From the NCBI RefSeq assembly GCF_025643595.1, contig NZ_CP102826.1, positions 992,001 to 1,056,000 of the forward strand: DNA of 64,000 nt. The letters run 5' to 3'. This document shows, piece after piece, positions 1 to 64,000 of this stretch. Position 1 is the stretch's first letter. The number at the start of each line of letters is the position of its first letter. Both the position numbers and the translations under genes were made by a program. The DNA comes from Saccharopolyspora rosea. Its GTDB lineage: Bacteria; Actinomycetota; Actinomycetes; Mycobacteriales; Pseudonocardiaceae. The notes beneath the pieces were generated by a model. The model ran no database searches and was not told the origin of the DNA. It saw nothing but the letters and a program-made list of their open reading frames with translations.

Positions 1-1281
1 GATGAGCTCGTTGGCGACGAAGCCGACGACCAGCAGCGCGATCATGATGTAGAAGGACACCGAGTACAGGTCGGAGCCCGACTTGCCCGCGCTCTTCCCG
101 GCGTCGGCGAGGGCGTCCACGATCAGCGGCCCGAGGACGCCCGCCACCGACCAGGCGGTGAGCAGGCGACCGTGGATGGCGCCGACCTCGTAGGTGCCGA
201 ACAGGTCCTTGAGGTAGGCGGGCATGGTGGAGAACCCGCCGCCGTAGAAGGACAGGATCAGCATGCCGCAGGCGATGAACAGCGGGACGCTGGAGGTGCC
301 CAGCAGCATCAGGCCCACGTAGAGCAGCGCGCCGCCACCGAGGTAGAGGCGGTAGATGTTCTTGCGCCCCACCGCGTCGGAGGCCGAGGACCAGACGAAG
401 CGGCCCAGCATGTTGGTCAGCGACAGCATGGACACGAAGGCCGCGGCCAACCCCGCCGACACCGGCGTCGAGGTGCCGGAGAAGAAGTCCTTGATCATCG
501 GCGCGGCCTTCTCCAGGATGCCGATGCCCGCCGTGACGTTGAGGCACAGCGCCGCCCACAGCAGCCAGAACTGCGGGGTGCGCAGGGCGTTGCGGGCCGA
601 GACGCGCGGTCCGGCCGCCTTCGCGGTCTGCTCGGGCGGGTTCCAGCCCTTCGGGCGCCAGCCCTCCGGGGGCACCCGGACCAGGAACACGCCGATGCTC
701 ATGACCACGGCGTAGACGATGCCGTGCACCAGGAACGTGGCGGCGATCCCACCGGAGGTCTTGCCGAACCCGTTGAGCATCGCGGTCGACCACGGGGAGG
801 CGATGAGCGCGCCGCCGCCGAAGCCCATGATCGCGATGCCGGTCGCCATCCCGGGGCGGTCGGGGAACCACTTCATCAGCGTCGACACCGGCGAGATGTA
901 GCCGATGCCGAGACCGATCCCGCCGATGACGCCGTAACCCAGCACCACCAGCCAGTACTGGGACGCCGCCATCCCCGCCGCGGAGACGAGGAAGCCCGCG
1001 GCGAAGCAGATCGTGGACACCAGCATCGCCCAGCGCGGTCCGCGCCGTTCCACCAGCGTGCCGCCGAACGCGGCGGACAGCCCGAGCACCAGGATCCCGA
1101 TCTGGAACGGCAGAGCGCTGCCCGACCCGCTGATGCCCAGGCTGTTCTCCAGCGGGGTTTTGAAGACGCTCCACGCGTACACCTGCCCGATCGACAGGTG
1201 AACGGCCAATGCCGCGGGGGGAACGAGCCAACGATTCCAGCTCGGCGGTGCGACAATTGGGTAGCGGTCGAGTAACTTCAA
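1..1281 (-). CDS. OFA-family MFS transporter (oxalate/formate antiporter-like), 3' end cut by window
   Basis: Translating the complementary strand gives 427 uninterrupted codons running off the left edge, so the C-terminus is missing. The start is a TTG at 1281 with an AGGAGG about 9 nt upstream; the reading begins MKLLDRYPIVAPPSWNRW. The protein is almost entirely hydrophobic helices with a central hydrophilic loop (WRPKGWNPPEQ) and the mid-protein MFS signature GRFVWSSASDAVGRK. Length and the N-terminal pattern (HLSIGQVYAWSVF) are typical of the OFA branch of the major facilitator superfamily, which exchanges small carboxylates. The substrate cannot be read from sequence. It is transcribed away from the acetate-type symporter pair next door, so a role in organic-acid transport is plausible but inferred. 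No other frame here has actinomycete-like coding character. Confidence 0.85.
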   Translation of the reverse strand, partial: MKLLDRYPIVAPPSWNRWLVPPAALAVHLSIGQVYAWSVFKTPLENSLGISGSGSALPFQIGILVLGLSAAFGGTLVERRGPRWAMLVSTICFAAGFLVSAAGMAASQYWLVVLGYGVIGGIGLGIGYISPVSTLMKWFPDRPGMATGIAIMGFGGGALIASPWSTAMLNGFGKTSGGIAATFLVHGIVYAVVMSIGVFLVRVPPEGWRPKGWNPPEQTAKAAGPRVSARNALRTPQFWLLWAALCLNVTAGIGILEKAAPMIKDFFSGTSTPVSAGLAAAFVSMLSLTNMLGRFVWSSASDAVGRKNIYRLYLGGGALLYVGLMLLGTSSVPLFIACGMLILSFYGGGFSTMPAYLKDLFGTYEVGAIHGRLLTAWSVAGVLGPLIVDALADAGKSAGKSGSDLYSVSFYIMIALLVVGFVANELI

Positions 1282-1652
1282 CGACTCCGACCTCCTGCTC
1301 TGCGGATTGTGGCGGCGCTGATTGCCTGGGAAATCCGGGGGGATCTTACAACCGGCGATGCCGCTGTCCAGACCTCGAACGCGACGGCCGGTGTAACGCC
1401 GGTCGACGGAAGCGCGACATCTCCAATAACGGAGGACAATGGGCGTCGATCACCCATGCAGCCGAGTCGATTTGCCCGAATTTACTCGGCGGTCGCAGAA
1501 TGGTGACATCGCAGTGACGTGGATTACTCCGTTCGGTTCAACGCGCTGCTGCGCGCGATCCAACGACCGTACCCCCTGTACGTCCGCAATTTGGGCGGAT
1601 TAGCCTGCGCCATCAGGGGATTCCTCGGCACAGTTGGCCCAGGGAGGCTGCT
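1282..1652. other. Divergent intergenic region, no gene seen
   Basis: This 371-nt stretch separates the leftward MFS gene from the rightward DUF485 gene and should hold both promoters. It is slightly less GC-rich than its surroundings. Short frames exist but have no credible Shine-Dalgarno sequence or family resemblance. I could not place a -10/-35 pair with confidence. Confidence 0.5.
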
Positions 1653-2072
1653 ATGAGCACAACCACCTCGTCGAGCGTGCATCGTCGTAGGTGGGAACAC
1701 GAACCCGCGGGCGGCGTCGCGCAATTCGGCAACGCCGGCCAGCGGGCTCTGCGGAGGACGGCCGAGCGGCCTGATTTCGACGCCATTCGGCGCAGTGCCG
1801 ACTTCGCCGACCTGCGACGGCGGGTGCGGCTGTTCATCTTCCCGGCGGGGGCACTCTTCTTGTTCTGGTACGTCGGCTATGTACTGCTCGCCGCATATGC
1901 CCCCGCATTCATGAGTCAGAAGTTGTGGGGAGCGGTCAACGTCGGACTGGTGCTCGGACTCCTCCAATTCGTTTCGACCGGCGCGCTGACGCTGCTTTAC
2001 GTCCGCTACGCGCGGCGCACCATCGACCCGCGCGTCGACCGGATCCGTGAGCAGGCGGGAGTCGACAACTGA
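1653..2072 (+). CDS. DUF485 family membrane protein
   Basis: A 139-aa protein with a polar N-terminus of about 60 residues and two transmembrane helices, roughly residues 66-88 and 97-120, joined by a short loop. The segment FADLRRRVRLFIFPAGALF followed by a helix and a second helix ending LLYVRYARRTIDP is the DUF485 (YjcH-type) pattern. These proteins are encoded just upstream of ActP-type acetate symporters and are thought to be accessory to them; their exact role is unknown. Here the stop codon overlaps the next start (TGATG), so the two genes are translationally coupled. The ATG is preceded by GGGAGG. Confidence 0.88.
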   Translation: MSTTTSSSVHRRRWEHEPAGGVAQFGNAGQRALRRTAERPDFDAIRRSADFADLRRRVRLFIFPAGALFLFWYVGYVLLAAYAPAFMSQKLWGAVNVGLVLGLLQFVSTGALTLLYVRYARRTIDPRVDRIREQAGVDN

Positions 2073-3670
2073 TGGCACTGAGCATGGGCGCCACCGGGGA
2101 CCCGAAGGTCACGGTGAGCATTTTCGCGGTTTTCGTCGTCGCCACCCTCCTCATCGTCTACCGGGTGAGCAACCGGCGGGCCAGCGCGGCGGACTACTAC
2201 GCGGCGGGGAGCAACTTCACCGGCCGGCAGAACGGCATCGCACTGGCCGGGGACTGGCTGTCCGCGGCGAGTTTCCTCGGCATCACCGGCGCGATCGCGG
2301 TGCACGGCTACGACGGATTCCTGTACTCGGTCGGATTCCTGGTGGCGTGGCTGGTCGAGCTGCTGTTCATCGCCGAATTCGTCCGCAACACCGGCCGGTT
2401 CACCATCGGCGACGTGCTCGCCTACCGGATGCGCCCCAAACCGGTGCGGGCGGCCGCGTCCACCGCGACGCTGGTGATCTCGTACTTCTACATGGTCGCG
2501 CAGATGGCCGGTGCCGGTGGACTGGTGGCGCTGCTGCTGGACGTGCGCAGTCCGACCGGGCAGGCGCTGGTCATCGCGGGCGTCGGGCTCATCATGATCT
2601 TCTACGTGCTGCTCGGCGGCATGAAGGGCACCACGTGGGTGCAGATCATCAAGGCCACCGCGCTGCTGATCTGCGTGGTCCTGGTGACGATGTTCCTCAC
2701 CGGCAAGTTCCTGTACAGCTTCTCGTCGCTGCTGGAGAGCGCGGCCGCCCACAGCCCGCTGGGCGGGCGGCTGCTCAACCCGGGTGCGCAGTACGGCAAG
2801 AGCGCCACCACCAAACTGGACTTCGTGTCGCTGTCGCTGGCGATCGTGTTCGGCATCGCCTGCCTGCCGCACGTCGTGATGCGCTTCTACACGGTGCCCA
2901 ACGCCCGGGAAGCCCGCCGGTCCGTCGTCTGGATCACCTGGGCGATGATCGTGTTCTACCTGGCCACGCTGATCATGGGCTACGGCGCGACCGCGCTGGT
3001 GGGCTCGGACGTGATCAGCAGCGCGCCGGGCGGGGAGAACTCGGCGGCACCGCTGCTGGCGTTCCGCATCGGCGGCACGGTCCTGCTCGGTCTGGTGGCC
3101 GCGGTCGCGTTCGCCACGATCCTGGCCGTGGTGGCCGGGCTGACGCTGACCGCCGCGACGTCGTTCGCGCACGACGTCTACGCCACCGTGATCAAGCGCG
3201 GCCAGGCCGAGGTGGAGACGGAGATCAAGGTCGCGCGCATCACCGCCGTGGCCGTCGGGGTGCTCTCGATCGCCGGTGGTGTGCTGGCCATCGACCAGAA
3301 CGCGGCGTTCATGGTCTCGCTGGCGCTGGCCCTGTCGGCGTCGTCGAACCTGCCGACGCTGCTGTACACGCTGTTCTGGAAGCGGTTCAACACCAGGGGA
3401 ACGCTGTGGTCCATCTACACCGGACTCGTCTCCTGCCTGCTGCTGATCCTGTTCTCCCCGGTGGTCTCCGGTGATCCGGCCGCGATGTTCCCCGACGTCG
3501 ACTTCGCCCTGTTCCCGCTGAAGAACCCGGGCATCGTGTCGATCCCGCTGTCGTTCCTGGCCGGGGCCATCGGCACGTTCCTCGGCGAGCAGGAGGCGCC
3601 CGAAAAGCAGGTCGAGATGGAGGTGCGTTCGCTCACCGGCATCGGTTCGGGGCTGAGCCGGCACCGCTGA
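2072..3670 (+). CDS. actP: Sodium:solute symporter, cation/acetate symporter (ActP-like)
   Basis: 532 aa with about 13 hydrophobic helices. The N-terminal region has the solute:sodium symporter family pattern: SADYYAAGSNFTGRQNGIA, then GDWLSAASFLGITG, with GGMKGTTWVQIIKA in the middle. Together with the upstream DUF485 partner this is the arrangement of ActP acetate/glycolate symporters, which use a cation gradient to import short-chain monocarboxylates. The start overlaps the DUF485 stop by one base, so coupled expression is expected. No terminator hairpin is obvious in the 186 nt that follow. The family assignment is firm; acetate as substrate is inferred from the gene pair. Confidence 0.9.
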   Translation: MALSMGATGDPKVTVSIFAVFVVATLLIVYRVSNRRASAADYYAAGSNFTGRQNGIALAGDWLSAASFLGITGAIAVHGYDGFLYSVGFLVAWLVELLFIAEFVRNTGRFTIGDVLAYRMRPKPVRAAASTATLVISYFYMVAQMAGAGGLVALLLDVRSPTGQALVIAGVGLIMIFYVLLGGMKGTTWVQIIKATALLICVVLVTMFLTGKFLYSFSSLLESAAAHSPLGGRLLNPGAQYGKSATTKLDFVSLSLAIVFGIACLPHVVMRFYTVPNAREARRSVVWITWAMIVFYLATLIMGYGATALVGSDVISSAPGGENSAAPLLAFRIGGTVLLGLVAAVAFATILAVVAGLTLTAATSFAHDVYATVIKRGQAEVETEIKVARITAVAVGVLSIAGGVLAIDQNAAFMVSLALALSASSNLPTLLYTLFWKRFNTRGTLWSIYTGLVSCLLLILFSPVVSGDPAAMFPDVDFALFPLKNPGIVSIPLSFLAGAIGTFLGEQEAPEKQVEMEVRSLTGIGSGLSRHR

Positions 3671-3856
3671 CCGGCGGTCGTCGGGCGGTCCGCGCGGCGC
3701 GGCGAGCACGGCCGCGTTCCGGCGCTCCGGCTCGTTTCAGTACGTTCACGGACGTGTTCGCCGCACCGCTGCCGGGACCCCGCGGGTCCCGCGGACCACT
3801 GCCCGCCCACGACGGGGTGCCGCACGCCGCGCGCCCCCGGCCGCTCCGGCACGCCG

Positions 3857-4474
3857 ATGTCTGACGTCCTCGCGTGGCTGGGCCTGCTGCCGCCGAGCAT
3901 GCTGCTGCTCGTCGGCGGGCTGCTCATCGCCGCGGAGGCCGGGCTGCTCGTCGGTGTGGTGCTGCCGGGTGCGAGCGCGGTGCTCTCGCTGGGCGCGGCG
4001 GCGCGTCTCGGCGCGGTGCCCTGGGCCGCCGCGGCGGCGGTCGCGGCGGCGGGGGCGGTCTGCGGCACCCAGCTGGCGTTCCACCGGGGCAGGCGGGTCG
4101 GCCTGCCGGACCTGCGGCTGCTGCGGGAACCGCGCCGCCGCGCGGAGAAGCTGATGCGGATGGCCGGACCACCGGCGCTGTGCGCGGGGCAGTGGCTGGT
4201 CGGCGCGAGAACCCTCGTGCCCCGCCTGGCGGGCAGTTCGGGGCTGGCCTACCGGCGGTTCGCCGCGGCCAGCGTTCCCGCGGCAGCGGTCTGGGCGGTC
4301 ACGATGGTCGAGCTCGGGTACGCCTCGGCCGACGCGTACGTGCGGCTGGCCCGGTGGATGGGCATCGGCGCGGTGCTGGCACTGCTCGTCGTGGCCGTCG
4401 CGGCGTGGCTGTTCGGCAGGATCTCCCGCGCCCGGCGCGCGACGGCGCCGCGCCGTTCGTCCACAGTGGAGTGA
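3857..4474 (+). CDS. DedA / VTT-domain family membrane protein
   Basis: 205 aa. The sequence opens with a hydrophobic helix (LLPPSMLLLVGGLLIAAEA) followed by the GLLVGVVLPGASAVLSLGA stretch typical of DedA/SNARE-associated proteins, where the prolines and glycines sit in a re-entrant loop. An alanine-rich helix follows, then a basic cytoplasmic loop, then the ARTLVPRLAGSSGLAYRRF segment equivalent to the second DedA signature, and a C-terminal helix ending in a basic tail. DedA proteins are lipid scramblases or flippases; the substrate here is unknown. It is convergent with the PPOX-fold gene: the two stop codons abut at 4474/4475 with no terminator between them. Confidence 0.75.
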   Translation: MSDVLAWLGLLPPSMLLLVGGLLIAAEAGLLVGVVLPGASAVLSLGAAARLGAVPWAAAAAVAAAGAVCGTQLAFHRGRRVGLPDLRLLREPRRRAEKLMRMAGPPALCAGQWLVGARTLVPRLAGSSGLAYRRFAAASVPAAAVWAVTMVELGYASADAYVRLARWMGIGAVLALLVVAVAAWLFGRISRARRATAPRRSSTVE

Positions 4475-4891
4475 TCAGACGTCGACCGCGCGCCCGTCCG
4501 GCATCGCGGGGTCGATGTGCCAGCTGATGATCCGGTTCGGGTGGACGCGGATGATGTCGCGGCCCGCCATCCCGGGCGCACCGGGCGGATCGTCGACGAC
4601 GAGGGCCTCCGCGCGACCGCGGATCTCCACGCCGCGCCCCATGCCGGGTTTGACCGCGTCCGGCCCGTCCGGCGTCAGGTCGTCCACGACGAAGCTCACC
4701 CGGGGATCGGCGAGCACGTTGCGGTAGCGCTGGGTGGACGCCACGTGGGGTCCGCCGAGATCGATCGTCCCGTCCTCGTTGAGCCGGAAACCGAGCGGAC
4801 GCACCTGCGGCGTTCCGTCCGGACCGATCGTGGCCAGCCGCCCCAGCAGCTGTCCCTGGAGATAACCGCGCTCCGCCTCGGTGAACACCAC
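4475..4891 (-). CDS. PPOX-class flavin-dependent oxidoreductase (pyridoxamine 5'-phosphate oxidase-like / F420-dependent family)
   Basis: 138 aa, the usual length for single split-barrel proteins. I chose the GTG at 4891 because an AGGAG lies 7 nt upstream; longer in-frame extensions lack a ribosome site. The sequence FTEAERGYLQGQLLGRLAT then GTPQVRPLGF and YRNVLADPRVSFVVDD matches the actinobacterial PPOX family, whose members bind FMN or F420. The C-terminal RVHPNRIISWHID is also typical. Substrate unknown. It stands alone, with the DedA-like gene tail-to-tail. Confidence 0.82.
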   Translation of the reverse strand: MVFTEAERGYLQGQLLGRLATIGPDGTPQVRPLGFRLNEDGTIDLGGPHVASTQRYRNVLADPRVSFVVDDLTPDGPDAVKPGMGRGVEIRGRAEALVVDDPPGAPGMAGRDIIRVHPNRIISWHIDPAMPDGRAVDV

Positions 4892-5108
4892 CGGCCGCTC
4901 CTCCCGCTCGACACCGCCGCGGCCGACGTTAGGACCTCGACCGCGATCGAGGTCAAGCCGGCAGGCGAAAAACCCGCCGACCGGGCGGAAGCTGGCCTTC
5001 GAACTCCGGCGGCCGCGCTCCCAGCTGGACCGCTGGTCGGTGAGCAGGTCCGGAAGTGCTGCCAAGGTGAGGAGTGCGCAGGGAGGCAGCCACCGCGCCG
5101 TGGGGGTC

Positions 5109-5129
5109 TACGGGGGTTCGACCCCCGTA
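5109..5129. other. 8-bp hairpin with TTCGA loop, downstream of tRNA-Leu
   Basis: The 8-bp perfect stem TACGGGGG/CCCCCGTA with loop TTCGA looks like an isolated tRNA T-arm. It lies 60 nt beyond the 3' end of the leftward tRNA-Leu, in a 298-nt non-coding stretch (4892-5189). It could be that gene's transcription terminator, although no T-run follows, or a tRNA remnant. Confidence 0.35.
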
Positions 5130-5189
5130 CGGATGTGGCGGGCAACGGCGAAATCGCCCGGAGGTCGATGAGCAGGCTGCGCCGCCTCG

Positions 5190-5263
5190 TGGGGCCGGTG
5201 GGATTCGAACCCACACTGGCTAGGACCTAAACCTAGTGCCTCTGCCAATTGGGCTACGGCCCC
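5190..5263 (-). tRNA. tRNA-Leu (anticodon UAG), short variable loop
   Basis: Cloverleaf on the minus strand: acceptor GGGGCCG pairs with CGGCCCC, the anticodon stem CTAGG/CCTAG encloses loop TTTAGGT (anticodon TAG, codon CUA), the T-arm is GTGGG-TTCGAAT-CCCAC, and the discriminator is A. No CCA is encoded. The D-stem has one C-A mismatch. The variable region is only five bases, whereas leucine tRNAs are normally class II with a long variable arm. The fold is otherwise convincing. Confidence 0.9.
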
Positions 5264-5397
5264 GCCGGGCACAGCCTAGCCGGTGCCCCGGCGCGGCGGG
5301 TACGGGTGTTCGATGTCGCGACACGGCAACCGCCGGTGTGATCACAGGTGGTCGGTGCTCTACCGTGTCACCAGCCAGGTGAAGGTGAGGAGGACAC

Positions 5398-5619
5398 GTG
5401 GCCCGTGATCCCGACGCCATCGAGCGTGAGATCCAGCAGGCGCGCGAGGCGCTGGCCGACACGCTGGACGAGCTGAGCGTCAAGGCGAACCCCAAGCGCT
5501 TCGTCGACTACGGCAAGTCGGCCGTGGAGGAGAAGCTCAACGACCCGCGTGTGCGGTACGCGCTGATCGGGGTCGGCGCGCTGGTGACGCTGGTGGTCGT
5601 GCGCAGGCTGTTCCGCTGA
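5398..5619 (+). CDS. DUF3618 domain-containing small membrane protein
   Basis: 73 aa, starting at a GTG with GAGGAGG a few bases upstream. The N-terminal half is the DUF3618 pattern (RDPDAIEREIQQAREALADT, then LDELSVKANPKRF), an amphipathic helix. The end is a single membrane helix (YALIGVGALVTLVVVRRLF). Such proteins are common in actinomycetes, often beside small membrane stress proteins; function unknown. It stands alone between the tRNA-Leu and the MOSC gene. Confidence 0.85.
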   Translation: MARDPDAIEREIQQAREALADTLDELSVKANPKRFVDYGKSAVEEKLNDPRVRYALIGVGALVTLVVVRRLFR

Positions 5620-5655
5620 TCCGATCCGTGGGTCTCCGGGCCGCGGCCCGGGGGC

Positions 5656-6378
5656 TCACGGGATGGCCACCTCGTCGTCGCGGGCCACGGTGCCCGCGCG
5701 GGTCGTCCGCACGATCACGCCGAACTTGTTGTCGTGCCGTTCGATGAGGTGGGTCTGCAGACCTCGCCAGCGTTCCCGGCCGGTCGCGTCCCAGCTCGGC
5801 ACGGCGCAGCGGATGCACGGCCCGGAGTTCTCCCCGGTCACCTCGAAGGTGACCTCGCCCACTTGGACCGACGCCCCCGGTCCCCACGTCTCCTCGGCGA
5901 ACGCCGGCAGCTCGGCGTCCACGTGCAGGTTGGGCCGGAAGCGGCGCAGGTCCACGTCGGTGCCCAGTTCCTCGGACAGCGCGCGCCGGGACGCCTCGAA
6001 GGTGAGCAGCACCGTCGGTCCGCGGTCCTGCTGGCCGTCGGCGGCGCGCAGGGTCAGCGGGATGCCCAGCGAGTCGGTGAGCGCTGCGGTCAGTTCCGGG
6101 TCGTCCCAGTCCCACTCGTGGTCGTCCGGGGCGCGCAGCCGGGGCGGGCGCGTCGGCTCCGCACCGCGGCCGTAGGCGGCCGACCAGTGCAGCAGGTGCG
6201 GGTTCTGGCGGACCGTGAGCACCTTGCCGGTGCGGTTGGGGCGTTCGTCCACCAGCGCGTACGACCGGTCGCCCGCCATGCCGCGCTCGTCGAAGCGAGC
6301 CGACTCGACCTGCTCGCCCCGCAGCGACTTCACGGGCCAGCGGTGCAGGGCCGCGACCGTTCCGCGCACGGCAACCAC
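5656..6378 (-). CDS. MOSC domain-containing protein (YcbX/mARC-like)
   Basis: 240 aa in two parts: an N-terminal MOSC-associated beta-barrel (VAALHRWPVKSLRGEQVESA, FDERGMAGDRSYALVDE) and a C-terminal MOSC domain carrying the conserved cysteine in GENSGPCIRCAVPSWD. In this family the cysteine coordinates molybdenum cofactor or carries sulfur, and members reduce N-hydroxylated compounds. The substrate is unknown. The first codon is a GTG or ATG-like start near 6378. The gene is not linked to the xanthine dehydrogenase block, although both need molybdenum cofactor. Confidence 0.85.
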   Translation of the reverse strand: MVAVRGTVAALHRWPVKSLRGEQVESARFDERGMAGDRSYALVDERPNRTGKVLTVRQNPHLLHWSAAYGRGAEPTRPPRLRAPDDHEWDWDDPELTAALTDSLGIPLTLRAADGQQDRGPTVLLTFEASRRALSEELGTDVDLRRFRPNLHVDAELPAFAEETWGPGASVQVGEVTFEVTGENSGPCIRCAVPSWDATGRERWRGLQTHLIERHDNKFGVIVRTTRAGTVARDDEVAIP

Positions 6379-6420
6379 CTCCGACGGCTCAGCCTATCGG
6401 GTCAGGTGGTGGTCCGGTGG

Positions 6421-7026
6421 TCAACCGCGGAGGAGAGGGAGCAGCGCCTCCTGCAGGATCCGGTCCACGTACCGGGCGTCCAGCGGGTCGCCGGTGAGCA
6501 TCAACCGGTAGAGCAGTCCCGCCCCGGTGAGTTCGACGACCGTGTCGACGGGTGCGTCGGCGCGGATCTCGCCCCGCTCCACGCCGCGCTCGATGATCCG
6601 CCGCAGCATGTTGCGCTGCGGCAGCAGGAACGACTCGCGGAACGCGGCGGCCAGCTCGGGCTCGTGCGGCAGCTCTCCCACGAGGGCCTGCGCGGCCTTG
6701 CCCACCGGGCCGGTGAGGAACGCGGCGAACGCGCGCAGGAACTCGCCGAGGTCTTCTTCGACCGAGCCGCTGTCCGGCTCCGGGATGCTGCGCTGGACCA
6801 GCTGCGTGCAGGTGTCGATGACCAGGTCGAGCTTGGAGTCCCAGCGGCGGTAGATGGTGGCCTTGCCCGCTCTCGCCTGCGCGGCCACCGCGTCCATGGT
6901 CAACGCGCGGTAGCCGACCTGGGCCAGCACCTCCATCGCGGCGTTGCGCAGCGCGGCGTCGCGGCTGGCGTCGCGCGGCCGTCCCCGCCCGGTGCCGGGG
7001 CGGGGCGGTTCGGCGCCGGTCGCCAC
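6421..7026 (-). CDS. TetR/AcrR family transcriptional regulator
   Basis: 201 aa from the GTG at 7026, which has AGGAGG five bases upstream; an upstream in-frame ATG at 7074 has no such site. The N-terminal helix-turn-helix is clear (RNAAMEVLAQVGYRALTMDA, AQARAGKATIYRRW), followed by a helical ligand-binding domain that resembles the TetR C-terminal family with the EEDLGEFLRAFAAFLTGPVG motif. It probably represses a nearby gene or itself; neither target nor ligand can be read from sequence. Downstream comes the MOSC gene, 42 nt away and on the same strand, so the two may be cotranscribed. Confidence 0.88.
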   Translation of the reverse strand: MATGAEPPRPGTGRGRPRDASRDAALRNAAMEVLAQVGYRALTMDAVAAQARAGKATIYRRWDSKLDLVIDTCTQLVQRSIPEPDSGSVEEDLGEFLRAFAAFLTGPVGKAAQALVGELPHEPELAAAFRESFLLPQRNMLRRIIERGVERGEIRADAPVDTVVELTGAGLLYRLMLTGDPLDARYVDRILQEALLPLLRG

Positions 7027-7118
7027 CGGTTCCTCCTGGTACGTCCTGTTTGTCGGCGCGTTCACGGCAGCCATCCTAAGGTCCGGGTCCGCTCGGTCCA
7101 CTGTGAACGCGCGCGGGG

Positions 7119-7436
7119 TCAACGAGGCAGGCGGCCGGGCATCGGCTGGGCCGACCCGGCGGCGGCCGCCGCGGCCTGGCGGGTCGCCTCGTCGGACAGG
7201 CCGTGCCGGGCCTGCAGGTAGGCGGTGGTGAACGCGAAACCGTCACCGTCGAGCAGGTGGATCACCACCCGCCCGGTCATGCCGGGGGACAACTTCTCGA
7301 TCAGCTGGTCGGCCATGTCCCGTGCCGCGATCAGCCCGGGGGCCTTCGCCGAATGCCGTTGCGAACCGTCGGTGACGGTGATCGACCAGTCGTCGCCGTC
7401 CGGGACGTAGTTCGCGGTGATGTGCCCATTTGCCAT
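7119..7436 (-). CDS. Hypothetical protein, weakly HicB-like
   Basis: 105 aa. The ATG at 7436 is preceded by GGAGGCAGC. The first half, ANGHITANYVPDGDDWSITV followed by APGLIAARDMADQLIEKL, has the beta-beta-alpha look of HicB-type antitoxin partial folds, but I see no HicA toxin or DNA-binding tail, so I do not call a toxin-antitoxin pair. The end is an alanine- and proline-rich tail. It lies between the TetR gene and the purine cluster; function unknown. Confidence 0.6.
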   Translation of the reverse strand: MANGHITANYVPDGDDWSITVTDGSQRHSAKAPGLIAARDMADQLIEKLSPGMTGRVVIHLLDGDGFAFTTAYLQARHGLSDEATRQAAAAAAGSAQPMPGRLPR

Positions 7437-7508
7437 GCTGCCTCCGCCTCCGCTCTGCTCGGGCGTTGGTGTGCGGCGCCGCGGTCGCGCCACGTGTGGC
7501 AGTCGACT

Positions 7509-8087
7509 TTACGGCCCGGCGCGCCGGAGGTCAGCGGGGCGGTCCACATCGAAGCCGGTCGAGACGTCGTCACAGGCGACCAGGATCACGTCGCGGTCGC
7601 GGAGGTAACCGCGGGCACCGGCGTCGCCGGTCGCCGCCGCGCGGACTCCGGACCAGTGGTCGCGGCCCAGCAGCACGGGGTGGCTCCGGCCGCCGCCGTG
7701 CGACGCGGCGGCCAGCGCGTCCGGGGCGGCCAGCTCGGCGACGCGGCGGACCGCCTCCGCGCCGATCCCGGGCATGTCCACCGGCAGGACCAGCGCGGCG
7801 TCGACGTCGGTGGCGGCGAGCGCGGCGAGCGCGACGCGCAGTGACGAGCCCATCCCGGTGGGCCATTCCGGGTTGTCCACAACGGACGCGCCGGTCAGCG
7901 CGGCGCGCTCGCGCACCCGGTCCGCAGCGGCGCCGAGGACCACGACGACGGGGGAGCAGCCGCCCTCGGCGAGCACCCGCGCGGCCCGGTCCACCAGCAG
8001 CTCGCCGCCGTAGTCGACCAGCGCCTTCGGCATGCCGAAGCGGCGGCCCGCCCCGGCCGCCAGCACCACGCCCGCGACACCGGTCAC
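7509..8087 (-). CDS. mocA: MobA-like NTP transferase, molybdenum cofactor cytidylyltransferase (MocA type)
   Basis: 192 aa from the GTG at 8087 (GGGAGG five bases before it). The nucleotide-binding signature VVLAAGAGRRFGMPKAL is at the N-terminus, followed by VVVVLGAAADRV and the acidic LVLPVDMPGI motif that binds the metal-nucleotide. MocA proteins attach CMP to molybdopterin for xanthine dehydrogenases, matching the XDH genes upstream. A longer reading could start at a GTG overlapping the stop of XdhC (GTGA, near 8186), which would couple translation; the internal site looks stronger. It is the last gene of the minus-strand purine block. Confidence 0.82.
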   Translation of the reverse strand: MTGVAGVVLAAGAGRRFGMPKALVDYGGELLVDRAARVLAEGGCSPVVVVLGAAADRVRERAALTGASVVDNPEWPTGMGSSLRVALAALAATDVDAALVLPVDMPGIGAEAVRRVAELAAPDALAAASHGGGRSHPVLLGRDHWSGVRAAATGDAGARGYLRDRDVILVACDDVSTGFDVDRPADLRRAGP

Positions 8088-8185
8088 CGCGACCTCCCGT
8101 CCGTCGTCGCCCTCGGTGGAGCGCCCGTCCCGACCCGCAGCCAGTTTCGCGCGGGAGCGCTCGCTGCCCAACGGGGAGGTGCCGG

Positions 8186-9268
8186 TCACGTCGGGACGTG
8201 GATGGGGCCCTCGGTGTGGGTGAGCGGGAGGGCGGGAGCGCCGGTGCGGAGCGCGATGATCTCCGCGGCGATGGACACCGCGGTCTCCTCGGGCGTGCTG
8301 GCGCGCAGGTCGAGGCCGATGGGGGAGCGCAGGCGGGACAGCTCGGCGTCGCCGAGGCCCGCGTCGCGCAACCGGCGCAGCCGGTCGGCGTGGGTGCGGC
8401 GGGACCCGAGCGCACCGACGTAGCCGGCCGGGCCGCGCAGCGCCTCCTGCAACACCGGGACGTCGAACTTGGCGTCGTGGGTGAGCACGCAGATCGCGGT
8501 GCGCTCGTCGACGTCGCAGTCGGCCAGGTACTTGTGCGGCCACTGCACGACGACCTCGTCCGCGTCCGGGAACCGCGCGGGCGTGGCGAACACGGCGCGC
8601 GCGTCGCACACCGTCACGTGGTAGCCGAGGTACTTGCCGATGCGGGCGAGCGCCGCGGCGTAGTCGATGGCGCCGAACACCAGCATCCGCGGCGGTGTGG
8701 TCCAGGACTCCACGAACACGTCGTGGTCGCGGGTGCCACCGCCGGTGCAGATCTCGCGCAGCCCCGTCGTGCCCTGCGCCAGCATGGCCCGTGCTTCGGA
8801 CGCCACCCGGGCGTCGAGGTCGGCGTCCCCGGTGCCGCCCTCGACCCGGTCCGCCCGGACCGCGAGGACGGCGCCGGTGCGCAGTTCGCGGGCCACCGCG
8901 ACGGGGTCGCCGTCGCGGGCCGACCGCAGGGCTCCCACCAGCGCGGTGTCGCGTCGCGGGTCGCAGCGCCGGATGTGCACGTCGATGACGCCGCCGCAGG
9001 TCAGGCCGACGGCGAACGGGTCGTCGGGGTCGTAGTCGAAGGTGTGGCGGACCGGTTCGCCGTCGGCGAGGACCTCCAGGGCGGCGTCGTGCACCGCGCC
9101 TTCGATGCAGCCCCCGGACAGGCTGCCGAGGACGGCACCGTCCGCGCGCACCGCCATCGCGGCTCCCGGACCGCGCGGTGCGCTGCCGCGCACCCCGACC
9201 ACCGACGCGACCGCGAACGGTTCGCCCTCGTCGGCCCATTCCAGCAGCTGCTCGGCGATGTCCCGCAT
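8186..9268 (-). CDS. xdhC: XdhC/CoxI family protein, xanthine dehydrogenase accessory factor
   Basis: 360 aa with the two XdhC domains: N-terminal EPFAVASVVGVRGSAPRGPG and GSLSGGCIEGAVHDAALEVL (with the conserved SGGCIEG), and a C-terminal Rossmann domain beginning RMLVFGAIDYAAALARIGKY with later YVGALGSRRTHADRL. XdhC binds molybdenum cofactor and protects or sulfurates it before insertion into the large subunit. It sits 63 nt after the purine permease and is followed by the MocA gene, so one transcript is likely. Confidence 0.9.
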   Translation of the reverse strand: MRDIAEQLLEWADEGEPFAVASVVGVRGSAPRGPGAAMAVRADGAVLGSLSGGCIEGAVHDAALEVLADGEPVRHTFDYDPDDPFAVGLTCGGVIDVHIRRCDPRRDTALVGALRSARDGDPVAVARELRTGAVLAVRADRVEGGTGDADLDARVASEARAMLAQGTTGLREICTGGGTRDHDVFVESWTTPPRMLVFGAIDYAAALARIGKYLGYHVTVCDARAVFATPARFPDADEVVVQWPHKYLADCDVDERTAICVLTHDAKFDVPVLQEALRGPAGYVGALGSRRTHADRLRRLRDAGLGDAELSRLRSPIGLDLRASTPEETAVSIAAEIIALRTGAPALPLTHTEGPIHVPT

Positions 9269-9331
9269 GGATGCCTCCTCACTCTCCGGGTCGCCCGGCC
9301 GGGTGGGATGCGCGGCCGGGCGACCGCGTCG

Positions 9332-10780
9332 CTATTCGAAGAGGGCCTCGACGCCCTCCACGCCGAAGTAGAGGACGAAGACCACGGAGAGCAGGCCGAC
9401 CAACCAGCCGATCTCCCGGGCCTTGCCCTTGGCGAGCTTGATGGCGGTGAACGCGACCAGCCCGGCGCCGATCCCGTTGGTGATCATGTAGGTGAACGGG
9501 ATCACCGCGATGGTCAGGAACGCCGGGATCACGTAGTCGGAGTCGTGCCACGGCACGTGCCGGACCTGCGCCATCATCATCCCGCCGACGATCACCAGCG
9601 CGGGCGCCGCCGCCTGCGCGGGAACCACCGACGCCAGCGGCGTGAACAGCAGCGTCGCGCAGAACAACAGCCCGGTGACGACGCTGGCCAACCCGGTGCG
9701 GGCGCCTTCGGCGACGCCGGTGGCCGACTCCAGGAACACGGTGTTCGGCGACGAGCCGCTCAACCCGCCTGCCGCCGCCGCGATGCCGTCGACGGCCAGG
9801 ATCCGGCCCATGCCCTCGACCTTGCCGTCGCGGACCAGCCCGGCTTCCGAGCTGACGCTGGTGATGGTGCCCATCGCGTCGAAGAACCCGGACAGCACGA
9901 GGGTGAACAGGAACACGGTCGCCGCGATGCCGCCCGCCGAGGCGAATCCGCCGAACGGGTCGATGTGGCCGAGCAGGCTGAAGTCCGGGCTGCCGACGAG
10001 CTTGTCCGGCAGCTCCGGCACGACGGTGCCCCACTGCTTGGCGGGCACGTGGAACACGGCGTTGACCACGATGGCCAGCACGGTGGTGACCGCGATGCCG
10101 ATGAGGATCGCGCCGGGGACCCGGCGGGCCAGCAGCACCAGCATGATCAGCAGGCTGAGGCAGAAGATCGCGATGGGCCATCCGGTCAGGTGCCCTTCGG
10201 TCCCGGTGCCCATCTGGACCGGGACGGTGGTGTTGGCCGCGTCCGGCTTGCGGGTCACGAACCCGGCGCTGACCAGGCCGATCAGTGCGATGTAGAGGCC
10301 GATGCCGACGGTGAGCGCGGTCTTGAGCGGTGCGGGGATGGAGTTGATGATCTTCTCGCGCACGCCGCTGATCGCCAGGGCGATGATGACCACGCCCTCC
10401 AGCACCACGAGCCCGAACGCCTGCGGCCAGGTCATCGCGGGCGCGATGGTGAAGGCCACGACGGCGTTGACGCCGAGCCCGGAGGCCAGCGCGAACGGCG
10501 CGTTGCCGACCAGACCCATCACGACGGTCATCACACCGGCGGTGGCCGCGGTCGCGGTGGTGAGCTGTTCGGTGGTCAGCCGGGCCCCGGTGGCGTCCGC
10601 CGAGGAACCGAGGATCAGCGGGTTGAGCATCACGATGTAGGCCATCGCGACGAAGGTCGTCAGACCGCCGCGCAGTTCGCGGGAGATCGTGGAACCCCGT
10701 GCCGTGATGCGGAAGAACCGGTCGAGCCCGCTGCTCGACGATTTCTCCGCCGATCTGTCGGAGTCCAGTTGCTGGGTCAT
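9332..10780 (-). CDS. NCS2 family purine permease (AzgA/PbuG-like)
   Basis: 482 aa with 12-14 predicted helices. Signatures of the NCS2 adenine/guanine/hypoxanthine group are present: TFVAMAYIVMLNPLILGSSA near the N-terminus, ALASGLGVNAVVAFTIAPAM, SEAGLVRDGKVEGMGRILAV and ESATGVAEGARTGLASVVTG. AzgA and PbuG members import purine bases with protons, which would supply substrate to the neighbouring guanine deaminases and xanthine dehydrogenase. The ATG lies at 10780. The region upstream is 530 nt with repeats (see that entry). Confidence 0.9.
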   Translation of the reverse strand: MTQQLDSDRSAEKSSSSGLDRFFRITARGSTISRELRGGLTTFVAMAYIVMLNPLILGSSADATGARLTTEQLTTATAATAGVMTVVMGLVGNAPFALASGLGVNAVVAFTIAPAMTWPQAFGLVVLEGVVIIALAISGVREKIINSIPAPLKTALTVGIGLYIALIGLVSAGFVTRKPDAANTTVPVQMGTGTEGHLTGWPIAIFCLSLLIMLVLLARRVPGAILIGIAVTTVLAIVVNAVFHVPAKQWGTVVPELPDKLVGSPDFSLLGHIDPFGGFASAGGIAATVFLFTLVLSGFFDAMGTITSVSSEAGLVRDGKVEGMGRILAVDGIAAAAGGLSGSSPNTVFLESATGVAEGARTGLASVVTGLLFCATLLFTPLASVVPAQAAAPALVIVGGMMMAQVRHVPWHDSDYVIPAFLTIAVIPFTYMITNGIGAGLVAFTAIKLAKGKAREIGWLVGLLSVVFVLYFGVEGVEALFE

Positions 10781-11079
10781 AACGGGTGAGTCCTCCCATG
10801 CCGGTGGGCGCCCCGCGCGGACTGGCTCGGGTGGCGTCGCGCGGGCAGCACGAGGCCCGACGCGAATGCGCCGTGATGTCGGGGCGTTTGGAAAAAAGGG
10901 GGAATTCCCGCCCGACGGCGGTGGATGTGGCCCACCTGCCCGCCGGGCGAAGCGACACCGCCACGACCCGGTCGTCGTGCCCGGTGCCGGTCAGATTCGT
11001 TCCACAAGCGGCGAAGCCGCTTTCTCTTTCGGTGAGCGGTCTCGCAGCCCGCACCGCCGCGGGTTCTTCGGTGGTCACA

Positions 11080-11128
11080 GTGGCGCGTCAGCGCCTCCTT
11101 GGGGGTGGTGGTCGGGCGACGGGCGGGC
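11080..11128. repeat. Direct repeat copy A
   Basis: This 49-nt unit, beginning GTGGCGCGTCAGCGCCTCC and ending GACGGGCGGGC, recurs 120 nt to the right with only a few changes. The shared core includes GGGGGTGGTGGTCGGG. It lies in the non-coding region between the purine permease and guanine deaminase genes. Confidence 0.75.
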
Positions 11129-11199
11129 GTCTCGCGAGGACAGCCCCGACGCTGTGTATTGGGCATACATGAGTCGGGGCTCCCGGAGCCGGTGTGGCT

Positions 11200-11249
11200 G
11201 TGGCGCGCAGCGCCTCCGTGGGGGGGTGGTGGTCGGGTGACGGGCGGGC
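11200..11249. repeat. Direct repeat copy B
   Basis: This 50-nt partner of the repeat at 11080-11128 starts GTGGCGCGCAGCGCCTCCG and ends GACGGGCGGGC. It differs at a handful of positions, including single-base indels. The spacer between the copies includes a CCCCGAC...GTCGGGG inverted pair. Confidence 0.75.
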
Positions 11250-11310
11250 CGCTGAGGTTCCGCTACCGGCACCGCTACGCAAAGCACACTCGGACACCTC
11301 CTCTGGCGGA

Positions 11311-11805
11311 TCAGTAGTCCACGCGGTCGGACTTGGCGGTCCAGGCGTCGAAAGCGGCGTTGCGGTCGGGGCGTTCCACGCGGCGGACGTCGGTCGGCGA
11401 GGCGTGGTCCGGATCGCTGAAGACGTCGTAGAAGGCGCGGTCGTCGAAACCGGCCGCCGCGGCGTCGTGCCGGTCGGCCGCGTAGAGCACGGCGTCCATC
11501 CGCGCCCACAGCGCGGAGGCCAGGCACATCGGGCACGGTTCGCAGGAGGTCACCAGCACGCAACCGTCCAGTTTGAACGTCCCCAACGCCTTGCAGGCGT
11601 TGCGGATCGCGGTCACCTCGGCGTGCGCGGTCGGGTCGAAGTCGAGGGTCACCCGGTTCGCGCCGGTGGCGACGATCTCACCGTCGCGCACCACGAGTGC
11701 GCCGAACGGGCCGCCGCCGTTGTCCACACTGGACGTGGCGAGCTCGATGGCCCTGGCCATCCACTCCTGTTCGTTGCCCGTCAGCACAGGCAGACCCGCG
11801 GACAT
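11311..11805 (-). CDS. guaD: Guanine deaminase, small CDA-fold type (GuaD-like)
   Basis: 164 aa, of cytidine-deaminase fold. Zinc-binding motifs are complete: TAHAEVTAIRNACKALG (His and catalytic Glu) and CEPCPMC (two zinc cysteines). The later stretch AADRHDAAAAGFDDRAFYDV matches the GuaD branch rather than tRNA adenosine deaminases. It would convert guanine to xanthine, the substrate of the dehydrogenase encoded upstream. The ATG is preceded by AAGGAG. A second, unrelated deaminase (amidohydrolase) lies upstream in the same block. Confidence 0.86.
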   Translation of the reverse strand: MSAGLPVLTGNEQEWMARAIELATSSVDNGGGPFGALVVRDGEIVATGANRVTLDFDPTAHAEVTAIRNACKALGTFKLDGCVLVTSCEPCPMCLASALWARMDAVLYAADRHDAAAAGFDDRAFYDVFSDPDHASPTDVRRVERPDRNAAFDAWTAKSDRVDY

Positions 11806-11891
11806 GGTTTCTCCTTGGGGGAATGGGGAAAGGAGCCGGGTGGGAAAAGGGGCTGCGGGGCGGCGACCCGGCATCACCGCCCCGCAGCGGT

Positions 11892-14195
11892 CTAGATGAT
11901 GTGTTCCGGCGCGACCGGCGTGTGGGTGAGTTCCCTGCCGGTCGCCGCGCGGATCGCGGCGACCACCGCGGGAGTGGTCGAGATCGTCGGCGGTTCGCCG
12001 ACACCCCGCACCCCGTACGGGGCGTTCGGGTCGCCGCGCTCGATGACGTCGATCTCCATCGGCGGCATGTCCAGGATCGTGGGGATCAGGTAGTCGGTGA
12101 ACGAGGGGTTGCGGATCTGTCCGTCGGAGACCTTGATCTCCTCCATCACGGCCAGCCCCAGCCCCTGCGCCGAGCCGCCCTGGATCTGGCCGGCGATCGC
12201 CTCCGGGTTGATCGCCCGGCCGACGTCCTGGGCGCAGGCCAGTTGCACCACCTTGACCAGGCCGAGCTCGGTGTCCACGTCGACCACCGCCCGGTGCGCG
12301 GAGAACGCGTGCTGCACCTGGACGCGGTCGCTGCGGCCCAGCTCGTCCATCTCGTAGGTCTGCCGGTGGTGGAACTCGCGGGTCTCCTCGATGACGTCGT
12401 CGCCGAGCACCTCCACGAGGTCGGCCAGCACTCCGGTGTCGGCCGAGACGACCTTGCCGCCCTGCAACGACAACCGGGCCGGGTTCTCGTCGTAGCGCTC
12501 GGCGACGCGCTGGAACAGCGCCTCGCGCACCGCTTCGCACGCGGTTTTGACCGCGCCGCCGGTGACGTAGGTCTGCCGCGACGCCGAGCTCGACCCGGCG
12601 GGGCCGACGCTGGTGTCGTTCGGGTGGATGGTGACCCGCTCGACGCCCAGTTCGGTGCGGGCGATCTGCTGCTGCACGGTCACCAGCCCCTGGCCGACCT
12701 CGGCCGCCGCGGTGTGCACCATGGCGGCCGGTTCGCCGCCGATGACCTGCAACCGGACCCGGGCGGTGGAGAAGTCGTCGGCGCCCTCGGCGTAGCAGAT
12801 GTTCTTGATCGTCACGCCGTAGCCGATGCCGCGGACCACGCCCTCGCCGTGACTGGTGTTCGACGCGCCGCCGGGCAGTTCGCGGATGTCGACCGGGCCG
12901 CTGCGCTCGGGCGGCAGCGGCACCGCCCGCACCCGTTCCAGCAGCTCGGCCACTGGCGCGGGGTAGTCCAGCACCTGCCCGGTGGGGATGGAGTCGCCCT
13001 GCTCGATCGCGTTGCGGACGCGCAGCTGGACCGGATCCATGTTCAGCGCCGCCGCGAGTTTGTCCATTTGCGACTCGTACGCGAAAGTCGGCTGCACGGC
13101 GCCGAGTCCGCGCATCGCGCCGCACGGCGGGTTGTTGGTGTACAGGCCCCAGCTCTCGATGTGGACGTTGGGCACCCGGTACGGGCCGGCGCCCAGCGTC
13201 GAGGCGTTGCCCACCACGACCGGGGTCTTCGACGCGTACGCGCCGCCGTCGAAGTACTGCCGCGCCTTGACGTACACCAGCTTGCCGTCCCGGGTGGCGC
13301 CGTGCTCGTAGTACATCTTGGCGGGGTGCCGGTGCACGTGGCCGTAGAACGACTCCTCGCGGTTGTAGACCATCTTGACCGGCTTGCCGACGTGCATCGC
13401 GAGCATGCAGACGTGGACCTGGATGGACAGGTCCTCGCGCCCGCCGAACGCGCCGCCGACGCCGGACATGGTCATGCGCACCTTCTCCGGCGGGAGCCCG
13501 AGCGCCTTGGCGGTCTGCCGCAGGTCGGAGTGCAGGTCCTGGGTCGCCAGGTACAGGTCCACGCCGCCGTCCTCGGCGGGGATCGCCAGCCCCGACTCGG
13601 GTCCGAGGAACGCCTGGTCCTGCATGCCGACGGTGTACACACCGGACACCACGATCTCGGCCTCGGCGTCCGGGTCGCCCCGCACGATCGTCTGGTGCCG
13701 CACCACGTTGCCGCCCGGGTGCAGCTTGGGCAGCGAGTCGTCGTGCGCGGCGCGTTCGGCGTCGGCGACCGGCTCCAGCACCTCGTACTCGACCTCGATG
13801 CGCTCCAGGGCGCGGCGCGCGGTCTCGGGGTGGTCGGCCGCCAGCAGCGCCACGGCCTCGCCCTTGTAGCGCACCACGTCCTCGGCCAGCACCGGCTGGT
13901 CGGCGTACTTGAGGCCGTAGCGGTTCTCCCCGGGGACGTCCGCCGCGGTCAGCACCGCGTGCACCCCGGCGGTCTTCAGCGCCGGGCCGACGTCGATGGA
14001 CTTGATGCGGGCGTACGGGTGGGGACTGCGCAGCGTGGCTCCCCACAGCATGTCCTCGGCCCACAGGTCCGAGGCGTAGGCGAACTCGCCGCGCACCTTG
14101 ATCGCGCCGTCCGGGCGCAGCGGGGACTCCCCGATGCCGCCGCCGATGGCGTCGTTGAGCTCCTGCGGGCTGCGGGCAGGCGCGTGGCTGCTCAT
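11892..14195 (-). CDS. Xanthine dehydrogenase, molybdopterin-binding large subunit
   Basis: 767 aa. The N-terminal aldehyde oxidase/xanthine dehydrogenase a/b hammerhead domain (VRGEFAYASDLW, LRSPHPYARI) is followed by the cofactor-binding region with VGGAFGGREDLSIQVHVCML, EVGQGLVTVQQQIARTELGV and the C-terminal VRGVGEPPT carrying the catalytic glutamate. This is the subunit that hydroxylates hypoxanthine and xanthine to urate. The ATG at 14195 (AAGGAGG upstream) overlaps the stop of the deaminase gene in ATGA, so the genes are coupled. The guanine deaminase follows after 86 nt. Confidence 0.93.
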   Translation of the reverse strand: MSSHAPARSPQELNDAIGGGIGESPLRPDGAIKVRGEFAYASDLWAEDMLWGATLRSPHPYARIKSIDVGPALKTAGVHAVLTAADVPGENRYGLKYADQPVLAEDVVRYKGEAVALLAADHPETARRALERIEVEYEVLEPVADAERAAHDDSLPKLHPGGNVVRHQTIVRGDPDAEAEIVVSGVYTVGMQDQAFLGPESGLAIPAEDGGVDLYLATQDLHSDLRQTAKALGLPPEKVRMTMSGVGGAFGGREDLSIQVHVCMLAMHVGKPVKMVYNREESFYGHVHRHPAKMYYEHGATRDGKLVYVKARQYFDGGAYASKTPVVVGNASTLGAGPYRVPNVHIESWGLYTNNPPCGAMRGLGAVQPTFAYESQMDKLAAALNMDPVQLRVRNAIEQGDSIPTGQVLDYPAPVAELLERVRAVPLPPERSGPVDIRELPGGASNTSHGEGVVRGIGYGVTIKNICYAEGADDFSTARVRLQVIGGEPAAMVHTAAAEVGQGLVTVQQQIARTELGVERVTIHPNDTSVGPAGSSSASRQTYVTGGAVKTACEAVREALFQRVAERYDENPARLSLQGGKVVSADTGVLADLVEVLGDDVIEETREFHHRQTYEMDELGRSDRVQVQHAFSAHRAVVDVDTELGLVKVVQLACAQDVGRAINPEAIAGQIQGGSAQGLGLAVMEEIKVSDGQIRNPSFTDYLIPTILDMPPMEIDVIERGDPNAPYGVRGVGEPPTISTTPAVVAAIRAATGRELTHTPVAPEHII

Positions 14196-15553
14196 CGCTG
14201 GACCTCCTTGCGGATGCGGGCGCACGCCCGGCGGAGTTCGTGGGTCAGATCGGTCGACGAGGTCTGGGTGAGGTGGCCGGCTTCGACGACGGTCCGGCCG
14301 CCGCACAGCAGCCGTTCCAGCTCGGGCAGCTGCCCGAGCACCAGCGCGGCCACCGGGTCGGCGATGCCCGCGTGGTCGAACCCGTCGATCCGCCACACCG
14401 CGACGTCGGCGAGCTTGCCCGCCTCCAGCGAGCCGAGCTCGTCGTCGCGGCCGAGGCAGCGCGCACCGCCACGGGTGGCGAGCCACAGCGCGTCGCGGAC
14501 CGAGAGCGCCTGCGGCCCGTAGCGGGCGCGCGCCGTCAGCAGGGCCTGCCGCATCTCCTCGCCCAGGCCGCCGGCCTCGTTGGAGGCGACCCCGTCGACG
14601 CCGAGGCCGACGGGGGAGCCGGCGTCCAGCAGCGGCCGCACCGGAGCGACCCCGGCCGCGACCCGGCCGTTCGAACTGGGGCAGTGCGCCGCACCCGTCC
14701 GGGTTTCGCCCAGCCGGGCGATGGCCTTCTCGGAGAGGTGAATGGTGTGCGCCAGCCACACGTCCGGTCCCAGCCAGCCCAGCTCGTCGGCGTACTCCAC
14801 GGGCGTGCGGCCGAACTCGGCCCGGCACTGCTCCTCCTCGTCGACCGTCTCGGCGAGGTGGGTGTGCATCCGGACGCCGAGGTCGCGCGCCAACTCGGCG
14901 GATCTGCGCATCAGCTCGGTGCTGACGCTGAACGGCGAGCACGGGCCGACCGCGACGCGCACCCGCGCGTCCGGTGCCGGGTCGTGGAAGCGCTCGACGG
15001 CCTCCTGCGTCGCCGCCAGCGCGGAGTCGAGGTCCTCGACCAGCGAGTCCGGCGGGAGTCCCCCGTGCGAGCGACCCCGGTCCATCGACCCGCGCACGGC
15101 GTGCAACCGCACGCCGATCCGGCGCGGCGCGGCCACGAGCGCGCCGAACACGTCCCCGCCCTCGCGCGGGAACACGTAGTGGTGGTCGGCGGCGGTGGTG
15201 CAGCCGGACAGCGCCATCCGGGCCAACCCGGCGGAGGCGGCGGTGTGGGTGGTCTCCTCGTCCAGCCGCGCCCACACCGGGTACAACTCGGTCAACCAGC
15301 CGAACAGCGCCTCGTCCACGGCGTAGCCGCGAGTGGCCCACTGGTACAGGTGGTGGTGGGTGTTGACCAGCCCCGGCGTCACCAGGCACCCGGTGGCGTC
15401 GACGCGCTGGACGCGCCCCTCCTGCGGCGGTGCGGAGCCCGGGCCGACCGCCACGATCCGGTCGCCGTCGACGACCACGTGGCCCTCGGCGTACTCGGTG
15501 CCCGCGTCGTCGACCGCGACGACCGCGCCGCCCTCGATGACCGTGCGGCTCAT
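14192..15553 (-). CDS. Amidohydrolase, 8-oxoguanine deaminase-like
   Basis: 453 aa. Metal-dependent amidohydrolase: LVTPGLVNTHHHLYQWATRG gives the HxH pair, then VRMHTHLAETVDEEE, WLAHTIHLSE, and SPVGLGVDGVASNEAG with the late metal aspartate. The overall pattern is that of the actinobacterial 8-oxoguanine deaminases, which convert 8-oxoguanine to urate; guanine deaminase activity is the alternative. It overlaps the Fe-S subunit stop (ATGA at 15550-15553) and the large subunit start, embedding it inside the xanthine dehydrogenase operon. Thus guanine oxidised at C8 could feed the same urate pool. Confidence 0.85.
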   Translation of the reverse strand: MSRTVIEGGAVVAVDDAGTEYAEGHVVVDGDRIVAVGPGSAPPQEGRVQRVDATGCLVTPGLVNTHHHLYQWATRGYAVDEALFGWLTELYPVWARLDEETTHTAASAGLARMALSGCTTAADHHYVFPREGGDVFGALVAAPRRIGVRLHAVRGSMDRGRSHGGLPPDSLVEDLDSALAATQEAVERFHDPAPDARVRVAVGPCSPFSVSTELMRRSAELARDLGVRMHTHLAETVDEEEQCRAEFGRTPVEYADELGWLGPDVWLAHTIHLSEKAIARLGETRTGAAHCPSSNGRVAAGVAPVRPLLDAGSPVGLGVDGVASNEAGGLGEEMRQALLTARARYGPQALSVRDALWLATRGGARCLGRDDELGSLEAGKLADVAVWRIDGFDHAGIADPVAALVLGQLPELERLLCGGRTVVEAGHLTQTSSTDLTHELRRACARIRKEVQR

Positions 15554-16020
15554 GCGTGCGCCTTCCGCCGCGCGGCCAGCCGGACCGCGTCCATGATCTT
15601 CTCGTAGCCGGTGCAGCGGCAGAGGTTCCCGGCCAGCGACTCGCGGATCTCCGCGTCCGACGGATCCGGCTTGCGGTTCAGCAGGTCGTGCGTCTGCACG
15701 AGCAGTCCCGGCGTGCAGAAGCCGCACTGCACCGCACCGGCCTCCACGAACGCCTCCTGCACCGGGTCGAGCTGCTCGCCGTCGGCGAGGCCCTCGACGG
15801 TGCGCACCTCGCGGCCCTGCGCCTGGCCGGCCGCGACCAGGCAGGCGCAGGCCGGAACGCCGTCCAGGTAGACCGTGCAGGACCCGCATTCGCCCTGTTC
15901 GCAGGCGTTCTTCGAACCCGGCAGGCCGAGCCGCTCGCGCAGCACGTACAGCAGGCTCTCGCCCTCCCACACGTCGTCGGCTTCGTGGGGCTGTCCGTTG
16001 ACGGTGAAGTTCAGGCGCAT
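15550..16020 (-). CDS. Xanthine dehydrogenase, [2Fe-2S] small subunit
   Basis: 156 aa with two iron-sulfur domains: the plant-ferredoxin-type CEQGECGSCTVYLDG, and the C-terminal helical domain with VQCGFCTPGLLVQTHDLL and LCRCTGYEKI. All eight cluster cysteines are visible. It passes electrons from the molybdenum site to FAD. It overlaps the FAD-subunit gene by 10 nt and the amidohydrolase gene by 4 nt. Confidence 0.94.
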   Translation of the reverse strand: MRLNFTVNGQPHEADDVWEGESLLYVLRERLGLPGSKNACEQGECGSCTVYLDGVPACACLVAAGQAQGREVRTVEGLADGEQLDPVQEAFVEAGAVQCGFCTPGLLVQTHDLLNRKPDPSDAEIRESLAGNLCRCTGYEKIMDAVRLAARRKAHA

Positions 16021-16880
16021 TCCTGCCTCCCGGAGCAGTGGTCGTTCCAGACCCAGGTCAGGGTCCGGCGGGCCATCACGGCCAGGGCGTGGCGGCGGTA
16101 GTCGGCGGTGCCGCGGACGTCGTCGATCGGCGAGGCCGCCGCCGCGACCAGCTCGCCGAACCGGTGCACCAGCGACTCCTCCAGCGGACGGGGGGACTGC
16201 CAGGGCAGCTCCGCACCGAGGAACTCCTCGGCCTCCCGGGCCCGGCGCGGCGTCGGGGCCGCCGAGCCGAGCCCGGTCCCGACGCGCTGCATGTCGGGGT
16301 GCAGCGCGACGGCGAAGGTGCAGACCGCGATGACCATGGCGTTGCGGGTGCCGACCTTGGAGAACTGCTGCGGGCCGGTGGCGGGGGCGATGTGCACCGC
16401 GGCGATCAGTTCGTCGTCGGACAGCGCGTTGCGCTTGACGCCGGTGAAGAACTCCTCGGCGGGGATCATCCGGACGCCGCGCACCGATTCGACCTCGATC
16501 TCGGCGCCGGAGGCCAGCAGCGGCGGGTGGCCGTCGCCTGCGGGCGAGGCGGAGCCGAGGTTGCCGCCGAGCGTGCCGCGGTTGCGGATCTGCGGGGACC
16601 CGACCGTCCGGGAGGCGATGGCCAGGCCGGGCACCCGGTCGCCGAGCTCGTTGATCAACCGGGTGTAGGGCAGCCCGGCGCCGATGCGCAGCCTGCCGTC
16701 GACCTCCGACCAGCTCGCCAGCTCGTCGATCCGGTTGAGGTCGAGCAACGTGCTGGGGCGCCGGTGGTCGAAGTTGATCTCGACCATCACGTCGGTCCCG
16801 CCCGCGATCGGCGTCGCGTCCGGATGGGCCGCCTTGGCTTCGAGTGCTTCGCGCCAGGTGGCCGGTCGGAGGAAATCCAC
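16011..16880 (-). CDS. Xanthine dehydrogenase, FAD-binding subunit
   Basis: 289 aa. I chose the GTG at 16880 because GGGAGA sits 6 nt upstream and the protein then begins at the conserved VDFLRPATWREALEA. FAD-binding motifs PIAGGTDVMVEI and the later SPQIRNRGTLGGNLGSASPA are intact, and the C-terminal CO-dehydrogenase flavoprotein domain follows. It is the first gene of the minus-strand purine block, divergent from pucR across 208 nt, which must contain the control region for both directions. Confidence 0.93.
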   Translation of the reverse strand: MDFLRPATWREALEAKAAHPDATPIAGGTDVMVEINFDHRRPSTLLDLNRIDELASWSEVDGRLRIGAGLPYTRLINELGDRVPGLAIASRTVGSPQIRNRGTLGGNLGSASPAGDGHPPLLASGAEIEVESVRGVRMIPAEEFFTGVKRNALSDDELIAAVHIAPATGPQQFSKVGTRNAMVIAVCTFAVALHPDMQRVGTGLGSAAPTPRRAREAEEFLGAELPWQSPRPLEESLVHRFGELVAAAASPIDDVRGTADYRRHALAVMARRTLTWVWNDHCSGRQECA

Positions 16881-17088
16881 GGTGTTCTCCCTGTCACGGC
16901 CCGTCTTCAGGTGTGAGTCAGTACACAACCGGCCGGTAGGCGTTGACTAGCGGCGGATACCCCGAAAAAGGCGACCGGTCACCGCGGCCCATTGGTATGT
17001 TTCTCCAAACGCGGAGTTCCGCCGCCTGGTGGATTCGCTGAGCGGGAAGCGGCTGCCGCCGCCGATGGACAGGCCCTAGGGTGCGCTG

Positions 17089-18609
17089 GTGCTGTTAGGC
17101 GATCTGCTCTCCGATCCGGAGCTCGGCCTGGTGCTGCTGGTCGGCGAGGATCAGCTGGACCGGCCGGTCCGCGGCGTGTACATCACCGACCTGATCGACC
17201 CGCGCCGCTACCTGTCCGGTGGCGAGCTCGTGCTCAGCGGTCTGGTCTGGCGCAACGAACCGGGCGACTCCGACCGCTTCGTCGCCGCGCTGGCCGATGC
17301 CGGCGTCGCCGGCCTGGCCGCGGGCACCGCCCGGCTCGGCCACGCGCCCGACGACCTGGTCGAGGCGTGCCGCAGACACGGCGTCCCGGCGTTCGAGGTG
17401 CCGCTGTCGGTCAGCTTCAACACGCTCGCCGACCGGGTCCAGCGCCGCGCCGCGCCCCGTCGGGAACTGGTGTCCGCGGTGGCCGCGGGCGCCGATCTCG
17501 ACCACGTGCTGTGCATGGCGGCCGAGGAACTCGGCGCCGACTGCTGGGTGCTGTCCGGCGTCGGCTGGACGGTCGGCGGAACGGCCGAGCTCACCGACGC
17601 CGAACGCGACGCGCTCGTCGGCGAGCTCACCACCGGCGAAGAACTGCCCCGCGCGGTGCGCGCCGCCCACGACTACGTGCTCTGGCCGGTGGAGTCGGAG
17701 ACCCAACCGGCCGCCGCCCGCTGGTTCCTGCTGGTCCGCGGTGACCTCGACGCCTGGTCGCAGGAGCAGGAGGCCATCGCCACCGACCTGGCCACCGTGG
17801 TCGCGCTGGTCCGCTCCCGGGTCGACGAGGCCCGCCGCATCGCCGGGCGCTCCGTGGAGGCCGCGCTGCGGCGGCTGCTCGACGGCACCTCCAGCCCGGT
17901 GGACATCGCGGCCCGCCTGGAGACCGCCGGACTGCCCGCCGGGGAACCGCTGCGCGCGGTGTCCCTGCACGTGGGCGAGCCCGCCGCGGCCACGGCGCTG
18001 CTGCGGGAGATCGCCGCGGCGACCCGGCTGCCCGCGGTCACGTCCCCGCTCGGCGACGGCTCGGCCGCCCTGTTCGCCGACGACGCCGAGCACCTGGAAG
18101 GGCTCGACGACCAGCTGCGGCGCATCGCGGCGGCCATCGAGCCGGGCCTCGGTCCGCGGAAGCTGGCGGTCGGCGTCAGCGACATCAGCCGCGCCACCGG
18201 CCTGCGCGGTGCCCTGGAGGAAGCGGGCCACGCCCGCAGGCTCGCGCAGCGCGGCGAGGGGCGGGCGCGCGTCGTCGGCGCCGCCGACCTCGCCTCGCAC
18301 GCCGTGCTGCTGGCCTCGCTGCCCGACGAGCTGCGCAGCTCCTACCGGCGTCGCCTGCTGTCGCGGCTCATCGCCTACGACCGGGCGCACAACTCGGACC
18401 TGGTGCGCACGCTGCGGGTGTTCCTGGACTGCTCGGGATCGTGGTCGCGCTGCGCCAAGCTGCTGCACGTGCACGTCAACACGCTGCGTTACCGGATCCA
18501 GCGCATCGAGGAGATCACCGGTCGCAACCTGACCGAGTTCGCCGACCGCGTCGACTTCTACCTGGCCCTGGAACTGGAGGGCAGCGCGGGCGATTCGCGG
18601 TTCTCGTGA
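17089..18609 (+). CDS. pucR: PucR family transcriptional regulator
   Basis: 506 aa starting at a GTG. The N-terminal PucR domain is recognisable (LGLVLLVGEDQLDRPVRGVY, ITDLIDPRRYLSGGELVLSG), followed by a GGDEF-like central region and the C-terminal PucR helix-turn-helix (CAKLLHVHVNTLRYRIQRIE, EITGRNLTEF). PucR-type proteins sense purine breakdown intermediates and activate purine genes. Divergent placement against the xanthine dehydrogenase operon makes these genes the likely target. I could not identify a confident operator in the 208-nt gap, although CATTGGTATG near 16990 deserves checking against known PucR boxes. Confidence 0.88.
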   Translation: MLLGDLLSDPELGLVLLVGEDQLDRPVRGVYITDLIDPRRYLSGGELVLSGLVWRNEPGDSDRFVAALADAGVAGLAAGTARLGHAPDDLVEACRRHGVPAFEVPLSVSFNTLADRVQRRAAPRRELVSAVAAGADLDHVLCMAAEELGADCWVLSGVGWTVGGTAELTDAERDALVGELTTGEELPRAVRAAHDYVLWPVESETQPAAARWFLLVRGDLDAWSQEQEAIATDLATVVALVRSRVDEARRIAGRSVEAALRRLLDGTSSPVDIAARLETAGLPAGEPLRAVSLHVGEPAAATALLREIAAATRLPAVTSPLGDGSAALFADDAEHLEGLDDQLRRIAAAIEPGLGPRKLAVGVSDISRATGLRGALEEAGHARRLAQRGEGRARVVGAADLASHAVLLASLPDELRSSYRRRLLSRLIAYDRAHNSDLVRTLRVFLDCSGSWSRCAKLLHVHVNTLRYRIQRIEEITGRNLTEFADRVDFYLALELEGSAGDSRFS

Positions 18610-18815
18610 GGTGACCGCGCGCGCCGGACCGGACACGCGCCGCGCACGGTCTGTGCGGGTGCGCACAGCGGCGCTCCGCTGACCGGGGGATGGGCGCCGG
18701 GCGGTTCGAAAGCGCCCCGGGCAGCGAGGTACCGTGCTTGGTCGCAGTTACGTCCTCAAGTGGGCGATCGCCCGCGCCAATCCACACCGCACCACCCGAG
18801 ACGGAGGTAACGGGA

Positions 18816-20018
18816 TTGACCGATCTGTCCGCCACCACCGGTGTGACGGACCGCCCGAGCGGCACCGCCGAATCCGTTGAGTCGGACCCGATCCGCCGGT
18901 TCCTCGACCGGCAGCGTCCCGAAACACCCTGCCTGGTCGTGGATCTCGCCACGGTCCGGCAGCGCTACCGGCAACTGCGCACCGCGTTGCCGGACGCACG
19001 GATCTGCTACGCGGTCAAGGCCAATCCCACTCCCGAAGTCGTCGGAGAACTGGTCGGACTGGGCGCGTCGTTCGACGTCGCCAGTCCCGGTGAGATCGAA
19101 CTGTGCCTGGCCAAGGGAGCCGCGCCCGAGACGATCTCCTACGGCAACACGATCAAGAAGCGCCGCGACGTGGCCCGCGCGCACGCCCAGGGCGTGCGGC
19201 TGTTCGCCACCGACAGCGCCGCGGACCTGGCGGGCATCGCCGAGGCCGCGCCCGGGTCGAAGGTGTTCTGCCGGGTGCTGGTGGACAACACCGGTTCCCG
19301 CACGCCCTTCGGCCGCAAGTTCGGCTGCCCGCCGGAGACGGCGGTGCGGCTGCTGGTGCGCGCCCGCGAACTCGGCCTGGACGCCTACGGCGTGTCTTTC
19401 CACAGTGGATCGCAGCAGCAGGACCCGGCCGCGTGGGAACACGGAATCAACGCCGCACGGCGGGTTTTCGAGGGCTGCGCGGCCCAGGGCGTCGAGCTGC
19501 GCATGGTGAACCTGGGCGGTGGTCTGCCCGCCCGCTACACCGACTCCACGCCGCCGCTGGAGGACTACGTGCGCGGCATCGAGGAGGCGCTGGACCGGCA
19601 CTTCGGCGACGGGCGTCCCGAACTGCTCGTCGAACCCGGTCGGCACGTGGTCGGCGACGCCGGCGTGCTGCGCAGCGAGGTCGTGCTGGTCACCGACGCC
19701 TGCGACGGCGACGGCCGCTGGGTGTACCTGGACATCGGCCGCTACAACGGCCTGGCCGAGACCGAGGGCGAGGCCATCACCTACCGGCTGCGCACGTCCC
19801 GCGACGGCGATCCGGTCGGCCCGGTCGTGTTGGCGGGTCCGACCTGCGACGGCGATGATGTGCTGTACCAGCGCCACCGCTACCGGCTGCCGCTGACGCT
19901 GCGGGGCGGCGACACCGTCGACCTGCTCAGCGCCGGCGCGTACACGGCGAGTTACTCGTCGGTGGGCTTCAACGGTTTCACACCGCTGCCCACCTACTGC
20001 GTCGACGGCGACGCCTGA
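18816..20018 (+). CDS. PLP-dependent ornithine/lysine decarboxylase (alanine-racemase fold)
   Basis: 400 aa from a TTG at 18816 preceded by GGAGG; an upstream in-frame reading to 18690 lacks a ribosome site. Group IV decarboxylase motifs are all present: CYAVKANPTPEVVGEL with the PLP lysine, VSFHSGSQ, the glycine-rich NLGGGLPARY, LVEPGRHVVGDAG, the active-site cysteine in GPTCDGDDVLY, and the C-terminal SAGAYTASYSSVGFNGF. Ornithine is the likelier substrate because SpeD and an aminopropyltransferase-like gene follow; lysine or both remain possible. First gene of a three-gene polyamine operon. Confidence 0.85.
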   Translation: MTDLSATTGVTDRPSGTAESVESDPIRRFLDRQRPETPCLVVDLATVRQRYRQLRTALPDARICYAVKANPTPEVVGELVGLGASFDVASPGEIELCLAKGAAPETISYGNTIKKRRDVARAHAQGVRLFATDSAADLAGIAEAAPGSKVFCRVLVDNTGSRTPFGRKFGCPPETAVRLLVRARELGLDAYGVSFHSGSQQQDPAAWEHGINAARRVFEGCAAQGVELRMVNLGGGLPARYTDSTPPLEDYVRGIEEALDRHFGDGRPELLVEPGRHVVGDAGVLRSEVVLVTDACDGDGRWVYLDIGRYNGLAETEGEAITYRLRTSRDGDPVGPVVLAGPTCDGDDVLYQRHRYRLPLTLRGGDTVDLLSAGAYTASYSSVGFNGFTPLPTYCVDGDA

Positions 20019-20081
20019 GCCGCCGCCGACGTCTTCCACGCCCCCACAGGTGAAATCTGCGAAATGATGGGAGGTCGATAG

Positions 20082-20477
20082 ATGTCCGTTGACACCGGGA
20101 CGGCGCCGGTCGGTCTGTTCACCGGCCAGCACGTGCTCGCCGAGCTGGAGGGCGTTGACCCGGAACTGCTCGACGACGAGCAGTTCCTGCGGGAAACTCT
20201 GCACACCGCGCTGAACGAGTCTCACGCGACGGTGTGCGACATGATCGCGAAGCGGTTCGATCCGCAGGGCGTCACGGTGTTGGCGCTGCTGTCGGAATCC
20301 CACGCTTCGCTGCACACCTACCCCGAGGACGGATCGATCTTCATCGACGTCTTCACCTGCGGACACACCGCACAACCGGAGCGAGCGGTCCGGCTGCTCG
20401 CCGAGGCGCTCAACCCGACCTCGATGAACACCCAGACCGTGCACCGCGGCCGCGACTACGCCGGACTGACCTCGTGA
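20082..20477 (+). CDS. speD: S-adenosylmethionine decarboxylase proenzyme (SpeD, class 1B)
   Basis: 131 aa, the size of the short bacterial SpeD. The self-cleavage site is in LLSESHASLHTYPEDG: Glu72-Ser73, with the catalytic His78 and Cys93 (DVFTCGH) at the same spacing as in studied class 1B enzymes. Cleavage creates the pyruvoyl group used to make decarboxylated AdoMet, the aminopropyl donor. An upstream AGGTCGAT region is a modest ribosome site. It lies 63 nt after the decarboxylase and 40 nt before the aminopropyltransferase-like gene. Confidence 0.92.
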   Translation: MSVDTGTAPVGLFTGQHVLAELEGVDPELLDDEQFLRETLHTALNESHATVCDMIAKRFDPQGVTVLALLSESHASLHTYPEDGSIFIDVFTCGHTAQPERAVRLLAEALNPTSMNTQTVHRGRDYAGLTS

Positions 20478-20517
20478 CAACGCCCCACCGGGCACGCCGA
20501 CGCAAGGAGGAGCACCG

Positions 20518-21390
20518 TTGATCGAACTCGACGGGCACCGCTGGATCCAGGAGCCGATGGGCGCCGACCTGCAGCGCCTGTGGCGGATCGACGAGGTGCT
20601 GTGGGAAGGCGATACCGCGTTCCAGCACGTGGTCATCGGCCGCACCGGGCAGGGCATCTCGCTGTTCTGCGACGACGACCGGCAGAGCACCGAGTTCTCC
20701 CAGCTCGTCTACCACGAGGCCATGATGGTCCCGGCGTTCCTGCTGGCCGCCAAGGTCGAGCGGGTGCTGATCATCGGCTCCAGCGAAGGTGTCGCCAGCC
20801 AGATGTCGGTGCAGGCCGGGGCGAGTCGGGTCGACCACGTCGACATCGACCAGGAGTGCGTGCGCATCTGCGCGGAGCACCTGCCCTACGGCTACACCAC
20901 CGAGGAGCTCTCCCGCGCGGAGAGCGGTGACGGTCCGGTCGCGCTGCACTACGCCGACGGCTGGGGCTTCCTGGACCAGGCGCCTCCGGAGGGCTACGAC
21001 GTCGTCGTCGTCGACCTGCCCGACGAACGCGCCGACTCCGACGACGCCCAGCACAACCGCCTCTACGGCGAGGAGTTCGTCCGCCGCTGCCAGACGGTCC
21101 TCTCGCCCGGCGGCGTCGTCGCCTTCCAGGCCGGCTGCCCGACGGTGTGGCGCAACGAGACCCTGATCCGCGCCTACAACCGGTTCCGCAACGTGTTCGA
21201 CACGGTGGCGTACTTCGGTTCGGACGAGCACGAGTGGGCGTTCCTGTTCGGTCGCGTCGAGCAGGTCGATGACCCCACCAACGTCATGCTCGAAGCGTTC
21301 CCGAAGATCTCCTACCGCCCGCAGACGATCGACGAGGCGAGCCTCATCGGCTGCACCGTCCCGCCGTACTCGGTCCGCAACCAGGGTTGA
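20518..21390 (+). CDS. Aminopropyltransferase-like protein (spermidine synthase family)
   Basis: 290 aa, starting at a TTG after AAGGAGGAGCACCG. The Rossmann methyltransferase-like core and the YHEAMMVPAFLL motif of spermidine synthases (YHE tyrosine and histidine) are present. However, the AdoMet-binding glycine-rich loop reads IIGSSEGVA instead of the usual GGGDGG, and the catalytic Asp region reads VVVDLPDERAD. The HVDIDQECVRICAEHLP motif is intact. It may use a different acceptor or product from classic SpeE. Operon position with a decarboxylase and SpeD supports a polyamine role. A long terminator hairpin follows. Confidence 0.78.
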   Translation: MIELDGHRWIQEPMGADLQRLWRIDEVLWEGDTAFQHVVIGRTGQGISLFCDDDRQSTEFSQLVYHEAMMVPAFLLAAKVERVLIIGSSEGVASQMSVQAGASRVDHVDIDQECVRICAEHLPYGYTTEELSRAESGDGPVALHYADGWGFLDQAPPEGYDVVVVDLPDERADSDDAQHNRLYGEEFVRRCQTVLSPGGVVAFQAGCPTVWRNETLIRAYNRFRNVFDTVAYFGSDEHEWAFLFGRVEQVDDPTNVMLEAFPKISYRPQTIDEASLIGCTVPPYSVRNQG

Positions 21391-21528
21391 GTCCTGTCTC
21401 TGAACTCGTTCTGAGTGGCGGTGCCGGGAGCGGAACCCCAGCGTCCCGGCTCGCCCCGGGAGCCCCTCCTGAAAGGCCGCCAGCGCCCCAGCTGTCGCCC
21501 TTACCGGCCCAGTCCGAAGACAGGCACT

Positions 21529-21575
21529 GAAGACGGCCTGCTCGTTCCGCCACGCGGAACGAGCAGGCCGTCTTC
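21529..21575. terminator. Bidirectional terminator hairpin, 21-bp perfect stem
   Basis: GAAGACGGCCTGCTCGTTCCG pairs with its exact complement across the 5-base loop CCACG. It sits between the convergent polyamine operon and the unknown gene ending at 21580, so it can serve both strands. No long T-run is present on either side, which is usual for high-GC actinomycetes. Confidence 0.85.
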
Positions 21576-21579
21576 GCGT

Positions 21580-22656
21580 CTACAGGGACCAGAGGTACGG
21601 GTGGGTCCCCTGCTCGCGCGCGGAACCGTCGCGCGGGGTGAACCACTGGTCGAAGGCCAGGCCGCGGGAGCGCAGCTCGGCTTCCAGCTTGCCGACCTGC
21701 TCCACGGTCTCCAGCTCGCCGTCGTCGGCCAGCGGCAGCGCGACCTCGTAGAGCTCCTCGTGATCCAGGTCGGCGAAGGCGCGGTCGGCGAACGCCCCGA
21801 ACGCGGCCTCGCTGGTCTCCCAGTCCATCAGCTCGGCCGCCTCCAGCATCACCCGCGCCTCGTTGACGACCAGGCGCAGTCCGAGGGACTCGGCGACGGT
21901 GCGCGGCGGGGTCCACGCCGGTTCGGTGAGCCGGACCGCCACCGCGGCCGTGGCCAGCAGGAACGACCGGGCGAACAGCGAGTCGTACCGGTGGTCGTAG
22001 CAGGGCGGCAGCTCCTCCAGGACCAGCAGGCCGACCGCGTCGGCGACGGTGGCGTTGTTGACCGCCAGCGCGAGCTCGTCGTAGAAGATCTCGTCGGTGA
22101 CCACGCGGACGGCGTGCACCAGCGCCCCGGCCGCGAGCCGTTCGCCCTCGCCCGGCTGGCCGCCGCGCCCGAACGCTTCGGGTCCGAACGCCCGCAGCCG
22201 GGCTGCCAGCGAGCCGAGGCGTTCGCGCCAGTGCTCGGCGTCCAGGGCGGTTTCCTCGACCTCCTCGGCGGCGCCGTCGAGGGCCTCCTCGACGGCCGCT
22301 TCGAGCTCGTCGTCGGCCTCGGCCAGGCGGCGGTTGAAGTCGTCCTCGGTGATGCGCACCTCGGAGTGGGCCACGGCCCACCCGGTGAGCACGTCGCTCT
22401 CGCCGATCAGCTCGTCGAGCACCGCAGCGGCGGCCTGCTCGGCGGAGCTCAGCGACGGGGCGTCGACGGCGAGGACGACGCTGGCCCCGCGGGGATGCAC
22501 CTCGATGCGGTAGTCGAGGACGTCGATGTCGTCCGCGACGCCTTCGACCATCGCGAGGTGGCGGTCCAACACCGCCGCGATCCCTTCCTGCTGCAGCGCG
22601 TCGAGCTCGCTCACCGCCACCGGTGGTTCGAGCTCCGCTGTCACCGCGTAGTCCAC
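21580..22656 (-). CDS. Hypothetical protein, acidic, helical
   Basis: 358 aa from the GTG at 22656 with GAGGAG upstream. I do not recognise the family. The N-terminal part alternates beta and alpha segments (DDIDVLDYRIEVHPRGASVV), followed by a highly acidic helix-rich part with DELEAAVEEALDGAAEEVEE, then a middle and C-terminal region with many short acidic helices (RVVTDEIFYDELALAVNNAT). No membrane segment, signal peptide or metal motif is seen. It is convergent with the polyamine operon and divergent from the ribokinase gene, so has no operon partner. The assignment is only that a real protein is made. Confidence 0.7.
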   Translation of the reverse strand: MDYAVTAELEPPVAVSELDALQQEGIAAVLDRHLAMVEGVADDIDVLDYRIEVHPRGASVVLAVDAPSLSSAEQAAAAVLDELIGESDVLTGWAVAHSEVRITEDDFNRRLAEADDELEAAVEEALDGAAEEVEETALDAEHWRERLGSLAARLRAFGPEAFGRGGQPGEGERLAAGALVHAVRVVTDEIFYDELALAVNNATVADAVGLLVLEELPPCYDHRYDSLFARSFLLATAAVAVRLTEPAWTPPRTVAESLGLRLVVNEARVMLEAAELMDWETSEAAFGAFADRAFADLDHEELYEVALPLADDGELETVEQVGKLEAELRSRGLAFDQWFTPRDGSAREQGTHPYLWSL

Positions 22657-22758
22657 CGCGTCTTGCCTCTCCTCGCTGGTTGGACGGCATGGTACGTCGT
22701 CGCCGGACGCGCGACCCGGTCGGCGGGGCCGACCGGGCACGCACCTCCATCAGCGATG

Positions 22759-23667
22759 ATGGACCACGTGACGACGAACTTGGTGGTTTTCGGCAGCTGC
22801 AACATGGACCTGGTGGCCTACGTGCCCACCGCTCCGAAGCGGGGCGAGACGGTGCTGGGCCGCGAGTTCCACACGGTGCCGGGCGGCAAGGGGGCGAACC
22901 AGGCGCTGGCAGCGGCCAAGGCGGGCGCGAACGTGCGGATGATCGGCGCCGTCGGCGACGACGACCTGGGCGGTCAGATCCGCGACATCCTGCGCGAGTC
23001 CGATGTGGACGTGACCGGGGTGCGGACGGTTCCGGGTCGCAGCGGCACGGCGCACATCGTGGTCGACGACGAGGGCGGGAACTCGATCGTCGTGGTGCCG
23101 GGGGCCAACGCCGCGGTGGACGGGCTGGCCGACGGCGACGAGGAACTCATCGCCGGATCGAAAAGCCTGCTGCTGCAACTGGAAATTCCGTTCTCCGGGG
23201 TCGAGGCGGCGGCTGCCGCGGGACGCCGCAACGGCGTCCGCGTGGTGCTCACCCCGGCACCGGCCGCGGAGCTGTCCGAGGACATCCTGTCGAATGTGGA
23301 CCTGCTGGTGCCCAACGAGCACGAGGCGGCGATCCTCGCCGGGGACGACGACCCGCACCGCGCGCTGCGCACGCTACTGGAGCGGGTGCCCGAAGTCGTG
23401 ATCACGCTCGGTGGCCGCGGGTCGCTCTACGGCAACCGGAGCGGTGACGTCGTGGAGGTGCCCAGCTTCCCGGTCGCGGCGGTCGACACCACCGCCGCCG
23501 GGGACACCTTCGCGGGCGTGCTGTGCACGGCACTGGCCGAAGGTGCGGACATGACCGAGGCGCTGCGCTGGGGCTCGGCCGCCGCGGCGGTATCGGTGCA
23601 GCGCACCGGCGCCAGCAGTTCGATGCCCACTCGCGAGGAGATCACCGACTTCCTCGCCGGCCGTTGA
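22759..23667 (+). CDS. rbsK: Ribokinase (PfkB family carbohydrate kinase)
   Basis: 302 aa. N-terminal FGSCNMDLVAYVPTAPKRGE and the substrate motif TVPGGKGANQALAAAKAGA are diagnostic of ribokinases; the C-terminal PfkB signature VDTTAAGDTFAGVL contains the catalytic aspartate and anion hole. It phosphorylates ribose, or a nucleoside-derived sugar, with ATP. The start could also be an ATG three bases earlier or the GTG at 22768, which gives a more standard N-terminus. There is no ribose transporter nearby; nucleoside salvage is plausible given the purine genes, but inferred. Confidence 0.88.
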   Translation: MDHVTTNLVVFGSCNMDLVAYVPTAPKRGETVLGREFHTVPGGKGANQALAAAKAGANVRMIGAVGDDDLGGQIRDILRESDVDVTGVRTVPGRSGTAHIVVDDEGGNSIVVVPGANAAVDGLADGDEELIAGSKSLLLQLEIPFSGVEAAAAAGRRNGVRVVLTPAPAAELSEDILSNVDLLVPNEHEAAILAGDDDPHRALRTLLERVPEVVITLGGRGSLYGNRSGDVVEVPSFPVAAVDTTAAGDTFAGVLCTALAEGADMTEALRWGSAAAAVSVQRTGASSSMPTREEITDFLAGR

Positions 23668-23687
23668 GCCATTGCGCCGGGAGCATT

Positions 23688-23723
23688 GGCGCGGGTGGCC
23701 GATTTGTTCCGGTCACCCGCGCC
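23688..23723. terminator. Terminator hairpin between ribokinase and Lsr2 genes
   Basis: GGCGCGGGTG pairs with CACCCGCGCC over a 16-nt loop. It lies between the convergent ribokinase (stop 23667) and Lsr2 (stop 23731) genes, so it is likely bidirectional. Confidence 0.6.
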
Positions 23724-23730
23724 GCGGCGG

Positions 23731-24078
23731 TCAATGGGCGTTGTCGTAGGCCTCGACGACATCCGCCGGAATGCGCCCGCGGTCGGAAACCTTGAGGCCC
23801 TGTTCCCGGGCCCATTCCCGAATGGCCTGGTTGCGTTCCCGGTCGGCGGCGGTGGGCGCCGGCGACGGCGACTTGCCGGGCTTGCCCGCGGGGCGCTTGC
23901 GCCCCCCGGTGCGTCGGGCGCTGGCCACGAAAGACGCCAAGGAGTCGCGGAGTTTCGCGGCGTTGTCGTGGGACAGGTCGATCGTGTAGCTCACCCCGTC
24001 CAGGGCGAACTCGACCGTGGTGTCCGCTACTGAGCCGTCGATATCGTCGACCAGCTGGACGGTGACTTTCTGCGCCAC
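23731..24078 (-). CDS. lsr2: Lsr2 family nucleoid-associated protein
   Basis: 115 aa, the usual length. N-terminal oligomerisation domain [20 protein letters not shown] and [15 protein letters not shown]; basic linker; C-terminal DNA-binding domain with the RGRIP minor-groove motif ([30 protein letters not shown]). Lsr2 binds AT-rich DNA and silences foreign genes in actinomycetes. It is divergent from a second Lsr2-type gene across 354 nt of comparatively AT-rich sequence, which could be an autoregulatory site. Start: ATG at 24078. Confidence 0.95.
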
Positions 24079-24432
24079 TGTGAACCCTCGATTCCGGATC
24101 GTAATTGGCGTTGGTCTTCGCGCGGCCTACGGCGAAGGCGAGCGAACAATAAACGATGGCCGCAAGAATGTTCCACCCGCGGTCAGGGTTTGCAGCTGTG
24201 CTCCAGATTACTTTCCCTTTGTGTTCGGGGTGGTTACTGAGCGTTTCCGCCGGGCAGTGTTGTGCGCCGGATACGTGACCCGCACGGCGGTTATGAGTGG
24301 GATGCCGTGCTGCTCTATGGTTGACGCGAGACAACGGCGACGCCGCGTGCTACAACGTGGTCATGGGCTCGCGGTAGTCTTACCTGCAAGTGTCGCGGAT
24401 CGAGGCGGGGCACGTTCCCGAGACAGGTGATC
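24079..24432. other. AT-richer divergent region between two Lsr2-type genes
   Basis: 354 nt without a supported gene. It is visibly richer in A and T than the flanks, with runs such as AACAATAAACGATGG and TTACTTTCCCTTTG. It must contain the start signals for both genes. Lsr2 prefers AT-rich DNA, so self-control here is plausible but inferred. A TTGACG lies near 24322 but lacks a well-spaced -10. Confidence 0.5.
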
Positions 24433-24885
24433 ATGGCCGAGCGGATTCAGGTCGAACTCGTCGACGACATCGACGGTTCCCCAGCGCAGCACACCGTCAC
24501 CTTCGCGCTGGACGGCGTGACGTACGAAATCGACCTGAACGAACGACATGCTCGTCAACTGCGTTCGGTGTTCGACCGCTACATCGAGCACGCGCGCCAG
24601 CCCAAACCCGAACCGCAGACCGGCCCGCGCCAGCAGGAGCGCGATGACCGCCGCGTCCGGCAGGCGAACAAGCAACTCACCGAGCAGATTCGCGGCGCGG
24701 CCCAGCGAACCCGCGAGCACCTGAACAAGAAGGCCCGCGACGAGGCCGAGCACGCCGCCCCCGCCGAGCCCGGACAGCCCGAGCAGGCGCTGTTCGAGCC
24801 GCCGTCGGACAACCAGGCCGGGCAGCAGGAATCGCCGCGCGTTCCGGCGGTGTTGCTGCCGCAGTTCTCCTCGGCGGTGGACTGA
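24433..24885 (+). CDS. Lsr2-like protein lacking the DNA-binding domain
   Basis: 150 aa. Residues 1 to about 60 match the Lsr2 N-terminal dimerisation domain closely ([40 protein letters not shown]), including the DDIDGS core. The rest is not the RGR domain but a charged, proline- and glutamine-rich tail (QQERDDRRVRQANKQLTEQI, then alternating Ala, Glu, Pro, Gln) with no minor-groove motif. It could form mixed oligomers with Lsr2 and alter silencing; that is inference. The ATG follows AGGTG. It is divergent from the full-length Lsr2. Confidence 0.82.
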   Translation: MAERIQVELVDDIDGSPAQHTVTFALDGVTYEIDLNERHARQLRSVFDRYIEHARQPKPEPQTGPRQQERDDRRVRQANKQLTEQIRGAAQRTREHLNKKARDEAEHAAPAEPGQPEQALFEPPSDNQAGQQESPRVPAVLLPQFSSAVD

Positions 24886-24970
24886 ACGTCGCCGCAGCGG
24901 CCTATGGACAGGCCGCCCCGCAGACCATACGGTTTCGGCGTTCGGCTGCCGAGATCATCGGGAGGCGGGT

Positions 24971-26578
24971 GTGGCGGCACGGTACGGGTGGTGCGCCTCG
25001 TTGGCCGTGCTCGCCGTCGCCGCGACGGCCTGCGCTCCGCTGGTCGACGTCGACCGGACGGCCGCCCGGGTCCGCTCCTCGGTCCAGGCACCGACGGTGC
25101 GCGGCGGCGAAGCCGTCATCGCGCTGGACCAGGAGCCCGACCGGCTCGACCCGACGCTGGGCACCACGCTCGCCGGCCGCCAGGTGTTCGGGAGCATGTG
25201 CGAGAAGCTCTACGACGTCGACGAGCACAGCCGCGTGGTGCCCCAACTCGCCGCGGCGATGCCGCGGGTTTCGCCGGACGGCCGCGAGTTGACGATCCCG
25301 CTGCGCCGCGGCGTCCGGTTCAACGACGGCACGCCGTTCGACGCCGCAGCGGTCAAGAAGAGCCTCGACCGGCACCGGGAACTGCCCGGCTCGCAGCGCC
25401 GCACCGAGCTCAAGGCCGTCCGCTCCGTCGAGGTCGTCGACCCGGACACCGTCCGGCTGCGGCTGTCCGAGCCGTATTCGCCGCTGCCCAGCCTGCTGGC
25501 CGACCGCGCCGGGATGATCATGTCCCCGGCCAGGCTCGACGAACTCGGTGAGCACTTCTCCGACGCCCCGGTGTGCGTCGGCCCGTTCAGCTTCGTCGAG
25601 CGCGTCGCGCAGGACCGGATCGTGTTGCGGCGCAGCGAGTTCTACTACGACCGGGACCGGGTGAAGCTCGACCGGCTGGTCTACCGGGCGGTGCCCGACG
25701 ACAACATCCGGATGGCCAACCTCCGCTCCGGCGAGTTCGACGTGGCCTGGAAGGTCGGTACGCCGGACGTGCCGATCGCGTCGCGGGAAAAGGGCATCGT
25801 GGTGCTCAACCAGCCTTCCGTGCAGTACATGGGAATCACGGTGAACATCGGCAACGTCGACGGGAGACCGGGCCGCGTGCCCGGCCCGCTCGCCGCTGAT
25901 TCCCGCGTGCGCCAGGCGTTTTCGCTGGCGATCGACCGGCGCACGCTCAACCGCATCGCCTTCAACGGCCTGTACCGCACCGCGTGCGGGCCGATCCCGC
26001 CGAACAGCGAGTTCGCCACGCCGAAGACGCAGGAGTGCCCGCCGCACGACGTCGCCGGTGCCCGGCGGCTGCTGGCCGAAGCCGGGGTGCGCACCCCGCT
26101 CCACGTCGACCTGACGCTGCAGAACAGCGTCTCCGCGCTGCGCGTCGGCCAGGTGGTCCAGGCGATGGCCGCCGAAGCCGGGTTCGACGTGGCGCTGCAC
26201 CCCACCGAAGCGACGGCCGAGATCGCGGCGGGCAAGAAGGGCCGTTTCCAGACCATGCTGATCGGCTGGTCCGGCCGCCCCGACCCGGACGGCAACATCT
26301 CCGGCATCCAGACCCTCGGCGGCGCGCAGAACTACTCCGGCTACTCGACCCCGGAGACCGACGCGCTGATCAAGCAGGCCGCGGCCGAGGCCGACCCGGC
26401 CCGGCGTCGCGAGCTCTACGAGCGGATCGTCGAGCAGCTCCAGCAGCGCAACAACGTCGTCTACCTCTACCGGGAGCAGTACTACACGGCGCACACCAGC
26501 GACATCGCCGGCGTTGCGGTCTTCCCCGACGGGATCATGCGGATGAAGACCGCCGGACACCTGGCGACCGGGAGCTGA
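24971..26578 (+). CDS. ABC transporter substrate-binding lipoprotein (dipeptide/oligopeptide, SBP_bac_5)
   Basis: 535 aa from a GTG with GGGAGG upstream. The N-terminus is a lipoprotein signal ending at a lipobox (VAATAC), so the mature protein would be anchored at Cys21 outside the membrane. The body has typical peptide-binding motifs: LDQEPDRLDPTLG, the RRGVRFNDGTPFDAAAVKKS segment, and VRQAFSLAIDRRTLNRIAF. The substrate, peptide, nickel or opine, is not distinguishable. First gene of a four-gene import operon, directly followed by permeases and a double ATPase. Confidence 0.9.
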   Translation: MAARYGWCASLAVLAVAATACAPLVDVDRTAARVRSSVQAPTVRGGEAVIALDQEPDRLDPTLGTTLAGRQVFGSMCEKLYDVDEHSRVVPQLAAAMPRVSPDGRELTIPLRRGVRFNDGTPFDAAAVKKSLDRHRELPGSQRRTELKAVRSVEVVDPDTVRLRLSEPYSPLPSLLADRAGMIMSPARLDELGEHFSDAPVCVGPFSFVERVAQDRIVLRRSEFYYDRDRVKLDRLVYRAVPDDNIRMANLRSGEFDVAWKVGTPDVPIASREKGIVVLNQPSVQYMGITVNIGNVDGRPGRVPGPLAADSRVRQAFSLAIDRRTLNRIAFNGLYRTACGPIPPNSEFATPKTQECPPHDVAGARRLLAEAGVRTPLHVDLTLQNSVSALRVGQVVQAMAAEAGFDVALHPTEATAEIAAGKKGRFQTMLIGWSGRPDPDGNISGIQTLGGAQNYSGYSTPETDALIKQAAAEADPARRRELYERIVEQLQQRNNVVYLYREQYYTAHTSDIAGVAVFPDGIMRMKTAGHLATGS

Positions 26579-26579
26579 G

Positions 26580-27539
26580 ATGCGGCGCGGCTACGCGGTC
26601 AACCGAGTCCTGCAATCGCTGGTGACGCTGGTGCTGGTGTCGGTGGTGGTGTTCGCGGGCCTGCGCGCGCTGCCGGGCGACCCGGCGGTCGCGCTCGCCG
26701 GGCCGGAGGCCGACGACATCGCGATCGCCCAGATCCGGCACGCCTACGGCCTGGACCGGCCGATCCCGGTGCAGTACGCCACCTGGGTGGGCCGCGCATT
26801 GCGCGGCGACTTCGGCGACTCGGCGAACACCGGCCTGCCGGTCGGCGAGATCATCCTCACCCGGCTGCCGGTCACCCTGGAACTGGCCGTGCTGAGCCTG
26901 CTGTTCGCCGCGTTGGTCGGGTTGACCAGCGGAGTGCTCGCGGCGGCCCGCCGCGGCGGACTCCTGGACTGGTTGGGCAACGGTCTGTCGCTGTTCGGGC
27001 TGTCCATCCCGAACTTCTGGCTCGGCCTGATGTGCGTGCTGGTGTTCGCCGTCGGCCTCGGCGCGCTGCCGTCGTCCGGGTACGTGCCGTTCACCGAATC
27101 ACCGCTGGGAAACCTGGAACACCTCGTGCTGCCCGCGTTCGTGCTCGGCAGCGGTCTGGCGGCGGTGCTGATGCGGCAGATGCGATCGTCCATGTTGGAC
27201 TCGTTGACGTCGGACTACGTCCGCACCGCGCGCGCCAAGGGCGCTTCGGAGGCGCGCGTCGTCGGCGTGCACGGACTGCGCAACAGCCTCATCACGGTGC
27301 TGACGATCCTCGGCCTGCAACTCGGCCTGCTCATCTCCGGCGCCGTGGTCACCGAGCAGATCTTCGTGCTGCCCGGGTTCGGCAAGCTGATGGTCGACGC
27401 CGTGTTCACCCGCGACTACCCGGTCATCCAGGCGGCGGTGCTGGTCACCGCGACCGGCTACATCGTGGTGAACCTGCTGGTCGACCTGCTGTACTCGGTC
27501 GTCGACCCGCGCATCCGGGTTCGCGGAGGTGCCGCATGA
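26580..27539 (+). CDS. ABC transporter permease, DppB-like
   Basis: 319 aa, ATG two bases after the binding-protein stop. Six helices are seen with the DppB/OppB N-terminal pattern (VNRVLQSLVTLVLVSVVVFA, ALPGDPAVALAGPEADD) and the EAA loop TARAKGASEARVVGVHGLRN that docks with the ATPase. It forms the channel with the second permease, whose start overlaps its stop (ATGA). Confidence 0.92.
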   Translation: MRRGYAVNRVLQSLVTLVLVSVVVFAGLRALPGDPAVALAGPEADDIAIAQIRHAYGLDRPIPVQYATWVGRALRGDFGDSANTGLPVGEIILTRLPVTLELAVLSLLFAALVGLTSGVLAAARRGGLLDWLGNGLSLFGLSIPNFWLGLMCVLVFAVGLGALPSSGYVPFTESPLGNLEHLVLPAFVLGSGLAAVLMRQMRSSMLDSLTSDYVRTARAKGASEARVVGVHGLRNSLITVLTILGLQLGLLISGAVVTEQIFVLPGFGKLMVDAVFTRDYPVIQAAVLVTATGYIVVNLLVDLLYSVVDPRIRVRGGAA

Positions 27540-28389
27540 CGCTGGTCGCCGCCACCGGATCCCGCCGCGTGCTGCGCCGGCTGCTGCGGCACCGGACCGG
27601 TGTCGTCGGCCTGGTGCTGGCCGCCGCGCTGGTGCTGGTGGCGCTGGCGGCACCGCTGCTCGCGCCGGCGGACCCGGCTGCGGTGGATTTCGACCACGTG
27701 CTGGGCCAACCGTCCCCGACAGCGCTGCTGGGCACCGACGAACTCGGCCGCGACCAGCTGTCCCGGGTGTTCTTCGGCGTGCGCGCGTCGGTGTTCGTCG
27801 GCGTGGTGTCCGTTCTCCTCGCGCTGGTCGTCGCGGTTCCGCTGGGCCTGGTCGCGGGTTACTACCGCGGCGCCGTCGACGCGGTCGTGTCGCGCGTCAC
27901 GGACACGCTGCTGGCGTTCCCGTTCCTCGTCCTGGCGGTCGGACTGGCCGCGGTGCTGGGCGCCTCGATGCTCAACGCGGCCATCGCCATCGGCGTGTCC
28001 CAGGTCCCGAACCTGATCCGGGTGGTGCGCGGCGAGGCGCTGCGCCTGGCCACCGAGGAGTACGTCGCGGCGTCGGTCGCGGCCGGGCGCGCGGCGGCAC
28101 CGTGCTGTTCCGGCACGTCTTGCCGAACTCGATCAACGCCCTGCTGGTGCAGGTCACCGTCGCGATCCCGCAGGCGATCATCGGCGAGGCGCTGCTGTCC
28201 TTCCTGGGACTGGGCGTGCAACCCCCGACACCGTCGCTGGGCGTGATGCTCTCCGCCGCGCAGACCTACTTCGCGCAGGCGCCGTGGCTGGTCGTCTTCC
28301 CCGGTCTGACGATCGTGCTCGCTACCCTCGGGTTCAACCTCCTCGGCGACGGGCTGCGGGACGCCCTCGACCCGAAGGGGAGCCGATGA
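27536..28389 (+). pseudogene. ABC transporter permease, DppC-like, with a 1-nt frameshift
   Basis: The reading starts at ATG 27536 and is a normal DppC permease through TDELGRDQLSRVFFGVRASV and EEYVAASVAAG, then loses frame near 28085-28088. In the next frame it resumes with ARGGTVLFRHVLPNSINALL and continues to a normal end at 28389. Inserting one G in the GGG at 28085-28087 (GCCGGG to GCCGGGG) restores a continuous EAA loop (AAGARGGTVLFRHVLPN). Either the gene is broken or this is a sequencing error in a G run. Operon overlaps on both sides (ATGA) are intact, which makes an error or very recent mutation more likely than old decay. Confidence 0.85.
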
Positions 28390-29993
28390 CCGAGTTGTTG
28401 AGCTTCACCGATCTGCGGGTGCGCTTCCACACCGAGCAGGGCACCACCGACGCCGTCCGGGGCGCGACGTTCGGCGTCGCGCCCGGCGAGATCCTGGCGG
28501 TCGTCGGCGAATCCGGGTCGGGCAAGAGCGTCACCGCGATGTCCGCGCTCGGCCTGCTGCCCCCGACGGCCGAGGTGACCGGCGATGTGGCGCTGCGCGG
28601 GACATCGCTGCTGGAGATGTCCGCGCGCGAGCTGCGGCGGGTCCGCGGCCGGAAGATCGCGATGATCTTCCAGGAGCCGATGACCTCGCTCAACCCGGTC
28701 ACCATCGGCTGGCAACTCGTCGAAGCGATCCGGCTGCACACCGACACCACCGCGGCCGCGGCCCGGGAGCGCGCGGTCGAACTGCTGGACCTGGTGGGCG
28801 TGCCGGAACCGCGTCGGCGCGTGCGGCAGTACCCGCACCAGCTGTCCGGCGGACAGCGGCAGCGCGTGATGATCGCCATGGCACTGGCCTGCGAACCCGA
28901 GGTGCTCATCGCCGACGAACCCACCACGGCCCTGGACGTCACGGTGCAGGCCGAGATCCTGGCCCTGCTGCGCGACCTGCGCGAACGCCTCGGCATGGCG
29001 ATCCTGCTCATCACCCACGACATGGGCGTGGTCGCCGACATCGCCGACCGGGTCGTGGTCCTGTACCGCGGCGAGGTCGTCGAACAGGCCGAGGTCGATC
29101 GCCTCTTCCGCGCACCCGCGCACGACTACACCGAGCGCCTGCTGGCCGCCGTGCCGCGCCTCCGGGTGCGCCAGGCGGAACCGGAGAGCACGGCGGAGCC
29201 GGTCCTGCACGTCGAGGACCTGGTGATGAGCTACGGCGGCCACCGCGCGGTCGACGGAGTCTCGTTGCACGTCGGCCGAGGTGAAGTGCTCGCGCTGGTC
29301 GGCGAGTCCGGCTCCGGGAAGTCCACGGTGGGCAGGTGCGTTGCCAGGCTGGTGGAACCGACCGCCGGGCGGATCGTCCTCGACGGTCGGGACGTCACGC
29401 ACCTGTCGGCCCGGCGGTTGCGGCCGCTGCGCCGCGGGATCGGCATCGTCTTCCAGGACCCAAGCTCCTCGCTGAACCCGCGGCTGACCATCGGCGACAG
29501 CATCGCCGAACCGCTCCGCCTGCACCGCGTCGCACGCGGCCGCGAGCTCGCCGCCCGCGTCGACGCGCTGCTCGACGCCGTGGAACTCGGTTCCGCCACC
29601 CGCCGCCGCTTCCCGCACGAGCTCTCCGGCGGTCAGCGGCAGCGGGTGAGCATCGCCCGCGCGCTCGCCCTGGAACCGCAACTGCTCATCGCCGACGAAC
29701 CCACCAGCGCCCTGGACGTCTCCGTGCAGGACGCGGTGCTCCGGCTGTTCCAGGACCTGCAGCGCCGGCTGAACTTCAGCTGCCTGTTCATCAGCCACGA
29801 CCTCGCGGTGGTGGACCTGCTGGCACGTCGGGTCGCGGTGCTGCACCGCGGTCGGATCGTCGAGCAGGGCGAGCGCGCCGACGTGCTGGGTGACCCACAA
29901 CACCCGTACACCCGGCGACTGCTCGCGGCGGCCCCGGTCCCGGACCCGGTCCGCCAGCGGGAGCGCCGGGAGGCGGCGGCGAGCGGCTCCTGA
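28386..29993 (+). CDS. ABC transporter, fused double ATP-binding protein (DppD-DppF type)
   Basis: 535 aa. Two complete ATPase domains in tandem: Walker [10 protein letters not shown] near residue 40 and GESGSGKST near 305, each followed by its LSGGQRQRV signature and Walker B ([14 protein letters not shown] and [13 protein letters not shown]). Both carry the oligopeptide-type C-terminal extension region. It powers the peptide importer encoded just upstream. The start overlaps the permease stop in ATGA. The stop is followed by a terminator hairpin. Confidence 0.93.
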
Positions 29994-30000
29994 CGAGAAA

Positions 30001-30032
30001 CCGCACCGACCCACAAGGCGGGATCGGTGCGG
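30001..30032 (+). terminator. Terminator after the peptide ABC operon
   Basis: CCGCACCGA pairs with TCGGTGCGG around a 14-base loop, 8 nt after the ATPase stop codon. No strong T-run is present. The opposite-strand small gene ends at 30050, so it may serve both directions. Confidence 0.7.
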
Positions 30033-30049
30033 TGCGCGGTGGTCGGAGC

Positions 30050-30241
30050 TCAGTCCTCGGCGCGGTGCCTGCGCGAACGCCCGCGCGATCCGGACCGCTT
30101 CTTCGACTGCGAAGTCCCCTTCTGTTCGACCCGTTCGGTCAGCGCTGCGGCGAACTCCGGCGGGGCGCTGGGCTCCCAGTTGGTGTCCTCCGGGTCCATC
30201 AAGGTCTTGCGCAGCTCGGTGTAGATCGGTGTCGCGTCCAC
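30050..30241 (-). CDS. Small hypothetical protein, basic C-terminus
   Basis: 63 aa from a GTG at 30241 preceded by GGGGG. N-terminal acidic half (IYTELRKTLMDPEDTNWEPS) and a very basic end (SKKRSGSRGRSRRHRAED) suggest nucleic-acid or ribosome contact, but there is no recognisable family. It is convergent with the ABC operon. A real gene is likely from the good ribosome site and codon bias; function unknown. Confidence 0.55.
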   Translation of the reverse strand: MDATPIYTELRKTLMDPEDTNWEPSAPPEFAAALTERVEQKGTSQSKKRSGSRGRSRRHRAED

Positions 30242-30715
30242 TACAACCCCCGTTCCGACGGATCGTCTGGGAGGCTACCTGCGCTTCGCGATCTCAACCC
30301 GATGGAGAACGAGGACCACCCGATGGTGGAAGCCCCGCCGCCGCGGATGCCCCGCAGGTCGCAAGAACATCCGCTGACCTGGTGTTTTGTCTTTTGGTGG
30401 GGGGTGGTTTCGTGGGGGTTTTCCGGGGCGTGTAGATTATTTCTTGTCAGCGCGGCACGGGCCGGGGAATCGGGTCGGGCGGTTGATGCGGGGTGGCGAA
30501 CCAAGCTCCTGCCTGTGGGTGGTAGAGTGGGCGCTCCGGTTTTGGAATCGGTGAAATTGTTGGTGGCTGGCCGTGTGGGGTTGTGGGCCCCGGGTTGGTT
30601 CGGGTTTCGCTGGTTCTGGTAGTTTGATAATGCGGTTGTTTTGGGTGTTGATAACTGAGGGCCGTTGGTTTCGGTGTGGGGCTGGTGTGTGGTTCGGGTT
30701 TGCGGACCCCCCGGT

Positions 30716-30745
30716 TTGACAGTCGAAATCGGGATGGTCTAAGGT
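30716..30745 (+). promoter_or_regulatory. rRNA operon promoter (sigma-70/HrdB type)
   Basis: TTGACA at 30716-30721 and TAAGGT at 30740-30745, separated by 18 nt. A perfect -35 with a near-consensus -10 is rare in this GC-rich DNA. It lies about 255 nt before the mature 16S end. Confidence 0.75.
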
Positions 30746-30825
30746 TGGAGATACCGAGAACGAAGCGGTGAGAATTGCTCCCCAGGGCTGACCTGATTGT
30801 TGGTGGGTTGGTTGTGGTGTGGGTG

Positions 30826-30840
30826 TGTTCTTTGAGAACT
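30826..30840 (+). promoter_or_regulatory. boxA-like antitermination element in the rRNA leader
   Basis: TGTTCTTTGAGAACT resembles the boxA antitermination element of actinomycete rRNA leaders. A related sequence, TTGTTTGAGAATT, recurs in the 16S-23S spacer at 32749-32762, as expected when both large rRNAs need antitermination. Confidence 0.6.
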
Positions 30841-30998
30841 CAACAGCGGATTGTTTTGATGGCTAGTGTTTGATTAGTGCCCTTGGCCATGCACTGTGGT
30901 GTTGTGTATTGTGGTGTGTGGTGGGGTTTCTTTGAGTAGGAGCACTCTCCCTCGTGTGTGGGGTTGAGGGTGTTTTTGCTGGGATTGTTTCCGATGCA

Positions 30999-35864
<4,866 letters not shown>

Positions 35865-35978
35865 GAAGACGCTACGTGCCCACTATACGATTCTGGGACA
35901 ACAACCCAGGGGTTGTTGTTGATAGTTGAATAGTCACCATGGTTTTCCCCACCCGGTGTGTGGGTGGGGGTGTGGGTT

Positions 35979-36095
35979 GTTGGTGGTTTGAGCGGGGAGG
36001 GTACGCCCGGTCCCATTCCGAACCCGGTAGCTAAGTTCCCCAGCGCTGATGGTACTGCACTCGGTAGGGTGTGGGAGAGTAAGACACCGCCAACA
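35979..36095 (+). rRNA. 5S ribosomal RNA
   Basis: About 117 nt with the conserved CGGTCCCATTCCGAACCCGG and GATGGTACTGCACTCG segments. The terminal stem GTTGGTGGT/ACCGCCAAC is complete. It follows the 23S by 114 nt. Confidence 0.95.
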
Positions 36096-36108
36096 CTAAA
36101 CAGAGAAT

Positions 36109-36158
36109 GGGTGGGGTGGGTGTGACCACGCGGTCACACCCACCCCACCCACTTTTTT
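36109..36158 (+). terminator. Strong rRNA operon terminator
   Basis: A 19-bp perfect stem (GGGTGGGGTGGGTGTGACC with its complement) around the loop ACGC, followed two bases later by TTTTTT. This is the clearest intrinsic terminator in the window and closes the rRNA operon. Confidence 0.95.
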
Positions 36159-36237
36159 ATGCGCCCAGGCGGGCGAATTCTGATCCGTCCTCCCGGGTCG
36201 TGCGCCAGCGGTGTGGCGCGCACTACAGTCGCGAGGT

Positions 36238-37932
36238 ATGGGCGACTTGGACGGGCGACGGACCGGGGCGAAGCCCCGAAGCCACGAGGTGACCGACGGG
36301 CTGGAACGGGCTGCGGCGCGCGGGATGCTGCGGGCCGTCGGCATGCAGGACGACGACTTCGCGAAGCCGCAGGTCGGCATCGCCTCGTCGTGGAACGAGA
36401 TCACGCCGTGCAACCTGTCCCTGCAACGGCTGGCGCAGGCGGCCAAGGACGGTGTCCACGCAGCGGGTGGATATCCGCTGGAGTTCGGCACGATTTCCGT
36501 CTCCGACGGCATCTCCATGGGTCATGTCGGCATGCACTACTCCCTGGTGTCGCGGGAGATCATCGCCGACTCGGTCGAGGCCGTGATGGAAGCCGAGCGG
36601 CTCGACGGGTCGGTGCTGCTGGCCGGCTGCGACAAGAGCCTCCCCGGGATGTTGATGGCCGCGGCGCGGCTCGATGTCGCCGCGGCCTTCGTCTACGCGG
36701 GTTCGATCCTGCCGGGGCGGGTCGACGACCGCGAGGTCACGATCATCGATGCGTTCGAAGCGGTCGGGGCGTGCGCCCGCGGGCTGATCGGCCGTGACGA
36801 GGTGGACCGCATCGAACGAGCCATCTGCCCGGGTGAGGGCGCCTGCGGCGGGATGTACACCGCGAACACCATGGCGTGCGCGGCCGAGGCGATGGGCATG
36901 TCGGTGCCGGGTTCGGCCAGTCCGCCGTCCGTGGACCGGCGTCGGGACGCCGGTGCCCGAACGGCGGGCCGGGCGGTCGTCGGGATGTTGGAGCGGGGCC
37001 TGACCGCTCGGCGGATCCTGACCAAGGAGGCGTTCGAGAACGCGATCGCCGTGGTGATGGCGTTCGGCGGGTCGACCAACGCGGTGCTGCACCTGCTGGC
37101 GATCGCGAACGAGGCGGGCGTTGCGCTGTCGCTCGACGACTTCAACCGGATCGGCGACCGGGTGCCGCACCTGGCGGACGTCAAACCGTTCGGCTGGCAC
37201 GTCATGTCCACTGTGGACCGAATTGGCGGTGTGCCGGTGGTGATGAAGGCGCTGCTGGACGCCGGTTTGCTGCACGGCGACTGCATGACGGTCACCGGCC
37301 GCACGGTCGCCGAGAACCTCGCCGAACTCGACCCGCCGGAACTCGACGGCGAAGTGCTGCACCGGCTTTCCGAACCGCTGCACCCCACCGGCGGGCTGAC
37401 GATCCTGCGCGGTTCGCTGGCACCGGACGGCGCGGTGGTCAAGAGCGCCGGTTTCGAGGAAGCCACGTTCGACGGCACGGCACGGGTTTTCGACGGCGAG
37501 CAGGGTGCGATGGACGCCGTCGAGGACGGTTCGCTGAAAGCCGGCGACGTCGTCGTCATCCGCTACGAAGGTCCCCGGGGAGGCCCGGGGATGCGGGAGA
37601 TGCTGGCGGTCACCGGGGCGATCAAGGGCGCAGGCTTGGGGAAGGACGTCCTGCTGGTCACCGACGGCCGGTTCTCCGGCGGGACGACCGGGCTGTGCAT
37701 CGGCCACGTGGCGCCCGAGGCGGCCGACGGCGGGCCGATCGCCCTCGTCGAGGACGGCGACCCGGTCCGGCTGGACCTCGACGCGCGGACCTTGGACCTG
37801 CTCGTCGACGAAGCCGAAATGAAGCGGAGGAAGGAGAACTGGTCCCCACCCGCGCCACGTCTGCGGCACGGCGTGCTCGGCAAGTACGCCAGGCTCGTGG
37901 GGTCCGCGGCGCAGGGCGCCGTCTGCTCCTGA
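36238..37932 (+). CDS. ilvD: Dihydroxy-acid dehydratase
   Basis: 564 aa from the ATG at 36238 (GAGG close upstream); an alternative GTG nine codons earlier is less likely. Signature motifs: [36 protein letters not shown] and [20 protein letters not shown] supply three conserved cluster cysteines, with [15 protein letters not shown] later and [20 protein letters not shown] near the end. It dehydrates dihydroxy acids in valine, isoleucine and leucine synthesis. Other ilv genes are not adjacent, and it follows the rRNA terminator directly. Confidence 0.95.
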
Positions 37933-38226
37933 TCACGACGATCAGCACACCGCGCCGGACTGGTGTTCACCGGTGCTGCGAGCACGTCGACCACGTCCGC
38001 CTTTCGCCGCTGTTGACCCGGATGTGGGCGCTGGTGGTCCACTGAGGACGACCCCCGGAGGCAAGCCGCGGGCGGAAACGGGCATTCGGGCGCAGCTACG
38101 ACCGCCCTCGCGGAACGTAGCCCCTGGGCATGACGCGGAGATCAGACCGGGGGCGGATGACCGCGGCGCGCGATCGACGATAAGTTCGCTTGCAACGAAA
38201 ACAACCCCAGGAATCAGGAGGAACTG

Positions 38227-38439
38227 GTGGACGCACTCGGGGGCATGGTTCTGGTCATCACGCTCGGCGCGCTCGCGGCATACGTGCTGCTGTTCATCGC
38301 CGCGCTCATCAGCATCGTCACGTCGACGCTGGACGGCGCGATGAAGGTCGTGTGGCTGATCTTCGCGTTCATCGCGCCGTTCATCGGGAGCTTGCTGTGG
38401 TTCCTGGTCGGGCGGAAGCGGACGCCGAACGTGGCGTGA
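38227..38439 (+). CDS. Small membrane protein with PLDc_N domain
   Basis: 70 aa, GTG start with GGAGGAACTG before it. Two hydrophobic helices (VITLGALAAYVLLFIAALIS, KVVWLIFAFIAPFIGSLLWF) with the FIGSLLWFLVGRKR ending typical of phospholipase D-like N-terminal membrane modules found as stand-alone proteins. Function unknown. It is followed by the AlkB-like gene, which could overlap it through GTGA near 38436. Confidence 0.7.
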   Translation: MDALGGMVLVITLGALAAYVLLFIAALISIVTSTLDGAMKVVWLIFAFIAPFIGSLLWFLVGRKRTPNVA

Positions 38440-38483
38440 CCGGGACGGTGGCCTCCGGCCGCCACACCGGTGAGAATGGGTAC

Positions 38484-39131
38484 GTGGACCCGCTCCTCCC
38501 GCGCCGACGCGCCGAGGTCGCGCCCGGCGCGGTGCACGTACCCGACTGGCTCGCCCTGGACGAGCAGCGGGAACTCGTGGCCGCGTGCCGGGAGTGGGCG
38601 CGGCCGCCCGCGGGCATGCGGTCCGCCCGCCTGCCCGGTGGCGGGGTGATGTCGGTGCGCACGGTGTGCCTGGGTTGGCACTGGTACCCGTACCGCTACT
38701 CCCGCACGATCGACGACGGCGACGGTGCGCCGGTCACGCCGTTCCCGGACTGGCTCGGCGATCTCGGTCGCCGCGCGCTCGCCGCCGCCTACGACCGGGA
38801 CGCCGCCGAGTACCGGCCGGACGTCGCGCTGGTCAACTTCTACGACGCCGACGCGCACATGGGCCTGCACCAGGACCGCGACGAGCGCAGCGCGGAGCCC
38901 GTGGTGTCGCTGAGCCTCGGCGACACGTGCGTCTTCCGGTTCGGCAACACCGAGAACCGGCGGCGGCCGTGGACCGACGTCGAGCTGTGCTCCGGAGACC
39001 TGTTCGTCTTCGGCGGCCCGTCCCGACTGGCCTACCACGGGGTGCCGCGAACGTTCCCCGGCACCGGCCCGGAAATCGGCATGGCCGGCGGCCGGCTCAA
39101 CATCACGCTCCGAGTGTCCGGAATGGACTGA
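38484..39131 (+). CDS. AlkB-like Fe(II)/2-oxoglutarate-dependent dioxygenase
   Basis: 215 aa from the GTG at 38484, the family's usual size; a GTG at 38436 would add 16 residues and overlap the previous gene. The metal triad is visible: NFYDADAHMGLHQDRDE supplies the HxD pair and RLAYHGVPR the distal histidine, while RLNITLRVSG has the 2-oxoglutarate arginines. AlkB proteins remove alkyl groups from DNA or RNA bases by oxidation. No other alkylation-repair gene is nearby. Confidence 0.87.
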   Translation: MDPLLPRRRAEVAPGAVHVPDWLALDEQRELVAACREWARPPAGMRSARLPGGGVMSVRTVCLGWHWYPYRYSRTIDDGDGAPVTPFPDWLGDLGRRALAAAYDRDAAEYRPDVALVNFYDADAHMGLHQDRDERSAEPVVSLSLGDTCVFRFGNTENRRRPWTDVELCSGDLFVFGGPSRLAYHGVPRTFPGTGPEIGMAGGRLNITLRVSGMD

Positions 39132-39165
39132 GCACCGCGACGAGTTCGAAAGCGGCCCCGGACGC

Positions 39166-39804
39166 TCACAGCATCGCCAGGAACATGTAGACCATGCTCC
39201 CGGACAGCACCAGTTCCGAGGCGGCGGCGAGGCGCGGTGCGGCGAGCCTGCGCTGCGCGGCCGGTAGGTCGCAGGCCGGATGCCCGGCCGCGCGCAGCAG
39301 GTCGGTCCCGGCGTACCCGGCGCTCAGCGCGCAGTAGGAGACGAGCCCCCACGCCACGAGCGGGAACGCGAAACCGGCGGGATGCGCGGAGATCGCGGGC
39401 ATCATCGCGGCGCCGTGCTGGTGCCCGGCGTGCCCGGTGGTCGTCAACATGACGTGCGGTCCGGTGTGGGGGCGAGCCGCGGCGAACATGTACGCCATCG
39501 CCAGACTCGCCACGGCGTGGTGCGCGTACGTTCCGGCGGGGCGGCCGCGCGCCACCAGGAATCCCAGCCACACCGCGGTCGCCACGAACAGGCAGGCCCA
39601 TCCGAGCCGGGCGGGCACGGCGGTGGTGGACGCGAACATGGCGGCCATGCCCGCACCCATCAGGGCGTGCGCGAAGTCGATGTTGCGGTCGGTGAGGGGG
39701 TGGCGGCCGCCGCGCCGCCGCTGCACGGACAGCGCGAGGCGGGCGAGGCAGAGGACCGCCACCGCGACGACGGCGCCGGTCAGCACCGGCTCGATCCACG
39801 CCAT
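39166..39804 (-). CDS. DUF5134 family membrane protein
   Basis: 212 aa with about five or six membrane helices. The pattern NIDFAHALMGAGMAAMFAST, then TYAHHAVASLAMAYMFAA, and a C-terminal helix ending LSGSMVYMFLAML matches actinobacterial DUF5134. A histidine-rich loop (TTGHAGHQHGAAMM) between helices suggests metal contact. Function unknown. The ATG at 39804 is preceded by a GAAGG-like site. It stands alone. Confidence 0.75.
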   Translation of the reverse strand: MAWIEPVLTGAVVAVAVLCLARLALSVQRRRGGRHPLTDRNIDFAHALMGAGMAAMFASTTAVPARLGWACLFVATAVWLGFLVARGRPAGTYAHHAVASLAMAYMFAAARPHTGPHVMLTTTGHAGHQHGAAMMPAISAHPAGFAFPLVAWGLVSYCALSAGYAGTDLLRAAGHPACDLPAAQRRLAAPRLAAASELVLSGSMVYMFLAML

Positions 39805-39960
39805 GCTCGCCCTTCCTCACCCCGCGGTCGGACCGATTCTCGGCGACGCATCCCGCCGGGTCTACGTCCTGGCGGGCGATCGGGCATTGCGGCTCTGTTC
39901 GCCCGGGCGCGACGCGGGCACGGTCGAGCTGTCAACCCCCGGGAGCAGAGGAGCAGACGC

Positions 39961-40314
39961 ATGGGCGTGGAGAAGAAGAGCCTGGACAAGCCGGATGAGG
40001 TCCGCGGCTTCGACCACGGCGAGCTCGCCGTGGTCGAGTTGTCCTCCGTCACCGTGGGTCGCGCGGTCTTCCAACCCGGCTGGCGTTGGTCCCAGGATGT
40101 GAAACCGATCGTCGGGGGAGACAGCTGCCGCCAGGCCCACACGATGTACGTCCTGCAGGGGCGGATGCACGTCGCGATGGACGACGGCACCGAGGAGGAG
40201 ATCGGCCCCGGCGACGCCGCCGTCCTGCCACCCGGCCACGACGCGTGGGTGGTCGGCGACCAGGTGTTCATCGCACTCGACTGGTCAGGAGCTGCGACCT
40301 ACGCCAAGCCGTGA
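39961..40314 (+). CDS. Cupin domain-containing protein
   Basis: 117 aa with AGAGGAG upstream of the ATG. A single cupin: the HTMYVLQGRMHVAMDDGTEE strand set supplies the first motif and the region EEEIGPGDAAVLPPGHDAWV the second. One conserved metal ligand position is Gln rather than His, so metal binding is uncertain. The family often binds small molecules or acts as a stress sensor. Not in an operon. Confidence 0.75.
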   Translation: MGVEKKSLDKPDEVRGFDHGELAVVELSSVTVGRAVFQPGWRWSQDVKPIVGGDSCRQAHTMYVLQGRMHVAMDDGTEEEIGPGDAAVLPPGHDAWVVGDQVFIALDWSGAATYAKP

Positions 40315-40369
40315 CGGCCGGCCCCGGACCTTCCGCCGACGAGGAGTTCGGCCCGGTAGCATCCGGCCC

Positions 40370-40819
40370 ATGGCATCCCCCGCGGGTCCCGGCGCGGACG
40401 TGACGGCGTTGTTCGCGTCGTTGTCGCGGGTCTCCCGGCAGGCCGACCGGTACCTCGGCGAGGTGCTGTCCGAGCTCGGCCTGCAGGGCTGGGAGTACGA
40501 CGTGCTCACCACGCTGCTGCGCAGCGGTGAGCCCCACGAGTTGCGTCCCGGGACGATCGCCGACCGGCTCGGTGTGTCCAACAGCGCCATGACCAACCGG
40601 ATCGACCGGCTGGAGCAGGCGGGTCTGGTCGGGCGGCACCTGGACCCGCGCAACCGCCGCATCGTGATCGTCCGGCTCACCAACGCCGGTCGGGATTCGG
40701 CCGAGCGCGCCCTCGCCGCGCACTGCGCGGCGGCCCGTCGCGTCCTGGACCGCCTGTCCGCGGACCGGGCGGCCGCCCTCCGCGATCTGCTCGACCAACT
40801 CGGTTCGGCCCTCGCCTGA
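40370..40819 (+). CDS. MarR family transcriptional regulator
   Basis: 149 aa. Winged helix-turn-helix with LQGWEYDVLTTLLRSGEPHE, then IADRLGVSNSAMTNRIDRLE and the wing DPRNRRIVIVRLTNAGRDSA. MarR proteins sense small phenolic or stress compounds and repress nearby genes; the cupin 55 nt upstream is a plausible but untested partner. Start ATG at 40370. Confidence 0.88.
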   Translation: MASPAGPGADVTALFASLSRVSRQADRYLGEVLSELGLQGWEYDVLTTLLRSGEPHELRPGTIADRLGVSNSAMTNRIDRLEQAGLVGRHLDPRNRRIVIVRLTNAGRDSAERALAAHCAAARRVLDRLSADRAAALRDLLDQLGSALA

Positions 40820-40968
40820 TCCACCGCGGCGCGAACGGGGCTTCGCTCGCCGGACCCTGGATCGGGTGCTGCACGGCGTACAAACACGTCTGCCCACTGT
40901 GGACGAACACAGTGGACGGTGATCGAGGGGTCCGGTACCCGCAGGACGGTCGGGTGCCGGAACGACGA

Positions 40969-41000
40969 AGGCCGGGGCGGCGTTTCCGCTGCCCCGGCCT
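40969..41000 (-). terminator. Terminator downstream of tRNA-Lys
   Basis: AGGCCGGGGC pairs with GCCCCGGCCT across a 12-base loop, 6 nt after the leftward tRNA-Lys 3' end. No T-run, as is usual here. Confidence 0.75.
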
Positions 41001-41006
41001 GTCCGG

Positions 41007-41079
<73 letters not shown>

Positions 41080-41378
41080 TTGACCATCCCCAGTTCTTCC
41101 GTTCCGGTCGGGATCTCTTTTCCGTTTCCGTCCCGGTCTCCCTGGCGACGTTGAAAAGATTAGCACGCCCCCGGTGGGGCTAAAACGGGGGGGTCGGTTC
41201 GGCGGTCGACGGGGCTGGGAACGCAACCCCCGCCCGGTGCGTTGCGTCTGGAGAACGGGTGATCCGGGCAGATGGGTCACTCTGTGTGAACAGGGCATCC
41301 CGGGCACGCTCTGTCGGGGGACTACTGCACACTGTTCGCAAATGGATGTGGTGCATGGGATCGAACGGATTGCCGCTG

Positions 41379-42566
41379 ATGAAGGTGTTGCGTAAGCCTG
41401 TCGGGAGATCCGCGGGGGCGTGTCGACTGCTGTCCATGGTCGTTCTCGGCTGGGTCGCGGTGCTGCTCGGTGGATGCAGTGGAGGAGGAACCGGTGTCGC
41501 GCCCAGCGCTGCGCCCGCGGCGCCGACGGTGCGGTTCACGCCGCAGGACGGTGCGAAGGACGTGTCGCCGACCGGGGAGATCACCGCGGCGGTCACCGGC
41601 GGCCGGATCGCGGAGGCGGTGCTGACCAACGCCGACGGCAAGCGGGTCGAGGGCCGCGTCGCGCCCGACGGTGCCACGTGGTCGGCCACCGAGCCGCTCG
41701 GCTACGGCAAGAGCTACACCCTGTCGGTGACCGCGCAGGGGCAGGGCGCGCCGGTGACCACGCAGAGCTCCTTCACCACGGTCGACCCGGAGCACCAGAC
41801 GTTCGTATCGATGAATCCGCTCGACGGCCAGACCGTCGGCGTCGGGCAGCCGTTGGCGTTCTACTTCAGCTCCGACGCCCCGCCGCCGGACAAGAAGCGC
41901 GCCGAGGAGGCCATCCGGGTCACCACCGAGCCGAAGGTGGAGGGCGCCTTCCACTGGTTCAACGACCGCGAGGTGCACTGGCGGCCCGAGCAGTACTGGA
42001 AGCCCGGCACCAAGGTGACGGTCGACGTCGGTGTCTACGGCCGGGAACTGGCCGACGGGGTCTGGGGGCAGCAGGACCGCCGGGCCACGATCACCATCGG
42101 CGACCGGGTGGTGCTGCGCGCCGACGGCGCGTCCCACCAGATGCAGGTGGAGAAGAACGGTCAGGTGCTGCGGACCATCCCGGTGGCGCTGGGCAAGCCG
42201 TCGTTCCCGTCCAACAACGGCGTCCACGTGGTCACCGAGCACCACCAGACCAAGGTGATGGACTCCTCGACGTTCGGGCTGCCGATCGGCCAGGGCGGCT
42301 ACCGGACCGAGGTGAAGTGGGCGGTGCGGATCTCCAACGGCGGCGAGTTCCTGCACGCCGCGCCCTGGGCCGCGGGCGATCTCGGCCGCCGCAACGTCAG
42401 CCACGGTTGCATCAACATGACCGACGCGGACGCCAAGTGGGTCTTCGACCTGCTGAAGAAGGGCGACGTCGTGGAGATCACCAATGCCGGCGGGCCGAAC
42501 CTGCGGTCTTGGGACGGCTTCGGTGACTGGCAGATCCCCTGGGAGCAGTGGGTCCAGGGCAGCTGA
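41379..42566 (+). CDS. L,D-transpeptidase lipoprotein (YkuD family with Ig-like domains)
   Basis: 395 aa from the ATG at 41379, giving a signal peptide ending in the lipobox LLGGC; other in-frame ATGs at 41346 and 41355 are possible. Two Ig-like domains (VRFTPQDGAKDVSPTGEITA; FVSMNPLDGQTVGVGQPLAF) precede the YkuD catalytic domain, with the active-site motif SHGCINMTDADAKW containing the nucleophilic cysteine. It resembles the Ldt-type enzymes of mycobacteria that form 3-3 peptidoglycan cross-links and would act outside the membrane. Two terminator hairpins follow. Confidence 0.93.
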   Translation: MKVLRKPVGRSAGACRLLSMVVLGWVAVLLGGCSGGGTGVAPSAAPAAPTVRFTPQDGAKDVSPTGEITAAVTGGRIAEAVLTNADGKRVEGRVAPDGATWSATEPLGYGKSYTLSVTAQGQGAPVTTQSSFTTVDPEHQTFVSMNPLDGQTVGVGQPLAFYFSSDAPPPDKKRAEEAIRVTTEPKVEGAFHWFNDREVHWRPEQYWKPGTKVTVDVGVYGRELADGVWGQQDRRATITIGDRVVLRADGASHQMQVEKNGQVLRTIPVALGKPSFPSNNGVHVVTEHHQTKVMDSSTFGLPIGQGGYRTEVKWAVRISNGGEFLHAAPWAAGDLGRRNVSHGCINMTDADAKWVFDLLKKGDVVEITNAGGPNLRSWDGFGDWQIPWEQWVQGS

Positions 42567-42570
42567 CGAG

Positions 42571-42600
42571 GTGGGGCCGGTTCCGCGGAACCGGCCCCAC
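42571..42600 (+). terminator. Terminator of the L,D-transpeptidase gene
   Basis: GTGGGGCCGGTTCC pairs with GGAACCGGCCCCAC, a 14-bp stem that begins 4 nt after the stop codon. With the hairpin at 42605-42644 it forms a tandem pair between convergent genes. Confidence 0.8.
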
Positions 42601-42604
42601 GCAC

Positions 42605-42644
42605 GTGGAAGGGCCCCGTTCCGTTCGGAACGGGGCCCTTCCAC
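42605..42644 (-). terminator. Terminator of tRNA-His
   Basis: GTGGAAGGGCCCCGTTCCG pairs with its complement over a 2-4 base loop. It starts immediately after the encoded CCA of the leftward tRNA-His, so probably ends that transcript; it could also act on the rightward one. Confidence 0.8.
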
Positions 42645-42645
42645 A

Positions 42646-42722
42646 TGGGGTGAGTGACGGGATTCGAACCCGCGACACCTGGGACCACAACCCAGTGCTC
42701 TACCGACTGAGCTACACCCACC
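42646..42722 (-). tRNA. tRNA-His (anticodon GUG)
   Basis: Acceptor GTGGGTG/CACTCAC, anticodon stem CTGGG/CCCAG with loop TTGTGGT (anticodon GTG), T-arm with TTCGAAT. A genomic G at position -1 (42722) faces C73, as in all histidine tRNAs. The 3' CCA is encoded, unlike the other two tRNAs here. Confidence 0.95.
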
Positions 42723-42833
42723 GCGGCTGTCGGAACCTCGCCGATCCCGGCGCTGTCCGCAGCAACACCGATATCGTAGCGGGTGCCTCCGACGGCCCCG
42801 ACACCGGCTCCGCCGAACCGGCGTCACCCAAGG

Positions 42834-43496
42834 TCAACGGCCGTTTTCCGGCTCGCCCGCCTGCCGTCGGCGGGCCTTCTCGGTGCCGCCGACGCCCTCG
42901 CCGTCGAGGAGTTCGGCGGCGATCGCCTGGGCCTCCTCGCTGCTCGGTCCCGGGTGCGGGACGAACGCGGTCCGCCGGTAGTAGGCCAGCTCCCGGATCG
43001 ACTCCCGCACGTCCGCCAGGGCCCGGTGCGCCAGGCCCTTCTCCGGCTGCGCGTAGTAGATCCGCGGGAACCAGCGGCGGCACAGCTCCTTGATCGACGA
43101 CACGTCGACCATCCGGTAGTGCAGGTGGGCGTCCAGCCGGGGCATGTCCCGGGCGATGAAACCCCGGTCGGTGGCGATGGAGTTCCCGGCCAGCGGCGCG
43201 GTCCGGCCGTCCGGCACGTACTGGCGGATGTAGTCGAGCACCTGCTGCTCGGCCTGGGCGAGGGTCACCGCGGAACGCCGGACCTCCTCGGTGAGTCCGG
43301 AGCGGTCGTGCATCTCGCGCACCACGTCGGGCATGGCGGACAGCACGTCGTCCTCGGCGTGGATGACGATGTCCACACCCTCCCCGAGGACGTTCAGGTC
43401 GGCGTCGGTGACCAGGGCGGCGATCTCGATCAGCGCGTCCTTGCGCAGGTCGAGGCCGGTCATTTCGCAGTCGATCCACACTAGACGGTCGTTCAC
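42834..43496 (-). CDS. orn: Oligoribonuclease
   Basis: 220 aa, GTG start. DEDDh exonuclease motifs: [11 protein letters not shown] with the Asp-x-Glu pair, [15 protein letters not shown], and [20 protein letters not shown] with the catalytic His and Asp. It degrades very short RNA oligomers, including c-di-GMP-derived pGpG, to nucleotides. An extended charged C-terminus (residues 190-220) goes beyond the typical length of about 180-185. It is divergent from nothing close: the tRNA-His lies 111 nt away on the same strand. Confidence 0.94.
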
Positions 43497-43544
43497 CCGA
43501 GTGAGCCTAACGCGGCGACGGGCCTGATCGGGGCCCCGTCACCG

Positions 43545-45206
43545 TCACGAGCGTTTCAGCTCCCGGGTGACGACCTTGCCGGTGGCGTTGCGGGGCAACG
43601 AGTCGACGAACACCACGTCCCGGGGCAGCGCGAACTTCGGCAGCCGGTCGCGGACGCGGTCCCGCAAGCCCTCCGCGTCGAGCGCACCGGGTTCGCGCAG
43701 CACCACGTACGCGGCAAGGCGCTGGCCGAAGTCGGCGTCGTCGACGCCCACCACCGCCACGTCGGCGATCTCCGGGAGCGCGCCGATGGCGTCCTCGGTC
43801 TCCTTGGGGTAGACGTTCTCGCCGCCGGAGACGATCATGTCGTCCTCCCGGCCGACGACGAACAACCGGCCGGCGGAGTCGATGCGGCCGAGGTCGCCGG
43901 TGGCCATCAGCCCGTCGCGGACCTCCCGCCGCGTGCCGCTGGTGTAGCCCTCGAAAAGCATGTCGTTGCCCGCGAAGATGCGGCCGGTCGACCCTCGGCG
44001 GACCGGTGCGCCGTCCGCGTCGAGGATGCGCACCGTCGTGCCGCGCGGCGGGCGCCCCGCGGTGCCGGGGGCCGTGCGCAGGTCCTCCGGCGTGGCGATG
44101 CTCACCCAGGAGACCTCGGTCGAACCGTAGAAGTTGTACAGCACCGGGCCGAACTCGCGCTGGAACCGGGTCGCCAGGTCGGCGGGCAGGGCCGAGCCGC
44201 TGCTGGCCACGACGCGCAGCGCCCCGCGGTCGTACCGGGCGTGCACCTCGGCGGGCAGCTCCAGGATGCGTTGCAGCATCACCGGCACCGCGAACATCGA
44301 GGTGCAGCGGTGCCGTTGCAGCAGCTGGAGGGCCTGCTGCGGGTCGAACTTGCGGCGCAGCACCAACGTCGACCCGAGCACCAGGCCCAGCTGCAGCGCG
44401 GCGACGCCCCAGGTGTGGAACAGCGGTGCGCCGACCAGCATCCGCTCGCCGGCGCGCAGCGGGACGCGGGACAGGATCGTCGCGGCGGGGGACAGGCCCG
44501 GCGGGTCCGGCCGCCGCGCGCCCTTGGGCGTGCCCGTGGTGCCGGAGGTGAGCACGACGAGGCGGGAGTGGCGCGCTGGTCGGGGCAGGCGTCGGTTCGG
44601 GGAGCTGGCGATCAGGTGCTCCAGCGTGGCGCGGCTGGTGCTGCCCTCGGTCCACGCCAGCACCACGTCGACGTCGGGCAGTCGCGACACCCCGGCGTCG
44701 GCCGGGCGCTCCAGGAGTTCGGTCAGCTCGGCGGTGAACTCGTCATCGACGACGAGCACCCCGACGCGCTGCTCGGCGAGCACCGAGACGACCTGGTGCG
44801 GGCTGAGCCCGGTGTTCAGCAGCACCACGTCGACCCCGATCTTCGCCGCGGCGACGGTCGTCTCGACGAGTTCGTGGTGGTTGCGGCAGAGCACCCCGAC
44901 GCGTTCCCCGCCGCGCAGGCGCCCGCGCAGCGCGTGCGCGAGCCGGGTGGTGCGCACGGCGATCTCGGCGTAGCTGAGCGCTCCGCGCTCGTCGATCACG
45001 GCGGGGCGGTCCGGGTGGCGCACGGCGCCGATGGCGAACGCCAGCGGCAGCGTGAGGCCCCAGCGGCGCCAGGCGAGCGCGATGCGCAGCAGTTTGTCCG
45101 GGCGCAGCGGGCGGAGAACTCCCTGCTTGGCCAGGACGTATCCGGTGTGCGCCGGGGAGCCCAGCGCGCCGAGCAGCGTCGCCGAACGTCGTACCAACCA
45201 GTTCAC
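43545..45206 (-). CDS. Acyl-CoA synthetase (AMP-dependent ligase, FadD family)
   Basis: 553 aa, GTG at 45206 with GAGGAG upstream. Adenylation motifs are complete: LVVLTSGTTGTPKGARRP (P-loop), LYNFYGSTEVSW, LMATGDLGRID and VSGGENVYPKETEDAIG, with the late LPRNATGKVVTREL lysine region. The N-terminal hydrophobic segment and size match mycobacterial fatty-acid-CoA ligases of the FadD12 type. The chain length of its substrate is unknown. It is separated from Orn by 48 nt, same strand. Confidence 0.9.
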   Translation of the reverse strand: MNWLVRRSATLLGALGSPAHTGYVLAKQGVLRPLRPDKLLRIALAWRRWGLTLPLAFAIGAVRHPDRPAVIDERGALSYAEIAVRTTRLAHALRGRLRGGERVGVLCRNHHELVETTVAAAKIGVDVVLLNTGLSPHQVVSVLAEQRVGVLVVDDEFTAELTELLERPADAGVSRLPDVDVVLAWTEGSTSRATLEHLIASSPNRRLPRPARHSRLVVLTSGTTGTPKGARRPDPPGLSPAATILSRVPLRAGERMLVGAPLFHTWGVAALQLGLVLGSTLVLRRKFDPQQALQLLQRHRCTSMFAVPVMLQRILELPAEVHARYDRGALRVVASSGSALPADLATRFQREFGPVLYNFYGSTEVSWVSIATPEDLRTAPGTAGRPPRGTTVRILDADGAPVRRGSTGRIFAGNDMLFEGYTSGTRREVRDGLMATGDLGRIDSAGRLFVVGREDDMIVSGGENVYPKETEDAIGALPEIADVAVVGVDDADFGQRLAAYVVLREPGALDAEGLRDRVRDRLPKFALPRDVVFVDSLPRNATGKVVTRELKRS

Positions 45207-45286
45207 GGACCACTCCTCGCCTCACTTGGCTACCGGCGAGTAGATGATGCCGCGAACCTGCCGCCGCGCAAAGCCCTCGTGCCGCC

Positions 45287-45490
45287 CTACCCCTCCCGCG
45301 AGGCGGCGACCACCGCCGCGTCGCGCAGCGCCGCGCGCAGCCTGCCCACCTCCAGCGGGGAGAGCACGGCCATCTCCCCGGGCGGGGGCACGACCACGAC
45401 GTTGCCCCGGTCGACGAACACGGACATGTCCCGACGCCGTCCCGCGGCATCGCGACAGTTCACGTACCACTGCTGCCTGGTCGGCTCCAC
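45287..45490 (-). CDS. Small hypothetical protein
   Basis: 67 aa from a GTG at 45490 with AGAGGA upstream. The sequence (EPTRQQWYVNCRDAAGRRRD, VDRGNVVVVPPPGEMAVLS) suggests a small beta-rich domain. No family recognised; small proteins with this look are common in actinomycetes. It precedes the acyl-CoA synthetase on the same strand, 80 nt away. Confidence 0.6.
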   Translation of the reverse strand: MEPTRQQWYVNCRDAAGRRRDMSVFVDRGNVVVVPPPGEMAVLSPLEVGRLRAALRDAAVVAASREG

Positions 45491-45615
45491 AGTCCTCTGC
45501 CTCCCCTCGCGGCCGCGCGAACCGGTCGGCGCGCGCGACCTACTGATCAGAGGACGTCCGGGCCTGCGACCGGTGACGAAGTATCACCTGATCAGCCCAG
45601 CGGGGGAGGTCGGGA

Positions 45616-46353
45616 TCACACGGGGCGGACGAGAAGACCGTTCGGCTCGGCGCTGAGCGTGACCGCGCCCTCGAAGTCGGCGATCGGCAGCTCGTCGCGC
45701 ACCAGGCGGTGCGGCGCGTCGAACACCTCCAGGCGCACGCGGCCGGTCGTGAGCACCTGCTCGTCGATGTCGCGTCCGCCGACCTCGACGCGCAGCGCCT
45801 GCTCGTGGACGGTGATGGTCACCCAGCCGCCGGGCACCTCCAGCGAACCGCCGTCGTGCTCCAGCACCATCCGGCTCGACGCCGGCTCCTCGGAGCGCAC
45901 CGCGACGTGCGAGAGCGCCACGTCGCGCCGGCCCTCGTCGGAGGCCAGGGCGATGACGTCCCGCGTGACCTCGTCGGCAGGGCCGTCGCCCGGCTTGGGC
46001 GTGAGCACCGCGGCGCGCAGCTTGGCGGCGATCCGGTACGGCTGCCACGAACCCGCGCCGATCAGGTTGACCACCACGGTGACGTCGGCGTCGGCGACCA
46101 GCCGCTCGCTGCCGGGAGCGGGGGTCAGCTCGATCGCGGCGACGCCCCGCTCACCCAGCAGGTCGCGCAGTGCTTTGGCGCGGCGGCGGCTGTTGCGGTC
46201 GAAGCCGCGGGTGATGGCCACGCTCCCGGAACCGGCCGCTGTCGCGGCGGCATCGGTCAGGCTCGCCAGCGGACCCCAGATCAGCGCGGGATCCTGCGGC
46301 GCCGCCTGACGGCGGGAACGGGCGAAGCTCGGAGCGTCGGTCGTGGTTTCCAT
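45616..46353 (-). CDS. Hypothetical protein
   Basis: 245 aa. The ATG at 46353 follows a modest GGTGG site. N-terminal half shows alternating alpha/beta with RRRAKALRDLLGERGVAAIE and TVVVNLIGAGSWQPYRI, a Rossmann-like look; the C-terminal half is beta-rich (HDGGSLEVPGGWVTITVHEQ). No known motif. It is divergent from the TPP-riboswitch/thiD transcript. Function unknown. Confidence 0.7.
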   Translation of the reverse strand: METTTDAPSFARSRRQAAPQDPALIWGPLASLTDAAATAAGSGSVAITRGFDRNSRRRAKALRDLLGERGVAAIELTPAPGSERLVADADVTVVVNLIGAGSWQPYRIAAKLRAAVLTPKPGDGPADEVTRDVIALASDEGRRDVALSHVAVRSEEPASSRMVLEHDGGSLEVPGGWVTITVHEQALRVEVGGRDIDEQVLTTGRVRLEVFDAPHRLVRDELPIADFEGAVTLSAEPNGLLVRPV

Positions 46354-46509
46354 CGCCACCCACTCTAATGGCCGACCAAGGGTCCCCTTTCCGGCGTGTG
46401 GGTCTCTCCACGCTGTGAAATCGATCGCTTTCGGTGGGTGAGTCGGGCGAAAGCCACCCGGCGGCGCGGGTGTGGTCCCCCGTAGCGGCGATTGTTAGGT
46501 TGGTCCCAG

Positions 46510-46590
46510 TGACGCGGGGTGCCCGGAGTTCCCGGGCTGAGAACAGACCCGTCGAACCTGACCTAGCTCGCACTAGCGGAGGGAACGTCA
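46510..46590 (+). promoter_or_regulatory. TPP riboswitch (THI box) controlling thiD
   Basis: The conserved thi-box elements are present in order: GCGGGGTGCCC, GGGCTGAGAACAGACCC, GTCGAACCTGACC, TAGCTCGCACTAGCGGAGGGA. The P1 stem pairs TGACG (46510-46514) with CGTCA (46586-46590), so it contains the first base of the start codon, and the Shine-Dalgarno GGAGGGA (46578-46584) lies inside the aptamer. Binding of thiamine pyrophosphate should hide the ribosome site and stop translation of thiD, with no separate expression platform. Confidence 0.94.
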
Positions 46591-47387
46591 TGATTCCGAA
46601 CGTGCTGACGATCGCGGGCACCGATCCGAGCGGTGGTGCCGGTGTCCAGGCGGATCTCAAGGCGTTCTCCGCGAACGGCGCCTACGGGATGTCGGTGCTG
46701 ACGGCGCTCGTCGCGCAGACCACCACCGGGGTGTCCGAGGTGCACGAGATCCCGCCGGAGTTCGTGACGTCCCAACTGGTCACGCTGCTCGACGACGTGC
46801 GGGTCGACGCGGTCAAGATCGGCATGTTGGCCAACGCCGAGGTGATCCGGGCGGTGATCGGCGCGCTGGACCGCTACGCGCCGCCGTTCGTGGTGCTCGA
46901 CCCGGTCATGGTCGCCAAGAGCGGGGACCGGCTGCTCGCCCCGGAGGCGGTCAGCGCGCTGCGCGACGAACTGCTGCCCCGGGTCGACCTGATCACGCCG
47001 AACCTGCCCGAGGCCGCCGACCTGCTGGGCGAGGCGGAGATCGAGGACCCGGCGGGCATGCCCGGGCAGGCCGACCGGCTCGCCGGGCTCGGCGCCAAGC
47101 ACGTGCTGCTCAAGGGCGGGCACCTGCGCGGCGAGTCCAGTGTGGACCTGCTGTACGGCGACGGGATCTCGGAGTTCCTCTCCAGCGAGCGGGTCGACAC
47201 CACCAACGACCACGGCACCGGTTGCACGTTGTCGGCCGCGATCGCGGCGCTGCGCCCGCAGCGACCGGACTGGATCAGCGCGGTCCGCGAGGCCAAGGAC
47301 TACCTGACCGAGGCGTTGCGCGCGTCCGCGCGGCTCGACGTCGGTCGCGGCCACGGGCCGGTGCACCACTTCCACCGCTGGTGGTGA
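46590..47387 (+). CDS. thiD: Hydroxymethylpyrimidine/phosphomethylpyrimidine kinase
   Basis: 265 aa, start at the ATG inside the riboswitch region (SD GGAGGGA). Family motifs: LTIAGTDPSGGAGVQADLKA at the N-terminus, AVKIGMLANAEVI, FVVLDPVMVAKSGDRLL and the C-terminal DHGTGCTLSAAIAA. It phosphorylates HMP and HMP-P in thiamine synthesis or salvage. It is followed after 33 nt by TenA, which produces HMP from degraded thiamine, so the pair is a salvage unit under TPP control. Confidence 0.95.
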   Translation: MIPNVLTIAGTDPSGGAGVQADLKAFSANGAYGMSVLTALVAQTTTGVSEVHEIPPEFVTSQLVTLLDDVRVDAVKIGMLANAEVIRAVIGALDRYAPPFVVLDPVMVAKSGDRLLAPEAVSALRDELLPRVDLITPNLPEAADLLGEAEIEDPAGMPGQADRLAGLGAKHVLLKGGHLRGESSVDLLYGDGISEFLSSERVDTTNDHGTGCTLSAAIAALRPQRPDWISAVREAKDYLTEALRASARLDVGRGHGPVHHFHRWW

Positions 47388-47420
47388 CCGGAATTCCCGT
47401 TCCGACCCGAGAGGACTTCG

Positions 47421-48134
47421 ATGAGCAGGCTTCCCGACCCGCCGGCCGACGGCTTCTGCGCGAAGGCGTGGGCGCACACCGCTGATCTGCAGCAGGCGAT
47501 CTGCGACCACCCGTTCAACGCGGCGCTCACCGACGGCACGCTGGACCGCGAGCGCTTCGCCTTCTACATCGTGCAGGACGCCCGCTACCTGGTCGGGTTC
47601 GCGCAGGCGCTGGCCGCGGCGTCGACCCGCGCCGACAACGCCGAGGACGCCGCGTTCCTGGCCGGTGCGGCCCAGGGCGCGCTGGTGGAGGAGCGGCGGC
47701 TGCACGCGGGTTACGTCGAGGAGTTCGGCCTGTCCGAGCAGGACATCGCCGGGATCGACACCTCGCCGTCGTGCCTGGCCTACACCTCCTACCTCCGCGC
47801 GAGCGCGCTGAACGAGCCCTACCCGGTGCTCCTCGCCGCGCTGCTGCCGTGCTTCTGGGTGTACCAGCACGTCGGCAGCACGATCCTGGAGGCCACCGGC
47901 GGGGCCGAGGACCACCCGTACCGGGCGTGGATCCGCACCTACGCCGACGACGAGTTCGCCGAGGCGGTCCTGGCCGCCCGCGAACTCACCGACCGGGCCG
48001 CCCGCGAGGCCGACGAGCCGATGCGGCAGCGCATGCTCGCCGCCTTCACCCGGGCCACCGAGTACGAGTGGTTGTTCTGGAACAGCGCGTGGGTCACCGA
48101 GCAGTGGCCGACGGCCCGCTGGCTGTCCAACTGA
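47421..48134 (+). CDS. tenA: TenA family thiaminase II / aminopyrimidine aminohydrolase
   Basis: 237 aa. TenA motifs: PFNAALTDGTLDRERFAFYI, VQDARYLVGFAQAL, and the catalytic cysteine in LLPCFWVYQHVG, followed by the C-terminal EYEWLFWNSAW. It hydrolyses aminomethyl-HMP and related breakdown products to HMP for reuse. Likely cotranscribed with thiD and thus under the riboswitch. A terminator hairpin lies 16 nt after its stop. Confidence 0.93.
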   Translation: MSRLPDPPADGFCAKAWAHTADLQQAICDHPFNAALTDGTLDRERFAFYIVQDARYLVGFAQALAAASTRADNAEDAAFLAGAAQGALVEERRLHAGYVEEFGLSEQDIAGIDTSPSCLAYTSYLRASALNEPYPVLLAALLPCFWVYQHVGSTILEATGGAEDHPYRAWIRTYADDEFAEAVLAARELTDRAAREADEPMRQRMLAAFTRATEYEWLFWNSAWVTEQWPTARWLSN

Positions 48135-48150
48135 GGTTGAAAACCGTTGC

Positions 48151-48178
48151 GCGGGGCGGGAAAACCCGCCCCGCGCGG
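48151..48178 (+). terminator. Terminator after tenA
   Basis: GCGCGGGGCGGG pairs with CCCGCCCCGCGC over a GAAA-type AAAA loop, 12-bp perfect stem, 16 nt beyond the tenA stop codon. Confidence 0.85.
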
Positions 48179-48318
48179 TGGTGTTCGGGATGTGATCCGG
48201 GACATGATCCGCCGCGGGTAACGATCGATCGGCCACAGCGATGACCTGATCGGCACGCCCGCTCCCAGGGCGGCCGGGTCTGTGGGGTTCTCCCACCGTA
48301 GAGCGGGGTTTCGGCGCT

Positions 48319-48453
48319 GTGAGCAGTTCGCTTCTGATCATCTTCCTGGGCATGCTGGTGCCCGTCCTGGCGGCCACCCCGTTCTACCTCGCGGAACGAC
48401 GCGCCGAGCGCCGCGGCGAGGTCGAACCGGACGAGGAACGTCAGTCGCCGTAG
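48319..48453 (+). CDS. Possible 44-aa membrane microprotein
   Basis: GTG-started reading of 44 codons plus stop, overlapping the tail of the convergent pyruvyl transferase gene by 13 nt. It would encode an N-terminal membrane helix (SSLLIIFLGMLVPVLAATPF) and a charged tail (AERRAERRGEVEPDEERQ). The ribosome site is weak, so it may be chance. Confidence 0.35.
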   Translation: MSSSLLIIFLGMLVPVLAATPFYLAERRAERRGEVEPDEERQSP

Positions 48454-49574
48454 ATCGACCAGGCGAGCTTGGCCTTGTCCTCCTGCGCCTGCCGCAACGT
48501 CTCGGGGTCGAACCCGCCGCTGGTGGGCGCGGCCGGGACGCGCAGCCCCTCGCTGATCGCCCAGCCCGAGCCGCGCTCGACCAGCGACCGGTGCTTGTTG
48601 GTGTAGTAGCCGGAGTTGATCGAGACCGCCACGCCGTGCGCACCGTTGGCCGCGGCCATCAGGTGCATGTGGAAGCGGGTGGACAGCCACCGCTGCCCGG
48701 CCGCGGCCGGCAGTCCGGAGTCGATGATCTCCGAGAACGGGTAGAACCGGGCGCCCGGCAGGTCGTGCTCGACGAGCGCGAAGACCTCCCGGTCGACGCG
48801 CGGGATGCCCTCCACGACACCGACCTGCTCGGGGTGCACGTCCCACTCGCGCAGCGTGTCGAGCAGGAAACCGGCCAGCGCGGGAACCGTGACGTCGAGC
48901 AGGTCGGACTGCAGGCAGATCATCACTTCCCGCAGGTCGTCGGTCCGGTACAGGTCCGGTTCGATGCCGAAGAACATGTCGTCGCCGGTCATCGACACCT
49001 GCCCGGCGCCCCCGGCCAACTCCGCCGACGGTTCGTCGCGCACGTCGACGACCGAGAACTGCGAGGCGAGGTTGCGCAGCAGCGGCTGCGCCTCGTCCGC
49101 GACGGGCCACAGCCCCTGCCCGGTCATCACGGCGCGCCCGCCGGAGCGGCGCGTCGCGGCGACGGCGGCGGCCAGCAGTCCCACGTGCCGCGGCCAGATC
49201 CCGTTGATGAACCCGCCGCCGATCACGTGCACCAGGTCGGCGCGCGCCGCGAGTTCGATCCCGGCCACCCAGCGGGGCGCGAGCCCGGGGTTGTTGACGG
49301 CGTGCTGGACGAACGAGGCGACTTCCCACGCGCCATCCGCCGGGGCTTCCCAGCACAACCGCCAGAACGTGTCGGTGAACCGGACGCGCGGGTGCAGGTG
49401 GCCGAGCAGGACCTCGCTGGGACCCGGGTTGGGGCAATCCACCCAGACCTCGCTGTCGGGGGCGGTCCGGGCGAGGTGCTTGAGCCAGGTGGCGGCGATG
49501 AGTTCGTCGCCGTAGTTGGGATGCCCGGTGGTGGCCACCAGGTAGAGAGTCGGGGGTGTGCGATTTTCGGTCAC
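48441..49574 (-). CDS. Polysaccharide pyruvyl transferase family protein
   Basis: 377 aa. The N-terminus reads LVATTGHPNYGDELIAATWL, with the G-N-x-GDE motif of this family; DLVHVIGGGFINGIWPRHVG and STRFHMHLMAAANG follow. These enzymes add ketal pyruvate to cell-wall or capsular sugars. No glycosyltransferase or other sugar gene is close, so the target is unknown. It converges with the tenA region and is 105 nt from the coiled-coil gene block. Confidence 0.82.
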   Translation of the reverse strand: MTENRTPPTLYLVATTGHPNYGDELIAATWLKHLARTAPDSEVWVDCPNPGPSEVLLGHLHPRVRFTDTFWRLCWEAPADGAWEVASFVQHAVNNPGLAPRWVAGIELAARADLVHVIGGGFINGIWPRHVGLLAAAVAATRRSGGRAVMTGQGLWPVADEAQPLLRNLASQFSVVDVRDEPSAELAGGAGQVSMTGDDMFFGIEPDLYRTDDLREVMICLQSDLLDVTVPALAGFLLDTLREWDVHPEQVGVVEGIPRVDREVFALVEHDLPGARFYPFSEIIDSGLPAAAGQRWLSTRFHMHLMAAANGAHGVAVSINSGYYTNKHRSLVERGSGWAISEGLRVPAAPTSGGFDPETLRQAQEDKAKLAWSIYGD

Positions 49575-49679
49575 GCGGGGCTCCAGAGGTCGGGGTCCTC
49601 GTGCCCCGCGAACCTAGCAAGTGGCGCGCGGAACCGGGCAGCGCCGCGTGAGCGCAGCCGTTGATATCAACGACGAGTA

Positions 49680-50087
49680 CTAGTTGATGCTCTTGAGCTC
49701 GTCGCGCAGCCGGGCCAACCGCTGCCGGGACCGGTTGAACCGCGCCTCGAACTGCCGCTCGAACAGGTCGGTGGGCAGTTCCGGCATGTCCACCCGCGCG
49801 GGCATCTGCGGCGCGGGCACCGGCGCTCCGGCGCGGGGCGGTTCGGCGGCCGGCCCCGCGGCCTGGGGAGCCGCCTGCGCAGGCAGTTCGCCGGCGGTCT
49901 GCGCGGGGCACTCCGCCGGGGCGGACGCGACGCTGCGGTCGGCGCGCAGCGCGTGCTTGCCGCGCGGGGCGGCGGATTCGGTGAGCCCGGCCTCGGCGAG
50001 CCGGCGGTGCGCGCGGTGCAGCAGCGGCCAGAAGACGAGGGTGGCCATCGCGAAGCCCGCGACGAACGTCATGATGATCAGGTCCAC
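49680..50087 (-). CDS. Small membrane protein with proline-rich linker
   Basis: 135 aa: an N-terminal membrane helix (LIIMTFVAGFAMATLVFWPL), a long Ala/Pro-rich linker, and a C-terminal amphipathic helix (LFERQFEARFNRSRQRLARL). It lies 15 nt behind the DivIVA-like gene and is probably cotranscribed. The build, membrane anchor plus cytoplasmic coil, suggests a partner for that protein. No family recognised. Confidence 0.65.
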   Translation of the reverse strand: MDLIIMTFVAGFAMATLVFWPLLHRAHRRLAEAGLTESAAPRGKHALRADRSVASAPAECPAQTAGELPAQAAPQAAGPAAEPPRAGAPVPAPQMPARVDMPELPTDLFERQFEARFNRSRQRLARLRDELKSIN

Positions 50088-50102
50088 GGTCGTGCTCCGA
50101 AA

Positions 50103-51008
50103 TCAGTTCTGCCGGGCGTGGTCACCGTCGGGGTGCGAGCCGTTGCCCTGCTGCCCGTCGACGAGCACCGGGACGGTCCGCGACTCGTCGCGCTGCTCGG
50201 GCACCTGGTGTTCGGCTTCGCCGTCGTCCGACGGGAGTCGGGGAGCGCGCAGCGTCGACGCGGACTCGTCGAGCATCCGCCGCGCCGATTCCATCGCGGA
50301 GAGCACCGAGCCGCGCAGTTCTTCGAGCTCCGCCTTCTTGCGGTTGATCTCCTCCACCGCCTGCAGCCGCATCCGCTCGCTCTCGGCGTCCCACTGCTCG
50401 CACTGGCGCCGGGTCTGGGTCATGAGCTCGTCGGCCTCTTCCTGGGCCGCCGCCATCGTCCTCTTGTACTCGTCGCGGATCGCCTGGCGCATCTTGCGCT
50501 CGCGGGTGCGCAGCTCGCCGAGCTGCTGCTCGTGCTCGCGGCGCAGCTCGTCGCGGCGGCGTTCCACGTCGGCGACGAGTTCCCCGCACTCGGTGCGCAG
50601 CTCGGCCGCGGTGCGCTCGGCCTCGCCGATCAGTTCGCGCGCCTCGGTCTCGGCGGTGCCGCGGATGATCTCGGCCTGCCGCTTGGCCTGGTCGCGCAGG
50701 GTCTGGACTTCCTCCTCGGCGATGTTGAGCATGTTCTGCACCCGCTGGGAGGCGGCGGGCAGGCCGGTGTCGGAGGACTCGATGGCCTTGAGGCGCTGCT
50801 CGGCCTGGTCGAGCGCGCGGCGCGTGTCGTCGCAGAGCTTGCGCAGGTCGGAGTTGAGCTGGACCGCCTCGTTGCGATCGATGGTGACCAACCGCAACTG
50901 GTCTTCCAGCAGCTCGACGTGCTCGGCGACCTGGTTGCGGTTGTAGCCTCGCATCTGGATGTCGAATCCCGGCCGGAGCGGGACGACGGCGTCGGCGGCG
51001 TCTTCCAT
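50103..51008 (-). CDS. DivIVA-domain coiled-coil protein
   Basis: 301 aa from the ATG at 51008 (GAGGAG upstream). The N-terminal DivIVA motif is present (PGFDIQMRGYNRNQVAEHVE), followed by a nearly continuous coiled coil from about residue 45 to 245 with heptad-rich segments such as AELRTECGELVADVERRRDE. Such proteins organise polar growth and septation in actinomycetes; this one is shorter and less canonical than Wag31/DivIVA, so it may be an accessory relative. The region upstream holds an iron box, but for the opposite-strand gene. Confidence 0.85.
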   Translation of the reverse strand: MEDAADAVVPLRPGFDIQMRGYNRNQVAEHVELLEDQLRLVTIDRNEAVQLNSDLRKLCDDTRRALDQAEQRLKAIESSDTGLPAASQRVQNMLNIAEEEVQTLRDQAKRQAEIIRGTAETEARELIGEAERTAAELRTECGELVADVERRRDELRREHEQQLGELRTRERKMRQAIRDEYKRTMAAAQEEADELMTQTRRQCEQWDAESERMRLQAVEEINRKKAELEELRGSVLSAMESARRMLDESASTLRAPRLPSDDGEAEHQVPEQRDESRTVPVLVDGQQGNGSHPDGDHARQN

Positions 51009-51228
51009 GGGGGCACTCCTCTCCGGGCGGCGAGGGTTGATCCGGTACGTCGGAGAGTAGGCGGGTCCGGGAAAGCTCGCCCAGCGAGAGAGGTTGACCA
51101 CCACCTGATCAGGTAGGGCCCACTCGAATTCGTCGATCGTGATCGCAGTGCGCTGATGCTGACACGGCGTCGTCCACAGTGCACTGATCGGGGCTCGGTG
51201 GTGTGAGTCGTGGTCACTCGGTCGATGG

Positions 51229-51247
51229 TTAGGTTAGGCTCGGCTCA
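51229..51247 (+). promoter_or_regulatory. Iron box (DtxR/IdeR/DmdR type) before the acyltransferase gene
   Basis: TTAGGTTAGGCTCGGCTCA matches the consensus TTAGGTTAGGCTAACCTAA at 15 of 19 positions and lies 21 nt before the GTG start. An iron-loaded DtxR-type repressor should bind here and shut the siderophore genes. Confidence 0.82.
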
Positions 51248-51268
51248 CGATTCACGAAGGGAGTGCGC

Positions 51269-52582
51269 GTGACGACGGACGCCGATCTCGCCGGACAGGC
51301 CCACCAGCGCTCCGCCGCGCTGCTGCGCAGGTGGTTGGCGGAGACCCACACCCCGGTCGCCGAGGGGCCGTTGCGGCTGTCGATCGGACCGCTGCGGCTG
51401 CGGACCGAGGTCGTCTACGACTCGCCGACCGGCGCGCACGGGTTCGGCCCGATCCACGTCGTGGACGGTGCGGACGCGGTGGTGGCGGTGGCCGAGCCCG
51501 GGGTGCTGGCCGCTGCCTGCGCCGCCGAAGCGCGGGCGCGGGCGTTGCCGGACGCGCCGGTCAACGAGCCCGGAGCCCGCTCGGTGGTCGACTGGCTGGT
51601 GACCGCCCTCGCCAGGCGGGAGGTGGACCCGCTGCCGCTGGCGGAGGACCTGGTCGCGGTCGGGCGGTCGGTGACCGACGCCGCGGAGGCGCGGCGCTGG
51701 TTGTCCGCGCACGTGGAAGGCCGGTTGCTGCCGGGGCTGGTGGGCGCGGACGGGTCGAGGTGCGCCACGTTGCTGACCCGGGGTGCGCTGGCGGTGATCG
51801 GCCTGTTCGGCAGGCGCGGCGTCGTGCACGAGGCGGACCTGATCGCCGCGCTGGCCGCGGAGCTGCGGGCGCTCGCCGAGACGCACCCGGACACCGAGCC
51901 GGTGGTGCGGCACTGGTTGACCAGCCCGACGTTGACCGATCTGGCCGTGCTCAACGGATCCGGGCTGCGGTACCGCGAGGAGGCGGGGCGGGTGCGTCCG
52001 GAACCCGTGCCGTTCGAGGTGCCCAACCCGTTGCGCCCGCCTGCCCCGGACGTGCCCGGTGTGCCGCTGCCGGAGCTGGGGGAGGGCTGGTCGCTGCGGC
52101 CGGTGGGGCTGGACGGGGACGTCGAGCTGGTGCACCGCTGGATGAACCGCGAGCACGTCGCGGTCAACTGGCACCAGGACTGGCCGCTGGACCGCTGGCG
52201 GGACGAGCTGACGGCGCAGCTCGACGGGCGGCACTCGTTGCCGTGCGTGGTCTCCCGGGACGGACGCGACGTCGCGTACCTGGAGCTCTACCGCGTCGTG
52301 CGGGACAAGCTGGCCCGCTGCTACGTCCACGACCCGCACGACCTCGGGGTGCACATCGCGATCGGCGAGCCGGACGCGATCGGGCGCGGGGTCGGATCGT
52401 CGCTGCTGCGCGCCGCCGCGCTGGGGCTGCTCGCCGCGGACCCGGCGTGCCGCCGGGTGGTCGCCGAGCCGAACGTCCACAATGGAGCGTCGGTGCGGGC
52501 CTTCGGCAAGGCCGGTTTCGAGCGGTCCCGCGAGGTGGGACTGGCGAACAAGAACTCCGCGCTCATGGTGTTCGCTCGCTGA
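51269..52582 (+). CDS. GNAT siderophore acyltransferase with unknown N-terminal domain
   Basis: 437 aa from the GTG at 51269 (AAGGGAG five bases upstream). The C-terminal about 200 residues are an AlcB/IucB/MbtK-type acetyltransferase: LRPVGLDGDVELVHRWMNRE, HVAVNWHQDWPLDRWRDEL, VAYLELYRVVRDKLA and RVVAEPNVHNGASVRAFGKA with the conserved His and Asp positions. Those enzymes acylate N-hydroxylated lysine or ornithine. The first 240 residues have no family I recognise. An iron box precedes it and an ornithine hydroxylase is encoded in the same cluster, so acylation of N5-hydroxyornithine is the likely job. Confidence 0.83.
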   Translation: MTTDADLAGQAHQRSAALLRRWLAETHTPVAEGPLRLSIGPLRLRTEVVYDSPTGAHGFGPIHVVDGADAVVAVAEPGVLAAACAAEARARALPDAPVNEPGARSVVDWLVTALARREVDPLPLAEDLVAVGRSVTDAAEARRWLSAHVEGRLLPGLVGADGSRCATLLTRGALAVIGLFGRRGVVHEADLIAALAAELRALAETHPDTEPVVRHWLTSPTLTDLAVLNGSGLRYREEAGRVRPEPVPFEVPNPLRPPAPDVPGVPLPELGEGWSLRPVGLDGDVELVHRWMNREHVAVNWHQDWPLDRWRDELTAQLDGRHSLPCVVSRDGRDVAYLELYRVVRDKLARCYVHDPHDLGVHIAIGEPDAIGRGVGSSLLRAAALGLLAADPACRRVVAEPNVHNGASVRAFGKAGFERSREVGLANKNSALMVFAR

Positions 52583-52636
52583 CGCGGACCGGGGTGAGGA
52601 GTCCCACGCGGCCTGTTCCGGCGATCGGCCATCAAG

Positions 52637-52655
52637 TAAGGTAAGCCTTACTTGA
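52637..52655 (+). promoter_or_regulatory. Iron box before the NRPS gene
   Basis: TAAGGTAAGCCTTACTTGA matches the iron-box consensus at about 13 of 19 positions and is nearly a palindrome around AAGTAAGG/CCTTACTT. It lies 22 nt before the NRPS start, so initiation should be blocked when iron is plentiful. Confidence 0.75.
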
Positions 52656-52676
52656 GTCTGGATCTTGGGGAGAGCG

Positions 52677-55600
52677 ATGCCCGCTGAGCTGTCGGGGCCG
52701 GGACCGTTGACGGCCGGCCAGTCCGGGATCTGGTACGCGCAGCAGCTCGACGCCGCGAATCCGATCTTCAACACCGCCGAGTACGTCGAGATCGACGGTC
52801 CGCTGGACCCGGAGCGGTTCGCCGCCGCGCTGCGCGCGGTGGTCGGGGAGGCCGAGTCGCTGCGGCTGCGGGTCGTCGCGGGTGAGGACGGTCCGAGGCA
52901 GGTCGTCGACCCGGTCGGCGAGGTCGAGGTGCCGGTGGTGGACTGCTCCGACGCCCCCGACCCGCGGCAGCGGGCGCTTGAGCGGATGCGCGCCGACCTC
53001 GACGAACCGGTGGACCCCGCGGCCGGGCGGTTGTGGACCGCCGCGCTGTTCCGCCTCGGCGAGCGGCGCTGGTGGTGGTACCAGCGGATCCACCACGTGG
53101 CCATCGACGGGTACGGGTTCTCGATCGTGCTGCGCCGCGTCGCCGAGGTCTACAGCGCGCTGGTGGCCGGTCGGGACCCCGGCCCGTCGCCGTTCGGGGC
53201 GCTGGATTCGCTGGTGGCCGCGGAGCGGGAGTACCGGGAGTCGGAGAAGTTCCAGCGCGACGCCGAGTTCTGGCGCGACCACCTCGCGGACCGGCCCGAG
53301 GTCGTCACGCTCGCCGGGCGCACCGCGCGCAGTGCGCACACCTTCCACCGGCAGGCCGAGGTGCTGCCCGGCGGCACCGAGGCGCTGGGCGAGGCGGCCG
53401 CGCACAGCCGGACCATCTGGACCGATGCGCTGATCGCCGCCGTCGCCGCCTACGTGCACCGGATGACAGGCGCCGAGGACGTGGTGCTCGGGCTGCCGGT
53501 GATGGGGCGACTGGGATCGGCGTCGCTGCGGGTGCCGGGGATGGTGGTCAACGTGCTGCCGCTGCGGCTGCGCGTCGCCCCGGGCACCACGCGCGCCGAA
53601 CTCGTCGCGCAGGTCGCCAAGGCCGTGCGCGAGCTGCGCAAGCACCAGAACTACCGGGGCGAGGACCTGCGGCGGGACCTGAAGTTGCTGGGCGCGGACC
53701 GCCCGCTGTTCGGTCCGATGGTCAACATCAAGTCCTTCGACTACGACCTGGCTTTCGGCGACAGCCCGGCGACCGTGCACAACCTCGCCGCCGGCCCCGT
53801 CGACGACCTGACCGTCGCGGTCTACGGCAGCGGGGCGGACCTGCGGCTGGAGTTCGACGCCAACCCGGACCTCTACTCCGCCGACGACCTGGCCGCGCAC
53901 CGCGAGCGGTTCGCGCGGTTCCTGCGCGCGTTCGCGGCCGAGGACGGTCCGGTCGAGCGCATCGACCTGCTCGCGCCCGAGGAGCGCGAGCGGATCCTCG
54001 TCGAGTGGAACGCACCACTGCCCGGCAACCGGCCCGCGCCCGAGGCGACGCTGCCGCAGCTGTTCGAGGAGCAGGCCGCCCGCACCCCCGACGCCATCGC
54101 GGTGACCTGCGGCGACCAGCAGCTGCGCTACGACGAGCTGAACGAGCGGGCGAACCGGCTCGCGCACCACCTCATCGACCACGGCATCGGTCCCGAGCAG
54201 CTCGTGGCGCTGTCGCTGCCGCGCTCGGCGGAACTGGTCGTGGCGCTGCTGGCGGTGCTGAAGTCGGGCGCGGCGTACCTGCCGCTGGACCCCGGGCACC
54301 CCGCGGAGCGGATCGCCCACGTGGTCGCCGATTCGCGCCCGTCGCTGGCGATCAGCGACACCGACCACAGTGGACACCTGCCGGACGGCATCCACCGGGT
54401 GCTGCTGGACGATCCGAACGAGGCCGCCGCGATCTCCCGGCATTCGCCGCGCGACCCGAAACCCGGCGAGCGCGGGCCGCTCACGCCGGACCACGCCGCG
54501 TACGTGATCTACACGTCCGGTTCGACCGGCCGCCCCAAGGGCGTGGCGATCCCGCACCAGAACGTGGTGCGGTTGTTCACCGCCACCGAGCCGTGGTTCT
54601 CCTTCGGCCCGGACGACGTGTGGACGCTGTTCCACTCCTACGCCTTCGACTTCTCGGTGTGGGAGTTGTGGGGCGCGCTGCTGCACGGCGGGCGGCTGGT
54701 GGTCGTGCCGCACGAGATCAGCCGGTCGCCCCGGGAATTCCTGGACCTGCTGGTCCGGGAGCGGGTCACCGTGCTCAACCAGACGCCCTCGGCGTTCTAC
54801 CAGCTCATCCAGGCCGACCGGGAGGCGCCGGGCGCCGGGTTGGCGCTGCGCTGGGTCGTCTTCGGCGGCGAGGCGCTCGAACTGTCCAGGTTGGACGACT
54901 GGTACGCGCGGCACCCGGAGTCGCCGACGCTGGTCAACATGTACGGGATCACCGAGACCACGGTCCACGTGACCCACATCGAGCTGGACCGCGAGGTGGT
55001 CGCCCGCCGGGACGGCAGCGTCATCGGCCGCGGTATCCCCGACCTGCGGGTGTACGTGCTCGACCGGTCGTTGCAACCGGTCCCGCCGGGTGTGGTCGGT
55101 GAGCTGTACGTCGGCGGCGAGGGCCTGGCCCGCGGTTACCTCGGGCGGCGCGGCCTGACCGCGCAGCGGTTCGTCGCCGACCCCTACGGCCCGGCGGGCT
55201 CGCGGATGTACCGCTCCGGCGACCTGGCCCGCTGGCGCCCGGACGGGACGCTGGAGTTCATCGGACGCGCCGACCACCAGGTCAAGGTGCGCGGGTTCCG
55301 CATCGAACTCGGCGAGATCGAGGCGAACCTGGCCGCGCACCCGGACGTCCGGCAGGCGGCCGTGGTCGTCCGGGAGGACCGGCCGGGCGACCGGCGACTG
55401 GTCGGCTACGCCGTCGGCGATGTCGACCCGACCGCGCTGCGGGAGCACCTCGCGGCGCGGCTGCCCGGTTACATGGTGCCGTCGGCGTTCGTCCCGGTGG
55501 ACTCGATCCCGTTGACCGCCAACGGGAAACTCGACACCGCCGCGCTGCCCGCCCCCGACTTCGGGGCGGCGGCGGGCGGTCGGGGACCGCGCGACGACGT

Positions 55601-58600
55601 CGAGGCGGTGCTGTGCCGGTTGTTCGCCGAGGTGCTCGGCGTCCCGGAGGTCGGCATCGACGACGGCTTCTTCGACCTCGGCGGGCACTCGCTGCTCGCC
55701 ACGCGCCTGCTGTCCCGGGTGCGCGCCGAACTCGGCGCCGAACCGACCATCCGCACCCTCTTCGACCACCCCACGGTCGCCGGACTGGCCGAGCGGCTCG
55801 GCGCCGGTGCGCGCCGCCCCGCGCTGCGACCGGCCGAACGCCCCGACCGGCTCCCGCTCTCCTTCGCGCAGCAGCGGTTGTGGTTCCTGCACCGACTGGA
55901 AGGGCCGAGCGCGACCTACAACCTCCCGCTGGTGCTGCGGATGTCCGGCAGCCCGGACGTGCCCGCGCTGCGCGCGGCGGTGGCGGACGTGGTCGGCAGG
56001 CACGAGGCGCTGCGCACGGTTTTCCCCGACTCGCTCGGGGAACCGCGGCAGGAGGTGCTGGACGCCGGACCGGAGCTGGTCGTCCGCCAGGTGTCCGATG
56101 TGGACTCCGAGGTGGCCGCGGCGGCGCGGCACGGCTTCGACCTCGCGCAGGAACCGCCGCTGCGGGCGGTGCTGTTCGAGGCCGGCGGCGAGCACGTCCT
56201 GCTGCTCCTGCTGCACCACATCGCCGGTGACGAGTGGTCGCTGCGCCCGCTGGTGCGGGACCTGTCCACCGCCTACGCGGCTCGGTTGCGCGGCGCCGCG
56301 CCCGACTGGGCACCGCTGCCCGTGCAGTACGCGGACTACGCGCTGTGGCAACGGGAACTGCTCGCCTCGGGCCTGGCGGCCCGGCAGCTGGAGCACTGGC
56401 GCCGCGAGCTGGACGGGCTGCCGGACCAGCTCGAACTGCCCACCGACTTCCCGCGTCCGGCGGTGTCCGGGCACCGCGGTGCGTCGGTGCGCTTCGAGAT
56501 CCCCGCCGAACTGCACGAACGGCTCCGCCGGGTGGCGGCCGAGCACCGGGCGAGCGTGTTCATGGTGCTGCAGGCCGGGCTGGCGGCACTGCTCACCCGG
56601 CTCGGCGCGGGCACCGACGTGCCCATCGGGACCCCGGTCGCCGGACGCGGCGACGACGCGCTCGACGACCTGGTCGGGTTCTTCGTCAACAGCCTCGTGC
56701 TGCGCACCGACACCTCCGGCGACCCGAGCTTCGCCGAGCTCGTGGAGCGGGTGCGGCGGACCGACCTGGCCGCCTACGACAACGCCGACCTGCCGTTCGA
56801 ACGCCTCGCCGAGGAGCTGAACCCGGCGCGGTCGCTGTCCCGGCACCCGCTGTTCCAGGTGGTGCTGGCCTACTGGGGCGCCACCGAGTCGGTCCGCGCC
56901 GAGCTGCCCGGGCTGGAGACCACTGTGGACACCGCGGACGCCGGCGCGGCCAAGTTCGACCTCGCGGTCAGCCTCACCGAGCGCTCCGGCGGCGGTGCCG
57001 ACGGGATCGTGCGCTACAGCACCGAGTTGTTCACCGGGCGGACCGCGGCGGAACTGGCCGAGCGGTTCGTGCGGCTGCTGGCGCACGCCGTCGCCGACCC
57101 GGGCGCACCCGTCGGACGGCTGGAGATCCTCGGCGCCGACGAGCGGCGGCAACTGCTCGGCTGGGGCGACGCGGTCGCCGACGCCGACTCCACCCCGGTC
57201 ACCACGTTCCCCGCGCTGTTCGCCGAACGCGTCGCGCAGGACCCGGACAAGCCCGCGCTGGTGTTCGAGGACGTGCAGCTGTCCTACGCCGAACTCGACG
57301 AGCGGGTCACGCGGCTGGCGCGGGTGCTCGTCGAGCGCGGCGTCGGACCCGGCGACATCGTCGGGGTGATGCTGCCCAGGTCACCGGAGCTGATCGTCGG
57401 GCTGCTCGCGGTGATGGCCGCCGGGGCGGCGTACCTCGCGCTCGACCCGGACTACCCCGTCGAACGGCTGCGGTACATGGCCGACGACGCCCGGCCCCGG
57501 TACGTCGTCACCGACGGTTCGGGCGCCGATCTCGGCGTCCCACCGGTGAACTGCCACGAGAGTCCACAGGGGACACCGGCGCTGCCCGTCCCGGCGGCGG
57601 ACGACCCGGCGTACGTCATCTACACCTCCGGCTCGACCGGCCGACCCAAGGGCGTCGTCGTGCCGCACCGGGGCATCGCCAAGCTGCTGGCCACCCAGCA
57701 GCAGCGGGTCGGCGTCACCGCCGACAGCCGGGTGTTGCAGTTCGCCTCGCCGAGCTTCGACGTGGCGTTCTGGGAGATGTGCATGGGCCTGCTCTCGGGC
57801 GGGACCCTCGTCGTGGTGCCCGCCGAGCGGCGGGTGCCCGGCGAGCCGCTGGCCGAGTACGCGCGGCAGCACCGCGTCACGCACCTGGCCATCGGGCCGT
57901 CGGTGCTGGGCATGTTCCCCGCCGACACCGAACTCCCGCCGGACGCGACGTTGCTGTGCGGGGCCGAGAAGGTGCCGTCCGACCTGGTGCGGCGCTGGGC
58001 GCGGGACCGGCGGATGCTCAACTGCTACGGCCCCACCGAGGCCACCGTGAACTCGACGCTGTGGGACTGCGATCCCGACGAGAGCGGCACCACCGTGCCC
58101 ATCGGCGTGCCCGACCCCGGGGCCCGGGTGTACGTGCTGGACGCGGCGTTGCGACCGGTGCCGCCGGGTGTGGTCGGGGAGCTCTACGTCGCCGGGACCG
58201 GTCTGGCGCACGGTTACCTCCACCGGCCCGGGCTGACGGCGCAGCGCTTCGTCGCCGACCCGTTCGGGCCGCCCGGCTCGCGGATGTACCGCACCGGTGA
58301 CCTCGTCCGCTGGCGCCGGGACGGCGCGCTGGACTTCGCCGGTCGCGCCGACGACCAGGTCAAGGTGCGCGGCTTCCGCATCGAGCTCGGCGAGGTCGAG
58401 GCCGCGCTGGCGCGGCGCGACGACGTCGACCAGGTCGCCGCCGTGGTCCGCGAGGACACCCCGGGGGACAAGCGGTTGGTCGCCTACGTCGTCGGCGGCC
58501 GGGCCGACGCCGCGGAACTGCGGCGGCACGCCGCGGAGTCGCTGCCGGACTACATGGTCCCGGCGGCGGTGGTGTTCGTCGACGCGCTGCCGCTGATGCC

Positions 58601-59684
58601 CAACGGCAAGCTCGACCGCAACGCGCTGCCCGCGCCGGACCTCGGCGAGGCCGTGGGCGACGACATGCCGCGCAACCCCACCGAGGAAGTGCTCTGCGGG
58701 CTGTTCGCGGAAGTGCTCGGGCTGCCCCGGGTCGGCGTGCACGACGTGTTCTTCGACCTCGGCGGGCACTCGCTGCTGGCCGCCAAGCTGATCGGCCGCG
58801 TCCGCGACGCGCTCGGCGCGCGGCTCAACGTCGGCAGCCTGTTCGCCGCGCCGACACCGGCCGGACTCGCCGAGCGGTTGCAGACCGGCGGGCGGGACGC
58901 GCTCGACATCCTGCTCCCGCTGCGCACCGACGGCACCGCCGAACCGCTGTTCTGCGTGCACCCGGCCGCCGGACTGGCGTGGCCGTTCTCCGGGCTGCTC
59001 AAGCACATCGACGCCGACCGGCCGATCTACGGCGTGCAGTCGCGCGGGCTCGCCGAACCCCGGCCGGTCGCGGCGACGCTGCACGAGATGGCCGCCGAGT
59101 ACCTCGAACACGTCCGGGCGGTCCAGCCGCACGGGCCGTACCACTTCCTGGGCTGGTCGTTCGGCGGCGTCGTCGCGCACGAGATGAGCACCCAGCTGCA
59201 GGCCCAGGGGGAGCAGGTCCGGTTCCTGTGCATGCTCGACTCCTACCCGAAGGACGTGTGGGACGAACTGCCGAGCGAGGCCGAAGCGCTCAGGGCGCTG
59301 CTGTACATGGCCGGGTACGACATGACTCGATTGGGTGAACAGGACCCGACTCGGGAGGACGTCATGGCGATCCTGTCCGCGGAGGGCAGCGCACTGGCCA
59401 ACCTGGAGGAGCACACCATCACGGCGATCATCGACAACTTCGCCAACTGCGCGGTGTTGGAGAACGAGGCCGAGCACGACAAGTTCCGCGGGGACGTGCT
59501 CTTCTTCACCGCTGCGGTCAACCCGGCCAAGGCGTCGCTGACCTCCGCGATGTGGCAGCCGTACGTGGACGGCGTGGTGGAGAACCACGACATCGCGTGC
59601 GAGCACAAAGACATGACCCGGCCCGGTCCGCTCGCCGAGATCGGCGCCCTGGTCGACGCTCGCCTCCGGGAGGCGTCGAGCTGA
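52677..59684 (+). CDS. Bimodular siderophore nonribosomal peptide synthetase (C-A-T-C-A-T-TE)
   Basis: 2335 aa, ATG with GGGGAGA upstream. Domains in order: an EntF-like condensation domain (about 1-435; HHVAIDG at 139-145); adenylation 1 (about 450-960; [11 protein letters not shown] near 611); carrier (GGHSL, Ser near 1005); LCL-type condensation (about 1050-1480; HHIAGDEWS near 1180); adenylation 2 (P-loop near 1649); carrier (Ser near 2031); thioesterase (about 2080-2335, GWSFGG near 2159). By hand the A1 code reads DFWNVGMVHK (threonine pattern) and A2 DVWALGCVNK (resembles acyl-hydroxyornithine codes). No epimerase. Expected product: aryl or acyl-Thr-(acyl)hOrn, possibly oligomerised by the TE. 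Confidence 0.92.
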
Positions 59685-59744
59685 CCGGCACGCGGTACCC
59701 GCCGGGGCGGTGGGTTGTCGCGCGAGAGCAGGAGAGGAGTGAGG

Positions 59745-59948
59745 ATGAGCAACCCGTTCGAGGACCCCGCGGCGGAGTACCTGGCGCTGATCAACGAGCA
59801 GGACCAGTACTCGTTGTGGCCCGCGTCGATCGAGGTGCCCGCCGGGTGGTCGGTGGCGCACGGCCCCGCCGACCGCGAGGAGTGCCTGGCGCACATCGAG
59901 GCGAACTGGACGGACATGCGGCCGGCCCGCACCGTGACCGGTCGGTGA
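59745..59948 (+). CDS. mbtH: MbtH family NRPS partner protein
   Basis: 67 aa with GGAGTGAGG before the ATG. Complete MbtH signature: NPFEDPAAEYLALINEQDQY, SLWP, then IEVPAGWSVAHG and ANWTDMRPARTV. MbtH proteins bind adenylation domains and are needed for their folding or activity. The stop overlaps the MFS start (GTGA), so the two are coupled, and the gene is 60 nt from the NRPS. Confidence 0.95.
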   Translation: MSNPFEDPAAEYLALINEQDQYSLWPASIEVPAGWSVAHGPADREECLAHIEANWTDMRPARTVTGR

Positions 59949-61390
59949 GTGCCGTGTCCCGCAGCGTCGCGGGGCGGGGACTGGATCCGCGCGTCGCGGT
60001 GTGCGTCGTCTACGTCGCCGCGATGTTCATGAACGGCATGGACGCCACGATCGTCAACGTGGCGCTGCCCGCCATCGGCGCGGAGTTCGCCGTCCACCCC
60101 AGCGCCACCTCGGCCATCAACGTCGGCTACCTGGTCAGCCTGGCGGTGTGCATCCCGGCGTCCGGCTGGCTGGGGGACCGGTTCGGCACCAAGCGGGTGT
60201 TCCTCGCCGCGTTCGGGACGTTCGTCGCCGCGTCCGCGTTGTGCGGGGCGGCGGCCGACCTGACCCAGCTCACCCTCGCCCGGGTGCTGCAGGGCGCCGG
60301 GGGCGGGGTGATGAGCCCGGTGGCGCTGACGATGCTGTTCCGCGCCTACCCGCCGGAGCGGCGGATGAAGCTGTCCAAGGTGCTGGTGCTGCCGACGGCC
60401 GTGGCGCCCGCGCTCGGACCGGTGCTCGGCGGGTTCTTCGTCGAGAACCTGACGTGGCGGTGGGGTTTCTACGTCAACGTGCCGGTCGGCCTGGCCGCGT
60501 TGGCGTTCGGGGCGCTGTGCCTGGCCGAGCACGTCGAAGCCCGCACCAAGCGCTTCGACGTGCTCGGGTTCGCGTTGGCCGCGCCCGGTCTCGGGCTGGT
60601 GATGTACGCGCTGGACGCGCTGCCGGAACTCGGCCCCGGGCAGGTGTGGGCCTTCGGCGCCGCCGGGCTGGTGCTGCTCGGCGTGCTGGTCGTGGCGCAG
60701 GTGCGCAGCGCGCAACCGATGCTGGACCTGCGCTTGTTCGGCGATCCGTCGTTCCGCCGCGCCAGCCTGGTGCTGTTCATGTGCGTGGCCGGGTTCCTCG
60801 GCACGCTCTACGGCTTCACGCTGATGTACCAGACGGCGCTGGGGGCCTCGGCCTGGGAGACCGGGCTGGTCACGCTGCCGAAGGCGGTGGGGTTGATGGT
60901 GGCCTCGCAGGTCGTCGGCGCGGCGCACCAGCGGCTCGGCCCGCGGTGGCTGCTCGCGCTGTCCATGGTCGGCGCCGCGTTCTCCTTCGCGTTGATGAAC
61001 GCGGTCGGGCCCGGCGACGCCTGGCTGGCCGCGGGCGTGCAGTGGGCGTCGGGGTTCTTCGTCGGCATCGCTTCCACCGAACTCCAGGTGGTCGCGTTCG
61101 CGACGATCAGCTCCTCGGCCACCGGTGGGGCGTCCACGCTGTTCAACGTGCAGCGGCAGGTCGGTTCCGCGCTCGGCGTGGCGATCACCGCGAGCGTGCT
61201 CGCCACCGTCGGCGGTGGCAGCGGCCAAGCGTCCGATCTGGGGACCTACCACCTGGCGATGCTGGTGTCCGCCGGGTTCGCGCTCGTCGGAGCGCTCATC
61301 GCGCTGCGCGTGCGGGATTCCGACGCGCAGCGGTCGAGCCGCGTGCGCCGCGAGGAGGCGGTCCGCGAGGCGCAGGGCCAAGAGATCTGA
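59945..61390 (+). CDS. MFS drug:H+ antiporter-2 family transporter, probable siderophore exporter
   Basis: 481 aa, GTG overlapping the MbtH stop. Fourteen helices are expected for this DHA2 family; seen are the N-terminal VAAMFMNGMDATIVNVALPA (motif D1-like) and the loop motif GWLGDRFGTKRVFLA after helix 2, with LARVLQGAGGGVMSPVALTM. Location inside the iron-regulated cluster suggests export of the siderophore; substrate proof is absent. It ends 30 nt before the next iron box. Confidence 0.88.
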   Translation: MSAVSRSVAGRGLDPRVAVCVVYVAAMFMNGMDATIVNVALPAIGAEFAVHPSATSAINVGYLVSLAVCIPASGWLGDRFGTKRVFLAAFGTFVAASALCGAAADLTQLTLARVLQGAGGGVMSPVALTMLFRAYPPERRMKLSKVLVLPTAVAPALGPVLGGFFVENLTWRWGFYVNVPVGLAALAFGALCLAEHVEARTKRFDVLGFALAAPGLGLVMYALDALPELGPGQVWAFGAAGLVLLGVLVVAQVRSAQPMLDLRLFGDPSFRRASLVLFMCVAGFLGTLYGFTLMYQTALGASAWETGLVTLPKAVGLMVASQVVGAAHQRLGPRWLLALSMVGAAFSFALMNAVGPGDAWLAAGVQWASGFFVGIASTELQVVAFATISSSATGGASTLFNVQRQVGSALGVAITASVLATVGGGSGQASDLGTYHLAMLVSAGFALVGALIALRVRDSDAQRSSRVRREEAVREAQGQEI

Positions 61391-61419
61391 GACACCGCGG
61401 GGAAGACAGCGCGGGGATC

Positions 61420-61438
61420 TATGGTTAGGCTAGCCTTA
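61420..61438 (+). promoter_or_regulatory. Iron box before the siderophore-interacting protein gene
   Basis: TATGGTTAGGCTAGCCTTA matches the consensus at about 15 of 19 positions; the core GGTTAGGCTA is perfect. It starts a second transcription unit of the cluster, 45 nt before the next start codon. Confidence 0.82.
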
Positions 61439-61483
61439 ACTTCACGAGATCGTCCGGGAACGGCAGGAAGGAACGCATGGCCG

Positions 61484-62311
61484 ATGAGTACCGCGGACCG
61501 ACCCCGGCGCAACCGCCCTCCGGCACGTGACCTGCAGGTGCTGCGCACCACCGAGCTGAGCCCGTCGATGCGGCGGGTCACCCTCGGCGGCGAGCAGCTG
61601 GCGGGGTTCCGGGACGAGCACACCGGCCCGAACATCAAGGTCTTCGTGCCCCGCCAGGGCCAGCGCAAACCGGTTCTCCCGGTGCTCGACCACGACACCG
61701 GTCGCTACGTCTGGCCCGACCTGCACGAGCGGCCCACCATGCGGACCTACACCGTGCGGCGCTACGACGCCGAACGCGGCGAACTCGACGTGGACTTCGT
61801 GATGCACGGCGAGCACGGCGTCGCCTCCAGCTGGGCCCGCGACGCCCGCCCCGGCGACCACCTCGGCGTGATGGGACCCGGCGGCCGGACCCTGCGGGCC
61901 GCCGACTGGTACCTGCTGGTCGGCGACGAGACTGCGCTGCCCGCGATCTCCGCGATCGTCGAGGACCTGCCGCCCACCGCGCGCGGCCAGGTGTTCGTCG
62001 AGGTCACCGACGAGGCCGAGCAGCAGCACGTCGAGTGCCCGCCCGACCTGCGGTGGACCTGGTTGCACCGGCGGGACACCCCGGCGGGGCTGTCCCCCGG
62101 GCTCATCGAAGCCGTGCGCGACCTCGACATGCCGTCCGGCGCCGACATCTCCGCCTGGGTCGCCGGCGAATCCGGCGTGGTCCGCGGCATCCGCAGGCAC
62201 CTGCGGCAGGACCGCGGGCTCGACGCGAGGTCCACGCTCGCCATCGGCTACTGGAAGCAGGGGATGGCGGAAACCGAGTACCACGACAAGTACAACCACG
62301 ACCGCGACTGA
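61484..62311 (+). CDS. Siderophore-interacting protein (FAD-dependent ferric-siderophore reductase)
   Basis: 275 aa from the ATG at 61484. The family signature for FAD binding is RPTMRTYTVRRYD, with the NADPH part ADWYLLVGDETALPAISAIV and the C-terminal IGYWKQGMAETEYHDKYNHD. Such proteins reduce ferric siderophores in the cytoplasm to release iron. Preceded by its own iron box. A second ATG seven bases upstream is in another frame and yields only 17 codons. Confidence 0.92.
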   Translation: MSTADRPRRNRPPARDLQVLRTTELSPSMRRVTLGGEQLAGFRDEHTGPNIKVFVPRQGQRKPVLPVLDHDTGRYVWPDLHERPTMRTYTVRRYDAERGELDVDFVMHGEHGVASSWARDARPGDHLGVMGPGGRTLRAADWYLLVGDETALPAISAIVEDLPPTARGQVFVEVTDEAEQQHVECPPDLRWTWLHRRDTPAGLSPGLIEAVRDLDMPSGADISAWVAGESGVVRGIRRHLRQDRGLDARSTLAIGYWKQGMAETEYHDKYNHDRD

Positions 62312-62409
62312 TCCGGTCGACGGTCCGCGCCGGGCGGGGCGTCCGCACCGGCCGCACCCGCGTGCCCGGGAGAGGCGGCGAACCCGGCACTGGCGACGAG
62401 GGGACACAC

Positions 62410-63732
62410 GTGTCTGCGGCACCGACTGACGAACAAGACCCCGTCCACGACATCCTGGGAGTCGGCTTCGGCCCGTCCAACCTGGCCCTGGCCATCGCGA
62501 TCGACGAGCACAACCGGTCGGTCGCCGAGCCGGAACGGCTCGACTGCGCGTTCTTCGAGGCCCAGCCGCGCTTCGGCTGGCACCGCGGGATGCTCATCGA
62601 GGGCACCACCATGCAGGTGTCGTTCCTCAAGGACCTGGTCACGATGCGCAACCCGGCCAGCGACTTCTCGTTCCTGTCCTACCTGCACGACCGGCGCCGG
62701 CTGGCCGACTTCATCAACCACAAGACGATGTTCCCGACCCGGGTCGAGTTCCACGACTACCTGGAGTGGGCCGCGGACCGGGTGGCGCACGTGGTGCGCT
62801 ACGACTCCGAGGTCGTCGGCATCACCCCGGGCGCCGAGTGGTTCGAGGTCGAGGTGCGCTGCGGCGGCCGGACGAGGACCCACCGGGCGCGCAACGTCGT
62901 GCTGGCGCTCGGCCTTCAGGCCAGCGTTCCGGAGGGGGCCGAGCTCGGCGAGCGCGTGTGGCACAACCTCGACCTGCTGCACCGCGTCGACGCGCTGCGG
63001 GGCGGCGACCCGCGGCGGTTCGTCGTCGTCGGCGCCGGGCAGAGCGCCGCGGAGACCACCGACTACCTGCACCGGACCTTCCCGGCCGCCGAGGTCTGCG
63101 CGGTGTTCAGCCGGTACGGGCACACCCCGGCCGACGACAGCCCGTTCGCCAACCGGATCTTCGACCCGCAGGCGGTGGACGACTTCTACGCCGCGCCCGA
63201 GGACGTCAAGCAGCTGCTGCTGGACTACCACCGCAACACCAACTACTCGGTGGTCGACCTGGATCTCATCGAGGAGCTGTACGGGCGGGTCTACCAGGAG
63301 AAGGTGCTGGGCAGGCAGCGGTTGCGGATCCTCAACGCCAGCCGCGTGGGCGCGGTGGAGCCTCGGCCGGACGGCGTCCGCGTCGCGGTGGACTTCCTGC
63401 CGACCGGGCGGCGGACCGTGCTGGACGCCGACGTGCTCGTCTACGCCACCGGCTGCCGTCCCCGCGATCCGTTCCGGCTGCTCGGCGACACCGCCCGCTG
63501 CTGCGCCCGCGACGACCTCGGCCGGCTGCACGTCGAACGCGACTACCGCGTCCGCACGACCGACGACCTGCCCGGCGGTCTCTACCTGCAGGGCGGTACC
63601 GAGCACACGCACGGGATCACGTCCTCGCTGCTTTCCAACAGCGCGGTCCGCGCCGGGGAAATCCGCGACTCGATCCTCGCGCACCGAACCGCCGCGAGCC
63701 GGGAACGCGATTTCGCCACCAGCCTCGCGTGA
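62410..63732 (+). CDS. L-ornithine N5-monooxygenase (SidA/PvdA family)
   Basis: 440 aa from a GTG. FAD site ILGVGFGPSNLALAIAID at the N-terminus, NADPH site RRFVVVGAGQSAAETTDYLH in the middle, and the substrate-side NTNYSVVDLDLIEELYGRVY motif, which in PvdA/SidA goes with ornithine rather than lysine. The conserved C-terminal LPGGLYLQGGTEHTHGITSS is present. It makes N5-hydroxyornithine, the precursor for the acyltransferase and the second NRPS module. Lies 98 nt after the reductase gene. Confidence 0.92.
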   Translation: MSAAPTDEQDPVHDILGVGFGPSNLALAIAIDEHNRSVAEPERLDCAFFEAQPRFGWHRGMLIEGTTMQVSFLKDLVTMRNPASDFSFLSYLHDRRRLADFINHKTMFPTRVEFHDYLEWAADRVAHVVRYDSEVVGITPGAEWFEVEVRCGGRTRTHRARNVVLALGLQASVPEGAELGERVWHNLDLLHRVDALRGGDPRRFVVVGAGQSAAETTDYLHRTFPAAEVCAVFSRYGHTPADDSPFANRIFDPQAVDDFYAAPEDVKQLLLDYHRNTNYSVVDLDLIEELYGRVYQEKVLGRQRLRILNASRVGAVEPRPDGVRVAVDFLPTGRRTVLDADVLVYATGCRPRDPFRLLGDTARCCARDDLGRLHVERDYRVRTTDDLPGGLYLQGGTEHTHGITSSLLSNSAVRAGEIRDSILAHRTAASRERDFATSLA

Positions 63733-63852
63733 GCGACGAGGCGTTTTCCGCGGCCCGCTCTTCCCGCGACGAATGGGCTGCCGGTGTAAGGGGCGGCACA
63801 TCGCGGCGCCGGGTGGGAACAACCCGGGCCGCCGGGTGGTTGGAACCCCACG

Positions 63853-64000
63853 ATGGACACTGAAGCGATCTCGGCGGACGGCGCCGACGGGCACGACGGC
63901 GACCCGATCCGGGGCGTCGCGCGGGGCGACTCGCCCGTGCCGCTGTCGGTGCTCGACCTCGCCCCCGTCGGCACCCCGCACTCACCCGGTGACGCGTTGC
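63853..64000 (+). CDS. Luciferase-like (LLM class) flavin-dependent oxidoreductase, cut by window end
   Basis: Forty-nine codons are visible. The VPLSVLDLAPVGTPHSPGDA stretch is the usual N-terminal start of LLM-class flavin monooxygenases. The start may be the ATG at 63853 or the GTG opening that stretch at 63937; the latter gives a normal family N-terminus. Being at the edge of the siderophore cluster, it may be a tailoring or unrelated enzyme. Confidence 0.65.
   Translation, partial: MDTEAISADGADGHDGDPIRGVARGDSPVPLSVLDLAPVGTPHSPGDAL

Follow-up and report, generated by a model that had tools for sequence, protein, structure and literature searches.

A natural CTD-less Lsr2, here termed Lsr2T, is encoded in Saccharopolyspora rosea divergently from a full-length Lsr2 paralogue, Lsr2B, and is conserved both in its dimerisation domain and in parts of its unusual tail. 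We propose, at an even chance, that Lsr2T is a dedicated Lsr2 partner subunit, which would co-assemble with Lsr2, leave the complex with fewer DNA-binding arms and hold another protein by means of a helix and a C-terminal tag. The gene pair lies in a stretch of 64,000 nucleotides, hereafter the window, whose numbering is used throughout (Table 1).

Table 1 Features of the lsr2B–lsr2T locus and the evidence on which each assignment is based
Feature	Position	Strand	Basis
lsr2B, full-length Lsr2 paralogue (dimerisation and RGR DNA-binding domains)	23731..24078	-	PF11774 and PF23359
Divergent intergenic region, 354 bp, 60.2% GC	24079..24432	.	Base composition; 21-gap alignment; main-locus length 354-364 bp in 22 genus genomes
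Conserved block GAACAATAAAC (letters of the plus strand), putative lsr2B -10 region	24144..24154	-	Invariant ACAATAA core in the gap alignment
Possible lsr2T promoter GAGACA, 17 nt, TACAAC (by eye)	24328..24356	+	Conserved in the gap alignment; absent from the sigma-70 scan
20-bp leader CGTTCCCGAGACAGGTGATC, with likely Shine-Dalgarno, directly 5' of lsr2T	24413..24432	+	27/27 exact matches in 61 relatives end one base before the lsr2T start
lsr2T, encoding a 150-aa Lsr2 without CTD; GTG at 24427 as alternative start	24433..24885	+	PF11774 only
Lsr2T residues 1-57, Lsr2-type dimerisation domain	24433..24603	+	PF11774; match to Lsr2 structure PDB 4e1p, E 1.7e-10; pN/pS 0.30
Single long predicted helix, Lsr2T residues 65-106	24625..24750	+	AlphaFold2, block pLDDT 89 (71-80), 91 (81-90)
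Helix core NKQLTEQIRGAAQRTRE, residues 79-95, nearly invariant in genus	24667..24717	+	24-sequence alignment; residues 76-97 pN/pS 0.18
Pro/Gln/Glu-rich disordered linker, residues 107-136	24751..24840	+	Low pLDDT; residues 98-136 pN/pS 0.84
C-terminal peptide VPAVLLPQFSSAVD, residues 137-150	24841..24882	+	Invariant residues, motif counts, pN/pS 0.30
rRNA operon downstream of the pair, lsr2T strand, syntenic neighbour	30999..36095	+	Rfam

Lsr2B, a protein of 115 aa with a GTG start, carries both the PF11774 dimerisation domain (residues 1–58, E = 3.7e-29) and the PF23359 DNA-binding domain (residues 78–114, E = 1e-19). Lsr2T starts with ATG and matches PF11774 over residues 1–56 (E = 3.3e-25), its score of 87.9 bits lying above the curated cut-off of 29.6; the Pfam search found no PF23359 in it and its translation holds no RGR, whereas PF23359 is present in the divergent partner. 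An earlier note on this DNA had described a divergent Lsr2 pair, one member of which keeps the dimerisation domain and lacks the RGR DNA-binding end, and both this description and its coordinates and strands are borne out. A GTG at 24427, two codons upstream of the lsr2T ATG, would give an ORF of 152 aa. AGGTGATCATGGCC is conserved even in the two most distant genera, so either start codon may be the one used. Lsr2T as a whole is acidic, with a median net charge of −9 across 55 sequences (range −15 to +3). The S. rosea genome holds three Lsr2 domains, those of Lsr2B, Lsr2T and a housekeeping Lsr2, the last of which follows an ORF that we take to encode lysyl-tRNA synthetase.

All 22 Saccharopolyspora genomes searched carry Lsr2T. 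A model of the tail alone matched 51 of 390 genomes of the family at E 0.01; two weak partial matches (G157, E = 0.002; G158, E = 0.0008) were discounted, so that 49 genomes, from 9 of the 46 genera, remain, with Halopolyspora, Halosaccharopolyspora and Actinopolyspora among the relatives. No Lsr2T was found outside the family in a 298-genome sample of the order, where every one of the 12 matches fell within it. Judged from these sequences, Lsr2T is not a stray truncation, because 49 of 390 family genomes and the entire genus possess it.

A full-length Lsr2 lies divergent from Lsr2T, 190–432 bp away, for 52 of the 55 distinct proteins, a count that takes only Lsr2T with a P-x-F end and thereby omits one variant (L030) whose divergent Lsr2 is broken; protein classes, for this count as for the tree below, were sorted by letter patterns. 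The three Lsr2T without a divergent Lsr2 belong to G007, G015 and G020 as additional copies, each of these genomes also having a pair, and when loci are matched to genomes all 49 have at least one lsr2B–lsr2T pair. Additional pairs occupy other sites in G015, G018 and G020. The earlier note had raised the questions of whether the truncated form recurs in other Pseudonocardiaceae and whether it is always divergent from Lsr2; the answers are that it is conserved there, and that it is nearly always so arranged. In Saccharopolyspora spinosa, degenerate tandem lsr2T copies (L079, G020:C1:1707236-1709375) lie ~6 kb from an intact pair.

Around the pair, the usual gene order runs from polyamine genes through a hypothetical gene and a PfkB kinase gene to lsr2B and lsr2T, after which come, in some genomes beyond a peptide ABC operon, the rRNA genes. 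These follow on the lsr2T strand in at least 14 genomes, S. rosea included, and most other loci have a short flank. The contig ends 0.8–1.5 kb past lsr2T in 14 of 30 related loci, which is consistent with a repeated rRNA operon at that position. The adjacent PfkB kinase gene is partial or missing in several relatives. In two genomes (G044, G063) the five flanking genes (three polyamine genes, the hypothetical gene and the PfkB kinase gene) were not detected around the pair in the 19 kb examined, and the ~9 kb downstream showed no rRNA genes; the divergent pairing persists there despite the altered neighbourhood. A 386-aa protein without a Pfam match (21583–22740) adjoins the pair at all 34 main-locus loci compared and is absent at G044 and G063. 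A TPP riboswitch is also present in the window, at 46505–46602.

The earlier note had characterised the end of Lsr2T as a charged Ala/Pro/Gln tail. That a tail stands in place of the DNA-binding domain is correct, but two strongly conserved blocks lie within it. Among 24 genus sequences, V140, P143, F145, S146, S147, A148 and D150 are invariant at the C-terminus, where the consensus is VPAVxLPxFSSAxD; across nine genera (16 sequences) the tail retains an invariant skeleton of R, T, I, R, A and R, followed by V, L, P, F, S and A. Codon comparison of 21 sequences (20 from the genus and one relative; L011 and L016 were omitted from the 22 main genus copies) gave pN/pS values of 0.295 for residues 1–57, 0.462 for 58–75, 0.179 for 76–97, 0.840 for 98–136 and 0.297 for 137–150. 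By this measure the helix core is more tightly constrained than the dimerisation domain, the last 14 residues are about equal to it, and the linker drifts. The tail is thus, as far as sequence constraint goes, not featureless, its helix core and end peptide being constrained like the dimerisation domain.

Structural modelling with AlphaFold2 (25 sequences) gave an Lsr2-type sheet and helix, then the long helix, then a low-confidence coil, in what is a modest single-chain model (mean pLDDT 66.7, pTM 0.26). Foldseek against the PDB returned 4e1p as the best match at E 0.02 and nothing at 0.001 or better. A DNA-binding fold hidden in the tail, the prospect that the earlier note had named as fatal to its reading, was not detected by Pfam, NCBIfam, PHROGs, AlphaFold2 or Foldseek against the PDB. 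The helix segment is mildly basic, with a net positive charge in all 55 sequences (median +3, range +1 to +10), so weak DNA binding by this segment is possible. A sliding-clamp-like reading of LPLF was also considered and set aside: the window copy and many others have LPQF or MPQF, without the Gln that would be usual.

At 60.2%, the GC content of the gap between the genes is below the 70.5% of the window. In a scan with 354-bp windows, 8.3% were as low in GC as the gap, nearly all of them within the gap or the region of the rRNA operon; about this level is reached at only three places, namely the gap, the surroundings of 1251, and the rRNA operon including its leader. Only two runs of five or more A/T bases occur in the gap, both short. 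Of the earlier proposal that this is an AT-rich Lsr2 target, the dip in GC stands, but it is moderate, and the sequence lends the proposed target little support. Targets of the Lsr2-like CgpS are described as having a drop in GC content in common (PMC7002338). The feedback that the same note envisaged, by Lsr2 on the pair, likewise draws little support from the sequence itself but is plausible by analogy, since Lsr2 is described as having a site at its own promoter in Streptomyces venezuelae (PMC6584129) and as repressing a paralogue in M. smegmatis (PMC8125055).

Alignment of 21 gaps revealed conserved blocks by both starts and a variable middle, and the longest element conserved between genera is the 20-bp leader directly 5' of lsr2T. 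A search of 61 relatives with the leader CGTTCCCGARACAGGTGATC, allowing up to 2 mismatches, matched 26 genomes. The exact matches number 27 in 25 genomes, all abutting the lsr2T start, one of them at a degenerate copy; among the inexact ones, one with 1 mismatch and two with 2 mismatches precede lsr2T copies, and six with 2 mismatches lie elsewhere. In the two most distant genera the leader is not conserved. A coding role for it was discarded: two relatives (L066, L072) have a 1-base gap, so the leader is probably untranslated. Its predicted fold is no better than that of shuffled sequences (z = 0.47), and a stem that might hide the Shine-Dalgarno has a 3' side that is nearly invariant in the gap alignment, so covariation is uninformative. 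A sigma-70 scan of 24000–25000 found no promoter. Within the gap, the partly conserved repeats GATTAC, GGTTAC and GGTTAT at 24206, 24232 and 24289 may constitute an operator.

To place the two proteins among their relatives, a tree was built from 163 dimerisation domains; it is weakly resolved because the alignment has 58 columns, and its bootstrap is unsettled. The degenerate tandem copies (L079) and a broken Lsr2 (L236) were left out of this tree and of the motif counts given below. Forty-three Lsr2T rows form one branch (support 100/99), joined by the Lsr2T variant of L030 and by a long-branch row (L230). The partner Lsr2 also cluster, with 36 of 39 rows on one branch (97/88); the other three, from genera g24 and g43, lie elsewhere, and the tree therefore leaves a single common origin of the pair unproven.

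The end tag is the most interesting part of the pair. We defined an end motif, F-(S/L)-(S/A/G) in the last 18 residues, and judged CTD presence by HMM. In a set of loci collected via matches to Lsr2T and PF11774, and thus not random, with the 29 best-scoring loci (L248–L276) standing for sequences outside the family, the motif is present in 65 of 68 CTD-less Lsr2, in none of the 126 CTD proteins without an extension and in 6 of the 16 with one; as background, 1 of the 40 ORFs of the window besides lsr2T has it. Two of the three CTD-less proteins without it come from a single genome (G038) and end APVFQPPQR, and the third is a broken Lsr2 (L030, minus strand). Given their kinship, the 65 motif-bearing proteins represent a handful of lineages, mainly the Lsr2T and K-tail clades, with few independent events, and not 65 events.

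The K-tail type is a second CTD-less Lsr2 form, found in other Pseudonocardiaceae genera (L091, L099, L100, L101, L187/L240, L190, L223, L224), in which the dimerisation domain is followed by a Lys/Ala/Thr-rich, HU- or histone-like tail of 140–290 aa that ends VPQVTFSAAK or similar; its eight sequences form one branch of the dimerisation-domain tree (100/100). L227 is an Lsr2 paralogue without a CTD, and in L225, L226, L188, L090, L192 and L093 a tag sits in an extension beyond the CTD; the tags at or near the ends of all these proteins are a terminal FSG, or FSSEG/FSSHG. L089 and L052/L118 (G038) lack a CTD and are laid out like Lsr2T, with IRxLxER as a possible helix and APVFQPPQR as the end, and no divergent Lsr2 lies beside them in the flanking stretches examined.

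Put more broadly, and tentatively, the CTD-less Lsr2 of the family may be chromatin adaptors: several lineages (Lsr2T, K-tail, L227) would separately have lost the DNA-binding domain yet kept a similar end tag, approximately (V/P)xVx(0-3)FS(S/A/G), as a docking peptide that places one common partner on Lsr2 filaments. If this reading is true, the Lsr2 layer is a platform, beyond its role as a silencer alone. The end tag offers a handle for fishing out a partner of this layer.

For Lsr2T itself, the partner-subunit model would operate as follows. The dimerisation domain would allow co-assembly with Lsr2B, the product of the divergent gene, and possibly with the housekeeping copy too; such mixed complexes are likely to exist. 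Each Lsr2T that enters a complex would mean one AT-hook domain fewer, so mixed dimers would bridge DNA and silence genes less well, an outcome whose chances we place a little short of even. The conserved helix and the end tag, with the disordered linker between them, would tether an additional protein to the Lsr2 filament; recruitment of this kind we consider slightly favoured. A modulating subunit fits an acidic protein with a conserved dimerisation domain and no detected DNA-binding fold, and an adaptor role fits the conserved helix and tag.

Several other explanations were weighed against this model. Lsr2T might only poison Lsr2 oligomers in the manner of H-NST, with a partnerless tail that serves solubility or stability. 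H-NST and an N-terminal fragment of CgpS are precedents for such an effect, and a DNA-binding-dead Lsr2 interferes with the wild type, but a passive tail would need no such constraint as is seen in the helix core and the last 14 residues, and lsr2T is carried by every genome of the genus, in contrast to the island-borne H-NST. We regard a plain dominant negative as unlikely, the conserved helix and end tag suggesting a role beyond passive poisoning of Lsr2. Alternatively, Lsr2T could still bind DNA, using its long helix rich in Arg, and so move Lsr2 to other sites. MSMEG_1060, which lacks Q/RGR, nevertheless binds DNA and coats the nucleoid, and the helix segment of Lsr2T is net basic in every one of the 55 sequences; the protein as a whole, however, is acidic, neither a DNA-binding family nor a DNA-binding fold was detected in the searches above, and the six helix positions invariant across nine genera are three Arg and three non-basic residues, which makes DNA coating improbable.

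The remaining explanations concern the neighbourhood and the origin of the gene. The pair could serve the adjacent rRNA operon, or growth-rate control, and not the silencing of foreign DNA, as its recurrent position upstream of rRNA genes, in some genomes with the peptide transporter operon between, would allow. The pair is nonetheless kept in the two genomes where the ~9 kb downstream showed no rRNA genes, and neighbourhood alone carries little information, so that we rate this role as very improbable. That Lsr2T is the relic of a decaying duplicate would agree with its loss of a domain relative to Lsr2 and with the degenerate tandem copies of S. spinosa, but its presence throughout the genus, together with pN/pS values of 0.18–0.46 outside the linker, argues against chance or decay and renders a relic scarcely credible. 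The partner-subunit model, if Lsr2T joins Lsr2, would provide these actinomycetes with a built-in, inherited means of tuning xenogeneic silencing. Such tuning would be relevant to the persistent silence of antibiotic clusters; in Streptomyces, antibiotic production is reported to rise with a DNA-binding-dead Lsr2 (PMC6584129).

Truncated silencer paralogues are already known as a kind, and as a natural CTD-less Lsr2, Lsr2T seems to be new; no earlier work on CTD-less Lsr2 was recognised in the open-access literature among the matches listed. Table 1 of a 2019 review gives truncated derivatives for H-NS and Rok and enters "unidentified" for Lsr2 (PMC6936261). H-NST, a truncated H-NS of pathogenic E. 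coli, is a precedent for the weakened silencing that the earlier note expected of mixed oligomers (PMC7074111, PMC6936261), and Lsr2T shares its layout, with the dimerisation part kept and the DNA-binding domain absent. H-NST, however, belongs to the H-NS family and is island-borne, whereas Lsr2T belongs to the Lsr2 family, is encoded divergently from a complete Lsr2 and has a conserved helix as well as a conserved end tag; with its conserved neighbourhood and its presence across the genus, lsr2T does not have a horizontally acquired island as its carrier. Overexpression of the CgpS N-terminal fragment is described as derepressing silenced prophage genes (PMC7074111). The fragment is comparable to Lsr2T as an Lsr2-like N-terminus, but it is man-made, whereas Lsr2T occurs naturally, as a gene product with a tail of its own. 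The Lsr2 variant R82A is reported to be dominant negative (PMC6584129), and CTD-less or CTD-dead silencer subunits also appear as weakening precedents in PMC8612146.

Short Lsr2-like proteins of phages form a further point of comparison. The 70-position model phrog_6509 matches Lsr2T residues 2–60 (E = 6e-20), and among the matches listed (20 of 100 records) no phage match spans more than 43% of Lsr2T. None of the 100 matching phage records covers 80% of the query, so the tail was not found in them, and no Lsr2T was found in viral contigs or proviruses in a scan reaching close relatives only. With its 150 aa and conserved tail, Lsr2T differs from a short phage protein consisting of the dimerisation domain only.

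Further parallels come from actinomycetes. The N-terminal domain of Lsr2 is described as interacting with the AKKA-repeat tail of HU (PMC6936261), a feature that the tail of the K-tail type may recall. LsrL of Streptomyces is likewise a second actinomycete Lsr2 paralogue, but is similar to Lsr2 from end to end and so, by its description (PMC6584129), nearer to lsr2B than to lsr2T. MSMEG_1060 of Mycobacterium smegmatis shares with Lsr2T an Lsr2-like N-terminal domain and the lack of Q/RGR, and its hetero-oligomers with Lsr2 have been suggested by the authors (PMC8125055). It is set apart by its description there as a protein with a basic tail that binds DNA and coats the nucleoid, whereas Lsr2T is acidic, divergently paired and without a detected DNA-binding fold.
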